Below, in pieces: positions 1 through 64,000 of a stretch of 64,000 nt of DNA (position 1 is its first letter; the number at the start of each line of letters is the position of its first letter). The stretch is from positions 62,001 through 126,000 of the forward strand of contig JAFALK010000037.1 in NCBI GenBank assembly GCA_019234295.1, read 5' to 3'. The translations under genes and the position numbers were made by a program. The stretch comes from Roseateles sp. Lineage in GTDB: Bacteria; Pseudomonadota; Gammaproteobacteria; Burkholderiales; Burkholderiaceae_C. The notes below the pieces were generated by a model. That model searched no databases, was not told the origin of the DNA, and was given only the letters and a program-made list of their open reading frames with translations.

Positions 1-803
1 GCAACCTCCGGCATCACAGCGTCGAACATCTGCCGAGCGGTCTGCACGTCGATGCGCCTCACATGGCGCGGCGTCGGCAGGTGCACGGGCCCCGCCACGA
101 GCGTCACCTTCGCGCCGGCCTCGGCCGCCGCGCGCGCAATCGCGAAGCCCATCTTGCCGCTGGACAGGTTCGTGATGCCGCGCACCGGATCGATCGGCTC
201 GAAGGTCGGTCCGGCGGTGATCAGCAGGCTCTTGCCAGCCAGCAGCTTGGGCTGGAAATGCGCGATGACTTCGTCGAGCAGTTCGGCCGCCTCGAGCATG
301 CGCCCGTCGCCGACCTCCCCGCAGGCCTGGTCGCCCGTGCCCACGCCGAGCACGCGCGCCCCATCGGCCTGCACCTGCGCGAGGTTGCGCTGCGTGGCCG
401 GATGGGCCCACATCTCCCGGTTCATGGCCGGCGCAATCAGCAGCGGGCAGCGCTCGATGGGCCGGGCCAGTGCGGTCAGCGAGAGGACCTCGTCCGCACG
501 GCCCTGCGCGAGCTTGGCGATCATGTCGGCGCTGGCCGGCGCGATCAACATGAGGTCGGCCTGGCGGCTCAGGTTGATGTGCGCCATATTGTTGGGCTCA
601 AGCGCGTCCCACTGGCTCGTCACCACGCGATGGTTGGACAGCGCCTGCATGGTCACGGGCGTGATGAAGGCCTCGGCCCCCTCGCTCATGACGACCTGCA
701 CGGTGGCGCCGGCCTTGCCCAGAAGACGCACCAGCTCGGCGACCTTGTAGCAGGCGATGCCGCCGGACATGCCCAGCAGAATGTGTTTGCCTTGGAGTTG
801 CAT
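1..803 (-). CDS. coaBC: Phosphopantothenoylcysteine decarboxylase / phosphopantothenate-cysteine ligase (partial)
   Basis: Bifunctional flavoenzyme of coenzyme A synthesis: it joins cysteine to 4'-phosphopantothenate and decarboxylates the product. About 267 N-terminal residues are present; the C-terminal part runs off the left edge. The start [20 protein letters not shown] carries the SGGIA FMN-binding loop. The decarboxylase signature APAMN-x-MW follows, and then the ligase-domain motif ITAGPT-EPIDPVR with SSGKMG. The ATG at 803 immediately precedes the conserved N-terminus. The gene reads away from the nucleoside operon, with a short putative remnant between them. Identification is secure. 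Confidence 0.95.
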
Positions 804-867
804 GGGGCGGACTGTACCCGCGCCGGCGCGCCGAGGGGTGCCGCAAGCTCGGATACGCTTCGGGCCC

Positions 868-1137
868 ATGTCGATGCACCACTGGGAATTGCTGGACGCC
901 GCCACCCGGGGCGCGCTGTCAATCCTGATGCTCATACTGGCCGCCCTGCCGTGGCGACAGCGGCGCGGACCGGCGCTCGGCGTGCTGGCGCGCGAGCTGC
1001 TCGACGACCCGCCGGGCTTCGATCGCTCACAGCTCGCGGTGATTGATCAACGCGTGGTCGGGTTCTTCGATTGCCAGCTCAGATCGAGCTGTGCTTCTTC
1101 GCAAAAACCAGGTCCCACACCCCGTGACCCAACTTGA
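868..1137 (+). pseudogene. Short orphan reading frame, possible remnant of a membrane-anchored regulator
   Basis: An 89-codon frame from ATG 868 sits between coaBC and the 3' end of trmB, on the opposite strand to both. Its N-terminus reads [20 protein letters not shown], then a hydrophobic run and an RQRRGPA segment. This resembles the first membrane helix of AraC-type regulators with an N-terminal membrane domain. After about 70 residues it runs into the antisense of trmB, where the sequence looks like noise. I see no helix-turn-helix. It may be a decayed 5' end left after loss of the rest of the gene, or simply not a gene. Low confidence. Confidence 0.25.
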
Positions 1138-1789
1138 TGCCGCGGTTCTCGAACTTGGTCAGCGGGCGATAGCTGGGCTTTTCAGCGTAGCCGGCGGGCG
1201 AGCTGTTTTCCAGCAAGGGTTCGGCGCTGAGCACTTCCAGCATCTGCTGCGCATAGGGCTCCCAGTCGGTCGCGCAGTGCAGATAGCCGCCGGGCTTGAT
1301 GTGCTTCACAAGCTTGGCGACGAACTCGGGCTGGATCAGGCGGCGCTTGTTGTGGCGTTTCTTGTGCCACGGATCGGGGAAGAAGATGTGCACGCCGGCG
1401 AGCGACCCCGGCGCGACCATATGTTCCAGAACCTCGACAGCGTCGTGCTGGACGATGCGGATGTTGGTGATCTGCTGCTCGTCGATCAGCTTGAGTAGCG
1501 CGCCCACGCCAGGCTCGTGCACCTCGCAGCCGATGAAATCGTGGTCGGGCAGGGTCCTGGCGATCTGGGCCGTGGCACCGCCCATGCCAAAGCCGATCTC
1601 CAGCACCACGGGCGCCTCGCGGCCGAAGACCTGCGCGGGCTCCAGGCGCTCGGGCTTGAAGGGCAGCACGAACTTCGGGCCCAACTCGGCCAGGGCCTTG
1701 ATCTGGCCCGTACCCATACGGCCGGCGCGCACCACGAAGCTCTTGATCGCTCGGCGCGGCACAGGGGTCTTGTCGGGTTCGTCGGACAT
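1079..1789 (-). CDS. trmB: tRNA (guanine-46-N7) methyltransferase
   Basis: Methylates G46 in the tRNA variable loop with S-adenosylmethionine. The 236-residue protein has the SAM-binding motif VLEIGFGMG (about 62-70) and the family signature [15 protein letters not shown] (about 136-150); CATDWEPY follows. The start overlaps the deoC stop by one base (TGATG), so it is probably translationally coupled as the last gene of the nucleoside salvage operon. That is an unusual place for a tRNA modification gene. The family assignment is secure. Confidence 0.96.
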
Positions 1790-2538
1790 CAGTAGCTCGA
1801 AGGAGAAGCGGCGGCGCTCTTGCCTGCGAGCACCGCCTCAATGTCGTTCAGCAAGCCGCTGGCGCCGAACCGGAAGCGCTGCGGGCTCACCGTGCCAATC
1901 GTGGCCTGAACGAGGCGAAGGTATTCGGCCGCATCGGCCACCGTGCGGATGCCTCCGCTGGCCTTGAAGCCGGCATTGGCCAGGCCGCTGGACTGGATCT
2001 CGCGCAGCATCACCCGCGCTGCCTCCAGCGTGGCCGAGACGGCGCTCTTGCCGGTGCTCGTCTTCACGAAATCAGCGCCGGCCACGAGCGCCAGGCGCGT
2101 GGCTTCGGCGATCAGCTCGGGGTCCTTGAGCTCACCGCTCTCGATGATCACCTTGAGCGTGAGCGGGCGCGTGGCGAAGCGGACCTCGGCCAAAAACTCC
2201 GCCACCTCGCTGCTTTGACCCGCTTTCAGGGCGCGGTAAGGCAGGACCACGTCGACCTCGTCGGCCCCGGCTTGTGCAATGGCTGATACCTCGGCCAGCA
2301 CGCGCTGCAGGTCCAGCGAACCGTCCGGGAAGTTGGCCACCGCGGCCACGCGGACCGTACGCGGCAGCAAGGCCCGAGCCTGCGTCACGAAGTGCGGCCA
2401 GACGCAGACAGCGGCAACGGGGCCATGAGCGGTCTGAGCGCGATGGCACAGGGCCTCGATGTCGGCAGCGGTGTCGCCGTCGTTGAGGCTGGTGAGATCC
2501 AGGCAGGCCAGCGCCTGGTGGGCCGCTTGCTCAAGCAT
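1789..2538 (-). CDS. deoC: Deoxyribose-phosphate aldolase
   Basis: Class I aldolase that splits 2-deoxyribose-5-phosphate into acetaldehyde and glyceraldehyde-3-phosphate, the last step of deoxynucleoside catabolism. The 249-residue protein keeps the proton-relay Asp96 (EVDVVLP), the Schiff-base Lys159 (FVKTSTGK) and Lys192 (FKASGGIRT). The ATG at 2538 overlaps the end of the upstream phosphorylase gene by 8 bases. Phosphopentomutase and thymidine phosphorylase, which normally feed this enzyme, are not in the window. Confidence 0.96.
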
Positions 2539-3376
2539 GGAGGGAAGGCAGCGTGGCGAAGGACGACAAGACGGCGCCCAGGTAGGCGCTCGCGCGTTCG
2601 CCTGATAACTGGGCCTGCTGCAGCGTCAGCGAATGCGTGAGCGCCTCGCCCGACAGGCCCGCGGCCATGTTGGTGATCAGCGCCAGGCCCATGACGCGCA
2701 GGCCGGCGTGGCGGGCCAAAATGGTCTCGGGCACTGTGCTCATGCCCACGGCGTCGGCACCCCAGGCCGCGAACATGCGGATCTCCGCAGGCGTCTCGAA
2801 CTGCGGGCCCACGGCCCAGCAATACACGCCCTGCCCCACCACGAGGTTTTGCCCACGGGCCACGCCCAGCGCGTGGTGGCGCAGCTCGGCGTCGTAGGCG
2901 GCGCTCATATCCACGAAACGGTGGCTGCCCTGCTCGCCAATCAGGGGCGAGCGCTGCGGCGCGTTGATGTGGTCAGTGATCAGCATCAGGCTGCCCGGTG
3001 GCATGTGGCCACGCAGCGAGCCCGACGCATTGGTCTGCACGAGCGCCTTCACGCCCCAGCGAGCCAGGCTGCGCAGCGCGCCAGCCATGCCGGTGCAATC
3101 GCCGCTCTCGTAGGTGTGGGCACGGCCGCGCAGCATGACGACACGCTGCTCGCCGATGCGGCCCACGACGATCTCGTTCACATGCCCCTCGACCTTGGGC
3201 TGCGGGAACGCCGGCAGCTCCGTGTAGGCCAGGTGCTTGCCGTCCTGGACCTGGTCCACGGCGCCGGCCCAGCCGGACCCGAGCACCACGGCCACCTCGG
3301 GCGCAGCGCCGAAGAGGCGCTGGAGCTTGTCCACAGTTTCGGAGATCTTGGGGTCGAGTGTCTTGTTGTCAATCAT
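2531..3376 (-). CDS. Purine nucleoside phosphorylase, trimeric PNP/MTAP family
   Basis: Cleaves purine (deoxy)nucleosides with phosphate to free base and (deoxy)ribose-1-phosphate. The 281-residue product has the phosphate-binding GSGWAG (33-38), RGRAHTYESG (83-92), Glu198 in FETPAE, GMSTVPE (211-217) and purine-contacting Asn236 (ITN), all typical of the trimeric family (PunA/XapA/human PNP type). The ATG at 3376 lies 5 bases after the cdd stop codon; an in-frame GTG at 3385 overlaps cdd and is less likely. Inosine or guanosine preference cannot be told by eye. Confidence 0.93.
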   Translation of the reverse strand: MIDNKTLDPKISETVDKLQRLFGAAPEVAVVLGSGWAGAVDQVQDGKHLAYTELPAFPQPKVEGHVNEIVVGRIGEQRVVMLRGRAHTYESGDCTGMAGALRSLARWGVKALVQTNASGSLRGHMPPGSLMLITDHINAPQRSPLIGEQGSHRFVDMSAAYDAELRHHALGVARGQNLVVGQGVYCWAVGPQFETPAEIRMFAAWGADAVGMSTVPETILARHAGLRVMGLALITNMAAGLSGEALTHSLTLQQAQLSGERASAYLGAVLSSFATLPSLHA

Positions 3377-3381
3377 GATGT

Positions 3382-3786
3382 TCACTTCAGATGGTCGGGG
3401 CCGAAGCTGTGCGGGAGCAACTGCTCCAGTGTCCACTGGTCCTTGATGCCGGCGGGATCGCCGGCAATGATTTGCAGATCCGGGCCGGCGAACTCGCGCA
3501 GCTTCTGGCGGCACCCGCCACAGGGCGTGATGACCTCTGGGCCGGGGCCAGTCACGAGCACGGCCACGGCGCGTTTGCCGCCTGCCATGACCATGGCAGA
3601 GAGTGCCGTGGCCTCGGCACACCAGCCTTGCGGATAGGCCGCATTCTCGATATTGGCACCGGCGTGAATGCGGCCCTGCTCGTCGAGCACAGCGGCGCCC
3701 ACGGCGTAGCCCGAGTACGGGGAATGCGAGTGCGAGCGCGCTGCGAGCGACGCCTCCAGCAGTCGCTGCAAGAGTTCCGGAGTCAT
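3382..3786 (-). CDS. cdd: Cytidine deaminase
   Basis: Zinc enzyme that deaminates cytidine and deoxycytidine to uridine and deoxyuridine. The 134-residue protein, the usual length of the tetrameric class, has Cys56-Ala-Glu58 and PCGGC with Cys89 and Cys92: three zinc ligands and the catalytic glutamate. It starts one base after the stop of the upstream permease gene, inside the nucleoside operon, so it probably acts on imported pyrimidine nucleosides. Confidence 0.96.
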   Translation of the reverse strand: MTPELLQRLLEASLAARSHSHSPYSGYAVGAAVLDEQGRIHAGANIENAAYPQGWCAEATALSAMVMAGGKRAVAVLVTGPGPEVITPCGGCRQKLREFAGPDLQIIAGDPAGIKDQWTLEQLLPHSFGPDHLK

Positions 3787-3787
3787 C

Positions 3788-4756
3788 TCAACGCTCCTTG
3801 ACGTAAGGGCGGCCCAGCGCCTTCGGAGCCACCGCCTGGCCGATGAAGCCAGCCAGCAGTACGACTGTCAGCACGTAGGGCAAGGCCTGGATCAGTTGCA
3901 CCGGCACCTCGCCCCCACCCAACCATGCAGGCAACGATACGCCTTGCAAGCGGATCGCGGCAGCATCGAGAAAGCCAAACAACAAGCAGGCGAACAGCGT
4001 GGGCACCGGCTTCCACTTGCCGAAGATCATGGCTGCCAGGGCGATGAAGCCGCGGCCGGCCGTCATGTTGGGGCTGAAGTTGGCGTTTTGCGCAAGCACG
4101 AGATAACTGCCCGCCAGGCCGCAGAGCAAGCCGTTGATCATCAAGGCGGCATAACGCAACATAGGGACTGACACACCGGCCGCGTCCACCATGGCCGGAT
4201 TCTCACCCACGGCGCGCAGGCGCAGGCCGGGTCGCGTGCGCTCCATGAAGAACCAGATCCCGCCCACCAGGGCCAGGGCCACGTAGACCAGCACGTTATG
4301 GCTGAACAGCGCATAGCCCAGGGCCGGGCCCCAGCCGGCCTGCGGCTCGACGTAGCCGGGCACCAGTGCCTTCAGCCGCACGGCCTCTTCCACGGCCGGA
4401 GTCTGCCCGCCCTGGTTGAACCAGGCGATGCCCAGCACAACCGTGAGGCCTGCGGCCACCATGTTCAGCGCCACGCCCGAGATGACCTGATCGCCCCGGT
4501 GTGTGACGGTTGCATAACCATGGATCAAGGAAAAGATGCAGGCCACGACGATTGCCGCCAGCAAGCCGAGGCCCGTCGAATGCGTGACGGCCGCAGCAGC
4601 GCCGGCGGCGAATGCGGCGGCGAGCATCTTGCCCTCCAGACCGATGTCGATCACGCCCGAGCGTTCGCTGACCAGGCCCGCCAGTGCGCACAGCAGCAAG
4701 GGCGTGGTCACGCGCAGCGTGGAGGCGGTCAGCGAGGCGATGAGGATCTCGTCCAT
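3788..4756 (-). CDS. Nucleoside ABC transporter permease (second subunit, BPD_transp_2 family)
   Basis: Inner-membrane subunit of a BMP-type nucleoside ABC importer. The 322-residue protein is almost entirely hydrophobic with about eight to nine membrane spans. It carries the family stretches SGVIDIGLEGKM near residue 35 and a C-terminal-half ENPAMVDAAG coupling segment that contacts the ATPase. The ATG at 4756 overlaps the stop of the upstream permease by one base (TGATG). It resembles YufQ/NupQ-type permeases and forms a heterodimer with the preceding gene product (inferred from context). Confidence 0.92.
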   Translation of the reverse strand: MDEILIASLTASTLRVTTPLLLCALAGLVSERSGVIDIGLEGKMLAAAFAAGAAAAVTHSTGLGLLAAIVVACIFSLIHGYATVTHRGDQVISGVALNMVAAGLTVVLGIAWFNQGGQTPAVEEAVRLKALVPGYVEPQAGWGPALGYALFSHNVLVYVALALVGGIWFFMERTRPGLRLRAVGENPAMVDAAGVSVPMLRYAALMINGLLCGLAGSYLVLAQNANFSPNMTAGRGFIALAAMIFGKWKPVPTLFACLLFGFLDAAAIRLQGVSLPAWLGGGEVPVQLIQALPYVLTVVLLAGFIGQAVAPKALGRPYVKER

Positions 4757-5853
4757 CACGCAGCCCTCCTGGCGAAGATCCGCGCAAACAGCGGCGCGCT
4801 GACCATCGACATGGCGCCTGCGAACAGCACGATCAGGCCCTGCGCCGTGGTCACCATCTCGCGAGTGAAGCCAGGCATGTCGAAGCTCACTTCGACGCCG
4901 CCCTGGTAGAGCACGCCAAAGAGCAGCGAGGCCAGCACGATCCCGATCGGGTGGTTGCGGCCCATCAGCGCCACGGCGATGCCCGTGAAGCCGGCACCGG
5001 CCACGAAGTCCAGCGTCAACTTGCCCTGCACGCCGGCAATCTCGTTGACGCCGACCAAGCCGGCCAGCGCACCCGAAAGACCCATGGCGATCAGCACCTG
5101 CATGCGCGGGCGGATGCCGGCGTAATGCGCGGCGCGCGGCGCGCTGCCCACGGCCCGCATGGCATAGCCGGCGCGGCTCCTCCACAGGAACCAGGTGACG
5201 AAGAAACAGGCCGCGATGGCGATGAACAGGCTCGCATTCAGCGGCGAGGACGGCAGCTCGATGCCGAACTTGGCGGCCAGCTCATGCAGGGCCGGCATGC
5301 GCGCGCTCTCGGCGAACTCGGCACTCTCCACGGCCATGCCACCGGCCGGCCGCAACCAGTTCACCAGTAGGTAGACGTTCAGGCTGGCCGCGAGGAAGTT
5401 GAACATGATGGTCGTGATCACGATGTGGCTGCCGCGCCAGGCCTGCAGCCATGCCGGGATTGCGGCCCAAAGCATGCCGGCCACGGCTGCGGCGATCACG
5501 AGCAGGGGCAGCATGATGGGCGCCGGCAGATGGGGCCCGAACGCAAGCGCGGTCAACGCCACGCCGAGGCCGCCAATCGTGGCCTGCCCCTCGCCACCGA
5601 TATTGAACAGGCCGCCGTGATAAGCCACCGCGACGGCCAGGCCCGTGAAGGTGAAGGTCGTTGCGTAGTAGAGCGTGTAGCCCAGGCCCCGGGCCGAGCC
5701 GAGCGCGCCCTGCACCAGCGTGACGAGCGCCTGCATGGGGCTTTGGCCGATCGCCAGCACGACCAGGCCCGCCACAACGAGCGCGATGAACAGATTCCAG
5801 AGCGGCAGCAGGCCGACATCGACCCAGCGCGGCAGGTTCAGGGGCTGGTTCAT
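4756..5853 (-). CDS. Nucleoside ABC transporter permease (first subunit, BPD_transp_2 family)
   Basis: Partner permease of the nucleoside importer (YufP/NupP type), 365 residues. Visible features are an early membrane helix, the GLFNIGGEGQ motif and the coupling-helix segment VGSAPRAAHYAGI. I chose ATG 5853 (MNQPLNLP) because GGAGGG lies about 8 bases upstream; a longer frame reaches 5877 but lacks such a site. A 61-base gap separates it from the ATPase gene upstream. Substrate is inferred from the neighbouring cdd, phosphorylase and deoC genes. Confidence 0.92.
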   Translation of the reverse strand: MNQPLNLPRWVDVGLLPLWNLFIALVVAGLVVLAIGQSPMQALVTLVQGALGSARGLGYTLYYATTFTFTGLAVAVAYHGGLFNIGGEGQATIGGLGVALTALAFGPHLPAPIMLPLLVIAAAVAGMLWAAIPAWLQAWRGSHIVITTIMFNFLAASLNVYLLVNWLRPAGGMAVESAEFAESARMPALHELAAKFGIELPSSPLNASLFIAIAACFFVTWFLWRSRAGYAMRAVGSAPRAAHYAGIRPRMQVLIAMGLSGALAGLVGVNEIAGVQGKLTLDFVAGAGFTGIAVALMGRNHPIGIVLASLLFGVLYQGGVEVSFDMPGFTREMVTTAQGLIVLFAGAMSMVSAPLFARIFARRAA

Positions 5854-5914
5854 TGGACGGCCCTCCGTCCTGCGCACTGCGCGGACGAGCGCCTTCGGCG
5901 CGACCGTACGGCGC

Positions 5915-7441
<1,527 letters not shown>

Positions 7442-7448
7442 CGGCGGC

Positions 7449-8429
7449 TTACTTGCAGGCGTTGGCTGCGCGGTAGTCGACGACCCTGATCTTGCCGGCA
7501 ATGATGTCGGCCTTGACCGCGTCGGCCTTGGCCTTGAGTGCGGGCGTGAAGACCTTGGCATTGTTCTCGTCGAGCGCGTAGTCCACGCCGCCCTCCTTGA
7601 GGCCCAGCACCTGCGCGCCGCCGGTCCAGCCCTTGAGCACGTTGTACACGGCCACGTCCACGCGCTTGACCATGGAGGTCAGCATGGTGCCGGGCTGCAC
7701 ATGGTTCTGATTGCTGTCGACGCCGATGGCGAACTTGCCGGCATCCTTGGCGGCCTGGTAGACGCCGATGCCCGTTCCTCCCGCGGCGGCAAACACCACG
7801 TCGGCGCCCTTGGCGAACTGGGCCTTGGCGAGCTCGGCGCCGCGAGTCGGGTCGTTCCAGGCGGTGGATGTCGTGCCGGTCATGTTCGAGAACACCTCCG
7901 CCTTGGCGTTGGCCGCCTTCACGCCTTGTTCGTAGCCGCACTGGAAGGCGCGGATCAGCGGGATGTCCATGCCGCCGACAAAGCCGACTTTGCCGGTCTT
8001 GCTGGCCGCCGCCGCCACGGCACCCACGACGTAGCTGCCTTCTTGTTCCTTGAAGGTCACCGATTGCACGTTCGGCTTGTTGACCGTGGCATCGATGATC
8101 GCGAAATGAGTTTTGGGAAAGTCCTTGGCCACCTGCTCGAGCGCCGAGGCCTGGGCAAAGCCCACGGAGATGATGGGATCGGCACCCCGCTCGGCCATGC
8201 GGCGGATGGCCTGCATGCGCTGAGTGTCGTTGGAGATCTCAAACTCCATGTAGGACTTGCCGGTCTCCTTCTTCCAGCGCTGCGCGCCTTCGTAAGCGGC
8301 CTGGTTGAAGGACTTGTCGAACTTGCCGCCCATGTCGAAGATGATGGCGGGGTCGGCCTGAGCGGTCGATGCCACGGCGGCAAGCGCCAGGGCGAAGAGG
8401 GCCGGAACAGGGAAAACGGCAAGTTTCAT
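7449..8429 (-). CDS. BMP-family nucleoside-binding protein, periplasmic
   Basis: Substrate-binding protein that delivers nucleosides to the ABC importer. The 326-residue precursor has a signal peptide of about 25 residues (MKLAVF...STAQA) and no lipobox cysteine, so the product is probably free in the periplasm rather than a lipoprotein. The mature part has the BMP hallmarks IIFDMGGKFDKSFNQ, DPIISVGF, GKVGFVGGMD and IGVDSNQNH. It is the first gene of the operon, as is usual for the most abundant transporter component. The ATG at 8429 is the one followed by the signal peptide. Confidence 0.94.
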   Translation of the reverse strand: MKLAVFPVPALFALALAAVASTAQADPAIIFDMGGKFDKSFNQAAYEGAQRWKKETGKSYMEFEISNDTQRMQAIRRMAERGADPIISVGFAQASALEQVAKDFPKTHFAIIDATVNKPNVQSVTFKEQEGSYVVGAVAAAASKTGKVGFVGGMDIPLIRAFQCGYEQGVKAANAKAEVFSNMTGTTSTAWNDPTRGAELAKAQFAKGADVVFAAAGGTGIGVYQAAKDAGKFAIGVDSNQNHVQPGTMLTSMVKRVDVAVYNVLKGWTGGAQVLGLKEGGVDYALDENNAKVFTPALKAKADAVKADIIAGKIRVVDYRAANACK

Positions 8430-8457
8430 GGCAGTTTGGATGGGGCCGGGACCGCGC

Positions 8458-8463
8458 ATTGTA
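8458..8463 (-). promoter_or_regulatory. Possible -10 box of the nucleoside operon
   Basis: On the minus strand TACAAT lies 29 bases before the binding-protein start, matching the -10 consensus at five of six positions. No good -35 is visible at the right distance; the LacI-type palindrome at 8493-8504 would lie at about -40 to -50. Tentative. Confidence 0.35.
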
Positions 8464-8492
8464 TGAGGCCGCGAAGCTAGGCTTGCTGAGCT

Positions 8493-8504
8493 GCAAACGT
8501 TTGC
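8493..8504. promoter_or_regulatory. LacI/PurR-type operator palindrome
   Basis: A perfect 12-base palindrome, GCAAACGTTTGC, has the central CpG and flanking A/T pattern of LacI-family operators and matches the core of the E. coli PurR box. It sits 64 bases upstream of the nucleoside-binding protein gene, between it and feoA. A purine- or nucleoside-sensing LacI-family repressor acting on the salvage operon is the natural reading. No such regulator gene is in the window. Confidence 0.6.
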
Positions 8505-8517
8505 GGATCTTCCGCAA
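8501..8517. repeat. Second inverted repeat overlapping the LacI-type operator
   Basis: TTGCGGA-tct-TCCGCAA is a perfect 7-3-7 dyad whose left arm shares four bases with the LacI-type palindrome and whose right end is 20 bases upstream of the feoA -10 box. It could be a second operator or a hairpin; no T-run follows, so it is unlikely to be a terminator. Confidence 0.45.
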
Positions 8518-8536
8518 CGAACCGGCACGAATCCCA

Positions 8537-8559
8537 TATAATGATGAGAATCATTCTCG
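8537..8559 (+). promoter_or_regulatory. feoAB promoter -10 box with Fur site
   Basis: A perfect TATAAT (8537-8542) is followed directly by TGAGAATCATTCTCG (8545-8559). The latter matches the 7-1-7 Fur site TGATAAT-N-ATTATCA at 11 of 14 arm positions and contains the 13-base palindrome GAGAATCATTCTC. Bound Fur-Fe(II) here would cover the likely transcription start 11 to 33 bases before the feoA ATG, the expected arrangement for iron repression of ferrous iron uptake. No convincing -35 is visible. Confidence 0.82.
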
Positions 8560-8569
8560 ATTCCGTACC

Positions 8570-8821
8570 ATGTCCCCCGTGCCGCAAAGCCTTGCCGTTG
8601 CCGAGATCGGCGACGCCTTCCTGGTCCAGCGTGTCCGCGCTCCCGAGCACTCCCCCGAGTGGGCGCAGTGGCTGGAGGAGATCGGCTTCTTGCCCGGCGA
8701 GCCCGTCAGCGTGATGGCGCGCGGTCTGCCCGGCGCGGACCCGCTGGTCGTGCGCATCGGCGAATCGACCTTCGCCCTGCGTCGCGCCGAGGCCGAATGT
8801 GTGGCGGTGAGCCGTACATGA
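8570..8821 (+). CDS. feoA: Ferrous iron transport protein A
   Basis: Small SH3-like cytoplasmic protein that supports FeoB. The 83-residue product has the FeoA core pattern WLEEIGFLPGEPVSVMAR followed by a hydrophobic strand and FALRRAEAECVAV at the end. The ATG at 8570 follows the Fur site directly, and the stop overlaps the feoB start by four bases (ATGA). Iron repression is strongly suggested by the upstream Fur box. No feoC is seen. Confidence 0.92.
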   Translation: MSPVPQSLAVAEIGDAFLVQRVRAPEHSPEWAQWLEEIGFLPGEPVSVMARGLPGADPLVVRIGESTFALRRAEAECVAVSRT

Positions 8822-10698
8822 ACCAGGCGGTTGTTCACGTCCACCCCGCCGGCAAGCTGCTGGCCCTGGTGGGCAATCCGAACTGCGGCAAGACCGCCCT
8901 CTTCAACCGGCTGACCGGCTCCCATCAGAAGGTGGCCAACTATGCGGGCGTGACCGTCGAGCGCAAGGAAGGCCGGTTGCGTTCGGCCGCCGGCAAGGTC
9001 CTGCGCCTGCTGGACCTGCCCGGCACCTACAGCCTGCATCCACGCTCGCCCGACGAACGGGTGACCGTGGACGTGCTGGCCGGGCGGGCCACCGGCGAGA
9101 AGCGCCCCGACCTCGTGGTCTGTGTGGTGGACGCCACCAATCTGCGCCGCAATCTGCGCCTCGTGCTTGCCGTCAAGCGCCAGGGCCTGCCCGTGGTCGT
9201 GGCCCTGAACATGGCCGACCTGGCCGCCAATCGCGGCCTGCACATCGACCCTGCGGCTCTTTCGGCGCAATTGGGCGTGCCCGTGGTGCGCACGGTGGCC
9301 ACGCAGGGCGAAGGCGTGGAGGAGCTCAAGGCCCTGTTCGACGATGAGCGCGTGTGGGTCACATCCGGCCCGGCCGCCGTGGTCGAAGACGTGGACCCTG
9401 CCGAAGATCACCAGGCCGTGCGCCGCATCTTGCAGGCACTCGGCGCCGACCAGCACCTGCCCCATCTCCCAAGCGAGCGCGTGGACCGCGTGCTGCTGCA
9501 CCCGGTGGCGGGCCCGCTGATCCTGCTGGTCGTGCTGTTCCTGCTCTTTCAGGCCGTGTTCTCCTGGGCCACGCCGCCCATGGACGCCATCAAGGCCGGC
9601 ATGAGCTGGCTCGGCGGGATGGTTGGGAGCGTCCTGCCCGATGGCTACCTCAAGAGCCTCATCGTGGACGGTGTGATCTCCGGCGCCGGCTCTGTGCTGG
9701 TCTTTCTGCCGCAGATCCTGATCCTGTTCTTCTTCATCCTCGCGCTCGAAGAATCGGGCTACCTGCCGCGCGCCGCCTTCTTGCTGGACCGCCTCATGGG
9801 CACGGTGGGCCTCTCAGGCCGCAGCTTCATCCCGCTGCTGTCGAGCTTTGCCTGCGCCATTCCCGGCATCATGGCCACGCGCTCGATCGCGAATGCGCGC
9901 GACCGCATCGTCACCATCCTGATCGCGCCGATGATGACCTGCTCCGCCCGGCTGCCGGTCTACGCACTGGTGATCGGCGCCTTCATCCCCAAGCGCCAAG
10001 TCTGGGGCGGGCTGGAGCTGCAGGGCCTCGTCCTCTTCGGCCTGTACCTCGCCGGCATCGTCGGCGCCATGGCGGTGGCCTGGTTGCTCAAGACCTTCAC
10101 GCGCGGCGGCTCGCAAGTGCGGCCGCTGATGATGGAGTTGCCCAACTACCACTGGCCCTCGGCGCGCAACGTCGCCATCGGCCTGTACCAGCGCGCGGCC
10201 ATCTTCGTCAAACGCGTGGGCGGCGTGATCATGGTCATGACCCTTCTGCTATGGCTGCTTGCCAGCTTCCCCGCCCCGCCGGCCGGTGCCACGGGCGCGC
10301 CGATCGAGTATTCGATCGCCGGCATTCTGGGCAAGGCGCTCGCCCATGTGCTCGCGCCCATCGGCTTCAACTGGCAGATCTCCGTGGCCCTGATCCCCGG
10401 CATGGCAGCGCGCGAGGTGGCGGTGGCCAGCCTAGGCACGGTCTATGCGCTGTCGAGCACCGGCCAAGACACGGCCAACGCGCTGATGCCGCTGATCTCG
10501 GCGAGCTGGAGCCTGCCCACGGCGCTGAGTCTGCTCGCCTGGTACGTGTTCGCGCCGCAATGCGTCTCCACGCTGGCCGCAGTGCGCCGCGAAACCGGCG
10601 GCTACAAGTACCCGGCCATCATCGTCGCCTACCTGTTCGGGCTGGCCTATGTGGCGGCATGGATCACCTTCAGGGTCAGCAGCGCGCTGCTCGCTTGA
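8818..10698 (+). CDS. feoB: Ferrous iron transporter B
   Basis: Inner-membrane Fe(II) transporter with an N-terminal G-protein domain, 626 residues. G1 is GNPNCGKT (19-26), G3 DLPGTYS and G4 NMAD; after a helical spacer, two gate regions follow, including CSARLPVY in the first and [10 protein letters not shown] in the second. Length is somewhat shorter than E. coli FeoB (773) because the C-terminus is compact. It is translationally coupled to feoA. Iron-dependent expression is inferred from the Fur site. Confidence 0.96.
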
Positions 10699-10766
10699 AC
10701 CCGGCCCGGCAAGGGATTGCGGAATTGGTGAGAATCATGGACGCATTCATACCGGTGGAGCAGGCC

Positions 10767-11207
10767 ATGAGCCGATACAGCAAAGACCCAGAGGCCGTCG
10801 CGCGCCTCAGCCGCGAGCAGTACCGCGTCACGCAGGAGAGCGGCACCGAATACCCCGGCACGGGCGAATACCTTCACAACCACGAGCCTGGCATCTACGT
10901 GGACATCGTCTCCGGCGAGCCGCTGTTCGCCTCGAGCGACAAGTTCGAGTCCGGCTGCGGCTGGCCCAGCTTCACACGGCCGATCGAAGCGGCCCACGTG
11001 CAGGAGCTGCACGACACGACCCATGGCATGGTCCGCACCGAAGTGCGTTCCACCCACGGCGACAGCCACCTCGGCCACGTCTTCCCCGATGGCCCGCGCG
11101 ACCGCGGCGGCCTGCGCTACTGCATCAACTCCGCCTCACTGCGCTTCGTCCATCGCGATGACATGGAAGCACAGGGTTATGGCGCCTACCTGGAGCAAGT
11201 GAAATGA
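10767..11207 (+). CDS. msrB: Peptide-methionine (R)-S-oxide reductase
   Basis: Reduces the R-epimer of methionine sulfoxide in proteins. The 146-residue form starts at ATG 10767, with GGTGGAG 6 bases upstream; an in-frame ATG at 10737 would add ten residues. It has SGCGWPSF (recycling cysteine) and the catalytic RYCINS near the C-terminus. The two CxxC zinc pairs of many MsrB proteins are absent, so this is a zinc-free form. It overlaps msrA by four bases and lies 68 bases after feoB. Confidence 0.94.
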
Positions 11208-11701
11208 GCGAACGCGCTGTACTGGCAGGCGGCTGTTTTTGGGGCATGCAGGACCTGATCCGCAATCTGCCCGGCGTGATCACCACGCGCGTGGGCTACA
11301 CGGGCGGCGACGTGAAGAACGCAACCTACCGCAACCACGGCAGCCACGCCGAGGGCATCGAGATCGTCTTCGATCCCGCGAAGACGACGTACCGCGCATT
11401 GCTCGAGTTCTTCTTCCAGATCCACGACCCGACCACAAGGAATCGGCAGGGCAATGACGTGGGCTCGTCCTATCGCTCGGCGATCTACTACGTGAACGAC
11501 ATGCAAAAGGCCGAGGCACTGCGAACGATGGCGGATGTGGACGCCTCGGGCCTGTGGCCTGGCAGGGTCGTCACCGAACTCGAGCCCGTGGGCGATTTCT
11601 GGGAAGCCGAGCCCGAGCACCAGGACTATCTCGAGAAGCATCCGAATGGCTACACCTGCCATTTCCCGCGCAAGGGGTGGGTGCTGCCCCGGATGGGGTG
11701 A
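11204..11701 (+). CDS. msrA: Peptide-methionine (S)-S-oxide reductase
   Basis: Reduces the S-epimer of methionine sulfoxide. The 165-residue cytoplasmic form (no signal peptide) has the catalytic GCFWG with Cys11, VGYTGG, and [21 protein letters not shown], all diagnostic. The ATGA overlap with msrB couples the two. Placement after feoAB would link methionine repair to iron uptake if transcripts read through, but this is not shown. Confidence 0.96.
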
Positions 11702-11742
11702 GCCTGCACAGAGACTGAAGATCGCCGGGTTTGCGGCCTGGC

Positions 11743-13083
11743 TCAGCCCTGTATGGCCCTCACCCGCCGATGCGTTGCCCGCGCATACGGCACCCAGTCG
11801 TGGCGCGCCCAGCGCCGCCACATGAGCAGGCCTCGGATCCATTCGTCTGCGGCGTAGGAGATCCAGACGCCCACCAATCCCATGCCGAAATGCACGCCCA
11901 GCACCCAGGCGCCGCCGGCCAGAACGATCACCATGGAAGACGCTCCGACCATGACCGGGTAACGCGCGTCACCGGCCGCGCGCAGCGCATTGATGACGAC
12001 CAGGTTGAAGGTCCGACCCGGCTCGATCAGCACGGTCCACCACATCAGTGTGGAGCCCATGGCGATGATGGACGGGTCACTGGTGAAAAAGCGCAGCAGC
12101 CACGGTGCCATGGTGGCAAAGAAGCTGGCGGCCACCACGGCCGCGGTCAAACCCAGGCCCATGGCCTTGCGGAGCAAGCGGTTCGCGGCGTGAAGCTCCC
12201 CGGCGCCGATCATGTGGCCGACCATGATCTCGGCAGCGAAGCCGATGGACAGGCCGAAGAGCAGCACGAACCACATCAGCTGCATGGTGTACGCATGCGT
12301 GGCCACGGCATGCGTGCCCATGGTGCCGATCGCCGCCACGCCCGCCATGAAGCACAGGCGGTAGGTCAGGTTTTCGGCGGCGCCGGGCAAGCCGATGTGG
12401 AGGATATCGGCCAGCTCGCGGCGCGGCAGACGCCACCAGTCATGGGCGCGCAGGCGCAGGTTCAGGCGCAGCTCCCACAGCATCAGGTGCAAGACCACGC
12501 CGATGACGCGGCTGACGAAGAGTGCCAGCGCATAGCCCTCCAGGCCCAGGCGCGGCATCAGCGGCATGGCCAGAGCGATGACGATGACCTGCATGACGAC
12601 GATGACGGCCAGGGTGTCGCGCGAGCGCAGGTGCGCGCGCATGACGCTGACCATGGAGGCGTTCCACACGTCGAGCAAGATGGCCGGCGCCAGCCAGCGC
12701 AGGAGCGGCGAGGCCAGGGGCAGCACGTCTTCGGGGGTGTTCAGCAGGCGCAGCAGCGGCGTGGCGAAGATCAGCGCCGATAGCATGGAAAAGCCGCCGA
12801 TCCAGGTACTGGCGCCGACGGCCGCGCGCGCCACCGAATCGGCCTGCTCACGCTGGCCCGCGCCGAGGTTCTGCGTGATGACGACGCTGACGCCCGCGCC
12901 GATGATGCGAAACAGCAGGAAGAGCGTCGCCGCGAGCTGCGTGCCCATGGCGAAGGCGGCGCCGGTGTCGTCCGAAAGGCGGCCGGCCATGCTGGTGCAG
13001 AGCACGCTCACACCAATGCCCAGGAGCATCTCCAGGAACATGGGCCAGGCCAGGGAAAGCAAGCGGGTGCGGGGGGCAGGCAT
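11743..13083 (-). CDS. MATE family multidrug efflux transporter
   Basis: Cation-coupled efflux protein of the inner membrane, 446 residues, with two homologous halves totalling twelve predicted helices. MATE-like features are the early PMFLEMLLGIG segment, ITQNLGAGQREQA in helices 2-3, and the matching IMVGHMIGAGE segment in the second half. It lies downstream of, and on the same strand as, the regulator and MFS genes, separated by a 59-base gap containing an 8-8-8 inverted repeat. Substrate unknown. Confidence 0.92.
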   Translation of the reverse strand: MPAPRTRLLSLAWPMFLEMLLGIGVSVLCTSMAGRLSDDTGAAFAMGTQLAATLFLLFRIIGAGVSVVITQNLGAGQREQADSVARAAVGASTWIGGFSMLSALIFATPLLRLLNTPEDVLPLASPLLRWLAPAILLDVWNASMVSVMRAHLRSRDTLAVIVVMQVIVIALAMPLMPRLGLEGYALALFVSRVIGVVLHLMLWELRLNLRLRAHDWWRLPRRELADILHIGLPGAAENLTYRLCFMAGVAAIGTMGTHAVATHAYTMQLMWFVLLFGLSIGFAAEIMVGHMIGAGELHAANRLLRKAMGLGLTAAVVAASFFATMAPWLLRFFTSDPSIIAMGSTLMWWTVLIEPGRTFNLVVINALRAAGDARYPVMVGASSMVIVLAGGAWVLGVHFGMGLVGVWISYAADEWIRGLLMWRRWARHDWVPYARATHRRVRAIQG

Positions 13084-13116
13084 GAGCGGCTGTAACGATA
13101 GCGGTGAAATGCGCTG

Positions 13117-13140
13117 TAACTCCGCCGCATCTCGGAGTTA
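13117..13140. repeat. 8-8-8 inverted repeat between regulator and MATE genes
   Basis: TAACTCCG and CGGAGTTA form perfect 8-base arms separated by 8 bases in the gap between the regulator stop (13143) and the MATE start (13083). It could be an operator, or a hairpin that attenuates read-through. There is no clear T-run in the minus direction. Confidence 0.5.
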
Positions 13141-13142
13141 TT

Positions 13143-13757
13143 TCATCGGGGGCCTGCGCCGATGCGGTACACGCAGCGCCTTGCACCCGCGGGCAGATGT
13201 TCCGTGCGCTGAACTTCCACACCCGGACCCAGCACTGTGCGAAACAGTTCGAGCTCGGAACGGCAGAAGCCCTGACAAGCCGCGGCGGCGGCGCAGATGG
13301 GGCAATGGTCCTCGATCAACAGCCAGTCCCGGCCCTGCTTTTCTGCACGCGCCATATAGCCTTCGGCAGCGCGTTGCTCGGCGAGCTTGTGCACGCGCTC
13401 GGCCAGGGTCTTGGCGCCGGCCAGGGCTGTGCCGTACTGCTGCTGCATCTGGGCCTCGCGGCGAGCGATCAAGCCGTCCAGCGTGGCAGGTTCCATGAAG
13501 CTAAGCATCTGTGCGAACAGTTCGGCATGCCGGTCCGGGAAGCGGCTGTGGCCGGCCGCACTCAGCTGCCAGATGCGCTTGGGGCGTCCTACGGTGCCAA
13601 CCTCGTCGAAGGCCTCCACCAGGCCCTGGGCTTGCAGGCCCTTTAGGCTCTTGTGCGCGCCCATGGGCGTGATGGCGCAGCCCGCGGCCAGTGTGGCGGC
13701 GGTCTGTGGCCCGGCGCTCTTGAGCGCCTGCAGCAACCGCTCCTCGGTGGACTTCAT
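13143..13757 (-). CDS. Helix-turn-helix regulator with C-terminal cysteine cluster (SufR-like)
   Basis: The 204-residue protein has an N-terminal winged helix-turn-helix (MKSTEERLLQALKSAG to about residue 70, with the wing VGRPKRIWQLSAAGH), a helical middle region, and a C-terminal segment HCPIC-x5-CQGFCRSE ending in RRCVYRI. That last pattern is shared with SufR-like and DeoR/ArsR-type regulators where cysteines can hold an Fe-S cluster. It overlaps the MFS stop by four bases. Probably a repressor of the flanking transporters; iron-sulfur or redox sensing is an inference. Confidence 0.8.
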   Translation of the reverse strand: MKSTEERLLQALKSAGPQTAATLAAGCAITPMGAHKSLKGLQAQGLVEAFDEVGTVGRPKRIWQLSAAGHSRFPDRHAELFAQMLSFMEPATLDGLIARREAQMQQQYGTALAGAKTLAERVHKLAEQRAAEGYMARAEKQGRDWLLIEDHCPICAAAAACQGFCRSELELFRTVLGPGVEVQRTEHLPAGARRCVYRIGAGPR

Positions 13758-14998
13758 GCGCCCTGCTCCCGTGCGTGGCGCAGCAGCAGCAGGGCCGAGG
13801 CCACGCAGCAAAGCCCGCCCAAGGCCATGACCGAGCGGACGGAGAGCAAGGCCAGCGCGCTGCCGACAAGGGCTATCAACACGTTGGCGATGCAGAAGGT
13901 GGTGGTCAGCAGGCCCATGACCCGACCCTGGCCATGATCGGCAAAGCGCTCCGACATCCAGGCCGGCAGGACTGCGTTGTAGAGCGACTGCGCCGCCCCT
14001 GCCCCGACGATGCAGGCTACGCCCAGCCAGCCCGGTGCGGCAGCCAGCAGTACGATGCAGCAGGCCGCGAGCAGCGCCGCCTGGCCGGCACGGCGCAGTC
14101 TCGGCGGACCGCTGATGAGCCGGCCAGCGATGAGGCTGGCCCCGGTCATGGCCGCGCATTGGGCCGCCGTCACCCAGGCGATGCCGGCACTGCCCAGACC
14201 CAGCACTTCGAGCAGCCACAGTGGCGAGAACTCGTAGAGCGCGTTGATGCCCAGGGTGTAGGCCAGCTGGAAGAGGAAGAGCGGGATCAGGCGGTGGTCC
14301 GTGGCCAGCAGGCCCAGCGACTGCTGCTCACGCATGGCGCGCAGCAAGCGCAGCGGCCCCTCCCGTCTGGGGCCGCCCGGCACGGCGAAGTGCAGGACCA
14401 CCAGGCAGGGCAGCATGGCAGCCGCGGCCAGCAAGAAGGGCACGGCATCGCCGAGGTGCAGGGTCAGGCCACCGACCAGGGGTCCCATCAGCCAGCCCGT
14501 GTAGAGGCAGGCGTTGAGCAGGGCGAAGGCGCGCGTACGGTCGATCTGGCCGTGCATGTCGGCCAGCAGCGCACGGGCCACCGCCGTGTTGCCCTCAGTC
14601 AGGCCCGTGATGAAGCGCGCGAGGATGAATAGCGTGTAGAGGCGCTGGTCCAACGCAAGCGCCGTCACCAGATAGCCCAGCAACGTGGCAACGAGCGTGA
14701 AGCTCAGCAGCGTGCGCCTGCCATAGCGATCCGACAGCGGACCGATGAAAAGGCTGCCGATCAGGATGCCCAATGGATTGGCGGCGAGGGCCACGCCCAT
14801 CAGCAGGCGCGGGTCGAGCCCAGCGAAATGCGTGAAGCCGTCCACCGGGCCGCCCACGAAGATCGGCGCGAGGATCGGATAGGGCATGGATACGCCCATG
14901 GTGCTCATCAACGCCATGGCGCAGACGGTGACCAGCACCCAAGAAGGATGCTTGACAGGGGCGCAAGCCGTGGCGGAAGGAATGGCTGGGCTGCTCAT
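13754..14998 (-). CDS. Major facilitator superfamily transporter
   Basis: The 414-residue protein has twelve predicted membrane helices and MFS motif A (GPLSDRYGRR) after helix 2, and an arginine-containing ARFITGLTEGN segment in helix 4 as in drug:proton antiporters. It is the first gene of a three-gene minus-strand group, and the regulator starts within its last codon. The upstream AT-rich gap holds a perfect inverted repeat. Substrate cannot be told; efflux is likely from the neighbouring MATE protein. Confidence 0.9.
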   Translation of the reverse strand: MSSPAIPSATACAPVKHPSWVLVTVCAMALMSTMGVSMPYPILAPIFVGGPVDGFTHFAGLDPRLLMGVALAANPLGILIGSLFIGPLSDRYGRRTLLSFTLVATLLGYLVTALALDQRLYTLFILARFITGLTEGNTAVARALLADMHGQIDRTRAFALLNACLYTGWLMGPLVGGLTLHLGDAVPFLLAAAAMLPCLVVLHFAVPGGPRREGPLRLLRAMREQQSLGLLATDHRLIPLFLFQLAYTLGINALYEFSPLWLLEVLGLGSAGIAWVTAAQCAAMTGASLIAGRLISGPPRLRRAGQAALLAACCIVLLAAAPGWLGVACIVGAGAAQSLYNAVLPAWMSERFADHGQGRVMGLLTTTFCIANVLIALVGSALALLSVRSVMALGGLCCVASALLLLRHAREQGA

Positions 14999-15021
14999 GG
15001 TGCCCGTATCATCCCATTTAA

Positions 15022-15038
15022 ATAAACAAAGTGTTTAT
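15022..15038. promoter_or_regulatory. AT-rich inverted repeat between MFS and creatininase-family genes
   Basis: ATAAACA-aag-TGTTTAT, a perfect 7-3-7 dyad, lies in a markedly AT-rich stretch (15016-15043) in otherwise GC-rich DNA, 24 bases upstream of the MFS start and 58 bases upstream of the divergent gene. It probably overlaps one or both promoters and is a good candidate operator for the SufR-like regulator. Confidence 0.55.
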
Positions 15039-15096
15039 AAATCCATGATGCCGGGGAGGTCGCACAATCCGGCCGAACCGGCACGGGAGAGCGGAC

Positions 15097-15810
15097 ATGC
15101 GCATCAAGGACTGCAATTGGAAGATGGTCGAGGAGTACCTGCGCCACGACGACCGCGCGGTGCTTCCGCTGGGCAGTATCGAGCAGCACGCGGGGCTGTC
15201 GCTGGCAGTGGATGCCACCTTGTCCGAGGCCGTGGCGGTGCAGGCCGCGCAGCCGCTGGGCGTGCCCGTCTTCCCGGCCCAACCCTATGGCTTCACCCCG
15301 ACCTACATGGCCTATCCCGGCACGATGACGCTCCGCCTGGAAACATTGCTGGCCGTGCTGCGCGACCTGATCGGCTCGCTGCACGCGCACGGCTTTCGCC
15401 GCGTGCTGATCGTCAACGGCCACGGTGGCAACAACGGCGCGGGCAGCTTGCTCCAGGAGCTCGGGCGCGAGCTGCCCGGCATGCAGCTGCGCTGGCACAA
15501 CTGGTGGGCCGCACCGCGGACCATCGGCTTTGTGCACGAGACCGATCCGCAGGCCTCGCACGCCTCGTGGATGGAGAACTTCGCCGGGCTTACACGGCTC
15601 GAAGGCGTGAGCCAGCCCGCCTCGCCCAAGCCGCTCGTGGACTATGCACGCATGGCGCTGATGTCGCCGCAGGCCAAGCGCGAGTACCTGGGCGACGGCT
15701 GCTACGGCGGCCACTACGAGAAGGATGAGGCCACCATGACCCGGCTCTGGAATATCGCCGTCGATGAGACGCGCGAACAAATTGAAGCCCCTTGGCTGGA
15801 TTCAGAATAG
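15097..15810 (+). CDS. Creatininase family amidohydrolase
   Basis: A 237-residue metal-dependent amidohydrolase of the creatininase superfamily, which includes creatininases and MftE-like and FAPy-type enzymes. Visible motifs are LPLGSIEQHA near residue 24, YPGTM, NGHGGNN around 108, and ASHASWMEN in the region that is normally D-x-HAG-x-E. The substrate is unknown. ATG 15097 follows GGGAGA at a good distance. It is the first gene of a plus-strand run with very short gaps. Confidence 0.88.
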   Translation: MRIKDCNWKMVEEYLRHDDRAVLPLGSIEQHAGLSLAVDATLSEAVAVQAAQPLGVPVFPAQPYGFTPTYMAYPGTMTLRLETLLAVLRDLIGSLHAHGFRRVLIVNGHGGNNGAGSLLQELGRELPGMQLRWHNWWAAPRTIGFVHETDPQASHASWMENFAGLTRLEGVSQPASPKPLVDYARMALMSPQAKREYLGDGCYGGHYEKDEATMTRLWNIAVDETREQIEAPWLDSE

Positions 15811-15814
15811 CGCC

Positions 15815-16291
15815 ATGCCTTTCCGTCCCGTCACCCTGCCCGCCACCGTGCCCGGCAAGCTCTGGCTGCACTCCATGCCCGGCCGCCTGGAGAGCTGGGG
15901 CGAGTTTCTCGAGGAAGCGCGGCGCGTGCGCCTTGGCCTGATCGTCTGCTTGAATCCGCTCTTCGAGGTACAGCGCAGCTCGCCCGTCTACCATGAGGCC
16001 ATCGAGCGCGACACCCTGCCCTGCGCCCTGCTGCTGCTGCCGATGCGCGACTTCGGCCTCGGCGACGACGGTGAGGAGTTTCGCGTCGGCGTCGAACGAA
16101 CCTGCCAGGTCTTGCGCGAAGGCGGCTCGGTGCTGCTGCATTGCGCGCACGGCATCGGCCGCACGGGCACCATGGCCGCATGCACCCTGAAGGCCCTGGG
16201 ACTGCCCACCCTGCAGGCGCTGACCCAGGTGCGCGACGCCGGTTCCAACCCGCAGTCGGCAGTGCAGACGGGCTGGATCCACCAGTTCTGA
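15815..16291 (+). CDS. Dual-specificity/tyrosine-type protein phosphatase
   Basis: A 158-residue cysteine phosphatase. The P-loop HCAHGIGRTG contains the CX5R catalytic signature, and an acidic loop (MRDFGLGDD) about 30 residues before it could supply the general acid. ATG 15815 (MPFRPVTLP) lies 4 bases after the creatininase-family stop. The stop overlaps the start of the pseudouridine synthase by one base. Its target is unknown. Confidence 0.85.
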   Translation: MPFRPVTLPATVPGKLWLHSMPGRLESWGEFLEEARRVRLGLIVCLNPLFEVQRSSPVYHEAIERDTLPCALLLLPMRDFGLGDDGEEFRVGVERTCQVLREGGSVLLHCAHGIGRTGTMAACTLKALGLPTLQALTQVRDAGSNPQSAVQTGWIHQF

Positions 16292-16881
16292 TGAATCTGG
16301 TTCATCTGGACGATGATCTCATCGTCGTAGACAAGCCGCCCGGGCTGCTTTCCGTGCCCGGGCGCACCGAGCCCGACTGCGCCATCGCGCGTCTGCAACG
16401 GCAATACCCGGAGGCACTGACGGTGCACCGCCTGGACCAGGCCACCTCCGGCCTGCTGCTGTTCGCGCGCGGGGCCGCGGCGCAACGCGCGCTGAGCCTG
16501 GATTTTGCGCAACGACGCGTGAACAAGCGCTACATCGCCCTGGTCCAGGGCGCCGTGCAGGCCGAGGGCTGGCAGGAAATCGACCAGCCCCTCATGGCCG
16601 ACTGGCCGAATCGCCCGCGGCAGAAGGTGGACCATGCACGAGGCAAGCCCTCGCTGACGCGCTGGCGTGTGTTGGCCGTCGAAGGTGTCTGCACGCGGCT
16701 CGAACTGGAACCCGTGACCGGCCGCTCCCACCAATTGCGCGTGCACCTCTTGTCGCTGGGTCACCCCATCGTCGGCGATACGCTATACGGTGGCCCCGAC
16801 GCGGAGCGGCTGATGTTGCATGCCGCATTGCTCCACCTCCCCGACCGCGGACTGCGGCTCGAATCAAGACCGGACTTTTGA
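16291..16881 (+). CDS. RluA-family pseudouridine synthase
   Basis: The 196-residue protein converts specific uridines in RNA to pseudouridine. It begins directly with the catalytic domain (VHLDDDLIVVDKPPGLLSVP), has the catalytic aspartate in HRLDQATSG and the C-terminal GRSHQLRVHL-LGHPIVGD pattern. No S4 domain is present, so it is of the short RluA/TruC-like type; whether it acts on tRNA or rRNA cannot be decided. It overlaps the phosphatase gene by one base (TGATG). Confidence 0.92.
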   Translation: MNLVHLDDDLIVVDKPPGLLSVPGRTEPDCAIARLQRQYPEALTVHRLDQATSGLLLFARGAAAQRALSLDFAQRRVNKRYIALVQGAVQAEGWQEIDQPLMADWPNRPRQKVDHARGKPSLTRWRVLAVEGVCTRLELEPVTGRSHQLRVHLLSLGHPIVGDTLYGGPDAERLMLHAALLHLPDRGLRLESRPDF

Positions 16882-16882
16882 C

Positions 16883-17623
16883 ATGGCTGAACAACTCTTC
16901 ATCGTCACTGGCACCTCGCGCGGCATGGGCGAAGCCATCGCGCACCACCTGCTGCAACAGGGCCATTTGGTGCTGGGCATCGCTCGCCAGCAAAGCACGG
17001 CCCTGTCCATCGCGGCGCGCAATCGCGGCGCCGAGCTGATGCAATGGCAAGCCGACCTGAGCCAGCCGCTGGCGGTTGCCGTGCGCATGCGCGAATGGCT
17101 GCAAGGCCTGGACGCGAGCCGCTTCGAGCGCATCCATCTGATCAACAACGCGGCCCTGGTCAACACGCCGGGCCCGGTCGAGACCTGCCCGCTTGAGGCG
17201 CTCTCGGGCACGGTGCGCGTCGGACTGGAGGCCGTGCTGCTGCTCAGCGCAGCCTTCTTGCAGGGAAGCCAGGATTGGGCGGCCGAACGCCGCATCCTCA
17301 ACATCTCCTCGGGCCTGGGCCGCCGGGCCATGGCGGGTGCGGCGCCTTACTGTGCGATCAAGGCTGGCCTGGACAACCTCTCCAAGGCCATGGCGCTGGA
17401 CGGCTGCAAGGTCGTTGCGCTGGCACCGGGCGTCATCGACACGGAGATGCAGGCCCAGCTGCGCGGCGGCGATCCCGCCCTCTTCCCCGAGCAGGCGAAA
17501 TTCGCCGCTTTCAAGAAGGACGGTCTGTTGGACAGCCCCGCCAGCGCCGCGCAGAAGGTGCTGCGCTACTTGGCCCGTCAGGATTTCGGCGCGCAGGTGC
17601 TGGCCGACGTGCGCGAAGCGTAG
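16883..17623 (+). CDS. Short-chain dehydrogenase/reductase, sepiapterin reductase-like
   Basis: A 246-residue NAD(P)-dependent oxidoreductase. The nucleotide-binding TGTSRGMG is at about 9-16, NNAALV follows in the middle, and the catalytic tetrad includes Ser in NISSG and YCAIK. The layout (TGTSRG, short length, APGVIDTEMQ) resembles the sepiapterin reductase/benzil reductase branch. It starts 1 base after the pseudouridine synthase stop. Substrate unknown. Confidence 0.88.
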   Translation: MAEQLFIVTGTSRGMGEAIAHHLLQQGHLVLGIARQQSTALSIAARNRGAELMQWQADLSQPLAVAVRMREWLQGLDASRFERIHLINNAALVNTPGPVETCPLEALSGTVRVGLEAVLLLSAAFLQGSQDWAAERRILNISSGLGRRAMAGAAPYCAIKAGLDNLSKAMALDGCKVVALAPGVIDTEMQAQLRGGDPALFPEQAKFAAFKKDGLLDSPASAAQKVLRYLARQDFGAQVLADVREA

Positions 17624-17681
17624 CCCTGGGCGGCGTGTCGCCGTAGATGGGGATATGCAGGGGGTGATGCCGGACGTCTGA

Positions 17682-17828
17682 ATGCCGCACCAGAAGGTGC
17701 GCGAGGTCGGCACGCCCGTCTGGCATCTGCACGCCGCCAACGAAGGCCATGGCTTTGCGCGCAAGGAGAACCAGGACTATCAGTTCGACGCCACGATGCT
17801 GTTCATGCAGGAGGCGCCGAAGAAATGA
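17682..17828 (+). pseudogene. 3' remnant of a prolyl oligopeptidase (S9) gene
   Basis: A 48-codon frame starts right after an in-frame stop and matches the extreme C-terminus of S9 family peptidases: VGTPVWHLHAANEGHGF, which includes the catalytic histidine in the conserved EGHGF, then KENQDYQFDATMLFMQ. The nucleophile serine and aspartate regions and the propeller are missing. The 58 bases between it and the SDR stop show nothing coherent. This is what remains after deletion of the front of the gene; it is probably not functional. Confidence 0.75.
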
Positions 17829-17845
17829 CCGGGGCTCGACGCCGG

Positions 17846-18835
17846 TCAGCCTAGCAGGTTGGCCAGCGTCAGCAAGGCCAGCAGCAGCATCCACAACACC
17901 ACGGAACGCCACACCAGACCGACGACGCTTTGCAGATGGCCGAGCATCGGTTCTGCGCCCGCCGTGGAGCCCTCGGCGCCAGTGGCGTCGAGGTCCACTC
18001 CGCTCTCGAAGGTCTTGCTGCGGTCGGGGGTCACGCCGGGAGGCGCGGCACCGCCGAGCTGCAGGCCCAGGGCCCCGGCCGCAGAGGCCAGGATGATGCC
18101 CTCGTTGGGGTGCAGCCAGAGGCTGCCGTCGCGTCGCCATCCATTCACGGCCTCCTCGAAGTTTCCGACGATGGCAAAGCCCGTCGCCGTCAGCCGAGCG
18201 GGGACGTAGTCGATGGCGCTGAACATGCGACGCGAGAGCTGCATCAGGCGCTCGTTCGTGGGTGCGTCGAGCGTGCGGCTCTTGAAAGCCCAGTAGCGGC
18301 CCGCGAATTCGCCCATGCGGTAGAGAACGGCGCCAGCCGGCCCCAGGCCCAGGGTGGAGAGGACGATGAACCAAAAGAACACACCGAACACATGTCGATG
18401 CGCGGCCAGCAGCGAGTGCTCGATCACATGGCGCAGCAGCTCGGTACGCGGCAGCTCGCTGGCATCCAGATGGCGCCATTCGGAGAGCAGGCGGCGCGCC
18501 TCGAGGTCATCGCCGCGCTCGAGCGCTGCGCGAATGTCAGTGAAGTAGTGGCTGAACTGGCGAAATCCGAGTGTGAAGTACAGGATCAGCACGTCCACCA
18601 GCAGTGCCAGCACGAGGCTGAAATGACGCACGCCGACATAGAGCGCCCCAATCACGAGCGACGGCCCCAGCACGGTGACGCACCAGACCACGCCCGCGTG
18701 ATGCTCACGGCCGGCATCGAAATTTCGCCCGGTCCAGCGCACCCAGCCAATGACGGCCTCGTGGACCGCATTGCCATGGCGCAAGGGCTTGAGTTGCTCG
18801 CACAACAGGGCCAGCAGTACCGCGAAGAAGTTCAT
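17846..18835 (-). CDS. CobD/CbiB-family (AmpE-like) membrane protein
   Basis: A 329-residue inner-membrane protein with about four to five hydrophobic segments. The motif HPNEGIILASAAGALGLQLGG late in the protein is typical of CobD/CbiB (adenosylcobinamide-phosphate synthase) relatives, and the N-terminus resembles AmpE. No other cobalamin genes are nearby, so the AmpE-like 'signalling modulator' type used in many Burkholderiales is as likely as B12 synthesis. I chose ATG 18835 (MNFFAVLLALL) because the earlier part of the frame lacks membrane-protein character. Confidence 0.75.
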   Translation of the reverse strand: MNFFAVLLALLCEQLKPLRHGNAVHEAVIGWVRWTGRNFDAGREHHAGVVWCVTVLGPSLVIGALYVGVRHFSLVLALLVDVLILYFTLGFRQFSHYFTDIRAALERGDDLEARRLLSEWRHLDASELPRTELLRHVIEHSLLAAHRHVFGVFFWFIVLSTLGLGPAGAVLYRMGEFAGRYWAFKSRTLDAPTNERLMQLSRRMFSAIDYVPARLTATGFAIVGNFEEAVNGWRRDGSLWLHPNEGIILASAAGALGLQLGGAAPPGVTPDRSKTFESGVDLDATGAEGSTAGAEPMLGHLQSVVGLVWRSVVLWMLLLALLTLANLLG

Positions 18836-18857
18836 GCCGAAATCATAGCGGCCGACC

Positions 18858-19538
18858 TCATGCCGACAGGAAGCGATAGAGGTTGCGCAGCATCGCGGCT
18901 GTGGCGCCCCAGATGAAATGGCCGTCCCAGGGCATGGAAAGAAAGGTCCTTGAGTGCTGCGCGCCCTCACTCTCGAAGTCGAAGCGATGGCGGCGGTGGT
19001 GGGCCGGGTCCATCAGAAAGGCCAGCGGTACTTCGAAGGCCTGGGCCACCTCGAAGGCGTCGAGCTGAAGCTCGAAAGGCGGCGTCACGAGGGCGACAAC
19101 CGGCGTGACGTGAAAGGCCGTCACGGTCACGTATTCGGTCAAGGTGCCGATGATCTCGACTTTCGCGCGGGTCAGCCCGATTTCTTCCTCGGTCTCGCGC
19201 AGGGCCGTGGCTGCGGGCGATCCGTCGGTGGACTCGGTGGCCCCGCCCGGGAAGCTGATCTGGCCCGCGTGCGAGCGCAAGTGGGCCGTGCGGCGCGTCA
19301 GAAGCACCTGCACGCCCTCCTCGCGCAGCACCAAAGGCATGAGCACGGCGGCCGAGGCAGGCGTGCGGGCGGTAAACACAGTGCCGTCGCCGCGCGTCTC
19401 GGGCTCCCAGACAGGTGGACACAGGAAGCGCTCGCGCAGGCTCTCAGGCCTGAGGCGTTCGGCCGGAACTGCCGGCAGGTGCGCGTCAACACCGACGATG
19501 GGCACCGCCTCGGGGTCGCGGATCAATGGGCGAGACAT
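18858..19538 (-). CDS. Nudix hydrolase, CoA pyrophosphatase type
   Basis: A 226-residue hydrolase expected to cleave coenzyme A or its derivatives to 3',5'-ADP and 4'-phosphopantetheine. The NudL/NUDT7 CoA-specific motif LLTRRTAHLRSHAGQISFPG runs into the Nudix box, which ends ALRETEEEIGL. The start at 19538 fits the family length. It lies upstream of the CobD-like gene with a 22-base gap, so the two may be co-transcribed. Confidence 0.9.
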   Translation of the reverse strand: MSRPLIRDPEAVPIVGVDAHLPAVPAERLRPESLRERFLCPPVWEPETRGDGTVFTARTPASAAVLMPLVLREEGVQVLLTRRTAHLRSHAGQISFPGGATESTDGSPAATALRETEEEIGLTRAKVEIIGTLTEYVTVTAFHVTPVVALVTPPFELQLDAFEVAQAFEVPLAFLMDPAHHRRHRFDFESEGAQHSRTFLSMPWDGHFIWGATAAMLRNLYRFLSA

Positions 19539-19568
19539 GGGGTGACTCTAACGGCGAGTCGATGGTGA

Positions 19569-19601
19569 AGAAAAACAAAAGGCCACCCGAAGGCGGCCTT
19601 T
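19569..19601 (-). terminator. Rho-independent terminator of the rpsP-rplS operon
   Basis: Read on the minus strand, a 10-base-pair stem (AAAGGCCGCC / GGTGGCCTTT, one G-U pair) with a TTCG tetraloop is followed by TGTTTTTC. It lies about 24 bases after the rplS stop. Confidence 0.92.
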
Positions 19602-19624
19602 GATACTGGCAGGCAAAAGCCGGC

Positions 19625-19978
19625 TTAAGCGAGCTTCTCTTTGATTCGAGCCGACTTGCCCGAACGCTCGCGCAGGTAGTACAGCTTTGCGCGGCGGACA
19701 TCGCCGCGACGCTTGACTTCGATCGAGGCGATCAGGGGGCTGTACAGCTGGAACGTACGCTCCACGCCTTCACCGCTCGAGATCTTGCGAACGATGAAGC
19801 TGCTATTCAGGCCGCGGTTGCGCTTGGCAATCACGACGCCCTCGTAGGCCTGCACGCGCTTGCGGGTGCCTTCAACGACGTTGACGCTGACGATCACGGT
19901 GTCGCCGGGGGCGAACGTCGGGATGGTCTTGTTCAGGCGAGCAATTTCTTCCTGCTCGAGGGTTTGGATCAGATCCAT
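19625..19978 (-). CDS. rplS: 50S ribosomal protein L19
   Basis: Large-subunit protein at the interface with the 30S subunit. The 117-residue sequence has [20 protein letters not shown] and the end motif [21 protein letters not shown] 19978 is preceded by GGAG 6 bases upstream, which favours it over an earlier in-frame start at 19996. It is the last gene of the canonical rpsP-rimM-trmD-rplS operon and is followed by a strong terminator. Confidence 0.98.
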
Positions 19979-20079
19979 GGGTTTCTCCGTGATCATGGCG
20001 GCGACGTTGTTGTGAAAGAGCCCAACCGAAGTTGGAGCGACCCGCCAGAGGATCGAAAGCCTGTGAGTATAACCCGGGA

Positions 20080-20826
20080 TTAACCCTTGAGCAAGGCTGC
20101 GAGGAATTTCTCATCCTGCTTGCTCAGGCGCCCGGACGCTCGTGCCGCCTCGATAAGTTCGGGGCGGCGCTCCATCGTGAGGCGCAGGGACTGCTCGCGA
20201 CGCCAGCGCGCGATCTCAGCGTGGTGGCCTGAAAGCAGCGCGTCGGGCACGGACTGGCCCTCGAAGATTTCGGGGCGGCTGTAGTGCGGGCAGTCGAGAA
20301 GCCCGTCGGAGAAACTGTCCTGCTCGTGCGAGGCGGCGTCGCGGAGCACCCCGTCCTGCAGGCGCGCGATGGCGTCCAGCAGCGCTAGGGCGGGCAACTC
20401 CCCGCCCGAGAGCACAAAGTCGCCGAGGCTCAGTTCCAGCGTCACGTGCCGATCCAGGAAGCGCTGGTCGATGCCCTCGTATCGGCCGCAGAGCAGCACG
20501 CCGCCCGGGCCGGCGGCCATGTGCTGCACCAGGGCCTGGTCGATGCGCCGGCCGGTCGGCGTGAAATGGATGATGGCGGGCGCCTCCCCTCCCCGCTCGG
20601 CCTTGGCTGCAGCCAGCGCGCGCTCCAGCGGCTCGATCAGCATGACCATGCCGGGCCCGCCGCCAAACGGGCGGTCGTCCACGCGACGGTAATTGCCCAG
20701 CGCGTGATCGCGCAGCGGCCACAAGCGCACATCCACCTGGCCGGATTCATAGGCCCGGCGAGTCACACCGTGGGTGAGGAAGGGCCCGAAGAGTTCGGGG
20801 AAGAGCGTGATGACGTCAAAGCGCAT
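20080..20826 (-). CDS. trmD: tRNA (guanine-37-N1) methyltransferase
   Basis: Methylates G37 next to the anticodon, preventing frameshifting. The 248-residue SPOUT-fold enzyme has [13 protein letters not shown] at its start, [11 protein letters not shown], and the SAM-knot segment [16 protein letters not shown], plus [12 protein letters not shown] near the end. ATG 20826 starts 13 bases after the rimM stop. About 100 bases separate it from rplS. Confidence 0.98.
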
Positions 20827-20839
20827 CGTCGGCGCAGCG

Positions 20840-21430
20840 TCAGTAGTCCAGGCCCCAGTCGACCGTGATCTGGCGCTTCTCGAGGCTGACGTCGAGGACG
20901 TAGGCAGCAACGAAGGGGATCAGCCGCTCCTGTTCGGGCTTGATCGGCTCCACGGCACCCGCGGGAGCGATGCGCAACACGCTGTGCGGGCCGGTGTCCA
21001 TAAGGCCCAGCACGGCACCCAGCGCCTCGCCCTCGCGGTTGACCACGGCCAGGCCGATCAGGTCGACCCAGTAGTACTCGTCGGGATTGGCGTTCGGGAA
21101 CAGTGAACGCGAAATGAAGATGCGCGCACCGCGCAGCGCTTCGGCCGCATTGCGATCGGCCACGCCTTCCGCGTTGGCGACGATGGTGTCGCCGTGATCG
21201 CGGCAGGCCAAAATCTTGAGCAGCGGCGGCAGGCTTTGCGCCTTGACGACCACCGCAGGCCCCTTGTCCTCGGCCGATTTCAAGAACCAGCGGCGAGAGG
21301 CAAAGAGTGCGTCGGCATTTGCCGAGTAGGACTGGACCTTGATCCAGCCCTTGATGCCCCAGGCATCTCCGATGCGCCCGACTTCAATCGCGTCGGCCGG
21401 GAAGGCCGTGTCCTGCAGGTCGGGCGTCAT
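20840..21430 (-). CDS. rimM: Ribosome maturation factor RimM
   Basis: Assembly factor for the 30S head that binds S19. The 196-residue protein has the N-terminal [20 protein letters not shown] and the PRC-barrel part with [11 protein letters not shown] and [13 protein letters not shown]. It sits 7 bases downstream of rpsP and just upstream of trmD, as in most proteobacteria. Confidence 0.97.
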
Positions 21431-21437
21431 TCAGAAA

Positions 21438-21689
21438 TCAGGCAGTAGCCTTCTTGGCCTGGTCGACCAGACGCTCGACGGTGGGCGACAGCTGCGCGCC
21501 AACGCCGGTCCAGTAGGCCACGCGGTCCAGCGCAACGCGCAGGCCTTCGGCAGCACCCGAAGCCACGGGGTTGTAGAAACCCACGCGCTCGATGAAGCGG
21601 CCGTCACGGCGGTTCTGGCTGTTGGCGACGACGATGTTGTAGAAGGGGCGCTTCTTGGCGCCGCCACGAGAGAGTCGAATCACGACCAT
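21438..21689 (-). CDS. rpsP: 30S ribosomal protein S16
   Basis: Small-subunit assembly protein, 83 residues. [20 protein letters not shown] and the stretch [13 protein letters not shown] are diagnostic. First gene of the operon; its leader is about 165 bases and contains a strong hairpin (21757-21788) behind a TATAAT box at 21860-21865. Confidence 0.98.
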
Positions 21690-21756
21690 GATGAATCCTT
21701 GAACTGAATCTGCGATCCGCCGCTCCGGGAGACACTCAGGGCGAGAGAATCAGGGC

Positions 21757-21788
21757 TGGTGACCACCCCAAAATGGGCCGCGTCACCA
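21757..21788 (-). promoter_or_regulatory. Hairpin in the rpsP leader
   Basis: TGGTGAC and GTCACCA pair perfectly as 7-base arms around an 18-base interior that can itself fold through a CCC/GGG stem with a T-rich loop. It lies in the presumed untranslated leader, about 70 bases before the rpsP start. No T-run follows, so attenuation by protein or ribosome binding is more likely than plain termination; that role is an inference. Confidence 0.5.
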
Positions 21789-21859
21789 CTACTTGATCGG
21801 CTGAAGTTAGATACGCCAGTCTCTTAAAAATCAAAGCTGGCCAGCGCCGAAAACCAAAG

Positions 21860-21865
21860 ATTATA
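21860..21865 (-). promoter_or_regulatory. -10 box of the rpsP operon, shared with a divergent -10
   Basis: Minus-strand TATAAT is a perfect -10 box about 170 bases before rpsP. A plus-strand TATAAA (21862-21867) overlaps it and is well placed for the divergent acetyltransferase gene at 21894. Neither strand shows a strong -35. Confidence 0.55.
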
Positions 21866-21893
21866 AACTCGAAGCAGAGTTTTTTGGAAATCC

Positions 21894-22424
21894 ATGTCTG
21901 CACAAACCATTCTGCGGCCCAGCATCGAGGCCGATCTCCCCGCCATCCAGGCCATTTACGCCCATGCCGTCCAGCACGGCACGGGCACTTTCGAGACCGA
22001 GGTACCCGACACGCCCGAGATGGGTCGCCGCCGTACGGAGGTGCTGTCCCGTGGCTTGCCTTACCTGGCGGCCGAGGTGTCAGGTGAAGTCGTCGGCTAT
22101 GCCTACGCCAACTATTTCCGCCCCCGCATGGCCTATCGCTACTGCCTGGAAGACTCGATCTACCTCTCGCCCAAGGCTCAGGGCCAGGGGCTGGGCAAGT
22201 TGCTGCTGGCCGAGCTGATCGCCCGCTGTGAGGCTGCCGGCGGTCGCCAGATGTTGGCCGTGATCGGCGACGCGGAGAACAAGGGCTCGATCGGCGTGCA
22301 CGCCGCCCTAGGCTTCGAGCACACCGGCGTGCTCAAGAGCTCGGGCTGGAAGTTCGGGCGCTGGCTGGACGTGGTGCTGATGCAGCGCCAACTCGGCCAC
22401 GGCGGCACGAGCTCGCCGGTCTGA
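21894..22424 (+). CDS. GNAT N-acetyltransferase, phosphinothricin acetyltransferase family
   Basis: A 176-residue acetyltransferase of the PAT/Bar/MddA branch. Features are FETEVPDTPEM, the strand GEVVGYAYANYFRPR, EDSIYL, the acetyl-CoA loop QGQGLGKLLL, and RQMLAVIGDAENKGSI ending in KFGRWLDVV. Such proteins N-acetylate glutamate analogues such as phosphinothricin and methionine sulfoximine or sulfone. The physiological substrate is unknown. ATG 21894 fits the conserved start. Confidence 0.93.
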   Translation: MSAQTILRPSIEADLPAIQAIYAHAVQHGTGTFETEVPDTPEMGRRRTEVLSRGLPYLAAEVSGEVVGYAYANYFRPRMAYRYCLEDSIYLSPKAQGQGLGKLLLAELIARCEAAGGRQMLAVIGDAENKGSIGVHAALGFEHTGVLKSSGWKFGRWLDVVLMQRQLGHGGTSSPV

Positions 22425-22426
22425 GC

Positions 22427-22855
22427 ATGAGCTACAAGTCCAAGACCCTGGCCGCCTGGGCGGCACTGACCGGCGGCGCCTTCGGTGCCCATCGCTTCTA
22501 CCTGCGAGGCCTGGGTGACAAGCTCGCTTGGCTGCACGCCCTGCCCACCACTGCTGGGCTCTACGGTGTCCACCGCATGGACACCTTGGGCCAGGACGAC
22601 CGCCTGGCCTGGTTCCTCATGCCCCTGCTAGGCCTGATGCTGGTCCAGGCCATGGCCTTCGCCGTGCTCTACGGCCTCACGCCCGACGAGCGCTGGGACG
22701 CGCGCCAAAACCCGGACCAGCCCACGCGCACGACGCGCTGGGGACCGATCATCGCCGCGGTGCTGGCGGTGGCCATCGGTGGCATCAGCCTGATGTCCAC
22801 CATCGCCTTCTCGGCGCAGCGCTACTTCGAGACGCAGGCCGAGAGCGACGGCTAA
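22427..22855 (+). CDS. TM2-domain membrane protein
   Basis: A 142-residue small membrane protein, translated 2 bases after the acetyltransferase. The N-terminus has the TM2-like pattern GGAFGAHRFYLRG, then three hydrophobic segments at roughly 45-55, 63-83 and 105-130. The function of the family is not known. Confidence 0.7.
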   Translation: MSYKSKTLAAWAALTGGAFGAHRFYLRGLGDKLAWLHALPTTAGLYGVHRMDTLGQDDRLAWFLMPLLGLMLVQAMAFAVLYGLTPDERWDARQNPDQPTRTTRWGPIIAAVLAVAIGGISLMSTIAFSAQRYFETQAESDG

Positions 22856-22861
22856 GGGCGT

Positions 22862-23869
22862 TCAGAACAGGGTGAGACTCACCCAATAGGCGATGCCGGC
22901 CATGAAGGCCGCTGCCGGGATCGTGAAGATCCACGCCCAGACGATGTTTCCGGCCACGCCCCAGCGGACGCTCGATGCGCGCTGGGTAGAGCCCACGCCA
23001 ACGATGGCACCGGTGATTGTGTGCGTGGTCGAGACAGGAACGCCCAAGGCCGTGGCAAGGAACAGCGTCATCGCTCCGCCGGTCTCGGCGCAGAAGCCGC
23101 CCACCGGTTTGAGCTTGGTGATCTTCTGGCCCATGGTGCGCACAATGCGCCAGCCGCCAAACATGGTTCCCAGGCCCATGGCCGTGTAGCAGCAGACGAT
23201 GACCCAGATCGGCGGCGAGGACTGACCCGAGGCCGAGTAGCCAGCGCTAATGAGCAGCAGCCAGATCAGGCCGATGGTCTTTTGCGCGTCGTTGCCGCCA
23301 TGGCCGAGGCTGTAGAGGCCGGCCGAGACGAGCTGCAGGCGGCGGAACCAGTTGTCCACGCGCAGCGGCGAGGAACGGCGGAACAGCCAGGCCACGACCA
23401 CCATCAGCAAGGAGCCCAGCAGATAGCCAAGCACCGGCGAGATGAAGATGAAGGCCACGGTCTTGAGAATGCCCGAAGCGATCAGCTTGTGCGAGCCGGC
23501 CTTGGCCACGGCCGCGCCTGCCAGGCCGCCGATCAGCGCATGCGAGCTGCTCGAGGGAATGCCGTACCACCAGGTGATCACGTTCCAGACGATGGCGCCG
23601 CCCAGCGCGCCGAAGATCACGTGGTTGTCCACGATGCTCGGGTCCACTGTGCCCTTGCCCACGGTGGCGGCCACCTTGAGCTCGAAGACGGCGATGGCCA
23701 CGACGTTGAAGAAGGCAGCGAACAACACCGCCTGCTGCGGTTTGAGAACGCCGGTGGAGACGACCGTGGCGATCGAGTTGGCCGCGTCATGGAAGCCGTT
23801 CATGAAGTCGAACAGCAGCGCCATGAGCACCAGCACGGCCACGATCCAAAAGGACGCGTCGGCAGTCAT
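22862..23869 (-). CDS. pit: Inorganic phosphate transporter, Pit family
   Basis: Low-affinity metal-phosphate/proton symporter, 335 residues with about ten helices. The two repeated signature segments are FDFMNGFHDAANSIATVVST near the N-terminus and TTHTITGAIVGVG in the second half; GIPSSSSHALIGG and GHGGNDAQKTIG are also conserved. It lies 2 bases downstream of its usual partner, the DUF47 gene. It converges on the TM2 gene with only 6 bases between stops. Confidence 0.96.
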   Translation of the reverse strand: MTADASFWIVAVLVLMALLFDFMNGFHDAANSIATVVSTGVLKPQQAVLFAAFFNVVAIAVFELKVAATVGKGTVDPSIVDNHVIFGALGGAIVWNVITWWYGIPSSSSHALIGGLAGAAVAKAGSHKLIASGILKTVAFIFISPVLGYLLGSLLMVVVAWLFRRSSPLRVDNWFRRLQLVSAGLYSLGHGGNDAQKTIGLIWLLLISAGYSASGQSSPPIWVIVCCYTAMGLGTMFGGWRIVRTMGQKITKLKPVGGFCAETGGAMTLFLATALGVPVSTTHTITGAIVGVGSTQRASSVRWGVAGNIVWAWIFTIPAAAFMAGIAYWVSLTLF

Positions 23870-23871
23870 GA

Positions 23872-24519
23872 TCAGGCGTTTTCCAGGACGATGCCTTCGA
23901 TCAGGTTCGCCACATCCTCGCAGCGGTCGGAGATAGACTCCAACTGCTCGTAGATCGCCTTGAGCTTGATGAGCTCGCGCACATCGTCCTGCTCACGGAA
24001 CAGGGCCGACATGGCCTTGCGCATCACGCGGTCGGCGTCGCCCTCGAGCTTGTCGATCTCCTCGCAGGTCTTGATGGCGGCCTCGGCCGTCTTGGGCTCG
24101 CTGATATTGGCCAGCAGGCTCACGGCGTGCTGGACGCGCTCACAGCACTTGGCCGAGAGGTCGGCCAAGCGGACCACATCCTCGGGGATGGAGCGCACGT
24201 CGTACAGCTGCAGGGTCTCGGTCGAGTCCTGAAGCAGATCGACGATGTCGTCCATCGCGTTGATCAGGCCATGGATCTGCTCGCGGTCGATCGGCGTGAT
24301 GAAGGTGCGGTGCAGCAGGCGATTGACCTCGGCTGTCACCCGGTCGGCCTGGTGCTCTGCATGGTCAACTTCGGCGGCGAATTTTTCGCGCTGATCATTG
24401 TCCGAGTAATTCTGGATCATCAGCATGAACGCGCGTGCACCCTCGACGATGTGGCCGCCGTGGGCGTTGAAAAGCTCGAAGAAATTGCCCTCGCGGGGCA
24501 GTAGTTTGCCGAAGAACAT
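23872..24519 (-). CDS. DUF47/PhoU-like phosphate transport accessory protein
   Basis: A 215-residue all-helical cytoplasmic protein of the DUF47 family. It begins MFFGKLLPREGNFFELFN and carries the PhoU-like pattern DHAEHQADRVTAEVNRLLHR with FITPIDREQIHGLI. Genes of this family sit next to Pit transporters, and the proteins are thought to modulate them. Here the pit gene follows 2 bases after the stop. Confidence 0.93.
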   Translation of the reverse strand: MFFGKLLPREGNFFELFNAHGGHIVEGARAFMLMIQNYSDNDQREKFAAEVDHAEHQADRVTAEVNRLLHRTFITPIDREQIHGLINAMDDIVDLLQDSTETLQLYDVRSIPEDVVRLADLSAKCCERVQHAVSLLANISEPKTAEAAIKTCEEIDKLEGDADRVMRKAMSALFREQDDVRELIKLKAIYEQLESISDRCEDVANLIEGIVLENA

Positions 24520-24635
24520 GGCATCTCCAGGCGAGGCTTGCCCCGCGTCACGAATTGGTCATAGCCATCTGTTATGGCGCGGCGGGGAGTGTAAGGGAGA
24601 GTGGCATCAGGCCAATGGCCTGTCAGCCGGCAGCA

Positions 24636-25094
24636 TCATTGCCGCTCGATCCTCTGGTCGGCCAAGGTCAGCAAATGGGCAGCAAGATCCTGGCGCCCGG
24701 GTGCAATCTCGAGCAGGGGAAGCAGGACGAAGGCACGCTGCGTCATGCGCGGGTGCGGCACGGTCAGGCGCGGGGTGGCGACGCTTTGGTCGCCGTACAG
24801 CAGCAGATCCATGTCGAGCGTCCGCGGCGCGTTGATGTAGGGCCGTTCGCGGCCGTGGGCCTGCTCGATGGCCTGCAATGCGTCGAGAAGCGTCTCCGCA
24901 GGCAGCTCGGTCTCGATGCACGCGACCGCGTTCAGGTACTCGGGACCGCTCGCCTCGACGGGCGCACTGCGGTAAAAGCCGGAGGCTGCCAGGAGCCGGG
25001 TACCCGGCAGCGCAGCTAGGGCGGCCAGCGCGGCATGGAGCGTGGCGTCCTTGTCGCCAAGGTTGGCGCCCAGGCCGACAAAGGCTTCGGTCAT
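24636..25094 (-). CDS. folK: 2-amino-4-hydroxy-6-hydroxymethyldihydropteridine pyrophosphokinase
   Basis: Folate pathway enzyme that transfers pyrophosphate from ATP to hydroxymethyldihydropterin. The 152-residue protein has FVGLGANLGD at its start and the signature PRTLDMDLLLYG, followed by PHPRMTQRAFVLLPL. It overlaps pcnB by four bases (ATGA), the usual pcnB-folK arrangement. Confidence 0.96.
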   Translation of the reverse strand: MTEAFVGLGANLGDKDATLHAALAALAALPGTRLLAASGFYRSAPVEASGPEYLNAVACIETELPAETLLDALQAIEQAHGRERPYINAPRTLDMDLLLYGDQSVATPRLTVPHPRMTQRAFVLLPLLEIAPGRQDLAAHLLTLADQRIERQ

Positions 25095-26653
25095 GCCTCG
25101 GCCGGACGATCTGCCGACACTGACCTGGGCTTGCGCCGACGACGGCGCTTCTTGGGTGCCGAGGATGCCGAGAGTCCATCGGCAGCCTGGGCCGATTCTG
25201 CGCCCTCGTCCGCGGCAGCGGCCGGTGCGGCATCGCCCGCCTGGTTGCGCGGCACTTGATGGGTCTTAGGCACGCGGCGCGGCTGCTGTTTGGTGGCTTC
25301 GCGCGCGTCGGCGAGCAAGGCGCTGCGCTCGTCGTCGCTGCCCTGGGCGAAGTCGTCCCACCAGTCGGCGAGCGAACCGTCCAGCTCGCCAGCATCGGCA
25401 CGCAGGCGCAAGAAGTCGTAGCCGGCGCGGTAGCGGGGCTGCTCAACCAGGCTGTACACGCCCGAGCCGGTGCGGCGCTCGAAGCGCGGCTGCATCATCC
25501 AGATCTCGCGCATGTCGGTAGCCAGCTTGCCGCGGCCGGATATGTCGCCGATGCGCGCGTCGAAGACGGCGTCAATGGCCATCGACAGGGCCGGCACCGT
25601 CGGCTCGCCGGCATCGCGGTTGCGCGCCCAGCGTTCCTCGACCTCGCGCCAAAGCATGCACGCAAGCATGAAGCTCGGCGCCACGCTGCGGCCTTCGCTC
25701 ACGCGGCGGTCGGTGTCCTCGAAGGCCATGGTCACGAACTTGCCAGCGGCATCGGTGCCCAGCTCGCCCTTGGCGTTGAGCGTGGCGTCCAAGATGGGGA
25801 ACACGCCGCGCGCCAGGCCCTGCTTGCGCAGCTCGGCCAGGCTGGCCAGAGAGTGGCCGGTCTGCAGCAGCTTGATCATCTCGTCGAACATGCGCGAGGC
25901 CGGCACGTTCTCGAGCAGCGGCACGCAGCCCTTGATCGGCGCGCGGGTCTTGCTCTCGATCTCGAAACCCAGCTTAGCGGCGAAGCGCACGGCGCGAATG
26001 ATGCGCACCGGGTCCTCTCGGTAGCGGGACTCAGGGTCGCCGATGATGCGCAGCACCTTCTTGCGTGCATCGGCCAGGCCGCCGTGATAGTCGACCACAA
26101 TCTGGCGCTGCGGGTCGTAGTACATGGCGTTGACCGTGTAGTCGCGCCGCGCGGCATCCTCGATCTGCGGGCCCCAGACGTTGTCGCGCAGCACGCGGCC
26201 TTCGGCGTCTACGACGTGCGACTTGCCGGCCAGCTCGGCCTTGGAGGTCTTCTCGTTGCCTTTGACCTGCTCGGCGCCCTCGCTGCCGAGGAGCGCGCGG
26301 AAAGTCGAGACCTCGATCACCTCGTGCTCGCGCCCGCGGCCGTAGACGACGTGGACGATGCGGAAACGCCGGCCGATGATGAAGGCGCGGCGGAACAGGT
26401 TCTTGACCTGCTCGGGCGTGGCATTCGTGGCCACGTCGAAATCCTTGGGGCGCAGACCCAGCAGCAGATCGCGCACGGCGCCGCCGACGATGTAGGCCTC
26501 GTAGCCCGCCTGCGCCAAAGTCTCGACCACGCGCACCGCGCGGTCGTCCAGCAGGCTGGGGTCGATGCCGTGTTCGGCCACCGGGATCTCCACCCGCTTG
26601 CCCAGGGGCGAGGCGGACTTGCCGAGTAGCTTGTCAATGAATTTCTTGATCAT
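25091..26653 (-). CDS. pcnB: Poly(A) polymerase I
   Basis: Adds 3' poly(A) tails that promote RNA decay. The 520-residue protein has the nucleotidyltransferase core VGGAVRDLLLGLRPKDFDVA (acidic D-x-D), the RRDYTVNAMYYD segment and REDPVRIIRAVRFAAKLGF, which distinguish the class II polymerase/CCA-adding group. A basic C-terminal tail (KKRRRRRKPR) is typical of PcnB rather than the CCA enzyme. It overlaps folK and the HAD gene by four bases each. Confidence 0.95.
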   Translation of the reverse strand: MIKKFIDKLLGKSASPLGKRVEIPVAEHGIDPSLLDDRAVRVVETLAQAGYEAYIVGGAVRDLLLGLRPKDFDVATNATPEQVKNLFRRAFIIGRRFRIVHVVYGRGREHEVIEVSTFRALLGSEGAEQVKGNEKTSKAELAGKSHVVDAEGRVLRDNVWGPQIEDAARRDYTVNAMYYDPQRQIVVDYHGGLADARKKVLRIIGDPESRYREDPVRIIRAVRFAAKLGFEIESKTRAPIKGCVPLLENVPASRMFDEMIKLLQTGHSLASLAELRKQGLARGVFPILDATLNAKGELGTDAAGKFVTMAFEDTDRRVSEGRSVAPSFMLACMLWREVEERWARNRDAGEPTVPALSMAIDAVFDARIGDISGRGKLATDMREIWMMQPRFERRTGSGVYSLVEQPRYRAGYDFLRLRADAGELDGSLADWWDDFAQGSDDERSALLADAREATKQQPRRVPKTHQVPRNQAGDAAPAAAADEGAESAQAADGLSASSAPKKRRRRRKPRSVSADRPAEA

Positions 26654-27315
26654 GCGAAGAGGTTCAGGATGGGCCAGCCGCGTTCACCAGCGATGTGGGC
26701 CAGCGACGGCGCGGGGTTGGTCGCCACCGGATGACTGGCCGCTTCCAACAGCGGGAGGTCGTTGATCGAGTCACTGTAGACGGTGACACGCTCGAATTCC
26801 GCCCATTGTCGCCCCAAGCCGGCCAACCACTCGTGAACGCGCCGGATCTTGCCCTCCTTGAAGGACGGCGTGCCGCGGATGCGGCCGGTATAGGCCCCGT
26901 TCACCCGCTCGAGTTCGACCGCGATCAGGTGTTCGACACCGAAAGCGTGGGCGATGGGCCGGGTCACGAATTCATTCGTGGCCGTGACGATGGCGATCAG
27001 GTCTCCCGCCATACGGTGCTTGTCGATCAGCGCCCGGGCTTCGGGGCGGATCTGGGCGGCCATAACGGTGGACATGAAGCGCTGCTGCATCTCGGCCACC
27101 TCAGCGGCCGCGCGATTGCGCCAGGCGCTGGTGGTGAAGGCGATGTAGGCGTCCAGGTCCAGCTGACCGGCGCAGTAGTCGGCGTAGAACTGGTCGTTGC
27201 GGGCACGCCAAGCCTCGCCCTCGGTCCAGCCGATCTCGACCATGTGGGCGCCGAAGGCGTGGTCGGAGTCACCCGGGATCAGGGTTCCGTCAAGGTCAAA
27301 AAGCGTCAGATTCAT
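26650..27315 (-). CDS. HAD-IB family phosphatase (SerB-like)
   Basis: A 221-residue phosphohydrolase of HAD subfamily IB. Motif I is FDLDGTLIPGDSD, motif II the threonine/serine in VTATNEF, and motif III/IV SDSINDLPLLEAA. The family includes phosphoserine phosphatase and histidinol-phosphate phosphatase; Burkholderiales genes in this position are usually called only HAD-IB hydrolases. Substrate uncertain. It overlaps hda by 20 bases. Confidence 0.9.
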   Translation of the reverse strand: MNLTLFDLDGTLIPGDSDHAFGAHMVEIGWTEGEAWRARNDQFYADYCAGQLDLDAYIAFTTSAWRNRAAAEVAEMQQRFMSTVMAAQIRPEARALIDKHRMAGDLIAIVTATNEFVTRPIAHAFGVEHLIAVELERVNGAYTGRIRGTPSFKEGKIRRVHEWLAGLGRQWAEFERVTVYSDSINDLPLLEAASHPVATNPAPSLAHIAGERGWPILNLFA

Positions 27316-27994
27316 CGGCGAGCATCTGCTTGAGCAAAGGGATGGTGACGGCGCGCTTTTGCGCCATCGAGAAATCGTCGAGCCGCAGCAGCAGGCTCAT
27401 GAGGTGCTTGAGGTCGCGGGCGAAGCGGGTCAGCAAGTAGTCAATGACCTCGTCGGAGAGCAGCAAGCCGCGGCGGTCGGCCTCGCGGCGCAGCACGGCG
27501 CGCGTCTCGGGCTCCGACAGCGACTCCAGCGCAAAGGTAGGCCCCCAGCCCAGGCGGGTGCGCAGGTCTTCGCGCAGGTCCAGATCGACGGGCGGGGCGC
27601 TGCCGGTGGCCACCACGGCCAGGCCATGCGTGGCTGCCTCCACGAAGAGCGTGAACGCGGCATGCTGCTGAAGCGGGTCGAAGCGCTGGCAGTCGTCCAA
27701 GAGCAGCAGGCTCGGCTGCGAAGGCAGATCCCAAGGCAGGCTGGTGTGGGCGTCGTACCAGCCGACCTGCGCCCCACCCTGCTGCCATTCATGGGCCAGG
27801 GCGCGCAGCACGTGGGTCTTGCCGCTGCCAGCCGCCCCCCAGAGGAAGGCCGGCGGTGAGCCGGGCCCCAGCGAGCGCAGATGGGCCAGCACAGCGGCGT
27901 TGGCGCCGGGCAGGAGGTTGTCAAAGGTGAACAGCGGCGCCGGGCCGATGGCGAGCGGGATCTGCTTCAAGGGGAACGGTAGAGAGTGCTGCAC
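27296..27994 (-). CDS. hda: DnaA regulatory inactivator Hda
   Basis: DnaA-related AAA+ protein that, with the beta clamp, promotes ATP hydrolysis on DnaA to limit re-initiation. The 232-residue protein has the clamp-binding region in its first ten residues, Walker A WGAAGSGKTH, Walker B LLLLDDCQRF and sensor-2 region FARDLKHLMSLL. The start appears to be GTG at 27994, which places the gene start 28 bases inside the end of the upstream AI-2E-type gene. It lacks the DnaA DNA-binding domain. Confidence 0.92.
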   Translation of the reverse strand: MQHSLPFPLKQIPLAIGPAPLFTFDNLLPGANAAVLAHLRSLGPGSPPAFLWGAAGSGKTHVLRALAHEWQQGGAQVGWYDAHTSLPWDLPSQPSLLLLDDCQRFDPLQQHAAFTLFVEAATHGLAVVATGSAPPVDLDLREDLRTRLGWGPTFALESLSEPETRAVLRREADRRGLLLSDEVIDYLLTRFARDLKHLMSLLLRLDDFSMAQKRAVTIPLLKQMLADESDAF

Positions 27995-29031
27995 AGATAC
28001 AGCTCGCGCAGGCGCCGCGCGGCCACGACACCGATGGCGCTGACCGGCAGCGCCACGAGCACGCCTACGAAGCCGAAGACATGGCCAAAGGCCAGCAACG
28101 CGAAGATGACCATCAGGGGCGAGAGGCCGATGCGCTCGCCCACGAGTCGCGGCGTGAGGAAGAAGCCTTCGAGTACCTGACCCACGATAAAGACCAGGGC
28201 CACGAGGGCCACGCCCGGAAGGCTGGTGAACTGCAGCATCGCCGCCAGCAGCGCCAGTGCCAGCCCCGTGCCGTAGCCCAGGTAGGGAACGCAGATGGCC
28301 AGGCCAGTGAACACGCCGATGGGCAGCGCCAGATCAAAGCCCGTCAGCGCCAGGGCCAGCGAGTAATAGGCGGCCAGCACCAGCATCACGAGCAGTTGCC
28401 CGCGCAGGTACTGACCCAGCATGGCGTCGCACTCAGAGAGGAAGCTCCCGACGCGCGGGCGCAGCCGCGGCGGCAGAAACGCCCAGGCGCGCGCCAGCAG
28501 CTCCGGCCAGTCGAGCAACAGGTAGAACAGCACCATGGGCATCAGGACCAGATTGCCCACCAGCGCCAGCAGCAGGCTGCCGCCGATGCGCGCCGAACTC
28601 AGGGCGGTGGCCATCCATTCCTCGGGATTGGCGTCGACGTACTTGAAGACGAAGACCTTGATCGAGGCCGGATCCAGCGAGACGTGGATGCCAAACTGAG
28701 CCAGCCAGGGTGAGAGTTGCTCGTCGAAGCCCTGTGCCAACACGGGGATCTGGTTGCGCAGCAGGGGCAGCTCCTTGGCCAGGATAGGCACGACCATCAG
28801 CAGCACGGCCAGCAGGGCCACGAAGAAGCCCATCTCCACGAGCGCCACGGCCAGGGCCCGCGGCACACGCTGGCGGGCCAGCCAGTTCACCGCCGGGGCC
28901 AGCGCGTAGGCCAGCACGGCGGCAACGATGAAAGGTGTGAGCACGGGCGCGAGCAGCCACAGCAGTCCCAGGACCACCAGGGCCACCACAGCCCAGCTCA
29001 AGCCGAGGCGTTGATGGGTCGTGAACTTCAT
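27967..29031 (-). CDS. AI-2E family transporter (PerM-like)
   Basis: A 354-residue inner-membrane protein with about seven to eight helices of the AI-2 exporter/TqsA-PerM superfamily. It shows the early pair of hydrophobic hairpins, the central soluble region (about 95-160) and the conserved GVFTGLAICVPYLGYGTG plus GLSPLMVIFALLAFGHVFGF. ATG 29031 (MKFTTHQRLGLSW) fits. The gene reads into hda, a common neighbour in Burkholderiales. What it moves is unknown. Confidence 0.9.
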   Translation of the reverse strand: MKFTTHQRLGLSWAVVALVVLGLLWLLAPVLTPFIVAAVLAYALAPAVNWLARQRVPRALAVALVEMGFFVALLAVLLMVVPILAKELPLLRNQIPVLAQGFDEQLSPWLAQFGIHVSLDPASIKVFVFKYVDANPEEWMATALSSARIGGSLLLALVGNLVLMPMVLFYLLLDWPELLARAWAFLPPRLRPRVGSFLSECDAMLGQYLRGQLLVMLVLAAYYSLALALTGFDLALPIGVFTGLAICVPYLGYGTGLALALLAAMLQFTSLPGVALVALVFIVGQVLEGFFLTPRLVGERIGLSPLMVIFALLAFGHVFGFVGVLVALPVSAIGVVAARRLRELYLCSTLYRSP

Positions 29032-29050
29032 GAAGCCGGCGATTATCCGG

Positions 29051-29923
29051 TCAATGCAAGGGCGGCTGGCCGAAGCTGCGCAGCTTCTCCACGCGGGCAC
29101 GCAACTCCTCACCGTCCGGTGCGGCCATGCCCTGCTCGCTCAGGTAATGCGTCAGGTCCTCGGCGGCGGCCGGCCAGTGCCCCAGCGCTTCCAGCACCAG
29201 GCCGCGGTCGCGGCGCTCCATGGCGTCTTGCGGCAGTAGCAGCACGAGCCGCTGCTGCACCGCCAGCAGGCGGGGCCAATCCTGGGCCTGCCGGTGGATC
29301 TCCTTGAGGTTGCGCAGCATGCGGGCCAGAATCTGGCGCGGCGTGGCTGGCTGCAGGAAATACTCGAGCGGCATTTCGGTCTCGCGGTCCAGGCCGCTGG
29401 CGACGCGGTAGCCCTGCAAGATCTCGTCGAGCCGACTGCGCGAGAGGGATTCGCCGGTGAAGGGATCCAGCAGCACCTCGTTCGTGCCGATCCTCAGCTT
29501 GACCAGGAAGTGCCCCGGAAAGGACACCCCCTGCGCGCGCAGGCCCAGCGCCTGGGCCAGCTCCAGGTAAATGACCGCCAGCGTAATCGGAATGCCACGG
29601 CGCGTGGCCAGCACGTGGTGAAGATAGCTGTTGCCGCTGTCGTAGTAGTTGTTGACGTTGCCGGCAAAGCCCAGCTCGGCATGGAAGTAGCGCGTCAGCG
29701 CCTTAACCCGGTGGCTGGCGCCGGCATCAGAGGGCAGACGGCGGCGCAGGCGTTCGGCGATGCGGTCGACCTCGTCGACCACGGTCTGCACGTCGAGCTG
29801 GGGGAATTCGTCCTGGGCGATGGAGGCGGCGGCCTCGAGCAGATTGATGTGTCCGTCCTCGGACACCAGGGCCGCGAAATATTCCAGCGGCGTTGGCAGG
29901 GTCAGGCGCAGCAGGGTTGCCAT
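29051..29923 (-). CDS. SirB1 family transglutaminase-like/TPR protein
   Basis: A 290-residue cytoplasmic protein. It has the SirB1 pattern YFHAELGFAGNVNNYYDSGN followed by SYLHHVLATRRGIPITLAVIY and GVSFPGHFLVKL, corresponding to a transglutaminase-like fold in which the usual cysteine is not evident. A C-terminal helical region (about 200-285) has a TPR-like arrangement. It lies 10 bases downstream of murJ. The molecular role is not established. Confidence 0.88.
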   Translation of the reverse strand: MATLLRLTLPTPLEYFAALVSEDGHINLLEAAASIAQDEFPQLDVQTVVDEVDRIAERLRRRLPSDAGASHRVKALTRYFHAELGFAGNVNNYYDSGNSYLHHVLATRRGIPITLAVIYLELAQALGLRAQGVSFPGHFLVKLRIGTNEVLLDPFTGESLSRSRLDEILQGYRVASGLDRETEMPLEYFLQPATPRQILARMLRNLKEIHRQAQDWPRLLAVQQRLVLLLPQDAMERRDRGLVLEALGHWPAAAEDLTHYLSEQGMAAPDGEELRARVEKLRSFGQPPLH

Positions 29924-29933
29924 GCGGTCAAGT

Positions 29934-31484
29934 CTAGCCCCGCTTGAGCAGTTGGCGAAGCTTCGTACCGCTTACGAGCAACACGGCGAAATACACCGCC
30001 GCCGACGCCGCCAGACAGCCCGCCAAGATCAGGGCTCGACGCCCTTCCCCATGGCCGTGGACGATCCAGTCGACGTGCCCGCCCATCCACCACTGCAGCG
30101 TCCCCATCACCGCGCTGGCCAGCGTCACGCGCAGGCCGAATGGCCACCAGCCCGGCAGCGGCGTGTAGGAGCCCAGACGACGCAGGCCGGCTAGCAGCAT
30201 GGCCGCGTTGAGCGTAGCGCCTAGGCCGATGGACAGCGACAGCCCGGGCCCGCCCAGCAGGGGCACGAAGGCGAGGTTCATGAGCTGGGTGAGCAGCAGC
30301 ACGCGCACGGCGATGCGCACCGGCGTGCGGGTGTCTTGGCGCGCGTAAAAGCCCGGCGCCAGCACCTTGACGGCCAGAATGCCCAGCAGGCCCACGCCGT
30401 AAGCCATCACAGCATGACCGGTGTTCTGCACGTCGCCGGCATGGAAGGCGCCGCGCTGGAACAGCGTCGCGACCATGGGCCCGGCGAAGGCCAGCAGCGC
30501 CACGGCACAGGGCAGTCCCAGCAGCAGGATCAGGCGCAGCCCCCAGTCGAGCAGCTCGCTGTAGCGCTGGCCGTCGCCCTTGGCCTGGGCAGCCGAGAGG
30601 CTGGGCGTGAGCGCCGAGCCCAGGGCCACGCCGAGCAAGGCGCTCGGGAACTCCATCAACCGATCGGCATAGCCAAGCGAGGTCGCCATGCCCGGGCCGA
30701 TGTAGATGGCCACCTGGGTATTGATCAGCAGTGAGAGCTGGGCCACGCCCACGCCCAGCAGGGCCGGCGCCATCTGGGTCAACACACGATGCACGCCCGG
30801 GTGCCGCCAGGCCTCTCGCAGCGGCTTGAGCCGCGGCAGCAGGCCCAGGCGCAGCAGGGCCGGCAGCTGGATCAGCAGCTGCAGCAGGCCGCCCACCATC
30901 GTGCCGATGGCCATGGCGTAGATGGGCTCGTAGCCCCAGGTCTTGAGGTGAGGCGCCAGCAGCAGCGTCACGGCGATGGTGGCGACGTTCAACAGCACCG
31001 GCGTGAAAGCGGGCACGGCGAAATGGCGCCAAGTATTGAGGATGCCGGCCGACAGCGCCACCAGGGACATGCAGCCGATATAGGGGAACATCCAGCGCGT
31101 CATGACAACGGCGGCATCGAATCCCTCGGCCGGCAGGCCTGCCCCCAACAACCAGACCAGCACCGGTGCACCGATCACACCGGCCACGCTGATGGCCACC
31201 AGGGCCCAGCTCAGCACGGTGGCCACAGCGTCGATCAGGCTGTGGGTGGCCTCGTCGCCGTCACGCGCCCGGGAGGCGGCCAGCACGGGCACGAAGGCCT
31301 GGGAAAACGCGCCCTCGGCGAACAGGCGGCGCAGCAGGTTCGGGATGCGGAAGGCGACCTGGTAGGCGTCCGTCAGGGTTGAGGCCCCGAACAGCGCCGC
31401 CACCATGGCATCCCGCATGAGGCCCGTGATCCGGGACAGCAGGGACAGGCCGGAAATCAGCGAGGCAGCACGGAACAGATTCAT
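29934..31484 (-). CDS. murJ: Lipid II flippase MurJ
   Basis: Flips lipid-linked peptidoglycan precursor across the inner membrane. The 516-residue MOP-superfamily protein has fourteen predicted helices, SLLSRITGLMRDAMVAALFG at the start, and FRIPNLLRRLFAEGAFSQAF, a highly conserved MurJ stretch. It is divergent from rpsT, a classic arrangement in betaproteobacteria. Confidence 0.97.
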   Translation of the reverse strand: MNLFRAASLISGLSLLSRITGLMRDAMVAALFGASTLTDAYQVAFRIPNLLRRLFAEGAFSQAFVPVLAASRARDGDEATHSLIDAVATVLSWALVAISVAGVIGAPVLVWLLGAGLPAEGFDAAVVMTRWMFPYIGCMSLVALSAGILNTWRHFAVPAFTPVLLNVATIAVTLLLAPHLKTWGYEPIYAMAIGTMVGGLLQLLIQLPALLRLGLLPRLKPLREAWRHPGVHRVLTQMAPALLGVGVAQLSLLINTQVAIYIGPGMATSLGYADRLMEFPSALLGVALGSALTPSLSAAQAKGDGQRYSELLDWGLRLILLLGLPCAVALLAFAGPMVATLFQRGAFHAGDVQNTGHAVMAYGVGLLGILAVKVLAPGFYARQDTRTPVRIAVRVLLLTQLMNLAFVPLLGGPGLSLSIGLGATLNAAMLLAGLRRLGSYTPLPGWWPFGLRVTLASAVMGTLQWWMGGHVDWIVHGHGEGRRALILAGCLAASAAVYFAVLLVSGTKLRQLLKRG

Positions 31485-31554
31485 GTGGGCGGGGATGCGC
31501 GGGATTCGGGGAGCCGCGCATTATGAATGCCACCATCACCGCGCTAACATGGCT

Positions 31555-31583
31555 TTGTCATTTTGCCAATTAAGTGCTATACT
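31555..31583 (+). promoter_or_regulatory. rpsT promoter
   Basis: TTGTCA (-35) and TATACT (-10) are separated by exactly 17 bases, with a TG one base before the -10 box (extended -10). The start codon of rpsT is 35 bases downstream. One of the best sigma-70-type promoters in the window. Confidence 0.82.
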
Positions 31584-31617
31584 CGCGGTCTTTGCACCAA
31601 CTGGGTAAATTACGAAT

Positions 31618-31908
31618 ATGGCAAGCACCAAAGCCAAGAAGACTGTCCGTCTGGCCTCGGGTCGCAAGCGCGCCCGCCAGGACGTCAAGCTCAACGCCGC
31701 CAATACGGCTCTGCGTTCCAAATTCCGCACGGTCATCAAGAACGTGCAAAAGGCTGTTGTCGCCGGCGACAAGGCCAAGGCCGCTGACCTCTTCAAGACC
31801 GCCCAGGCCGTGATCGACTCGGTCGCCGACAAGGGCATCTTCCACAAGAACAAGGCTGCTCGCCACAAGAGCCGCCTGTCGGCCAAGATCAAGGCGCTGG
31901 CCGCCTAA
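31618..31908 (+). CDS. rpsT: 30S ribosomal protein S20
   Basis: Small basic helical protein, 96 residues. It begins [11 protein letters not shown], has [20 protein letters not shown] in the middle, and ends [22 protein letters not shown] strong promoter precedes it and a terminator follows 24 bases after the stop, so it is a single-gene transcript. Confidence 0.98.
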
Positions 31909-31932
31909 ATCCAGTTCGGTGCAAAGCAAGGA

Positions 31933-31957
31933 AGCCCGCTGCGAAGCGGGCTTTTTT
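31933..31957 (+). terminator. Rho-independent terminator of rpsT
   Basis: AGCCCGCT-gcga-AGCGGGCT forms a perfect 8-base-pair stem with a four-base loop, followed immediately by a run of T residues ending at 31957. Confidence 0.95.
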
Positions 31958-31983
31958 GTTGCCTTGCGGTGAGCGCGCGAAGC

Positions 31984-32985
31984 TCAGAACGAATACTTTG
32001 CGCCAACCGACAAGATGTACCTGGGCGTCAACTGCACGCCATTGACTCGTTGGTAGACGGGCATCTGCAAGTTGGAATAGGCGCTGAGCCTTTGCGACAT
32101 TGGCATCAGGCCGCCGAGCGTCAAGTACAGCAGGGTACCGCCAGTGGCAAAAGTGTCGGCGGCCTCGCCGGCGTCGCGTCTGGCTGCTCTGGCATTGAAC
32201 TGGACGCTCGGGATGAATCCTTCGAAACCAAGGTAGCGTGCACCCACGCTCAGGTTCAGGCTGTCCCCGGGCTTGTAGGAGCCAGCGGCCATCGTTGAGT
32301 GACGCAGTGCCGCCTGCAGGGTGGCTTGGCCAAAGTAGCTCCAATTCGGGTCTTCGAACAGCAGGCCAAAGTCATAGGCACCCACAATCATGTCCGTGGT
32401 GCCCGTGCCTCGCTGCAGGCCGGGGTCCACCACGCTTTGCCCGTCGTCGCCCAGTTGACGCGTTGCACCAGTCGGAAGCTTCAAACCGAACTGCAGGCCA
32501 AAACTGTGCTGCTCGCTGAGGTTGAAGTAGCGCCGCCCAACGAGCCGCACATCGCCCAGCCCGCTACCGGACGAGGTATATGCGCCATTCTGGGCATCAA
32601 ATGTCCTCCCGTCGCTGCCGCTGCCCAGCGTGCTGTGCCGACGGTCGATGGATGGCACGGAAACACTCACGCCCCAACTCTTGCCATCGTTGTAGTCAAA
32701 GACGGCGGTGAGATATCGGTTCTTCGTATAGAGCTCGACTTCAGCGGGGTCGCCGGTCTGCGTATTCGTCACCTGTGCGGCCCGGCTGGCCGAAATCGAC
32801 TGGGTGTCCATCCGAAGTCGATTCTGATTGAGCCAGTCCATGCGCACATCCAGGCTCCATCCCGGAGTTGTGGACAGGCCTTGGGCGCTCCAATCGGTAT
32901 TGACGCTGCATCCGCAGCTGGCGCAGGCCAGCGCGGACGTGAGGGGTGCGGCGGCCAGCACGGCCGCGAGTATTGACTTGTTCAA
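31984..32985 (-). CDS. Predicted outer-membrane beta-barrel protein, possibly copper-related
   Basis: A 333-residue exported protein. It has a signal peptide of about 20 residues, then CASCGCSVNTDW, a cysteine cluster at the mature N-terminus. Many alternating amphipathic strands follow, and the protein ends in an aromatic beta-signal (VGAKYSF). The start seems to be TTG at 32985, preceded by AGGAA. The CxxCxC cluster and the adjacent DUF2946 gene suggest metal, probably copper, handling at the outer membrane. I do not recognise a named family. Confidence 0.65.
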   Translation of the reverse strand: MNKSILAAVLAAAPLTSALACASCGCSVNTDWSAQGLSTTPGWSLDVRMDWLNQNRLRMDTQSISASRAAQVTNTQTGDPAEVELYTKNRYLTAVFDYNDGKSWGVSVSVPSIDRRHSTLGSGSDGRTFDAQNGAYTSSGSGLGDVRLVGRRYFNLSEQHSFGLQFGLKLPTGATRQLGDDGQSVVDPGLQRGTGTTDMIVGAYDFGLLFEDPNWSYFGQATLQAALRHSTMAAGSYKPGDSLNLSVGARYLGFEGFIPSVQFNARAARRDAGEAADTFATGGTLLYLTLGGLMPMSQRLSAYSNLQMPVYQRVNGVQLTPRYILSVGAKYSF

Positions 32986-33082
32986 GATTGTTCCTGTGCT
33001 GGCGCGCTCCGGCCCGTCGAAGGCAGGGAGCGCATTAGCGAATGCGAGGCTGCCTTAGAAGGCCATGGCAGCCGCGGACATC

Positions 33083-33484
33083 TCAGGCTCGTGCAACGAG
33101 CCTTGAGCCCAGGAACGGCGGGCCGCGCGGCTGCACGCCACGCCAGGCATGCAGCGTATGCGGCGCCGCCAAAAAGGCCTGCGGCGGCTCCAAGCGCGCG
33201 GCCTGTGGCATCAGCAGGAGCTGGGCGGGCGGCATGCCCAGGGCGCTGACATGGACCGAGCAATACGGGCAATGCTCCAGCGCGTGGGATGAGGGTTGAG
33301 GAGCGGGCCGCGAACCCTCGTCCGCCTTGACCCACTTCGCGCCACCGGCACTGCAGATCTCCACCCAGGCGCTGTAGCGGTCCGCGCCCAGCGCCTGCGA
33401 CACCAGCGGCGCAAACGCCAGCAGCAGGACGGCCAGAATGGCCACCCAGCCGGTGCAGAGTTTGAAACCGGGGCGCAGTTGCAT
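33083..33484 (-). CDS. DUF2946 family protein
   Basis: A 133-residue small membrane or exported protein. It has one N-terminal hydrophobic segment (about 12-33), WVEICSAGGAKWV, and a histidine/cysteine motif HALEHCPYCSVH, then the family ending with RGPPF. DUF2946 genes are often found with copper-resistance and TonB-dependent receptor genes, and the C-H-C-C residues could bind a metal. It lies 97 bases upstream of the barrel gene on the same strand. ATG 33484 chosen. Confidence 0.75.
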   Translation of the reverse strand: MQLRPGFKLCTGWVAILAVLLLAFAPLVSQALGADRYSAWVEICSAGGAKWVKADEGSRPAPQPSSHALEHCPYCSVHVSALGMPPAQLLLMPQAARLEPPQAFLAAPHTLHAWRGVQPRGPPFLGSRLVARA

Positions 33485-33494
33485 GCCTGGAATT

Positions 33495-34295
33495 CTAGAT
33501 GTTGACCTCAGGCCGCTCCATGTGATCGAGCCATTCACCTACGGCCTGCGCCACCCAGGGAGCGTCGTCCAGCGGGAGGTCGTGACCCGCTCGGGTGTGC
33601 AGGCGCAGCGGTGCGCCCCAGGCGCGGCTGATGGCCTTCGAGCAATGCCAGTCCACCAAGCCATCCGAGCGGCTGCACAGCAGCAGGATCGGCGGCACCG
33701 GCCGGGCCAGCTTGGCCTTGTAGCGAAGCCCGGCTAGCCATTGGCGGGCGATATTGCCCAAGGTCACCGGATGGTCCTGCTGCAGACCGACCCAGGCGTC
33801 GAGCACCGCCTCGCGGCTGTGCAGCAGGCGCGTCGTCATGCGCAGCACCCTGGCCTCGCGCTGGCGCAGGCCCCGTCGCGACAGGCTCAGTGCCAGAAGC
33901 GCCAGGAAGTGCAGCGGCCGCGCCGGGCGGTAGTTAAGCCCGAAAGGCCGCATGCTCGGATTGATCATCACAACGCGGCCGATTTCTTCGGGGTGGTGAT
34001 AGGCCCAATCGACCGCGACCATATTGCCCAGGGACATGGTCAAGAGATTGATGGGCTGCTCGAGGCCCTCACGGGCAAGATCGGCGCGCAGCACGTCGAC
34101 GAATTGCCGCACGCGCGAAGGGCTGGACTCGCGGTGGCGAACGCCGTTACCGGGCAAGTCCAGCATCAACACGCGCGCGCCGGGTTCGCGCTGCCGGATT
34201 TCATCGACCAGCAACTGAGGAAAAGCGCCCCAATGGCCCGACTCGCGCGATAAGCCGCGTAACAGCAACCAGATTGATGAAGACGCTCCGCCCAT
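33495..34295 (-). CDS. Alpha/beta hydrolase
   Basis: A 266-residue alpha/beta-hydrolase fold protein. It has the oxyanion-region RGLSRESGHW near the start, MLDLPGNGVRHR, the nucleophile elbow TMSLGNMVA (Ser), a candidate acid in SRSDGLVDW and a late GHDLPLDDAPWV histidine. ATG 34295 was chosen over an earlier TTG at 34313. Substrate unknown. Confidence 0.82.
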   Translation of the reverse strand: MGGASSSIWLLLRGLSRESGHWGAFPQLLVDEIRQREPGARVLMLDLPGNGVRHRESSPSRVRQFVDVLRADLAREGLEQPINLLTMSLGNMVAVDWAYHHPEEIGRVVMINPSMRPFGLNYRPARPLHFLALLALSLSRRGLRQREARVLRMTTRLLHSREAVLDAWVGLQQDHPVTLGNIARQWLAGLRYKAKLARPVPPILLLCSRSDGLVDWHCSKAISRAWGAPLRLHTRAGHDLPLDDAPWVAQAVGEWLDHMERPEVNI

Positions 34296-34361
34296 GCCCC
34301 GCCTGACTCTCAAGCCACTGGCGAAGAAGAATAACCTCGGCCATGACGCCGAGGCAGGGGG

Positions 34362-34685
34362 TTAGCCCTTTTGCTCGGGCAAGAAGCAGGCCTCCGCGAC
34401 TTGCAGATTGTTGTCGCGGGCAAAGTTCATGACGAAGTCCCACGCCATGGGCTCGATGTCCTTGAGCTCCTCGCTGACGATCACGCACTTGACACCGTTG
34501 ATCACGCGCGGCGTGCAATACGGTGAATAGCCGATGAATGCGCCGGGGCCGCCCACCGAACCACCCGGGCGAAAGCAGGACATGGCGCCAGCCAGACGTT
34601 CCGCCCAGTCGCTCGGCCTGAAGGTCCGGCCATCGAGGGTAAGGCCTTGGATAAAGACTTCGCGCGATTTCTGGGACTGACTCAT
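34362..34685 (-). CDS. DUF3579 family protein
   Basis: A 107-residue small soluble protein starting MSQSQKSREVFIQGLT, with FRPSDWAERLAGAMSCF and VNGVKCVIVSEELKDIEPMA. It is a family found mainly in betaproteobacteria, usually divergent from or beside arginine biosynthesis genes, as here with argD. Function unknown. Confidence 0.85.
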   Translation of the reverse strand: MSQSQKSREVFIQGLTLDGRTFRPSDWAERLAGAMSCFRPGGSVGGPGAFIGYSPYCTPRVINGVKCVIVSEELKDIEPMAWDFVMNFARDNNLQVAEACFLPEQKG

Positions 34686-34707
34686 GACGGCCGCTATTGT
34701 GCCTTGC

Positions 34708-34728
34708 CTGTGCTGCGTTGCAGCACAG
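34708..34728. promoter_or_regulatory. Perfect 9-3-9 inverted repeat upstream of argD
   Basis: CTGTGCTGC-gtt-GCAGCACAG is a perfect dyad in the 173-base gap between the DUF3579 gene and argD. It lies about 60 bases upstream of the candidate argD -10 and 23 bases from the DUF3579 start. It could be an operator for either gene; there is no T-run. It does not resemble the AT-rich ArgR box. Confidence 0.5.
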
Positions 34729-34788
34729 CAGGGTTACCAAAGCCGTACAAGCGCACGGTTCGGGCCAGGCTTCATCGGTGCCGACCCT

Positions 34789-34794
34789 TAGAAT
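34789..34794 (+). promoter_or_regulatory. Possible -10 box of argDF
   Basis: TAGAAT, five of six matches to the -10 consensus, lies 64 bases upstream of the argD start. No clear -35 is seen at 16-18 bases upstream. Confidence 0.35.
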
Positions 34795-34858
34795 GGTCCG
34801 GCGACCAGCGTCTTCCTGGCCGCTATTTTTTTCACCCCCACTTTTTTGGAAGGACCCG

Positions 34859-36055
34859 ATGAACGCCCCAGTCTCCCCGTCCGAACCGCATGTCATGCAA
34901 ACCTACGGCCGCCTGCCCGTCGCCTTGTCGCACGGCCAGGGCTGCTGGGTCTGGGACACGAACGGTCGACGATACCTGGACGGGCTGGGCGGCATCGCGG
35001 TGAACACGCTTGGCCACAACCACCCTCGCCTGGTGCCCGCCCTGCAGGAGCAGATCGCCAAGCTGATCCACACCAGCAACTACTATCACGTGCCGCTGCA
35101 GGAAAAGCTGGCCGAGAAGCTCGTCGCCGTCTCCGGCATGACGAACGTCTTCTTCTGCAACTCCGGCCTGGAGGCCAACGAGGCTGCGCTGAAGCTCGCC
35201 CGAAAGTACGGTCACGACCGCGGCAACACCGATGCGCACGTGCTGGTCTTCGAGGGCGCCTTCCACGGCCGCTCGATCGCCACGCTCTCGGCGACTGCCA
35301 ATCCCAAGATTCACGCCGGCTTCGGCCCCCTGGTGCCGGGCTTCGTGCGAGTGCCGCTGAACAACATCGCAGCCGTCGAGGCCGCGCTCGAGGCCGATCC
35401 GAAGATCACCGCCATTTTCCTGGAGACCATCCAGGGCGAAGGCGGCGTGAACCCGGCGCGCATCGAGTTCCTTCAAGGCCTGCGCCGCGTGGCCGATCGG
35501 TTCGACGTGCTGCTGATGCTGGACGAGGTGCAGTGCGGCATCGGCCGTACCGGCAAGTGGTTTGCCCACCAATGGGCCGGCATCGTGCCCGATGTGATGC
35601 CACTGGCCAAGGGCCTGGGCAGCGGCGTTCCGGTCGGTGCCGTGGTGTGCGGCCCGCGCGCGGCCAAGATCATGCAGCCGGGCAACCACGGCACGACATT
35701 CGGCGGCAATCCGCTGGCCATGCGCGCCGGCGTGGAGACGCTGACGATCATGGAAGAGGACGGCCTTCTGGCCAACGCCGCCAAGGTCGGCGCGGAGCTC
35801 AAGACGGCACTGACGGAGGGCTTCGCGGGCGTGGCTGGCGTGGTCGAGGTTCGCGGCCAGGGCCTGATGCTCGGCGTCGAACTCGACCGCCCTTGCGGCG
35901 CTCTGTTGGGCTTGGCGGCGGAGGCGGGACTGATGATCAGTGTCACCGCCGACCGTGTGATCCGTCTTGTGCCGGCGCTGATCCTCTCCAGCGAAGAGGC
36001 CGCCGGCATTGCCGACATCCTCGTGCCGCTCGTCAAAAAGTTCCTGGCAGCATGA
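34859..36055 (+). CDS. argD: Acetylornithine aminotransferase
   Basis: PLP enzyme of arginine synthesis that converts N-acetylglutamate semialdehyde to N-acetylornithine. The 398-residue class III aminotransferase has MQTYGRLPVALSHGQG, FFCNSGLEANEAALKLAR, AFHGRSIATLSAT and LLMLDEVQCGIGRTG, with the PLP lysine in PLAKGLGSG. GGAAGGA precedes ATG 34859. Its stop overlaps argF by four bases. Confidence 0.95.
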   Translation: MNAPVSPSEPHVMQTYGRLPVALSHGQGCWVWDTNGRRYLDGLGGIAVNTLGHNHPRLVPALQEQIAKLIHTSNYYHVPLQEKLAEKLVAVSGMTNVFFCNSGLEANEAALKLARKYGHDRGNTDAHVLVFEGAFHGRSIATLSATANPKIHAGFGPLVPGFVRVPLNNIAAVEAALEADPKITAIFLETIQGEGGVNPARIEFLQGLRRVADRFDVLLMLDEVQCGIGRTGKWFAHQWAGIVPDVMPLAKGLGSGVPVGAVVCGPRAAKIMQPGNHGTTFGGNPLAMRAGVETLTIMEEDGLLANAAKVGAELKTALTEGFAGVAGVVEVRGQGLMLGVELDRPCGALLGLAAEAGLMISVTADRVIRLVPALILSSEEAAGIADILVPLVKKFLAA

Positions 36056-37014
36056 AACCGGGAAACAGCCTGATGCGCCACTATCTGCAGTTCAAGGACT
36101 TCCGCGCAGAGGAGTACGGCCACCTGTTCGAGCGCGCCGCCACCATCAAGCGGCGCTTCAAGAACTACGAGAAGTACCAGCCGCTGCAGGACCGCACGCT
36201 GGCCATGATCTTTGAGAAGGCCAGCACGCGCACTCGCGTGAGCTTCGAGGCCGGCATGTACCAGATGGGTGGATCGGTCGTGCACCTGACGACGGGCGAC
36301 AGCCAGTTGGGCCGCTCCGAGCCCATCGAGGACAGCGCCCGCGTGATCAGCCGCATGGTCGACATCGTGATGATCCGCACCTTCGAGCAGACCAAGATCG
36401 AGCGCTTCGCGGCGCACTCGCGCGTGCCGGTCATCAACGGCCTGACCAACGAGTACCACCCCTGCCAGATCCTCGCTGACCTCTTCACCTTCATCGAGGC
36501 GCGCGGCATGGACCGACGTGGCGCCATCGACATGGACTGCCTCAAGGGCCGCGTCGTGGCCTGGGTCGGTGACGGCAACAACATGGCCAACACCTGGCTG
36601 CAGGCGGCCGAGATCCTGGGCTTCACGGTCCATGTCAGCACGCCCAGCGGCTACGAGGTCGACCCCAAGGTGGCCGGCATCAGCGACGCCGGCTGCTACA
36701 AGGTCTTCAAGGACCCGATGGACGCCTGCCGCGGTGCCGACCTCGTCACCACGGATGTATGGACCAGCATGGGCTATGAAGCCGAGAACGAAGCCCGCCG
36801 CGCGGCCTTCGCCGACTGGTGCGTGGACGAGGAGATGATGGCCGTGGCCAAGCCGGATGCGCTGTTCATGCACTGCCTGCCTGCTCATCGTGGCGAGGAG
36901 GTTTCCGCCGAGGTGATTGACGGGCCCCAGTCCGTGGTCTGGGATGAGGCGGAAAACAGGATGCATGTGCAGAAGGCGCTCATGGAGTACCTTCTGCTCG
37001 GCCGGATCGGCTGA
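36052..37014 (+). CDS. argF: Ornithine carbamoyltransferase
   Basis: Transfers a carbamoyl group to ornithine, giving citrulline. The 320-residue protein has FEKASTRTRVSFEAGM (carbamoyl phosphate binding), NGLTNEYHPCQILADL and the ornithine-binding MHCLPAHRGEEV. ATG 36052 overlaps the argD stop (ATGA); a second ATG at 36073 (MRHYLQFKD) also fits and would give 313 residues. argG, a frequent next gene in this order, is not present. Confidence 0.95.
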   Translation: MKPGNSLMRHYLQFKDFRAEEYGHLFERAATIKRRFKNYEKYQPLQDRTLAMIFEKASTRTRVSFEAGMYQMGGSVVHLTTGDSQLGRSEPIEDSARVISRMVDIVMIRTFEQTKIERFAAHSRVPVINGLTNEYHPCQILADLFTFIEARGMDRRGAIDMDCLKGRVVAWVGDGNNMANTWLQAAEILGFTVHVSTPSGYEVDPKVAGISDAGCYKVFKDPMDACRGADLVTTDVWTSMGYEAENEARRAAFADWCVDEEMMAVAKPDALFMHCLPAHRGEEVSAEVIDGPQSVVWDEAENRMHVQKALMEYLLLGRIG

Positions 37015-37050
37015 GAGGTAGATCCGTCCGCCACGCGAGCGCTGGCAAGT

Positions 37051-37073
37051 CGAACCATTCATCAACTGGTTCG
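37051..37073. repeat. Inverted repeat after argF
   Basis: CGAACCA and TGGTTCG pair as perfect 7-base arms around a 9-base loop, 36 bases past the argF stop in the gap between convergent argF and the exporter permease. It may act as a terminator hairpin but lacks a T-run in either direction. The rest of the 191-base gap shows nothing recognisable. Confidence 0.4.
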
Positions 37074-37205
37074 TGGATCAACGTCCCTGACTGAGAACCC
37101 TGAGCTTCTTCGAGGCTCCATCCTCCAGGTTCGGACTCTCAGCGCAAACCGTGGCGATTCACGGAGCTCGCTGCCACTGATTGCATCGAGCGCATCACTG
37201 ACAAA

Positions 37206-38528
37206 TCACTCGCGCCAGTCAAAGCGCCACCAAGCCAGCGCCGCAAACACCACCGCGAACGCGGCCAGCACCGCGGCCGCGGTGACCGCCACGCCGAAAT
37301 CCAGTCCGCGCCAAGTCATGGCATCAAGGCCGTCGATGGCCCAGCGCACTGGCACCACAAGGGTCAGGTCCTGCAGCCAGGCGGGGAAGATAAAGCTGGG
37401 CACCCAGGCGCCGCCCAGCATGACCATCATCAGGGCAGCCATGACCGCCAAGCCTCGCGTCGCTTCGGGCGAGCGACCGATGGCGGCAAGAAACAGGCCA
37501 AAACCGCCGGTGAAGAAGCCGTAGCCCAGGATCACCAGTGCCAGCCCCAACACGGAGCCGGATGGACGGAAGCCGAAGATCAGCATGCCCGCGCCCATGA
37601 TCACCGCCATCACGCAGCTCGCGATGAGGGTCGTGCTCACGAGATGGCTGGCCAGCAGCGACAAGCGCGATAGCGGCGCGGCACGCAACCGTGCCCACAA
37701 GCCGCTGCGCCGCGCGAGCAGGATTGCCACACCAAGCTCAACGCCCATGAAGAGCACGAACTGCGCCCCCATGCCCGCGAAGGAGTGGGCATAGCCGTTG
37801 TAGCCCTGCGTTCCCGAAGCCAGCCCCCTTTCCTCAAGCACATAGGGCGGGCTCAGCAGGGGGTTCTTGCCCTCTGGCGCGGAAGCTGCCGATGTGGCAA
37901 ATGTGGCCGATGCGGCCGATGCGGCCGATGGGAAATCGTTCTGGAGCTTACGCACGCTGGCGAACATGTTCTTGAGGGTCTCGCGCTGATCGGGCGCCAA
38001 GTCCTTGGAGTTCTCCACCCGGGCCAGCGTGGCGTCGAGATTCTTCTGGCCCGTGGCGCCGGTAAAGGAGCTGCTCATCACCTGCTGCATGGTGTACTGC
38101 GCCAGCAAGCCGCGCAGCAGGCCCAGGGCCAGGTTGTCGGAGGGGTCATAGAGGACTTCAGCATGGGCCTTGTCGCCGCCGAACAGGGCTTGCGAGGCCT
38201 GGTCGCCGAAGCCCTTGTTGAACACCAGCGCGGCCTTGAGCTTGCCTTGGCGCACGAGCGGCTCGGCCTGCTCGCGCGTAAGCGGCTGCGCCTTCAGCAC
38301 GGGGTCGGCGGCCAGCAGCCTGACGATGCGCTGCGAAAGCTCACCCCCGTCTTCGTCGACCAGCGCCACGGGCAGCGCCAGCGCCGCCTCCTTGGATCCG
38401 CTGCCGCCGAATAGCGAGCCGAAAAACGATGCGATCAAGATGGGCACCAGCACATTGATCAGCATGGCGCGCCGGTTGCGCAAATAGAGCTGGATCTGGA
38501 CTTTGACAAGTGCGAGCAATGCGGTCAT
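37206..38528 (-). CDS. ABC-2 type exporter permease
   Basis: A 440-residue permease of the YhhJ/YbhR type. An N-terminal helix (about 20-38) is followed by a large periplasmic region (about 45-245) and then five to six helices. It starts 13 bases after the ATPase gene, its partner. Within the periplasmic region lies an Ala/Ser/Thr-rich run encoded by a 9-bp repeat. Exported substrate unknown. Confidence 0.88.
   Translation of the reverse strand: MTALLALVKVQIQLYLRNRRAMLINVLVPILIASFFGSLFGGSGSKEAALALPVALVDEDGGELSQRIVRLLAADPVLKAQPLTREQAEPLVRQGKLKAALVFNKGFGDQASQALFGGDKAHAEVLYDPSDNLALGLLRGLLAQYTMQQVMSSSFTGATGQKNLDATLARVENSKDLAPDQRETLKNMFASVRKLQNDFPSAASAASATFATSAASAPEGKNPLLSPPYVLEERGLASGTQGYNGYAHSFAGMGAQFVLFMGVELGVAILLARRSGLWARLRAAPLSRLSLLASHLVSTTLIASCVMAVIMGAGMLIFGFRPSGSVLGLALVILGYGFFTGGFGLFLAAIGRSPEATRGLAVMAALMMVMLGGAWVPSFIFPAWLQDLTLVVPVRWAIDGLDAMTWRGLDFGVAVTAAAVLAAFAVVFAALAWWRFDWRE
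37891..37926. repeat. Four 9-bp tandem repeats inside the exporter permease gene
   Basis: GATGTGGCA, AATGTGGCC, GATGCGGCC and GATGCGGCC follow each other in frame and encode the Ala/Ser-rich stretch of the permease periplasmic region. Units differ by one to four bases, so it is an older array than the perfect one at 56935. Confidence 0.7.
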
Positions 38529-38541
38529 CTGGGTGCCTGGA

Positions 38542-39462
38542 TCAATCGCGCAAGGAGCGGCCGGTCAGTTCAAGAAAGAGCCCTTCCAGGCTCGCGCGGG
38601 CGCTGCTGAACTGTTGCACCGTCACGCCCTGGGTCTTCAGGGACTGCAGCACGGCGCCGGCGTCGTCCAGGTGGGCCAAGCCCACGGTCAGCCGCTCGGC
38701 CTCCCGCTCCAGGCTGAGGACGCCGACGAGTGCACGCAAGGCCGATTCATCGGGTTCGCCCTGGACACGCAGCTCCAGCATGGCCGCCATCTTCATGCCC
38801 GCTAGCAAAGCTTCGAGTCGATCCGCCGCGAGCACACGGCCCTGGTCCATGATGACGACGCGCTCGCACAGGCGTTCGGCCTCTTCCATGTAGTGGGTGG
38901 TGTAGAGCAAGGCCCTGCCCTGGCCTTGCAGCCGCTGCAGTGCGTCGAAGATCGCGTTGCGGCTCTGCGGGTCCACGCCCACGGTGGGCTCGTCGAAGAT
39001 CAGCACGTCGGGCTCGTGCAGCAGCGCACAGGCGATGTTGAGCCGGCGCTTCATGCCGCCGCTGTACGAGGCGACGACATCGCCCGCACGCTCGGCGAGA
39101 CCGGCCACGGCCAGGGCGGCGTCCACGCGCTCGCGACGTGTAGCCCCCGCCAGGCCATAGAGCGATGCAAAGGTCTCGAGATTGGCGCGCGCGCTCAGCG
39201 GCTCGTACAGGGCCAGCTCCTGCGGCACCAGGCCGATGCGGCGCTTGCGCGGATCGGCGTCGCCCACCAGAGGCTCCCCGGCCACGAGCACGCGGCCGGC
39301 ATCGGGTGGCAACAGGCCGCAGATCATGGCCACGGTCGTGCTCTTGCCTGCACCATTGGGGCCGAGCAGGCCCAAGGTCTGGCCCGGCGTGAGCCGGAAG
39401 GAAACATCGTCGACGACGCGGCGCTTGCCGAATGACTTGCAGAGCCCCTCAGCGCTGAGCAT
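38542..39462 (-). CDS. ABC transporter ATPase (ABC-2 exporter type)
   Basis: A 306-residue ATPase with Walker A GPNGAGKST, signature YSGGMKRRL, Walker B LIFDEPTVGVDP and the TTHYMEEAERLC H-loop, all characteristic of drug/polysaccharide-type ABC-2 exporters (CcmA/NatA-like). About 70 extra residues follow the ATPase core. It is the partner of the downstream permease and its start overlaps the upstream binding-protein-like gene by 14 bases. Confidence 0.93.
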   Translation of the reverse strand: MLSAEGLCKSFGKRRVVDDVSFRLTPGQTLGLLGPNGAGKSTTVAMICGLLPPDAGRVLVAGEPLVGDADPRKRRIGLVPQELALYEPLSARANLETFASLYGLAGATRRERVDAALAVAGLAERAGDVVASYSGGMKRRLNIACALLHEPDVLIFDEPTVGVDPQSRNAIFDALQRLQGQGRALLYTTHYMEEAERLCERVVIMDQGRVLAADRLEALLAGMKMAAMLELRVQGEPDESALRALVGVLSLEREAERLTVGLAHLDDAGAVLQSLKTQGVTVQQFSSARASLEGLFLELTGRSLRD

Positions 39463-40312
39463 CGCCTGTCTCCTCTCGAACGGGAAACCGTGGTCTTGTA
39501 CTGTCTGCCAGGACGGCCGGCGGGAAACGTTTCAGGAAGGCCGCCCACACGCGGCCCGAACGGGACAGCGCCTCCAGTTGATCTACCACTGCGAGCAACT
39601 GCTTGTCAGACAGACCGGAGTGCCGCGAGACGTAGATCCCCGATTCGACCCACGGCAACTCGGGCAGGGGCTCGCTGCGCAGCCGCGGGATCAGGCCGCG
39701 CAGCTTTGCGTCGTTCTGGAACGTACCGAGTACGGTGACGCCAACCATCAGCGTAGCCTCGGCAATACCTTCATCGAGCATGCGCGCCACCGAGGCCACA
39801 TCGGAGGCATGTACCAGGCGGCCCTGGCTTGCCAGGGCCTCCACGAGCTGCCGGTACTCCGGCCCGAAGTCGAAGCCGCGCACGACCGCTACGCGCATTT
39901 CGCGCCGCTCCAACAACTCAGCCTGGTTGCGCACTGGCGCGCGGTCCTGGGTGGCAAGGGAGATGAGCACCGGCCGGCTCAGGGTCATCGGCACGAAGAC
40001 ACCGATTTCGTCGCGGGCCAAGGTGCGCGTGGCCGGCACCAGCAGATCGGCCTTGCCGACATCGAAGAGCTGCTGCAGGCGGGCCCGCGGAACCACCGTG
40101 TATTCGACGCAGCCCTCGCCCAGGTACTTGAGCAAATCGGGATAGATGCCACCGACCTTGCCGTTTTGAACCGTGACGGACTGGCCCAGGGCCGCAATGG
40201 GCACGTGCAAGGGCCCGCGACAGGAAAGAGGCGCAGCCTGCGCTGCGAGCTGCTGCAGCATCAGGATGCATCCCAGTGCGCCTACGGGGCGGCGTGCCCA
40301 GGCCCAGACCAT
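39449..40312 (-). CDS. Periplasmic substrate-binding protein-like protein (SBP family 3)
   Basis: A 287-residue exported protein. After a signal peptide of about 27 residues (ending AAQA), it shows the family 3 pattern GGIYPDLLKYLG, LVPATRTLARDEIGVFVPM and VSRHSGLSDKQLLAVVDQLE. Such proteins either serve polar amino acid importers or act as sensors. Here the gene is coupled to an exporter ATPase by a 14-base overlap, which is unusual. The ligand is unknown. Confidence 0.75.
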   Translation of the reverse strand: MVWAWARRPVGALGCILMLQQLAAQAAPLSCRGPLHVPIAALGQSVTVQNGKVGGIYPDLLKYLGEGCVEYTVVPRARLQQLFDVGKADLLVPATRTLARDEIGVFVPMTLSRPVLISLATQDRAPVRNQAELLERREMRVAVVRGFDFGPEYRQLVEALASQGRLVHASDVASVARMLDEGIAEATLMVGVTVLGTFQNDAKLRGLIPRLRSEPLPELPWVESGIYVSRHSGLSDKQLLAVVDQLEALSRSGRVWAAFLKRFPPAVLADSTRPRFPVREETGDAQR

Positions 40313-40448
40313 GATCGAACTCTTTTTTTTTGTAGATTACCTGCCGTGACAGCGACCCACACCATTGTGGCGTGGCCCACGGGGGCGACCATGAGACTTA
40401 CCCTGCCCGGGGCCGGAGCGGGCCCGCCTTCATGGCATGCTTGTGCCC

Positions 40449-41195
40449 ATGAAGTTCGCGCTGATCACCGACATCCATTCCAACGCTCAGGCCCTCGATG
40501 CCGTCCTGCGCGATGCGCAGGGCCGGGGCGTGCAGGGTCATGTCTTTCTCGGCGATTTTGTCGGCTACGGCGGCGATCCCGGCTGGGTCGTGGACCGTGT
40601 GGCCGAGCTCGTGCGCACTGGGAACGCGGTGGCCGTGCGCGGCAATCACGATCACTTCACCACACACGCCGTGCCCGGCAGCATGCATCCCGATGCGCGT
40701 GCCGCTCTCGAGTGGACACGCGGCCAGCTGAGCCCGGCGCAACTCGATTTCCTCGCCCGCCTGCCGATGAGCGAGCGACGCGGCGACTGCCTCTTCGTTC
40801 ATGCCACGGCCAACCACCCAAGCTCCTGGACCTACATCCAGGGCCGCGCCGAAGCGATGCAAAGCCTTCAGGCCACCGACGCCCGTTTCACCTTCTGTGG
40901 CCACATGCATGAGCCCATGCTCTTTCACATGTCGGGCACCGGCAAGGCCGGCGACTTCGTCCCCGAGCCCGGCATCGAGATCCCGCTGCTGCCGCACCGC
41001 CAATGGCTCGTGATCCCCGGCTCCTGCGGCCAGCCGCGCGACGGCAACCCCTGCGCCTGCTATGCCATCTTCGACGACGAGCGCTCCACCCTCGTCTACC
41101 TGCGCGTGCCCTACGACGTGGAGACCGCGGCCTCGCGCATCCGCGAGGCCGGCCTGCCCGAACGGCTGGCCGAGCGACTGGGCGAGGGGCATTGA
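40449..41195 (+). CDS. Metallophosphoesterase, calcineurin-like
   Basis: A 248-residue binuclear-metal phosphoesterase. Motifs in order: TDIHSN near residue 8, GDFVGYGGDP, RGNHDHF and later FCGHMHEPM plus SCGQPRDGNP, as in the Yfce/MJ0936-like phosphodiesterases and PrpE-like protein phosphatases. ATG 40449 begins the conserved strand (MKFALITDIHSN). The stop overlaps the start of the kinase gene by one base (TGATG), suggesting the two work together. Confidence 0.88.
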   Translation: MKFALITDIHSNAQALDAVLRDAQGRGVQGHVFLGDFVGYGGDPGWVVDRVAELVRTGNAVAVRGNHDHFTTHAVPGSMHPDARAALEWTRGQLSPAQLDFLARLPMSERRGDCLFVHATANHPSSWTYIQGRAEAMQSLQATDARFTFCGHMHEPMLFHMSGTGKAGDFVPEPGIEIPLLPHRQWLVIPGSCGQPRDGNPCACYAIFDDERSTLVYLRVPYDVETAASRIREAGLPERLAERLGEGH

Positions 41196-42625
41196 TGGAC
41201 AGCGTGCTCGGGCCCCTGCAGGGACCGCTGGCGGTGGGAACCGTGCTCGACGGCTTCCGGCTCGAGGAACGCGTGCATCAGGGCGGCATGGCCCATCTCT
41301 GGGCCGTGAGCCGCGTGGAGCCCAAGGAGGGCGAAGACTTCCCGCTGATCATGAAGGTGCCGCGCATCAAGGGCGGGGAGGATCCGGCCACCATCGTGGG
41401 GTTCGAGGTCGAGCAGATGATCGTGCCGGCCCTGAGCGGCCGCCATGTGCCGCGCTTCGTCGCGCGGGGCGACTGGACGCGCCAGGCCTATATCGTGATG
41501 GAGCGCATCCCCGGCGAAAGCCTGCGTCCGCGCCTCGACGCAGCGCCGCTGCCGCCCGACGAGGTGGCCGACATCGGCGCCCGCGTGGCCCTGGCCCTGC
41601 ACGCCCTGCACCGCCAGCACGTGATCCACCTCGACGTGAAGCCGAGCAACATCATGTTCCGCGCCGACGGCACGGTGGTGCTGGTGGACTACGGCCTCTC
41701 GCGCCACGAGCGCCTGCCCGATCTGCTCGAGGAGGAGTTCGAGCTGCCCATGGGCACCGGGCCCTATATGTCGCCCGAGCAGGTGCAGTTCGTGCGTAAC
41801 GATCCGCGCAGCGATCTCTTCGCTCTTGGCGTCATGCTCTACCACCTGGCCACAGGCGAGCGGCCTTTCGGCCAGCCCGACTCCGTGCGCGGCCTGCGCC
41901 GCCGCCTCTACCAGGAGCCGGTGCCGCCGCGGGCGCACAACCCCAATGTGCCGCCCTGGCTGCAGGAGATCATCCTTCGCTGCCTGGAGGTCGATCCCGA
42001 CAAGCGCCACCCGAGCGCGGCCCAACTCGCCCTGGACCTGCGCAATCCGGTGGCCGTGGCGCTCACCTCGCGCTCGCAGCGCATGAAGGTCTCCCGAGGC
42101 TGGGGCGAGCTGCGCCGCTGGCTGGGCAGCCTGGGCAGCGAGCCGCGGACAGCGCGGGCCACCGAGCAGTTGGCGCGCAGCCCCATCACCATGGTGGCGT
42201 TGGACATGAGCGCCGCCGCCCCCGAGTTGCTCGAGCAGATGCGCGACGCCACCCGTCGCGCGGTGCAGACATCGCCCGGCGCTCGCCTGGCCTGCGTGGG
42301 CGTGATGAAGACCGCACGCCTGGCGATGGACGATCTCACAGACAGCGAAGGCCGAAGCCTGCACGTCAAACAACTCGTGGCGCTCAAGGCCTGGGCCCGG
42401 CCGCTGGCGCAATCGCTGGCGCTGGATGACGGCCGGCTGACCTTTCATGTGCTGGAGGCGCCCGACATCGCCGAGGCGCTGCTCGAGTTCGCCGCCAAGA
42501 GCGGCGCAGACCACATCATTCTCGGCGCCCGGGGCAGCGCGCTGCCGCACAAGAATCTGGGCAAGATCAGCGCCGCGGTACTCGAAAAGGCCGAGTGCTC
42601 GGTGACCGCGGTCCGCGTGAAGTGA
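41195..42625 (+). CDS. Serine/threonine protein kinase fused to a universal stress protein domain
   Basis: A 476-residue fusion. The kinase domain occupies about 20-295: glycine loop VHQGGMAHLW, Lys54 (IMKVP), catalytic loop HLDVKPSN (145-152, Leu in place of Arg), DYG (165-167) in place of DFG, and MSPEQ. The C-terminal 145 residues form a UspA-like domain ending GADHIILGARGS and ECSVTAVRV. Lack of the HRD arginine suggests it does not need activation-loop phosphorylation. No membrane segment. Translationally coupled to a phosphoesterase. Confidence 0.88.
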   Translation: MDSVLGPLQGPLAVGTVLDGFRLEERVHQGGMAHLWAVSRVEPKEGEDFPLIMKVPRIKGGEDPATIVGFEVEQMIVPALSGRHVPRFVARGDWTRQAYIVMERIPGESLRPRLDAAPLPPDEVADIGARVALALHALHRQHVIHLDVKPSNIMFRADGTVVLVDYGLSRHERLPDLLEEEFELPMGTGPYMSPEQVQFVRNDPRSDLFALGVMLYHLATGERPFGQPDSVRGLRRRLYQEPVPPRAHNPNVPPWLQEIILRCLEVDPDKRHPSAAQLALDLRNPVAVALTSRSQRMKVSRGWGELRRWLGSLGSEPRTARATEQLARSPITMVALDMSAAAPELLEQMRDATRRAVQTSPGARLACVGVMKTARLAMDDLTDSEGRSLHVKQLVALKAWARPLAQSLALDDGRLTFHVLEAPDIAEALLEFAAKSGADHIILGARGSALPHKNLGKISAAVLEKAECSVTAVRVK

Positions 42626-42628
42626 CCG

Positions 42629-43054
42629 CTACTTGCCCAGGGCCCGCGCCTCGGCCTTGACCTCGACCGTTTGGCGCTTACCGCCCTTGCCTTCGAAGGT
42701 AAGCGTCAGCGGCACGGCTTCGCCGGCGGCGATGGGCTTCTTCAGCTCCATCAGCATCAGGTGGTAGCCGCCGGGCTTGAGCTCGACGGGCTTGCCGGCC
42801 GGCAGGTCGATGCCGGTCACTTCGCGCATCCGCATGGTGTCGCCTTCCATGGCCATCTCGTGCATCTCCACGCGGGCGGCGGCGGGCGAGCTCACGGCGA
42901 CGAGCCGGCTGGCCTCGGCAGCCTCGAGGCGCACGAAGGCGCCGGTGGCCTTTTGCTGGGCCACGGTGGCGCGCGCCCAGGCACCGCTCACCGCAACCTG
43001 GGCGTTAGCATTCAGGGCCAGGGCCGCCAGCGCGGCCAACACGAACTTGTGCAT
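42629..43054 (-). CDS. Periplasmic copper chaperone PCuAC
   Basis: A 141-residue precursor with a signal peptide of about 18 residues (MHKFVL...NANA). The mature part has the Cu(I)-binding methionine/histidine motif: EMHEMAMEGDTMRM followed by GGYHLMLM, i.e. H(M)x10M...HxM. These proteins deliver copper to the CuA centre of cytochrome oxidase. It converges on the kinase gene with 3 bases between stops and is divergent from the YkgJ gene. Confidence 0.93.
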   Translation of the reverse strand: MHKFVLAALAALALNANAQVAVSGAWARATVAQQKATGAFVRLEAAEASRLVAVSSPAAARVEMHEMAMEGDTMRMREVTGIDLPAGKPVELKPGGYHLMLMELKKPIAAGEAVPLTLTFEGKGGKRQTVEVKAEARALGK

Positions 43055-43087
43055 CGTCCATCTCTCCTGTCAACCGTCCGGATCTTA

Positions 43088-43408
43088 ATGAACCCCTGCA
43101 CCTCCTGCGGCGCCTGCTGCGCCTGCTTCCGCGTGGACTTCGCCCGCGAGGAGCTGCAATCCGAGGGCGGCTCCGTGCCAGACGGTCTGGCCGTCGATTT
43201 GACGGGGACCCTGGCCCGCATGCGCGGCACCGACCACGCCCGACCGCGCTGCGCGGCCCTGGTGGGCACGGTGGGGGTGAAGGCCAGCTGCGGCATCTAC
43301 GAATGGCGCCCCTCGCCCTGCCGCGAGTTCGGTCTGCGCGCGCCAATGGGCCTGGGTGACGAGGCCTGCGCCCGGGCGCGGGCGCGCCACGGGCTGCCTC
43401 CGCTTTAG
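43088..43408 (+). CDS. YkgJ family cysteine-cluster protein
   Basis: A 106-residue protein with the motif CTSCGACC-x-C at the N-terminus, then PRCAAL, CGIYEWRPSPCREF, the pattern of the YkgJ/UPF0153 family believed to hold zinc or an Fe-S cluster. ATG 43088 (MNPCTSCGACC) chosen. Convergent with the lipoprotein gene with a 7-base gap. Function unknown. Confidence 0.88.
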   Translation: MNPCTSCGACCACFRVDFAREELQSEGGSVPDGLAVDLTGTLARMRGTDHARPRCAALVGTVGVKASCGIYEWRPSPCREFGLRAPMGLGDEACARARARHGLPPL

Positions 43409-43415
43409 CAATCCG

Positions 43416-44660
43416 CTAGTAGCTGCGCGGCTGCTGCAGGCTGAGTGGAATCGAGGGATCGATGTGCGGCATCTCTCTCAGCCGGTTCTGCTGCTCCAGC
43501 CAGGCGAGCTTGGCGGCGTAGAGGTCGTGGGTCTTGCGCGTAGGGCTGTTTTCCACGGCCAGGGCCAGTTGCCTGCCGGCCTCCCTCATGTCGCCGAGCG
43601 CGTAGTCGGACAGGGCCAGCCAGAAGTGGAACTCATGGTAGTAAGCGGAGCGCGCCACCTCCTTCTTGAACAGCTCGCGCGCCTTGACGAAGTTGCCGGC
43701 CTTCATCGCCTCGACGCCAAGGTCGAAGAACTTGAACGGCGGATAGGGCTGCAGCTCCGCGACCCGCGCCTGGAGCTGGTCGGCCTCGGCATTGCGATGC
43801 TGGTCGCGCATCACGAGCACAAGGTTGGAGAGTGCCTGTAGGTTGTCCGGCTCCAGGCGCAGCACTTCGCGCAGTGCCGCCTCGGCGCCGGCGCTGCTGC
43901 CATGGCGGCGATAGACCACGGCGAGGGTGTTGAAGCCGGCCAGGAAGCGCGGCTGCTGCAGCACTGCGGCGCGCGACCACCAGTAGGCCGCGTTCACGTC
44001 GCCGACCTCCAGCATCTCGGCAGCGCGGTTGTTGTAGTACATGGCGATGACGGTGCTCTCGTCAACCTCGATGCGGCGATGCCCGCGCAGCGCCTCCGGT
44101 CGCACGAAGTCGATCATCAGCATGTCGGGCTCGATGATGGTGAACTCGTTGTTCGTGTTGTGCTGAGGCAGTCCAAGAGTCAGGTTCACGTGACCGGCCA
44201 CGAAATAGAGATTGCCGCTTCGAGTCCAGAAATCCTCGGTGTAGATGGTCTGGAAGCGCACCGGCAAGTGCAGCTCCTTGGCCAGGGCCGCCGTCATGAT
44301 CACCAGGGAGAGGCAGTTGCCGCTGCGCTCTGCGAATGCCTCGGCCGCGTTTCGCGTGATGGCGGAGTCGTAGTCGAGTTGGAGCATCGGGCGCGCGTAG
44401 AGCGCGTCGATCAGGGCTTGTCGCTCACCCTTGCGCCGCACCATCAGGCGGAACTCGGGGTTGTCGTAGATGAAAGTCCGCATCTGCGGACTCAGCGCGA
44501 AGATGTCTTCGGCCACCGGAAGCGGCTGGGCAAGCGGCTTGAAATTCGCATCCTGCAGCAGCGTCTGAGGCTGCACCTGCGACTGTGGGGCTGCACAGCC
44601 CGCCAAGGCCATCACGGCCGGAACTGCGCACAAGCAAAGCAGACGAATCAAGGCGGACAT
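43416..44660 (-). CDS. Lipoprotein with transglutaminase-like and TPR domains
   Basis: A 414-residue lipoprotein: signal with lipobox LAGC at about 19-22. A transglutaminase-like domain (about 55-190) carries the Cys in SGNCLSLVIMTAAL and the His in VAGHVNLTLG. Tetratricopeptide-type helices follow (about 215-390, e.g. AGFNTLAVVYRRHGSSAGAE). A strong AGGAGGT ribosome site precedes ATG 44660. Role unknown; an envelope-located peptidase or scaffold is likely. Confidence 0.8.
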   Translation of the reverse strand: MSALIRLLCLCAVPAVMALAGCAAPQSQVQPQTLLQDANFKPLAQPLPVAEDIFALSPQMRTFIYDNPEFRLMVRRKGERQALIDALYARPMLQLDYDSAITRNAAEAFAERSGNCLSLVIMTAALAKELHLPVRFQTIYTEDFWTRSGNLYFVAGHVNLTLGLPQHNTNNEFTIIEPDMLMIDFVRPEALRGHRRIEVDESTVIAMYYNNRAAEMLEVGDVNAAYWWSRAAVLQQPRFLAGFNTLAVVYRRHGSSAGAEAALREVLRLEPDNLQALSNLVLVMRDQHRNAEADQLQARVAELQPYPPFKFFDLGVEAMKAGNFVKARELFKKEVARSAYYHEFHFWLALSDYALGDMREAGRQLALAVENSPTRKTHDLYAAKLAWLEQQNRLREMPHIDPSIPLSLQQPRSY

Positions 44661-44798
44661 AAAGCACCTCCTGTCCTTGCGTCGCTTAATACTACGCTTG
44701 CGTACGACCCATGACTCTCGTCACGGATCCACCGGGATGAGGGTTATGGAGCAACCGAGCCACCCCTGCCCTGCATAGCATGGCCCCAGGAGACACTC

Positions 44799-45353
44799 AT
44801 GCCCAATACCCCGAAAACCGCCCTGACCCGCCCCGACGGATTGCAGGCCCTGGAACGGGCCGCCGGCCAGGCTTCAGCGCTGGACCAGGCCCTGGCCGTG
44901 CTGATGCTGGATCTGGATCATTTCAAGGCCTTTCAGGATGGCGCTGGCGACGACGCCGCTCAAGCCGTGCTGGAGCAGGTGGCGGCGCTGCTGGCCGCTC
45001 GGCTACCGGCCGGCGCGACCCTGGCCCACCTGGGCGGCGACGAGTTCTTCGCAGTACTGCCGGCCACCGACATTGCCGCCGCCCAGGCCCTGGCCGAACA
45101 GTGGCGCGAGGCCGTGGCCGCAGGCCTGGCAGGCGCGAACGCGCAACCGCCGCTGACGGCGACGATCGGCGTGGCCGCCAGCCCTGCCGACAAGCACTGG
45201 ACCGGCGGCGCCCTGCTCTCTCTGGCCGACGCCCGCATGACCTTCGCCAAGAAGCGGCTCACGCCGCATCACAACCTGACCTGGGCTGGGAGCCTGCCTT
45301 CGGATTGGTACACGCGGCTGGACATCGATCCCGGGCGCTGGCCCAGCCTTTAG
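44799..45353 (+). CDS. Minimal GGDEF (diguanylate cyclase) protein
   Basis: A 184-residue soluble protein consisting of little more than a GGDEF domain: [13 protein letters not shown], then [12 protein letters not shown] (intact GGDEF) and TATIGVAA. The RxxD inhibitory site five residues before GGDEF is absent ([11 protein letters not shown]), so product inhibition is not expected. No sensor or membrane part. AGGAGA precedes the ATG. Its 3' end overlaps the convergent gcdH by four bases. Confidence 0.85.
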
Positions 45354-46525
45354 AACGCCGCAATCCCCGTCTGCGCCCGCCCCAGGATCAGGGCGTGGAT
45401 GTCGTGCGTACCTTCGTAGGTGTTGACCACCTCGAGGTTTACCAAGTGGCGGGCCACGCCGAACTCGTCGGAGATGCCGTTGCCGCCCATCATGTCGCGG
45501 GCCAGTCGGGCGATCTCCAGCGCCTTGCCGCAGCTGTTGCGCTTCATGATGGAGGTGATTTCCACGGCGGCCTTGTGCTCATCCTTGAGCCGACCCAGGC
45601 GCAGACAGCCCTGCAGGCCGAGCGTGATCTCGGTCTGCATGTCGGCCAGCTTCTTCTGGATCAGCTGGTTGGCCGCCAGAGGCTTGCCGAACTGTTGGCG
45701 GTCCATCGTGTACTGGCGGGCGCGGTGCCAGCAGTCTTCGGCTGCGCCTAAAGCGCCCCAGGCGATGCCGTAGCGGGCGCTGTTCAAGCAGGTGAAGGGG
45801 CCCTTCAGGCCGCGCACCTCGGGGAAGGCGTTTTCTTCGGGGCAGAACACCTCATCCATGACGATTTCACCCGTGATGGATGCACGCAGGCCCACCTTGC
45901 CATGGATTGCGGGCGCGCTCAGGCCCTTCCAGCCTTTCTCGAGCACGAAGCCACGGATCTGACCGCCATCGTCCTTGGCCCAGACGACGAAGACGTCGGC
46001 GATGGGACTGTTGGTGATCCACATCTTGGCGCCGGAGAGTGAATAGCCGCCCTCGACCTTGCGGGCCCGGGTGATCATGGAGCCAGGGTCGGAGCCGTGG
46101 TTGGGTTCGGTCAGGCCGAAGCAGCCGATCCACTCGCCCGTGGCCAGCTTGGGCAGGTACTTGCGCTTGGTCTGCTCGTTGCCGAACTCGTTGATCGGTA
46201 CCATCACGAGCGAGCTCTGCACGCTCATCATCGAGCGGTAGCCCGAGTCCACGCGCTCAACCTCTCGGGCGACGAGGCCATAGCAGACGTAGTTGAGGCC
46301 GGCGCCGCCGTACTCTTCGGGGATCATCGAGCCCAGCAGGCCCAGGCTGCCCATCTCGCGGAAGATGCCGGGGTCGGTCTGTTCCTTGCGGAAGGCTTCG
46401 AGCACCCGCGGGCCCAGCGCATCCTGGCAATAGGCACGGGCTGCATCGCGCACCGCCCGTTCGTCTTCGGTCAGCTGCTCTTCCAGCAGCAGCGGGTCAT
46501 CCCATTGGAATTTGGCTTTCGACAA
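45350..46525 (-). CDS. gcdH: Glutaryl-CoA dehydrogenase
   Basis: FAD enzyme that oxidises and decarboxylates glutaryl-CoA to crotonyl-CoA. The 391-residue protein has [15 protein letters not shown] and the GCDH-specific end [20 protein letters not shown] with the catalytic glutamate. The start is probably TTG 46525 (MSKAKFQW): AAGGAG lies 6 bases upstream, and the codon is one base after the ridA stop. An upstream TTG at 46540 overlaps this Shine-Dalgarno and is unlikely. Last gene of the 2-aminobenzoate operon, consistent with a route through glutaryl-CoA. Confidence 0.93.
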
Positions 46526-46526
46526 C

Positions 46527-46940
46527 TCAGTCTCCTTCAATCACAGCCGTGACTTCTATTTCAACCTTGGCTCGGTCCTCGATCAGGCCGGCCACCTGGA
46601 CGGCCGACATGGCAACCCCGAATTCTCGCCCGAGGACGTCCCGATAGGCCATTCCGATTTCTCGGCTGCGCATCACGTATTCACTTTTATTGAGCAGATA
46701 CCAGGTCATGCGCACGATGTGGCGGGGCTCGGCGCCCGCTTCGCTCAGCACGGCCTTGACGTTTTCCAGGGCCTGCCGGACCTGATCCACCAGGTCATCG
46801 CTCTCGAACTGGCTCTGGTCGTTCCAGCCAATCTGGCCGGCCACAAAGACCTGGCAGACCTGGCGGCCGCTCACGGCAACGCCGTTGGCGTAGCCCTTGG
46901 GGGCGGCCCAGCCGGGCGGTTGAAGAAGGACTTTGCTCAC
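46527..46940 (-). CDS. RidA family protein (enamine/imine deaminase-like)
   Basis: A 137-residue RidA/YjgF-type protein: [30 protein letters not shown], and a variant end [20 protein letters not shown]. The archetypal catalytic arginine in the motif R-x-C-V is replaced by VQVAGL, so it belongs to one of the subgroups without classical 2-aminoacrylate deaminase activity. GTG start at 46940 overlaps the thioesterase stop (GTGA). In the aminobenzoate operon it may hydrolyse an enamine-CoA intermediate (inference). Confidence 0.88.
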
Positions 46941-47338
46941 GAATGGTTCTCCAGGGCGGCTCGCAGATCCGGCGGAAAGGGCTGCGGCTTGTGGGTGTTG
47001 AGATCGGTGCAGACGAGCACCTGCTCGAAAGTGGCGCGCTCGCCATCGTCTGCGCAGAACCTGACGCTCAGCGTCAGCGAAGTACGGCCGAGTCGCTTGA
47101 TCGCGATCGTCTGGATCAACATGTCGCCCATGCGGCTGACGCGCTTGAATTCGCTGTGCAGGGAAACAGTCGGTACGCCGACACGGCGCGGGCCCAGCAG
47201 CTCGGCGTAGTCCACGCCCAGTCCCTCGGTGAACCAGTCCTCGATCAGCGCATTGAGCATCTCGAAATAGCGTGGGTAGAAGACGATGCCGGCCGGATCG
47301 CAGTGGCCGAAGCGGACGAGTTGGCGGCGCTCAAACAT
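46937..47338 (-). CDS. 4-hydroxybenzoyl-CoA thioesterase family protein
   Basis: A 133-residue hotdog-fold thioesterase. HCDPAGIVFYPRYFEMLNAL at the start holds the aspartate typical of 4HBT enzymes of the Pseudomonas type; FKRVSRMGD follows. It could release CoA from dead-end intermediates or protect the CoA pool in the aminobenzoyl-CoA operon. ATG 47338; the start overlaps the end of abmG by 8 bases and the end overlaps ridA by four. Confidence 0.88.
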   Translation of the reverse strand: MFERRQLVRFGHCDPAGIVFYPRYFEMLNALIEDWFTEGLGVDYAELLGPRRVGVPTVSLHSEFKRVSRMGDMLIQTIAIKRLGRTSLTLSVRFCADDGERATFEQVLVCTDLNTHKPQPFPPDLRAALENHS

Positions 47339-48932
47339 GGCGAAGGCGAAAGCGCTGGAGCTTGCCGGTCTCGGTGCGCGGAAGCTGCTCGCGGAACTCG
47401 ATGGCGCGCGGGTACTTGTAGGGTGCGATGGAGGCCTTGGCATGCTCCTGCAGGGTGCGCACCATCTGGGCATCGCCCACATGCCCGGCGTGCAGCACGA
47501 CGAAGGCCTTGACGATCTGGCCGCGTTCCTCGTCGGCCATGCCGACCACCGCGCATTCCGCCACGGCCGGATGGGCCAGCAGCGCACTCTCCACCTCCGG
47601 GCCGGCGATGTTGTAGCCGCCCGAGATGATCATGTCGTCCACGCGCGCGGCGTAGACGAAATATCCGTCTGCATCGACGCTATAGGCATCGCCGGTGAGG
47701 TTCCATCCGTTCTTCACGTAGTTGCGCTGGCGCTCGTCGGCCAGATAGCGGCAGCCGGTCGGCCCCTTGACGGCCAAGTGCCCCACCTGCCCTGCCGGCA
47801 GCGGCTGGCCGTCGTCCCCCAGCACGCAGGCACGGTAGCCGGGCACGGGCTTGCCGGTGGCGCCGGGGCGCGCATGCGCTTCGTCGTGGCTGATGAAGAT
47901 GTGCAGCATCTCGGTGGCGCCGATCCCGTCGATCAACTCGATGCCCGTGGCCTCCTTCCACAACGCCCGTGTGGCGGCAGGCAGAGCTTCGCCAGCGCTC
48001 ACGCATTTGCGAAGGGACGAGAGGTCGTTGCCGGCCACCTGCGCCGCCATCGCGCGATATGAGGTCGGCGCAGTGAAGAGCACGCTGGCGCGGTACTCGG
48101 CAATGGCCGGCAGCAGGACTTCGGGGCTGGCCTTGGGCAGCAGCACGCTGGACGCACCCACGCTCATCGGGAAGAGCAGCAGGCCGCCGAGGCCGAACGT
48201 AAACGCCAGCGGTGGCGAGCCGATGAACACATCGTTGGCAACTGGCTGTAGGCAGTGCGGCGGCCAGCATCGGCAGATGGCCATCACATCGCGATGGTGG
48301 TGCATGGTGCCCTTGGGCAGGCCCGTGGTGCCCGAGGTGAAGGCGATGATGCAGCAATCCTCGGCGGCCGTGTCCACGGTGGCGAAAGAGTCCAGCTTCG
48401 TCGCTGCCAGCGCTTCCAGTTCTCCGTTGCCGTAATGGCAGACCTTCTTGAGCGTGGGGCAATGCGCAGCCGCCTGCTTCAGCTCTGCACCCAGCGCCGC
48501 CTCGCACAGGGCGTGACTGATCTCGGCCTTCTCGATGACCTGGCACAGCTCCTTCGCCCGCAACAGGGGCATGGTGGCCACGGCGATGGCACCGGTCTTC
48601 ATGACCGCAAACCAGCAGGCCGCAAGCCAAGGTGAATTCGCACCGCGCAGCAGCACACGATTGCCGGGCACAACGCCGAGGTCCTGCACGAGCACGCGGG
48701 CGATCCGGTTCGATTCCCGCTGAAGATCGGTATAGGTCCAGCGCAAGCCGGGTGCCTGCAGGCACAGGCGATCGCCCTCGCCCGCGCTGACCCAGCGATC
48801 CAGCAGCTCTGCCGCACAGTTGAGCCGCTCTGGAAACTGAAGCTCCGGCAGCTCGAAGATTAGCTCGGGCCATTGATCGCGCGGCGGCAGGCGATCATTG
48901 GCGAAGGTATCGACATGAGCGGACTTCGTCAT
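47331..48932 (-). CDS. abmG: 2-aminobenzoate-CoA ligase
   Basis: Activates anthranilate (2-aminobenzoate) with CoA and ATP. The 533-residue ANL-superfamily ligase has the P-loop TSGTTGLPKG (199-208), GIGATEMLHIF, the hinge GRVDDMI-like AARVDDMIISGGYNI, and the catalytic lysine in RTETGKLQRF. It belongs to the benzoate-CoA ligase group. The name abmG follows Azoarcus evansii and rests on the neighbouring abmA; benzoate or related acids are possible substrates too. ATG 48932 (MTKSAHVDTF). Confidence 0.85.
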   Translation of the reverse strand: MTKSAHVDTFANDRLPPRDQWPELIFELPELQFPERLNCAAELLDRWVSAGEGDRLCLQAPGLRWTYTDLQRESNRIARVLVQDLGVVPGNRVLLRGANSPWLAACWFAVMKTGAIAVATMPLLRAKELCQVIEKAEISHALCEAALGAELKQAAAHCPTLKKVCHYGNGELEALAATKLDSFATVDTAAEDCCIIAFTSGTTGLPKGTMHHHRDVMAICRCWPPHCLQPVANDVFIGSPPLAFTFGLGGLLLFPMSVGASSVLLPKASPEVLLPAIAEYRASVLFTAPTSYRAMAAQVAGNDLSSLRKCVSAGEALPAATRALWKEATGIELIDGIGATEMLHIFISHDEAHARPGATGKPVPGYRACVLGDDGQPLPAGQVGHLAVKGPTGCRYLADERQRNYVKNGWNLTGDAYSVDADGYFVYAARVDDMIISGGYNIAGPEVESALLAHPAVAECAVVGMADEERGQIVKAFVVLHAGHVGDAQMVRTLQEHAKASIAPYKYPRAIEFREQLPRTETGKLQRFRLRHV

Positions 48933-48957
48933 GTCGCTTCCCGCAGTTGAAGACGCT

Positions 48958-50088
<1,131 letters not shown>

Positions 50089-50090
50089 GC

Positions 50091-50930
50091 TCAGTTCCCT
50101 TCGAACGCGGGTCGCTGCTTGCCCACGAAGGCGTGATACGCCCGGTGGAAGTCCTGCGTCATCATGCAGATCGCCTGGGCCTGCGCCTCCGATTCGATGG
50201 CCTCGTCCACCCCCATGGCCCATTCCTGGTGAAGCATCTTCTTGGTCATGGCGTGGCCGAAGCTCGGGCCAGTGGCGATGTCACTGGCGAGCGCGATGGC
50301 GGCTTCCAGCAGTCCGTCCGGTTCCGTCAGACGGTTGAAGAAGCCCCAGCGCTCGCCCTCCTCGCCGCCGAGGCTGCGGCCGGTGTAGAGCAGCTCCGAG
50401 GCGCGGCCCTGGCCGACAATGCGCGGCAGGATGGCACAGGCGCCCATGTCGCAGCCCGCCAGCCCCACGCGGGTGAAAAGGAAGGCCGTCTTGCTGCGCG
50501 CCGTGCCAAGGCGCAAGTCCGAGGCCATGGCCATGATGGCGCCAGCGCCGGCGCAGACGCCGTCGATGGCCGCGACGATGGGCTGTGGACAGGCGCGCAT
50601 GGCCTTGACCAGATCGCCCGTCATGCGAGTGAAGGCCAGGAGATCGGGCATGCTCATCTGCGTGAGCGGGCCGATGATCTCGTGCACGTCGCCGCCAGAG
50701 CAGAAATTGCCGCCAGCGCCCTGGACGACGATGACGCGCACCTCGTCCACCTGTCCCAGGCGGCGGAACAGATCGCGCAACTCAGCGTAAGAATCGAAGG
50801 TCAGCGGGTTTTTGCGCTCGGGGCGGTTCAGCGTGATGACGCCCACGGCGCCCCGCCGCTCCCAGAGGAAATGCTCTGGCTGAAAACCGGCCAGGCTCTG
50901 CCGGTTGCCGGCGGCCAAGTGTTCATTCAT
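50091..50930 (-). CDS. Crotonase-superfamily protein with atypical active site
   Basis: A 279-residue member of the enoyl-CoA hydratase/isomerase superfamily. The oxyanion-hole FCSGGD (76-81) and the second part DGVCAGAGA are clear. However, where canonical hydratases have Glu144 and Glu164, this protein has Ile132 and (by best alignment) Arg154; an Asp161 in AGCDMG is nearby. It therefore may not be a simple hydratase; a ring-opening hydrolase comparable to BadI is one possibility (inference). The start overlaps the marR stop by 8 bases. Confidence 0.88.
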
Positions 50931-51396
50931 GGTGTGTCTCCAGGGATTGCTTGAGCTTGGCCAGCAGGCCGTAGACCTGGGCCTTCTCGGCTGCGGTCCA
51001 GCCCTCGAACAACTCGATGACCCATTGCTCGTGCGTCTGTGCCATCTTGCGAAAGGCGCGCTTGCCGGCGGCGGTGAGCTTGACGGTATAAGAGCGACGG
51101 TCGCTCGGATGCGGCTCGCGGGCCACGAGGCCCTCGCCCTCGAGCTGGTCAGTGATGCCAGTCACGTTGCCGCCCGTGACCATGAGGCGCTGCGAGAGCT
51201 CGCGCATGGACAGGCCTTGCGGGTAGCGCTCCAGCTGGGCGAGCAGGTCGAAGCGCGGCAGCGTCGTGGCGAACTCGCCGCGCAGTCGGTTGCGGACCAG
51301 TGTCTCCACGCGCGTCGTGCAGGAGAGCAGTCGCAGCCAGAGCTTGAGGGCCTGGTGGTCGTCCGCGACGACCCGCGTTTCGAGATCGATGCTCAC
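50923..51396 (-). CDS. MarR family transcriptional regulator
   Basis: A 157-residue winged-helix protein: [20 protein letters not shown] is the recognition helix region and [20 protein letters not shown] the wing, the MarR signature. The GTG start at 51396 overlaps the SDR stop by four bases (GTGA). It sits inside the 2-aminobenzoate operon and probably represses it, responding to a CoA thioester or aromatic acid, as related MarR-type regulators do (inference). Confidence 0.92.
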
Positions 51397-52133
51397 ATCA
51401 CCTCCCCGCCGCTGATGGACAGCGCTTGCCCTGTGATGCTGGCGGCCTCGCGGCTGGCCAGGTGAAGCACTGCGGCAGCCACTTCCGCAGGACGGATCAG
51501 GCGCCCTTGGGGATTCGAGGCCGTCAGCACCGTCAACGCTTCTTCGCGGTTGCGGCCCGTCTTGGCCATGATGGTGTTCAGCGCTTCTTCGACGATGGCG
51601 GTTTGCGTGTAGCCCGGGCACACGGCGTTGACCGTCACGCCCTTGCTTGCCATCTCGATCGCCATGGCGCGCGTCAGCCCGATCACGCCATGCTTGGAAG
51701 CGCAATACGCGGCCACATAGGCATAGCCCTTGAGAGCGGCCGTGCTGGCCACGTTGACGATGCGACCGAAGCCGCGCTCGCCCATGCCGCCTACGACCTC
51801 GCGGCTGCACAGGAAGGTGCCTGTGAGGTTCACCTGCAGCATGCGGTTCCATTGAGCCAGGGACGTGTTCTTGAGCGGCGCCGTCTCGACCACGCCAGCG
51901 TTATTGACGAGGATGTCCACGGCGCCCACCGTAGCGAAGGCCGCGCGCACGCTGGCCTCGTCGGCCACGTCCACGCGCTGTGCCGCAGCCCCCAGCCGTG
52001 CGGCCTCAGCCTGAAGAGGCGCCATGTTCCGGCCCATCAAGGTCACGCGGGCGCCGGCGGCCGCCAGGCCTTCTGCCACCGCCAAGCCAATGCCGCTGCC
52101 ACCGCCCGTGACGACTGCGTGCAATCCCTTCAC
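51393..52133 (-). CDS. Short-chain dehydrogenase/reductase (3-hydroxyacyl-CoA dehydrogenase-like)
   Basis: A 246-residue SDR with TGGGSGIG (9-16), [10 protein letters not shown], catalytic Ser in NVASTAA and YCASKHG, and the GGEVM end. The closest pattern is the 3-hydroxybutyrate/3-hydroxyacyl dehydrogenase branch. GTG start at 52133 overlaps the abmA stop (GTGA). In the operon it would oxidise a hydroxyacyl-CoA or reduce a ring ketone from the AbmA product; which is not known. Confidence 0.9.
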
Positions 52134-54439
52134 AGCTTCTCCTCCTCAGCCTGCGGCTGTGCAGCCAGCATGCGCTGGCGCTCGAATTCGCGTTCCATCT
52201 GCTGCTTACCCGACAGATACTGCCGGGGCCATTCCACGCCGGTGAACCCGATGCGCGCGGCCTCTTGCAGCGTCCAGGCCGGGTTGGCCAGGTGCGGGCG
52301 GGCCACGGCGCACAGATCGGCACGGCCGGCGGCGATGATGCTGTTCACGTGGTCGGCCTCGCTGATCGCGCCAACGGCGATGGTGGCGATGCCTACGCGG
52401 TTGCGGATGCTCTCCGAGAAGGGCGTCTGCCACATGCGGCCGTAGACGGGCTTTTCCTGCTTAGACACCTGGCCTGAGGACACGTCGATCAGGTCGGCGC
52501 CGGCTGCCTTGAAGGCGCGAGCGATCTCCACCGCGTCGACCGGCGTGCTGCCGCCCTCCACCCAGTCGTGCGCTGAGATGCGGACCGACATCGGCAGTTG
52601 CTCGGGCCACACCGCGCGCATTGCGCTCATCACTTCGAGCGGATAGCGCAGGCGGTTCTCGAGCGAGCCACCGTATTCGTCCTCGCGCCGGTTCGTCAAA
52701 GGCGAGATAAAGGACGAGAGCAGGTAGCCATGGGCGCAGTGCAGTTCCAGCCAGTCGAAGCCGGCGCGGGCAGCGCGCTGCGTGGCGGCCACAAAATCGG
52801 CCTTCACCCGCTCCATGTCGGCGCGCGTCATGGCGCGGCTCCAGTCGCTGACGCCATCGAGATATTGCTGGGGCGAGGCCGAGATCAGTGGCCAGCCGCC
52901 CTGGGCCAGCGGCTGGTCGATACCGTCCCAGGCCACGCGGGTCGAACCCTTGGCACCGGCGTGTCCCAGTTGCATCGCCATGCGGGCTGTGCTGTTGGCG
53001 TGGACGAAGTCGACAATGCGCTTCCAGCCGCGCTCCTGTTCCTCGTTCCACAGGCCGGGGCAGCCGGGCGTGATGCGGGCGTCGGCGCTCACGCAGGTCA
53101 TCTCTGCAAAGACCAGGCCAGCGCCGCCGCAGGCCCGGGCGCCCAAGTGCATCAGGTGGAAGTCGGCAGGCACACCGTCGACACAGGAATACTGTGCCAT
53201 CGGCGAGACGACCACCCGGTTCTTGAGCACGACCGAGCGCAACTTGAAGGGCGTGAACATCGGCGGCACGGCCTTTTCCTGCCCCGCCAGCCAGCGCTCG
53301 AAATCCTCGACGTAATGCCGGTCGCGCAGCCGCAGGTTCTCGTGCGAGATCCGCTGCGAGCGCGTCAGCAGCGAATACGCGAACTGCTCGGGCGCGAGCC
53401 GCGCGTGGCGCTCCACGTTTTCGAACCACTCGGTGCTGTTGCGGGCGGCGTTCTGAATGCGCAGTACGTCGATGGAGCGCTCGGCCGCGTACTGCGCCAG
53501 CGCGGCCTTGAGATCGCCCTGGGCACGATCGATGTCACGCGCCAGCGCGATCGCATCCTCCAGCGCCAGCTTGGTTCCCGAGCCGATGGAGAAATGCGCT
53601 GTGTGCGCTGCATCGCCCATCAGCACCACCGGCACGCCATCCTCGCGCCAGTGCACCCACTGCTGGCAGATCACGCGCGGGAAGCGGATCCACTGCGCCG
53701 AGCCGCGCAGATGAGACGCGTTGGACACGAGCTTGTGACCCTGGAGCACGTCGGCGAACAGCCGCTCGCACCAGGCGATACCCTCTTCCTTGTCCATGTC
53801 CGCCAAGCCGGCCTTGCGCCAGACGTCTTCGGGCGCTTCGACGATGAAGGTCGAGGTGTCGGCATCGAAGCGATAGGCATGCGCCTGGAACCAGCCCCAT
53901 TCGGTCTTCTGAAAATCGAAGGTGAAGGCATCGAAGAGTCGGTTTGTGCCCAGCCAGACGAAGCGGCACTGACGCAGGTCCACATCGGGCTGGTAGCTGG
54001 CCGCGTACTTGCTGCGGATGCGGCTGTTGAGGCCGTCTGCGGCGATGACGAGATCGGCCTCCAAGCCTTCGTCGTCCAGCACGTCGCTGTCGAACTGCAG
54101 CTTCACACCCAGCTCACGGCAGCGATTCTGGAGGATGGACAGCAGGCGCATGCGACCGATGCCGCAGAAGCCGTGCCCCCCCGAGGTCAGCGTGCGCCCG
54201 GCAATGCGGACGTCGATGGCGTCCCAGTGGTTGAATGCGTCGAGGATCTGGGCGGCGGTCTGCGGATCGGCCTCTCGCAGGGCGGCCAGAGTCTGGTCGC
54301 TGAACACCACGCCCCAGCCGAAGGTGCTGCCCTCTGCGTTGCGCTCCAGTACCGTCACCTCGTGGGCCGGATCCTGCTTCTTCATCAGCAGCGCGAAATA
54401 CAGGCCCGCGGGGCCGCCGCCAATGCAGGTGATGCGCAT
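52130..54439 (-). CDS. abmA: 2-aminobenzoyl-CoA monooxygenase/reductase
   Basis: A 769-residue flavoprotein fusion. The first ~385 residues form a salicylate-hydroxylase-like FAD monooxygenase: [28 protein letters not shown], and [20 protein letters not shown]. From about residue 395 an old yellow enzyme domain follows: [40 protein letters not shown]. This exact fusion hydroxylates and reduces anthraniloyl-CoA in Azoarcus evansii (abmA). Salicylyl-CoA 5-hydroxylase is a close relative, but the ligase and ridA genes favour aminobenzoyl-CoA. First gene of the operon. Confidence 0.92.
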
Positions 54440-54468
54440 GAGACGGTCTCCTCCTTCGTTGCGCCAGA

Positions 54469-54497
54469 ACTTTAGGAGACGATATTTTAGATGTCAA
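54469..54497 (-). promoter_or_regulatory. Promoter of the 2-aminobenzoate operon
   Basis: On the minus strand TTGACA (54492-54497, perfect -35) and TAAAGT (54469-54474, four of six) are spaced by 17 bases. The likely start is about 54462, giving a leader of about 22 bases with AGGAGGAG before the abmA ATG. The -35 lies inside an AT-rich dyad (54491-54507). Confidence 0.8.
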
Positions 54498-54507
54498 GTA
54501 ATTACAT
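54491..54507. promoter_or_regulatory. Candidate MarR operator over the abm -35 box
   Basis: ATGTCAAGTAATTACAT is an imperfect 17-base dyad (outer ATGT/ACAT arms plus one further pair), in an AT-rich patch of GC-rich DNA, covering the -35 box. Size and position fit a MarR-type operator for the regulator encoded in the same operon. It lies 48 bases from the divergent ExbB-like gene and could affect that too. Confidence 0.55.
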
Positions 54508-54554
54508 AGAAAACTCGCTTGGCAAACGGACCCGCACTGGGTACAAGCCCGGGC

Positions 54555-55205
54555 ATGAACCTGAATCCGCTTGACATCCTGAACGAAGGCGGCACCGCCA
54601 TCATCACCATCCTGGCCCTGTCGGTGCTGGGCCTGGCCGTCCTGCTCGAACGTGGAGTCCATTGCCGCGTGCAGCGCCTCGCACCGACGGCGCTGCTGGA
54701 TCAGGTGCTGCCGGCCATGCGCTCGCGCGACTGGGCCGGCGCGCGCCAGGCGCTGGAGGCCTCGGAGCCGGGCCGCAAGGAAAGCCTGTCCGCCCCGGTG
54801 CTCGCTTTCTTGATCGATCAGCAGGGCTGGAGCCGCGCCGAGCTCTCGGCCCGGGCGGCGGACTTGGCCGCGCTGGGCCTGCGCCGCCAGCAGCAGCGCG
54901 CCTATCCGCTGGCCGTGGTGGCGACGGTTGCGCCCATCATCGGCCTGCTGGGCACGGTGATCGGCATGATCGAGGCCTTCCATGTGATCGCCTTCTCGGG
55001 CGCACTGGGCGACCCGGCCCTGCTGGCCGGCGGCATCTCCAAGGCTCTGATCAACACCGCCACGGGCCTCAGCGTGGCCCTGCCGGCGCTGGCCGCCCAC
55101 CATTGGTTCAAGCACCGGCTCGCCCAGATCGGCATGACGCTGGAAGAGCAGATCAACGAGGTGCTCGATCAATGCTTCCCGCCACCCGCAGCGCAGCAGC
55201 CATGA
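54555..55205 (+). CDS. MotA/TolQ/ExbB family proton channel protein
   Basis: A 216-residue inner-membrane protein, divergent from the aminobenzoate operon. It has an N-terminal helix (about 14-34), a cytoplasmic part, then two long helices with VATVAPIIGLLGTVIGMIEA and ISKALINTATGLSVALPALA, the ExbB/TolQ signature. ATG 54555 (MNLNPLDILNEGG). It overlaps the ExbD-like gene by four bases. Confidence 0.92.
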   Translation: MNLNPLDILNEGGTAIITILALSVLGLAVLLERGVHCRVQRLAPTALLDQVLPAMRSRDWAGARQALEASEPGRKESLSAPVLAFLIDQQGWSRAELSARAADLAALGLRRQQQRAYPLAVVATVAPIIGLLGTVIGMIEAFHVIAFSGALGDPALLAGGISKALINTATGLSVALPALAAHHWFKHRLAQIGMTLEEQINEVLDQCFPPPAAQQP

Positions 55206-55624
55206 AGATCCGCCTCGAGGACGAGGAGCCGGTCGAGATCGGCCTGATCGCGCTGATCGACTGCATCTTCTTCCTGCTGATGTTCTTCATGGTGGCGACC
55301 TCGTTCAAACAGCAAGATGCCCAGAAGCGCGCCAAGGAGCTGCACGTCACGCTACCCACGGCCGCCGTGAGCTTCGATGCCGCGCAAGCCGGGACTGTGC
55401 CGCTGGTCATCACCATCGACGCACGCGGCAGCTTCGCCGTCGACGGCCAGGGCGTCAGCATCCAGGCTCTGAGAGAACGGCTTCATCGGGAGGCACAGAC
55501 CCAGCCCGGCCGCACCGTGCGGATTGACGGCGATCGCAGTACGCCCTACCAGTACATCGTCCACGTGATCGATCTGTGCGAGTTCGAAGGCCTGCGCCAG
55601 GTGTCGCTGCGCGCGCGGCCATGA
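55202..55624 (+). CDS. ExbD/TolR family protein
   Basis: A 140-residue bitopic protein: ALIDCIFFLLMFFMVATSF holds the proton-path aspartate near residue 20 at the membrane edge, followed by a periplasmic domain ending with QYIVHVIDLCEFEGLRQVSL. It overlaps both neighbours by four bases, so the three-gene unit is translationally coupled. No TonB or TolB gene follows; the third gene is unusual. Confidence 0.92.
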   Translation: MKIRLEDEEPVEIGLIALIDCIFFLLMFFMVATSFKQQDAQKRAKELHVTLPTAAVSFDAAQAGTVPLVITIDARGSFAVDGQGVSIQALRERLHREAQTQPGRTVRIDGDRSTPYQYIVHVIDLCEFEGLRQVSLRARP

Positions 55625-56919
55625 CGCGCATGCGCTTCGGGCAGGATCACGCCGCGCAGGCCGCCCAGGCGGCGAACTGGCCGCGCTGGCTGTGGATGTC
55701 GCTGGCCGTCCACGTGCTGATCCTGCTGGCCTGGTGGATCTGGAAATCGAACCAGCCCACCCTCGAGCCTGGCCAGGTCGAGCGCATCGAGGCCACCCGG
55801 CACAAGGAGGGCCAGGTCCGGATGCAGCGCAAGCTCCAAGCGCTGGAGCAGATGCAGAGCGAGTTGGCCGGCAGCCAGCCGCCGTCATCCGAGGAGCTTG
55901 CAGCGCAGGACGCCGCCCTCAGCGGCGATCCGAAGCTGATGCTTGAGCGAGCCAAGGCGATCGCGGCCCAGATCGACCAACACGACCAGCAGCAGCGCGC
56001 CCAGGAGCTGGCGCGCAAGCAGCGGATACCGGTGGCCAAGGCCCTGGAGCAGGTACGGCGGGCCGATGCAGCCCAGGCGGCCTCGGCGCCTCGCGCGGGC
56101 GGCGACACGAACCGACAGCTCGCCGATCTGGCCGAGCACGCGCGCCACACGCTCGCCGCTCAGCGCCAGCGATCCGGCGAGCCGGGCGGCGCCTCGGGCA
56201 CTTCGGGCAATGGGAACACCGACAGCGTTGCGGGTGGCCGGGGCGCCGGGCGCAACGGATCCGCCGGCAGCGCCGGCCCGGGCTCCTGGAACACGCCACT
56301 GACCCTGGACAACGCCTTTCTCGATCAGCGTGACTACGGCCCCATGATGCCCACACCCTTTGTCGATCCCAACCACCTCGCGCTGGCGAGCGGCCGGACC
56401 CTGGGGCCCGGGGGCATGCTGGCCGACCGGGCTTTCCTCGACAGCTGGTACCTGATTGGCCCCTTCGGCGGCCAGGGCGCTGCCAGCCACGACCGGGTCT
56501 ATCCGCCCGAGCTCGGCGTGGATCTCGATGCGGTTTACGAGGGCAAGAACGGCACGGCCCTGGAGTGGCATTACCTGCCCGGCGCCGCCTACCCGCTCGT
56601 GCCGCCGCCGCGCGCGGAGAACGCCGTCTACTACGCCTACACCGAGATCCGCGTGGACCGGGACACGAACCTTTGGTTCAACGTCGGGTCCGACGACGAC
56701 TCCAAGATGTGGGTCAACGACGATCTCGTCTGGTCCAGCAACCAGGGCGACAAGGCGTGGTACCGCCAACCCTTCTACCGCCTGCGCAAGGAAATCGCGC
56801 AGTACAACCTCGTCGAAGGGCGCGTCCGGGTGCACCTGCACCCGGGCGCCAATCGCGTGCTGTTCAAGCTCTACAACGGCATCGACCTGATGTTCTTTGC
56901 AGTCGTGCTCACGCCCTAA
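55621..56919 (+). CDS. Membrane-anchored protein of an ExbBD-type motor, with PA14-like C-terminal domain
   Basis: A 432-residue protein I do not recognise. It has one membrane helix (about 24-42), a Gln/Ala-rich predicted coiled coil (about 50-180), a Gly/Ser-rich linker (about 180-225), and a C-terminal beta-rich domain (about 275-432). That domain contains WYLIGPFGG, a YPPE-VDLDAVYEGKNG segment and GSDDDSKMWVNDDLVW, similar to PA14-like or galactose-binding-like modules on carbohydrate-active proteins. The topology (helix, extended linker, C-terminal domain) is that of TonB/TolA, but no TonB C-terminal domain is present. Confidence 0.75.
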   Translation: MTRMRFGQDHAAQAAQAANWPRWLWMSLAVHVLILLAWWIWKSNQPTLEPGQVERIEATRHKEGQVRMQRKLQALEQMQSELAGSQPPSSEELAAQDAALSGDPKLMLERAKAIAAQIDQHDQQQRAQELARKQRIPVAKALEQVRRADAAQAASAPRAGGDTNRQLADLAEHARHTLAAQRQRSGEPGGASGTSGNGNTDSVAGGRGAGRNGSAGSAGPGSWNTPLTLDNAFLDQRDYGPMMPTPFVDPNHLALASGRTLGPGGMLADRAFLDSWYLIGPFGGQGAASHDRVYPPELGVDLDAVYEGKNGTALEWHYLPGAAYPLVPPPRAENAVYYAYTEIRVDRDTNLWFNVGSDDDSKMWVNDDLVWSSNQGDKAWYRQPFYRLRKEIAQYNLVEGRVRVHLHPGANRVLFKLYNGIDLMFFAVVLTP

Positions 56920-56934
56920 GCAGCCCTAAGCAGC

Positions 56935-57033
56935 CCGCTCAGGCCGCTCAGGCCGCTCAGGCCGCTCAGGCCGCTCAGGCCGCTCAGGCCGCTCAGGCCG
57001 CTCAGGCCGCTCAGGCCGCTCAGGCCGCTCAGG
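56935..57033. repeat. Array of eleven perfect 9-bp tandem repeats
   Basis: CCGCTCAGG occurs eleven times in a row without a mismatch (99 bases), 15 bases after the preceding gene and reaching into the last five bases of the fusA-like gene on the opposite strand. A 10-base duplication (GCCCTAAGCA, twice) lies just before it. Every unit has a TGA in the fusA frame on the minus strand, so the gene stop is followed by ten further in-frame stops. Confidence 0.97.
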
Positions 57034-59038
57034 CCGTGACTGGCTCGCGCAGCGCGGGCGCGTAGTGATCGAAGCGCATCGAGTACTGCGCCCGACCCGA
57101 GGACAAGGCGCGCAGCGAGCCGATGTAGCCGAACATCGCGGCCAGCGGCACCTCGGCCTGCACGACCGCGCTGGTGCCACGCTGCTCCTGCGCATGGACC
57201 GAGCCCTGGCGCCGGTGCAGGTCGCCGATCACGTCGCCCAGGTATTCCGGCGGCGTGATGACCTCGACGGCCATCACCGGCTCCAGCACCTGCACGCCGC
57301 CCTGAGCGAGCGCCTGCTTGAAGGCATGCGCCGCGGCCAGCTCGAAGGCCATGCTCGAGGAATCGCGCTCATGGAAGGCGCCGTCCAGGAGCACGGCTTC
57401 AAAGTCCACCACCGGATAGCCCTCGGGCCCTGCGGCCTGGGCCGCCCGCCGAATGCCCTGCTCAACCGCCGGAATGAATTCGCGTGGAATCACGCCGCCG
57501 GTGATGCGGTTTTCGAAGCGCAGGCCCTCTCCGCGCGGGAGCGGCGCAAAGCTCAGCAGCACCTCGGCGAACTGGCCGGGGCCACCGCTTTGCTTCTTGT
57601 GCAGATGGTGCACCTGAGTCGCCCGCTGCAAGGTGCTGCGATAGGCCACTTGCGGACGGCCCACACTGAGCTGCAGTCCGGAGCGCTGACGCAGCTTCTC
57701 CAGGCTGACTTCCAGCTGCAATTCGCCCATACCCGACAGGATCGTCTGGCCGGACTCTGCATCTTGCGACAGGCGCAGGCTCGGATCCTCGCGCAGCAAG
57801 GTCTGCAGCCCCTTGGACAGCAGGGGCAGGTCCGTGCGCGCCTTGGCCTCCACCGCGAGATGGATGACTGGCTCGGGCGTCTCGATCGCTTCGAGCGTGA
57901 TCGGCGCGGCCGGGTCGGCGAGCGTGTGGCCGGTCAGCGCATCCTTGAGACCGACCAGGGCCACAATGTCGCCGGCCTGCGCGGACTCGCGCTCCACGCG
58001 CTGGTCGGCATGCATCTCGTAGATCCGGGAGACGCGTTCGGTCTTGCCCGTGGCCGTGTTCAGCACGACCTCGCCGCGGCGCAGGTGGCCGCGGTAGATG
58101 CGGGTGAAGACCAGCGAGCCATGATCGTCAGCGACGAGTTTGAAGGCCAGGGCCGCGAAGGGACCCTCGCCCTGGTGCACTTCTTCGGGGGACGGCAGAT
58201 AGTGCACCACTGCATCCAGCAGCGGCTCGACGCCGCGGTTCTTGAAGGCCGAACCGGCAAGCGCTGGCACCAGCGTCGAGGCGAGCGTGCCCCGGCGCAA
58301 CGCGGCTCGCAGCGCCTCGGGAGCGATCACCTCGCCGTTGAGGTAAGGCCTCAGCACGGCGTCGTCGATCTCGGCGGCAGCCTCGATCAGCCGGGCGCGC
58401 CACAGCTCAGCCAGTGCCGACATGTTCTCGGGCACGGGCTCCACGCGGTAGGGCTGGCTGGCGTCATCGCGGTCCCAGATCAGCGCGTGCTGTTCGATCA
58501 GATCCACGACGCCGCGGAATTCACCCTCTGCGCCGATCGGCAGTTGCACCGGCACGATCTTGGCGCCCAGGCGTTCTTCCATCATGTCCACCACGCGCAG
58601 GAAGTCAGCCCCCACGCGGTCGAGCTTGTTGATGAAGGCAATGCGCGGCACGTGGTACTGGTCGGCCAAACGCCAGTTGGTCTCGCTCTGCGGCTCCACG
58701 CCAGCCACGCCGTCGAAGACGACGATGGCGCCATCGAGCACGCGCAGGGAGCGGCGCACCTCGATGTTGAAGTCGATGTGTCCGGGCGTGTCGATCAGGT
58801 TGATCTGCGTGCCGTGCCAATGCACGGTCGTGGCCGCGCTGTTGATGGTGATGCCGCGGGCGCGTTCCTGCGGATCGAAATCCATCTGGGTGGTGCCCTC
58901 GTGGACTTCGCCCATGCGGTGGCTTTCACCGCTGTAGAACAGGATGCGTTCGGTGGTCGTGGTCTTGCCGGCGTCCACATGGGCGATGACGCCGATATTG
59001 CGCAGCTGGCGCGAGCGGGTGTTTCTATTCGAGTTCAT
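57029..59038 (-). CDS. fusA2: Elongation factor G paralogue
   Basis: A 669-residue translational GTPase. G1 [13 protein letters not shown]2 [12 protein letters not shown]3 DTPGHIDF, G4 NKLD, then EF-G domains II-V with GMGELQLEV and PGSVHAQEQ-like [13 protein letters not shown]. It is about 30 residues shorter than the housekeeping EF-G, and the rpsL-rpsG-fusA-tufA context is absent. It is therefore the second EF-G (FusA2 type), whose role (ribosome recycling or stress) is not clear. Its stop codon lies in the 9-bp repeat array. Confidence 0.93.
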
Positions 59039-59316
59039 GGTGATTCCTAGTCTGGCCGCGCCAGATGGACATCACCTGGCGCTACGCGTGCGAAAGGAAT
59101 CCGGAGCGACAGCCCGCTGAAGTCGAAAGACAGGGGCGCACGCATGCATCGCTCCGGCGGTGCGGAATCGTGGCGATGAGCTTGTCGAAAGTGCGCATGG
59201 ACGAAATGATCCTGGGGACAGAAGATGCGGGCAAGCCTGCGAAACGCAAGAGTGCATTGCGAAGTTGGAAATAACCGACACCACGCTCCGTCGAGCACTG
59301 CTAAGGTTCGCGCCCC

Positions 59317-59943
59317 ATGAAGAAGCAGCTCTGGGACATATCCCCTCTCGTCGCGCCCGATTCGCCGATTTTCCCCGGCGACGAGCCCTACTCCCTGCGC
59401 TGGACGGCCACGCTCTCACCCGATTGCCCGGTCAACCTCAGCGCCTTCACCATGTCACCCCACGTTGGGGCGCATGCCGATGCGCCGCTGCATTACGGGA
59501 CCGGCCAGCCCGCGATCGCCGAGGTGGAACTGGACGCCTATCTCGGCCCCTGCCGAGTGATCCATGCCATTGGCTGCGGGCCCCTGATCCGCATCGAGCA
59601 TCTTGAACACGCGGCCGAAGGCCTTCCCGAGCGGGTCCTGGTTCGCTGCTGCGAGCGCGCCGACACCGCCTGGAACCCCGGCTTCACCGCCTACGCGCCC
59701 CAGACCATCGAATGGCTGGCCGCGCGCGGCGTGCGCCTTATCGGCCTGGACACGCCCTCAGTCGATCCGGCCACCAGCAAGAGTCTGGACAGCCACCAAC
59801 GATTGCTGCGCCTGAACCTGCGCGTGCTGGAGAACCTCGTGCTCGACGAGGTGCCCGAAGGCGACTACGAATTGATTGCTTTGCCGCTCAAGCTGGCCGG
59901 GGCCTGCGCCTCGCCAGTGCGCGCGGTGCTGAGGAAACCATGA
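59317..59943 (+). CDS. kynB: Kynurenine formamidase
   Basis: Hydrolyses N-formyl-L-kynurenine to kynurenine and formate. The 208-residue metal-dependent cyclase-fold protein begins LWDISPLVAPDSPIFPGD and has the metal-binding HVGAHADAPLH (49-59). It is the first gene of kynB-kynU-kynA. The 278-base gap to the divergent fusA2 shows no convincing promoter to me; no kynR-like Lrp gene is adjacent. Confidence 0.95.
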   Translation: MKKQLWDISPLVAPDSPIFPGDEPYSLRWTATLSPDCPVNLSAFTMSPHVGAHADAPLHYGTGQPAIAEVELDAYLGPCRVIHAIGCGPLIRIEHLEHAAEGLPERVLVRCCERADTAWNPGFTAYAPQTIEWLAARGVRLIGLDTPSVDPATSKSLDSHQRLLRLNLRVLENLVLDEVPEGDYELIALPLKLAGACASPVRAVLRKP

Positions 59944-61208
59944 AAACCCGACATGACTTCGAACACATGGATGCGCACGACCCGCTGCGTTCGCTCAAGA
60001 AACAATTCGTGCTGCCGCCGGCCACGATCTACCTGGACGGCAATTCGCTGGGAGCCATGCCCTTTGACGCGGTGGAACGCAGTCGCCAAGTCGTCGAGGA
60101 CGAATGGGGCGTGGGCCTGATCCGCTCCTGGAACGACGCGCACTGGATCGAGCTGCCCACGCGCATCGGCGACAAGATCGCCACACTGATTGGGGCCGGC
60201 AAGGGCGAGGTGGTGGTGGCGGATTCGACCTCGCTGAACCTCTACAAGGTGCTTTCCGCCGCCATCCGCCTCGCGCCGCAGGGCCGCAAGCTCATCGTCT
60301 CCGAGCGCGAGAACTTCCCCACCGACCTCTACATGGCGCAGAGCCTGGCTCGCCAGCACGGCTTCACGCTTCAGCTCTTCGACAGCCCGGAGGAACTGTC
60401 GGACCTGATCAACAATGAACTGGCCGTGCTGATGCTCACGCAGGTGAACTACCGCAGCGGCCTGATCCACGACATGCAGACGCTGACCGCGCAAGTCCAC
60501 GCGGCCGGCGCGCTGACCGTGTGGGACCTCTGCCATTCGGCCGGCGCCATCCCCGTGGATCTGCTCGGAGCCAATGCCGACTTCGCCGTGGGATGCGGCT
60601 ACAAGTACCTCAACGGTGGTCCGGGCGCGCCGGCCTTCGTCTGGGTCAACCCGCGCCATGCCGACAAGTTCTGGCAGCCGCTCTCGGGCTGGCTGGGCCA
60701 CGAGGCGCCTTTCGCCTTCACGACCGACTACCAGCCCGCGCCCGGCATCCGGCGCTACATCTGCGGCACGCCGCCGGTGATCTCGCTGGCCACGCTGGAA
60801 TGTGGCGTGGACACGCTGCTGGCGGCCGAGAAGTTCGGCGGCATGGTGGCGCTGAGGCACAAGTCCCTGGAGCTCAGCAGCGCCTTCATCGACCTTGTCG
60901 ACACCCGCCTGGCCGAATTCGGCGTGCGCGTGCAGTCGCCCCGCGACCCGGCCCTGCGTGGCAGCCAGGTATCGCTGAGCATCGAGGGCGAGAGGGACGG
61001 CGAGACCTACGCGGTCATGCAGGCCCTGATCGCTCGTGGCGTGATCGGCGACTACCGCGCCGGCGCACCCAACCTGCTGCGCTTCGGCTTCACGCCGCTT
61101 TATCTCGGCTTTGCCGAGGTCTGGGATGCCGTCGAACACCTGTATCAGGTGCTGCAGGGCGAGGAGTGGAAGCAGGGGCGCTTCCACAAGCAGGGAGCGG
61201 TGACATGA
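59940..61208 (+). CDS. kynU: Kynureninase
   Basis: PLP enzyme that cleaves L-kynurenine to anthranilate and alanine. The 422-residue protein has [11 protein letters not shown], Asp196 and His199 in VWDLCHSAG, and the PLP lysine Lys222 ([14 protein letters not shown]). The ATG overlaps the kynB stop by four bases. Anthranilate produced here is the substrate of the aminobenzoate-CoA ligase encoded at 47331-48932. Confidence 0.96.
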
Positions 61209-62041
61209 GCAGCGAACGCATCGTCAAAGAGGAAGGCGCGCAGCTCGATTTCTCCAAGGACATGAGCTATGGCGACTACCTGCATCTCGACGAGATCTTG
61301 AACGCCCAGCATCCGCTCTCGCCCGAGCACAACGAGATGCTCTTCATCGTCCAGCACCAGACCTCGGAGCTGTGGATGAAGTTGATGCTGCACGAGCTGC
61401 AGGCCGCCGTGCACCATGTGGCCATGGACAAGCTGCCCGAGGCCTTCAAGATGCTGGCGCGGGTCTCGCGCATCATGGAGCAGTTGGTCCACGCCTGGGA
61501 CGTGCTGGCCACGATGACGCCGCCCGAGTACACGGCCATCCGGCCCTATCTCGCCAACAGCAGCGGCTTCCAGAGCGCGCAGTACCGCCGCATCGAGTTC
61601 CTGCTCGGCAACAAGAACGCGGCCATGCTCAAGCCGCACGCGCACCGGCCCGATCTGCTCGCCCAGGTCGAGGAGGCCTATCGCTCGCCCAGCCTTTACG
61701 ACGAGGTGCTCAAGCTGATCCGCCGCCGCGGCATCGCCCTGCCCGCCGAAGTGCTGGAGCGCGACTGGACCCTGCCCTACGCCGCCAGCGAGGGCGTCAA
61801 GGCGGCCTGGCTCGAGGTGTACCGCGCTCCGAACCAGCACTGGGACCTCTACCAGATGGCCGAGGAGCTCGTAGATCTGGAAGACGCCTTCCGGCTCTGG
61901 CGCTTCCGCCACGTGACCACGGTGGAGCGCGTGATCGGCTTCAAGCGCGGCACCGGCGGCACCGGCGGCGTCAGCTACCTGCGCAAGATGCTGGACGTGG
62001 TGCTGTTCCCGGAGCTGTGGACGCTGCGCACGGAGCTTTGA
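61205..62041 (+). CDS. kynA: Tryptophan 2,3-dioxygenase
   Basis: Heme enzyme that opens the indole ring of L-tryptophan to N-formylkynurenine. The 278-residue protein has [19 protein letters not shown] and the proximal histidine in [20 protein letters not shown]. The start overlaps the kynU stop by four bases, completing a three-gene coupled operon. Confidence 0.97.
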
Positions 62042-62071
62042 ACGATCGCAGGGGCGGGTGGGCCGGGCGCC

Positions 62072-62077
62072 TAAAAT
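62072..62077 (+). promoter_or_regulatory. Possible -10 box upstream of the M24B peptidase gene
   Basis: TAAAAT (five of six matches) lies 31 bases before the ATG in the 66-base gap after kynA. No matching -35. Tentative. Confidence 0.35.
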
Positions 62078-62107
62078 CGCGGTTTTCGCGCCCTTCGGAG
62101 TAGCTGC

Positions 62108-63919
62108 ATGGACACCCGCACCGCCACCACCACCCTGCGCATCGAGCGCATCCGCGACGTGCTGCGCGCGGCCGGCGTACACGCCGCTCTGATCCCCTCC
62201 GCTGACCCGCATCTCTCCGAATACCTGCCCGAGCGCTGGCAGGGCCGCCAATGGGCCTCGGGCTTCACGGGCTCCATGGGCACCCTGGTCGTCACACTGG
62301 AGCGTGCCGCCATATTTGCCGACGCGCGCTACTGGTCCAGCGCCGAGAAGGAGCTGGCCGGCACGGGCATCGAGCTCGTCAAGATAGCCAGCGGCGCGGC
62401 CCAGACCCATGTGGACTGGATTGCCGAACATCTCGAGAAAGGCCAGTCCCTGGCCGTGGACGGGCAGGTGTTGGGCCTGGCCGCCGCCGGCCAGCTGCGC
62501 GCCGCCATGGACCGCGCAGGCATCCGGATGCGCGCGGACATCGACGTCATGCAAACCGCCTGGGAAGGCCGCCCCGGCCTGCCAGAAGCTCCCGTCTACG
62601 AGCACCTACCGCCCCAGGCCGTAGTCTCGCGCGCCGAGAAGCTGGCCCATGTGCGAGCCGCTATGAGCCGCCTGGGCGCCACCCACCACTTCATCTCCAC
62701 CGTCGACGACATCGCATGGCTGCTGAACCTGCGCGGCGCCGACGTGGACTACAACCCTGTCTTCCTGGCCCACGTGCTGCTGGACGCGCAAGGCGCCCGG
62801 ATCTTCGTCGGCTCAGGCAAGATCAGCGCCGAGATCGGCGCCCGCCTGGCCGCGGACGGTGTGCAGGTGGCCGCCTATGCCGACGCCCCGGCCGCCCTGT
62901 CCACCCTCCCCGCCGATGCCGTGCTGCTGGTGGACCCGCGCCGCGTGACACTGGGCCTGCGCGAGGCCGTGCCCGCAGCCGTGCGCGTGATCGAGGCCAT
63001 CAACCCCAGCACGCTCGCCAAGAGCCGCAAGACCATGGCCGAAGCCCGCTTCGTGCGCGAGGCCATGGCCGAGGATGGGGCCGCCATGTGCGAGTTCTAC
63101 GCCCGCTGGGAGGCCGCGCTGGCCAGCTGCGAGAAACTCTCAGAGCTGACTGTGGACGAATGGCTGACCGAGGCGCGCACGAAGCGCGCCGGCTTTGTGG
63201 GCCTGTCCTTCCCGACCATCGCCGGCTTCAATGCCAACGGCGCCATGCCGCACTACCGCGCCACCGCCGAGTCCCATGCGCAGATCGAGGGCGACGGCCT
63301 GCTGCTGATCGACTCCGGCGCCCAGTACCTGGGCGGCACGACCGACATCACCCGCGTCTGGCCCGTGGGCACCGTCAGCGAGGCACAGAAGCGCGACTAC
63401 ACCCTGGTGCTCAAGGGCATGATCGGCCTCTCGGTGGCCGTGTTCCCGCGCGGCACACTGTCGCCCATGCTCGACTCCTTCGCACGCCTGCCGCTGTGGC
63501 AAGCCGGGCTGGACTACGGCCACGGCACGGGCCACGGCGTGGGCTACTTCATGAACGTGCACGAAGGCCCGCAGAGCATCTCCAAGGCCGTGCCAGACGC
63601 CCACATGGCGATGGAGCCCGGCATGATCACCTCCAACGAGCCGGGCCTGTACCGTACCGGCCAATGGGGCGTGCGCATCGAAAACTTGGTGCTCAACGTC
63701 CCCTTCAACACGGTTGAAAACGGACAGTTCGGCGACATGCTCGCCTTCGAGACCCTGACCCTGTGCCCGATCGACACGCGCTGTATCGACATGCGCCTGA
63801 TGCGCCCTGACGAAACCGCCTGGCTCAACAGCTACCACGCCGTCGTGCGCGAGCGCCTGGCTCCAAAGCTCAGCGGCGCTGCGCTGGCTTGGCTGAACGA
63901 GCGGACCGAAGCGATCTAA
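62108..63919 (+). CDS. Aminopeptidase P family protein (M24B)
   Basis: A 603-residue metallopeptidase expected to remove an N-terminal residue preceding proline. Two creatinase-like N-terminal domains (about 1-305, starting RIERIRDVLRAAGVHAALIP) precede the pita-bread domain with metal ligands in LIDSGAQYLGGTTDITR, GHGTGHGVGYFMNVHEGP and MITSNEPGLY-WGVRIENL. The three-domain length is like the larger eukaryotic-type APP and common in Burkholderiales. The 3' end overlaps the minus-strand gene that enters from the right. Confidence 0.93.
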   Translation: MDTRTATTTLRIERIRDVLRAAGVHAALIPSADPHLSEYLPERWQGRQWASGFTGSMGTLVVTLERAAIFADARYWSSAEKELAGTGIELVKIASGAAQTHVDWIAEHLEKGQSLAVDGQVLGLAAAGQLRAAMDRAGIRMRADIDVMQTAWEGRPGLPEAPVYEHLPPQAVVSRAEKLAHVRAAMSRLGATHHFISTVDDIAWLLNLRGADVDYNPVFLAHVLLDAQGARIFVGSGKISAEIGARLAADGVQVAAYADAPAALSTLPADAVLLVDPRRVTLGLREAVPAAVRVIEAINPSTLAKSRKTMAEARFVREAMAEDGAAMCEFYARWEAALASCEKLSELTVDEWLTEARTKRAGFVGLSFPTIAGFNANGAMPHYRATAESHAQIEGDGLLLIDSGAQYLGGTTDITRVWPVGTVSEAQKRDYTLVLKGMIGLSVAVFPRGTLSPMLDSFARLPLWQAGLDYGHGTGHGVGYFMNVHEGPQSISKAVPDAHMAMEPGMITSNEPGLYRTGQWGVRIENLVLNVPFNTVENGQFGDMLAFETLTLCPIDTRCIDMRLMRPDETAWLNSYHAVVRERLAPKLSGAALAWLNERTEAI

Positions 63920-64000
63920 GCCAGGCTGCCGGCGCGGCACATGACGGCATCGCGGCCGGCATTGATGGCAAAGCGCAGCGCGTCGCCGGGCGTGGACCAG
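63916..64000 (-). CDS. 3' end of an unidentified minus-strand gene (partial)
   Basis: Reading from the right edge, an open frame gives WSTPGDALRFAINAGRDAVM followed by seven more residues and TAG at 63916-63918. That stop overlaps the end of the M24B peptidase gene. The composition fits a true coding end, but 27 residues are too few for me to name it. Confidence 0.55.
   Translation of the reverse strand, partial: WSTPGDALRFAINAGRDAVMCRAGSLA

Follow-up and report, generated by a model that had tools for sequence, protein, structure and literature searches.

Three adjacent genes in the window (the whole stretch of 64,000 nucleotides analysed here) encode an ExbB-like protein, an ExbD-like protein and a third protein that was read as the energy transducer; together the products look like a compact machine of the TonB/TolA kind that is powered by protons. 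We conclude that the trio forms a dedicated ExbBD-type force transducer whose C-terminal domain defines a separate, so far undescribed class; a search of openly licensed papers, with preprints outside its scope, returned no description of it. The explanation that we favor, with moderate confidence, is a self-contained, proton-driven trans-envelope force transducer whose C-terminal domain, resembling GH2 N-terminal (GH2-N) and PA14 domains, is pulled or released while it holds a ligand, presumably a glycan.

Gene layout and motor subunits

All three genes are located on the plus strand. The exbB-like gene, encoding the proton-channel subunit (216 aa), occupies positions 54555..55205 and is followed by the exbD-like gene (140 aa) at 55202..55624 and by the gene of the third protein (432 aa) at 55621..56919. 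In a Pfam search with the window's proteins the first two were assigned to MotA_ExbB (PF01618, E 3.9e-24; 85.3 bits against a cut-off of 22.9) and ExbD (PF02472, E 2.1e-26; 92.9 bits against a cut-off of 25.4). The ATGA overlaps between exbB and exbD and between exbD and the third gene, from which the earlier note had argued for one complex, are exact, and their coordinates were confirmed from the sequence. The long ORFs on either side of the trio (52130-54439 and 57029-59038) are encoded on the opposite strand and, judged by reading, look unrelated to it. The genome of the window displayed nine MotA_ExbB, nine ExbD and three TonB_C matches above cut-off, the TonB_C matches being located elsewhere in the genome; the genome thus has several such systems, of which the trio is one.

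Alignment with the E. coli proteins indicated that ExbB residues Ser34, Thr148, Thr181 and Pro190 are kept in the window's ExbB as S23, T134, T168 and P177. The codons of Thr134 and Thr168, the equivalents of Thr148 and Thr181, are found at 54954..54956 and 55056..55058, and that of ExbD Asp20, the equivalent of E. coli ExbD Asp25, at 55259..55261 (all plus strand). Among the ExbBs from the related three-gene loci described below (cassette ExbBs), the Thr181 position was Thr in 69 of 69 sequences, the Thr148 position was Thr in 64 of 69 and Met in the other five, and the Pro190 position was Pro in 68 of 69. The Asp motif was matched in 70 of 73 ExbDs; the Asp was visible on reading in two of the remaining three, while the ExbD of L074 is truncated ahead of the Asp position.

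Other positions of ExbB differed from those in E. coli. The Glu176 position was Lys in 58 and the Asn196 position was His in 62 of the 69 cassette ExbBs. The Trp38 position was aliphatic in all 68 cassette rows with a letter there, which counts against our main reading; according to an excerpt of PMC12215075, Trp38 of E. coli ExbB contacts TonB Ser16 and His20. Since the Thr and Pro positions are kept whereas Trp38, Glu176 and Asn196 are replaced, the pore of the cassette ExbBs looks functional and the other positions bear a distinctive signature.

A quick maximum-likelihood tree of 78 ExbB relatives, which is a sample with support values of one kind only (SH-aLRT), placed 44 of the 45 sampled cassette ExbBs in a single clade (SH-aLRT 100). 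This clade spanned Pseudomonadota, Lentisphaerota, Planctomycetota, Verrucomicrobiota, Kiritimatiellota and KSB1, and the 33 other ExbB/TolQ relatives, which came from E. coli, the window's genome and eight carrier genomes, lay outside it. The ExbB of L081 (Armatimonadota) was found outside the cassette clade on a long branch, which counts against the main reading. The tree took 45 of the 69 cassette ExbBs, near-copies having been thinned by hand and L097 being too short. The comparison rows comprised six of the eight other matches from the window's genome and 25 of the 55 other matches of the eight carrier genomes; the latter were those with loci, minus L147, L153 and L155, in whose extracted sequences the pore motif was not seen.

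Membrane helix, arm and C-terminal domain of the third protein

The full-length AlphaFold2 model of the third protein (mean pLDDT 80.5) predicted helices at residues 22-43, 50-82, 90-100, 104-134, 138-154 and 163-184. The first of these is hydrophobic in sequence and is the predicted membrane-spanning helix (55684..55749), and residues 50-184 make up a predicted helical periplasmic arm (55768..56172). Residues 191-234 (56191..56322; pLDDT <50) are a linker predicted to be disordered, with Gly and Ser accounting for 42% of residues 185-234, and the C-terminal domain covers about residues 255-432 (56383..56916); these features, like the genes, are on the plus strand. The transducer layout of helix, helical arm, linker and C-terminal domain proposed in the earlier note was thereby recovered, but its single long coiled coil for the arm was not borne out because AlphaFold2 predicts several helices.

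The membrane helix carries Ser27-X3-His31 (55699..55713, plus strand), the Ser-His half of the SHLS motor-docking motif. Its sequence SLAVH aligned with Ser16/His20 of E. coli TonB and Ser18/His22 of E. coli TolA in an alignment of 14 third proteins, 13 of them hand-picked. SxxxH was present in the most hydrophobic stretch of 67 of 85 third proteins and in 1 of 122 control ORFs, and a relaxed form in 71 of 85 and 18 of 122, respectively; the control ORFs were selected for containing a hydrophobic window and the search covered each of them in full, a treatment different from that of the third proteins. Two of the 87 rows had been dropped for an N-terminus that was too short, some of the 18 SxxxH misses are due to misplaced starts, truncated contigs or split genes, and a misplaced start also accounts for one relaxed match (L071) among the 71. 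His31 was invariant in nine of nine unfiltered rows and likewise in the full-length alignment (43 of 43 rows) after a motif filter that took out one row (L032, whose start is misplaced).

Residues 38 and 42 of the window's third protein are Trp and Lys, and the Leu and second Ser of SHLS are absent, which counts against the main reading; an excerpt of PMC12215075 describes these two positions as less conserved in Ton. In five loci (cluster C19) the transducer appears to be split, and in those that were read (L085, L092 and L096) a separate gene encodes the SxxxH helix and a coil-like stretch, with the domain in a following frame. Docking of the third protein on the motor is well supported by these sequence comparisons.

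The C-terminal domain (residues 256-432) was modeled by AlphaFold2 from 86 rows with a pLDDT of 87.5 and a pTM of 0.85. The 177-residue model consisted mostly of strands, read as a beta-sandwich, together with two short helices. Among solved structures, the best Foldseek matches were LacZ and beta-glucuronidases (E 3e-4 to 1e-3, query TM-scores 0.40-0.50). VIA-align with the predicted model recovered the N-terminal part of C. perfringens beta-glucuronidase (Z 10.9, 130 aligned, rmsd 3.7 A), an exo-chitosanase (Z 10.5) and residues 344-556 of K. marxianus beta-glucosidase (Z 9.8), which we take to be its PA14 region, and the full-length model gave a similar list (best Z 10.3). Matches in a viral structure library included PA14, GLEYA and F5/8 type C proteins. 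The GH2 N-terminal domain is called sugar-binding in Pfam. The predicted fold of the domain is a GH2-N/PA14-like beta-sandwich; a shared fold in itself shows no function.

Sequence searches gave weaker signals. No Pfam family was found above cut-off on the third protein, the best being PA14 at E 0.12 (0.033 with the C-terminal part alone), and on the domain PA14 (PF07691) scored 14.3 bits against a cut-off of 24. PA14 matches at E up to 1 were obtained for nine of the 86 domain rows (best 0.0025). A sequence search of solved structures with the single third protein gave nothing usable, and in the search with the 86-row profile PA14 proteins ranked after a lipocalin (E 0.017), with E values no better than 0.38. 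No GH2 sequence family in Pfam was matched by the window's third protein; in the distant relative L195 the domain region gave a match (E 1.6e-4), under the cut-off, to PF22666 ('Glycosyl hydrolase 2 galactose-binding domain-like'). A ZorA match on the third protein (E 0.31) maps to the helical region and was discarded. The HMM and structure-prediction checks thus agree with the earlier reading of a PA14- or sugar-binding-like domain at the level of the predicted fold, with PA14 itself below the Pfam cut-off. The quoted motif GSDDDSKMWVNDDLV is present at residues 356-370 (56686..56730, plus strand). D358 was kept in 83 and D359 in 85 of the 86 rows of the domain alignment, and the near-invariant polar residues of the domain include E297, E342, D358, D359, K378, E399 and N419.

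A Pfam search of the third protein up to E 10, with filters that drop most matches above 0.1, detected no TonB_C, TolA or vWA family, and NCBIfam gave no TonB_C or TolA match at E up to 10. The identity of the C-terminal domain with that of TonB or TolA, already denied in the earlier note, was rejected on the basis of these searches together with the beta-sandwich model. An ordinary TonB or TolA with a merely divergent C-terminal domain, to which the alignment of the Ser-X3-His motif with both proteins might point, is scarcely credible: it is contradicted by the predicted fold and finds no family match, the genome has its three TonB_C matches elsewhere, and the cassette ExbBs branch apart from the sampled Ton and Tol motors.

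Weak matches to the domain numbered 14, in 12 genomes, and nine of the 14 (seven whole ORFs and two partial frames) were scanned as distant relatives. Three of the nine were glycosidase modules above cut-off (GH2-related, GH4 and GH29) and one was GHL10-like, below cut-off. Five of the nine were without a glycosidase family (two PQQ propellers, one PA14 and two matchless), which counts against the main reading; one of the partial frames had no family and the other was the PA14. On account of the glycosidase families among these relatives, the domain type is loosely tied to carbohydrate chemistry.

Gene linkage, distribution and flanking genes

A scan of genome contigs with the window's third protein alone found no relative. 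The scan with nine domains returned 148 stretches, 100 of them encoding relatives, and the best 80 of these 100 loci were kept. The best 80 of 100 were distributed in seven named phyla (Pseudomonadota, Verrucomicrobiota, Lentisphaerota, Kiritimatiellota, Planctomycetota, Armatimonadota and KSB1) and in some records named only as bacteria. Many of the Pseudomonadota loci among them belonged to Massilia, Duganella and Pelomonas, and one to a Cellvibrio record. Within the window's own family the domain was identified in nine of 399 genomes and six of 141 genera, and the class and phylum samples yielded 1 of 274 and 3 of 398 genomes, respectively, with the window's genome counted each time. The distribution is therefore patchy.

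In 69 of these 80 loci, which were fetched by the domain alone and are the best 80 of 100, exbB and exbD adjoin the domain on the same strand. The gene order was B-D-third in 65 of the 69 complete loci and third-B-D in four. This neighborhood survey shows a three-gene order conserved beyond chance, in keeping with the earlier note. Six of the 11 incomplete loci are cut by a contig end (L037, L079, L091, L094, L106 and L108). L042, L065, L076 and L103 contain neither exbB nor exbD, and L074 has a partial exbD only and no exbB; no contig end explains either case, and both count against the main reading.

The nine query domains adjoin ExbB and ExbD themselves, and therefore domain copies of another habit may have been missed. 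Eight of the 80 loci are query loci, and once these were removed both genes were present in 62 of 72. In eight genomes searched whole, 10 of 10 strong domain copies (E <1e-30) were located within 2.6 kb of an ExbB, eight of them being the loci that had brought the genomes in and two being new. One planctomycete genome contained six strong copies; the locus that brought it in, L103, is the one without adjoining ExbB and ExbD, and three of the other five copies were read, all with ExbB and ExbD adjoining. Among the 64 third genes whose start was placed after exbD, 29 overlap exbD and 24 begin at 0-10 bases from it, counts that lean short because the ATG closest to the stop codon of exbD was taken as the start. 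The trio is ancient as a unit, with motor and domain co-inherited across phyla.

Flanking genes were analyzed by scanning 30 of the 230 listed flanking ORFs, picked by hand. No family occurred in more than two of the 30, which counts against the main reading, and therefore no partner was identified. The families found twice were S41 peptidase (L057, L063) and beta-helix (L085, L100), and TPR families were found in one of the 30. An M16 peptidase cluster recurs in four loci (one member scanned), and a cluster reading like GH2 recurs in three. Shared flanks were seen only among close relatives, for example Massilia species, and L039, L043 and L047. Two ExbD matches were present in L099 among the 80 loci and in the later-fetched stretches L190 and L197. 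The 30 scanned genes included no outer-membrane channel, motility, secretion, TolB or Pal family. An AglRQS-like motor for motility or secretion is accordingly given very little weight, even though PMC12204202 places AglRQS in the same motor superfamily.

A different target for the domain has to be weighed as well. The same motor and transducer could act with a domain that binds an outer-membrane or periplasmic protein, in Tol-Pal-like tethering or remodeling of the envelope and with no sugar involved. The C-terminal domains of TonB and TolA bind their targets by strand addition, as an excerpt of PMC12204202 states, the near-invariant aromatic and polar residues of the domain could form any interface, and the five distant relatives without a glycosidase family would fit. 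However, no partner gene was seen to travel with the trio among the 30 scanned flanking genes, and three of the nine scanned relatives are glycosidase modules. We regard a protein target as rather unlikely.

The trio might instead be an engine of polysaccharide import, in which the domain grips a glycan as it comes in by way of an outer-membrane channel whose gene lies elsewhere, and the motor draws the glycan into the periplasm. The glycosidase-linked relatives of the domain agree with this, as do the presence of the trio in Planctomycetota, Verrucomicrobiota, Lentisphaerota and a Cellvibrio record and a few carbohydrate-related flanking genes of PVC loci (a pectate lyase in L080, a polysaccharide deacetylase in L088 and GH38 in L107, besides the beta-helix genes of L085 and L100). 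Uptake of labeled polysaccharides by Planctomycetes is reported in PMC5520146. However, carbohydrate genes may simply be common in PVC genomes, many carriers are Massilia and Duganella, and the 30 scanned flanking genes held no outer-membrane channel family, and we consider import improbable.

Proposed mechanism and comparison with known systems

In the force transducer that we favor, ExbB and ExbD would form a motor of the Ton/Tol type, whose assembly and stoichiometry, 5:2 in motors of the ExbB/TolQ-ExbD/TolR family, we infer. The membrane helix of the third protein would dock on ExbB through Ser27-His31, and its helical arm and flexible linker would cross the periplasm and present the GH2-N/PA14-like beta-sandwich. 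Proton flow would then pull or release the ligand-holding domain, both the flow and the direction of the force being presumed, and the ligand would probably be a glycan of the cell wall, of the surface or of an imported polysaccharide. That the trio is a distinct old proton-powered machine, a counterpart of Ton and Tol that exerts force directly on a glycan rather than on an outer-membrane protein, is a possibility that we put forward only tentatively.

TonB and TolA are transducers of ExbB/ExbD-type motors with well-studied outer-membrane targets. The trio would represent another transducer class beside TonB, TolA and the vWA transducers added in 2025, distinguished by a separate clade of ExbBs and by the type of its domain, some of whose distant relatives are parts of carbohydrate enzymes. 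Its small size and the invariant residues available for mutation allow the question of whether proton-driven force can act on a glycan to be addressed directly.

The trio shares with ExbB-ExbD-TonB the motor families, the pore Thr, the ExbD Asp, the Ser-His motif and the succession of helix, linker and C-terminal domain, while it differs in the C-terminal domain itself, in its steady gene linkage and in the Trp38, Glu176 and Asn196 positions of ExbB. With TolQ-TolR-TolA it has in common the motor families, the operon linkage and a helical arm of the sort seen in E. coli TolA; in contrast, it shows no TolA family match, no TolB or Pal in the 30 scanned flanks and a separate ExbB clade. GH2 N-terminal and PA14 domains display the same predicted fold, but here a membrane motor is attached instead of a catalytic domain, and the sequence stays below the Pfam cut-offs.

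The nearest system in print is that of the vWA transducers (Williams-Jones et al. 2025, PMC12204202). In the parts of that paper that concern them, motor genes lie beside a protein with an SHLS helix, a linker and a C-terminal domain other than that of TonB or TolA, the occurrence is in Proteobacteria, Planctomycetes and Verrucomicrobia, and the function is given as unknown; in PVC bacteria they are frequently preceded by a TPR gene and two tolR-like genes. The same parts hold that the diversity of such transducer systems is still to be discovered, and they make no mention of the GH2-N/PA14-like domain. The trio resembles the vWA transducers in the motor genes beside the transducer, the membrane helix with a docking motif, the linker, the non-TonB/TolA C-terminal domain and the occurrence in these three groups. 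However, TPR families in one of 30 flanks and a rare double ExbD set it apart from their frequent TPR gene and two tolR-like genes, and the C-terminal domain differs, being a predicted GH2-N/PA14-like beta-sandwich here and a vWA fold there.

Copy number and apparently split transducers

The Pelomonas Root1217 genome carried a complete exbB-exbD-third gene cassette at locus L075 (5859-8537) and a second copy of the third gene, which encodes the putative energy transducer, at L074 (6700-8549). This second copy was adjoined by a partial exbD only, and exbB was not found alongside it. Tandem pairs of third genes were present at some Massilia and Kiritimatiellae loci (L029, L031, L036, L038, L089 and L091). 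At five further loci (L085, L092, L093, L096 and L102), the transducer appeared to be divided between two genes, the first encoding the membrane helix and coil and the second the C-terminal domain. The domain gene opened with a signal-peptide-like stretch in L085, L092, L093 and L102, and the domain region of L096 was spread over two frames.

Surroundings of the cassette

Directly beyond the third gene of the window, the 9-base unit CAGGCCGCT was repeated in tandem (11.8 copies, 56931-57036), and this array extended to the end of a convergent ORF which, by reading, was elongation-factor-G-like. One gene cluster, GH2-like by reading, recurred downstream of the cassette in L073, L078 and L094. 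A second cluster was located upstream in L046, L075, L078 and L086, and its member in L046 was identified as an M16 peptidase.

Relatives of the domain and other ExbB/ExbD systems

Distant relatives of the predicted C-terminal beta-sandwich domain were found in planctomycete and armatimonadete genomes (L190 12958-15264, L194, L195 and L196) as modules of GH29, GHL10-like, GH2-related and GH4 proteins, the GHL10-like assignment scoring below the cut-off.

The window's own genome encoded two more ExbB genes, on contigs C8 and C18 (L005, L006, L123, L126, L128 and L129), each with two ExbD genes nearby. This arrangement resembles in layout the systems of force transducers with a vWA C-terminal domain, as described in PMC12204202.
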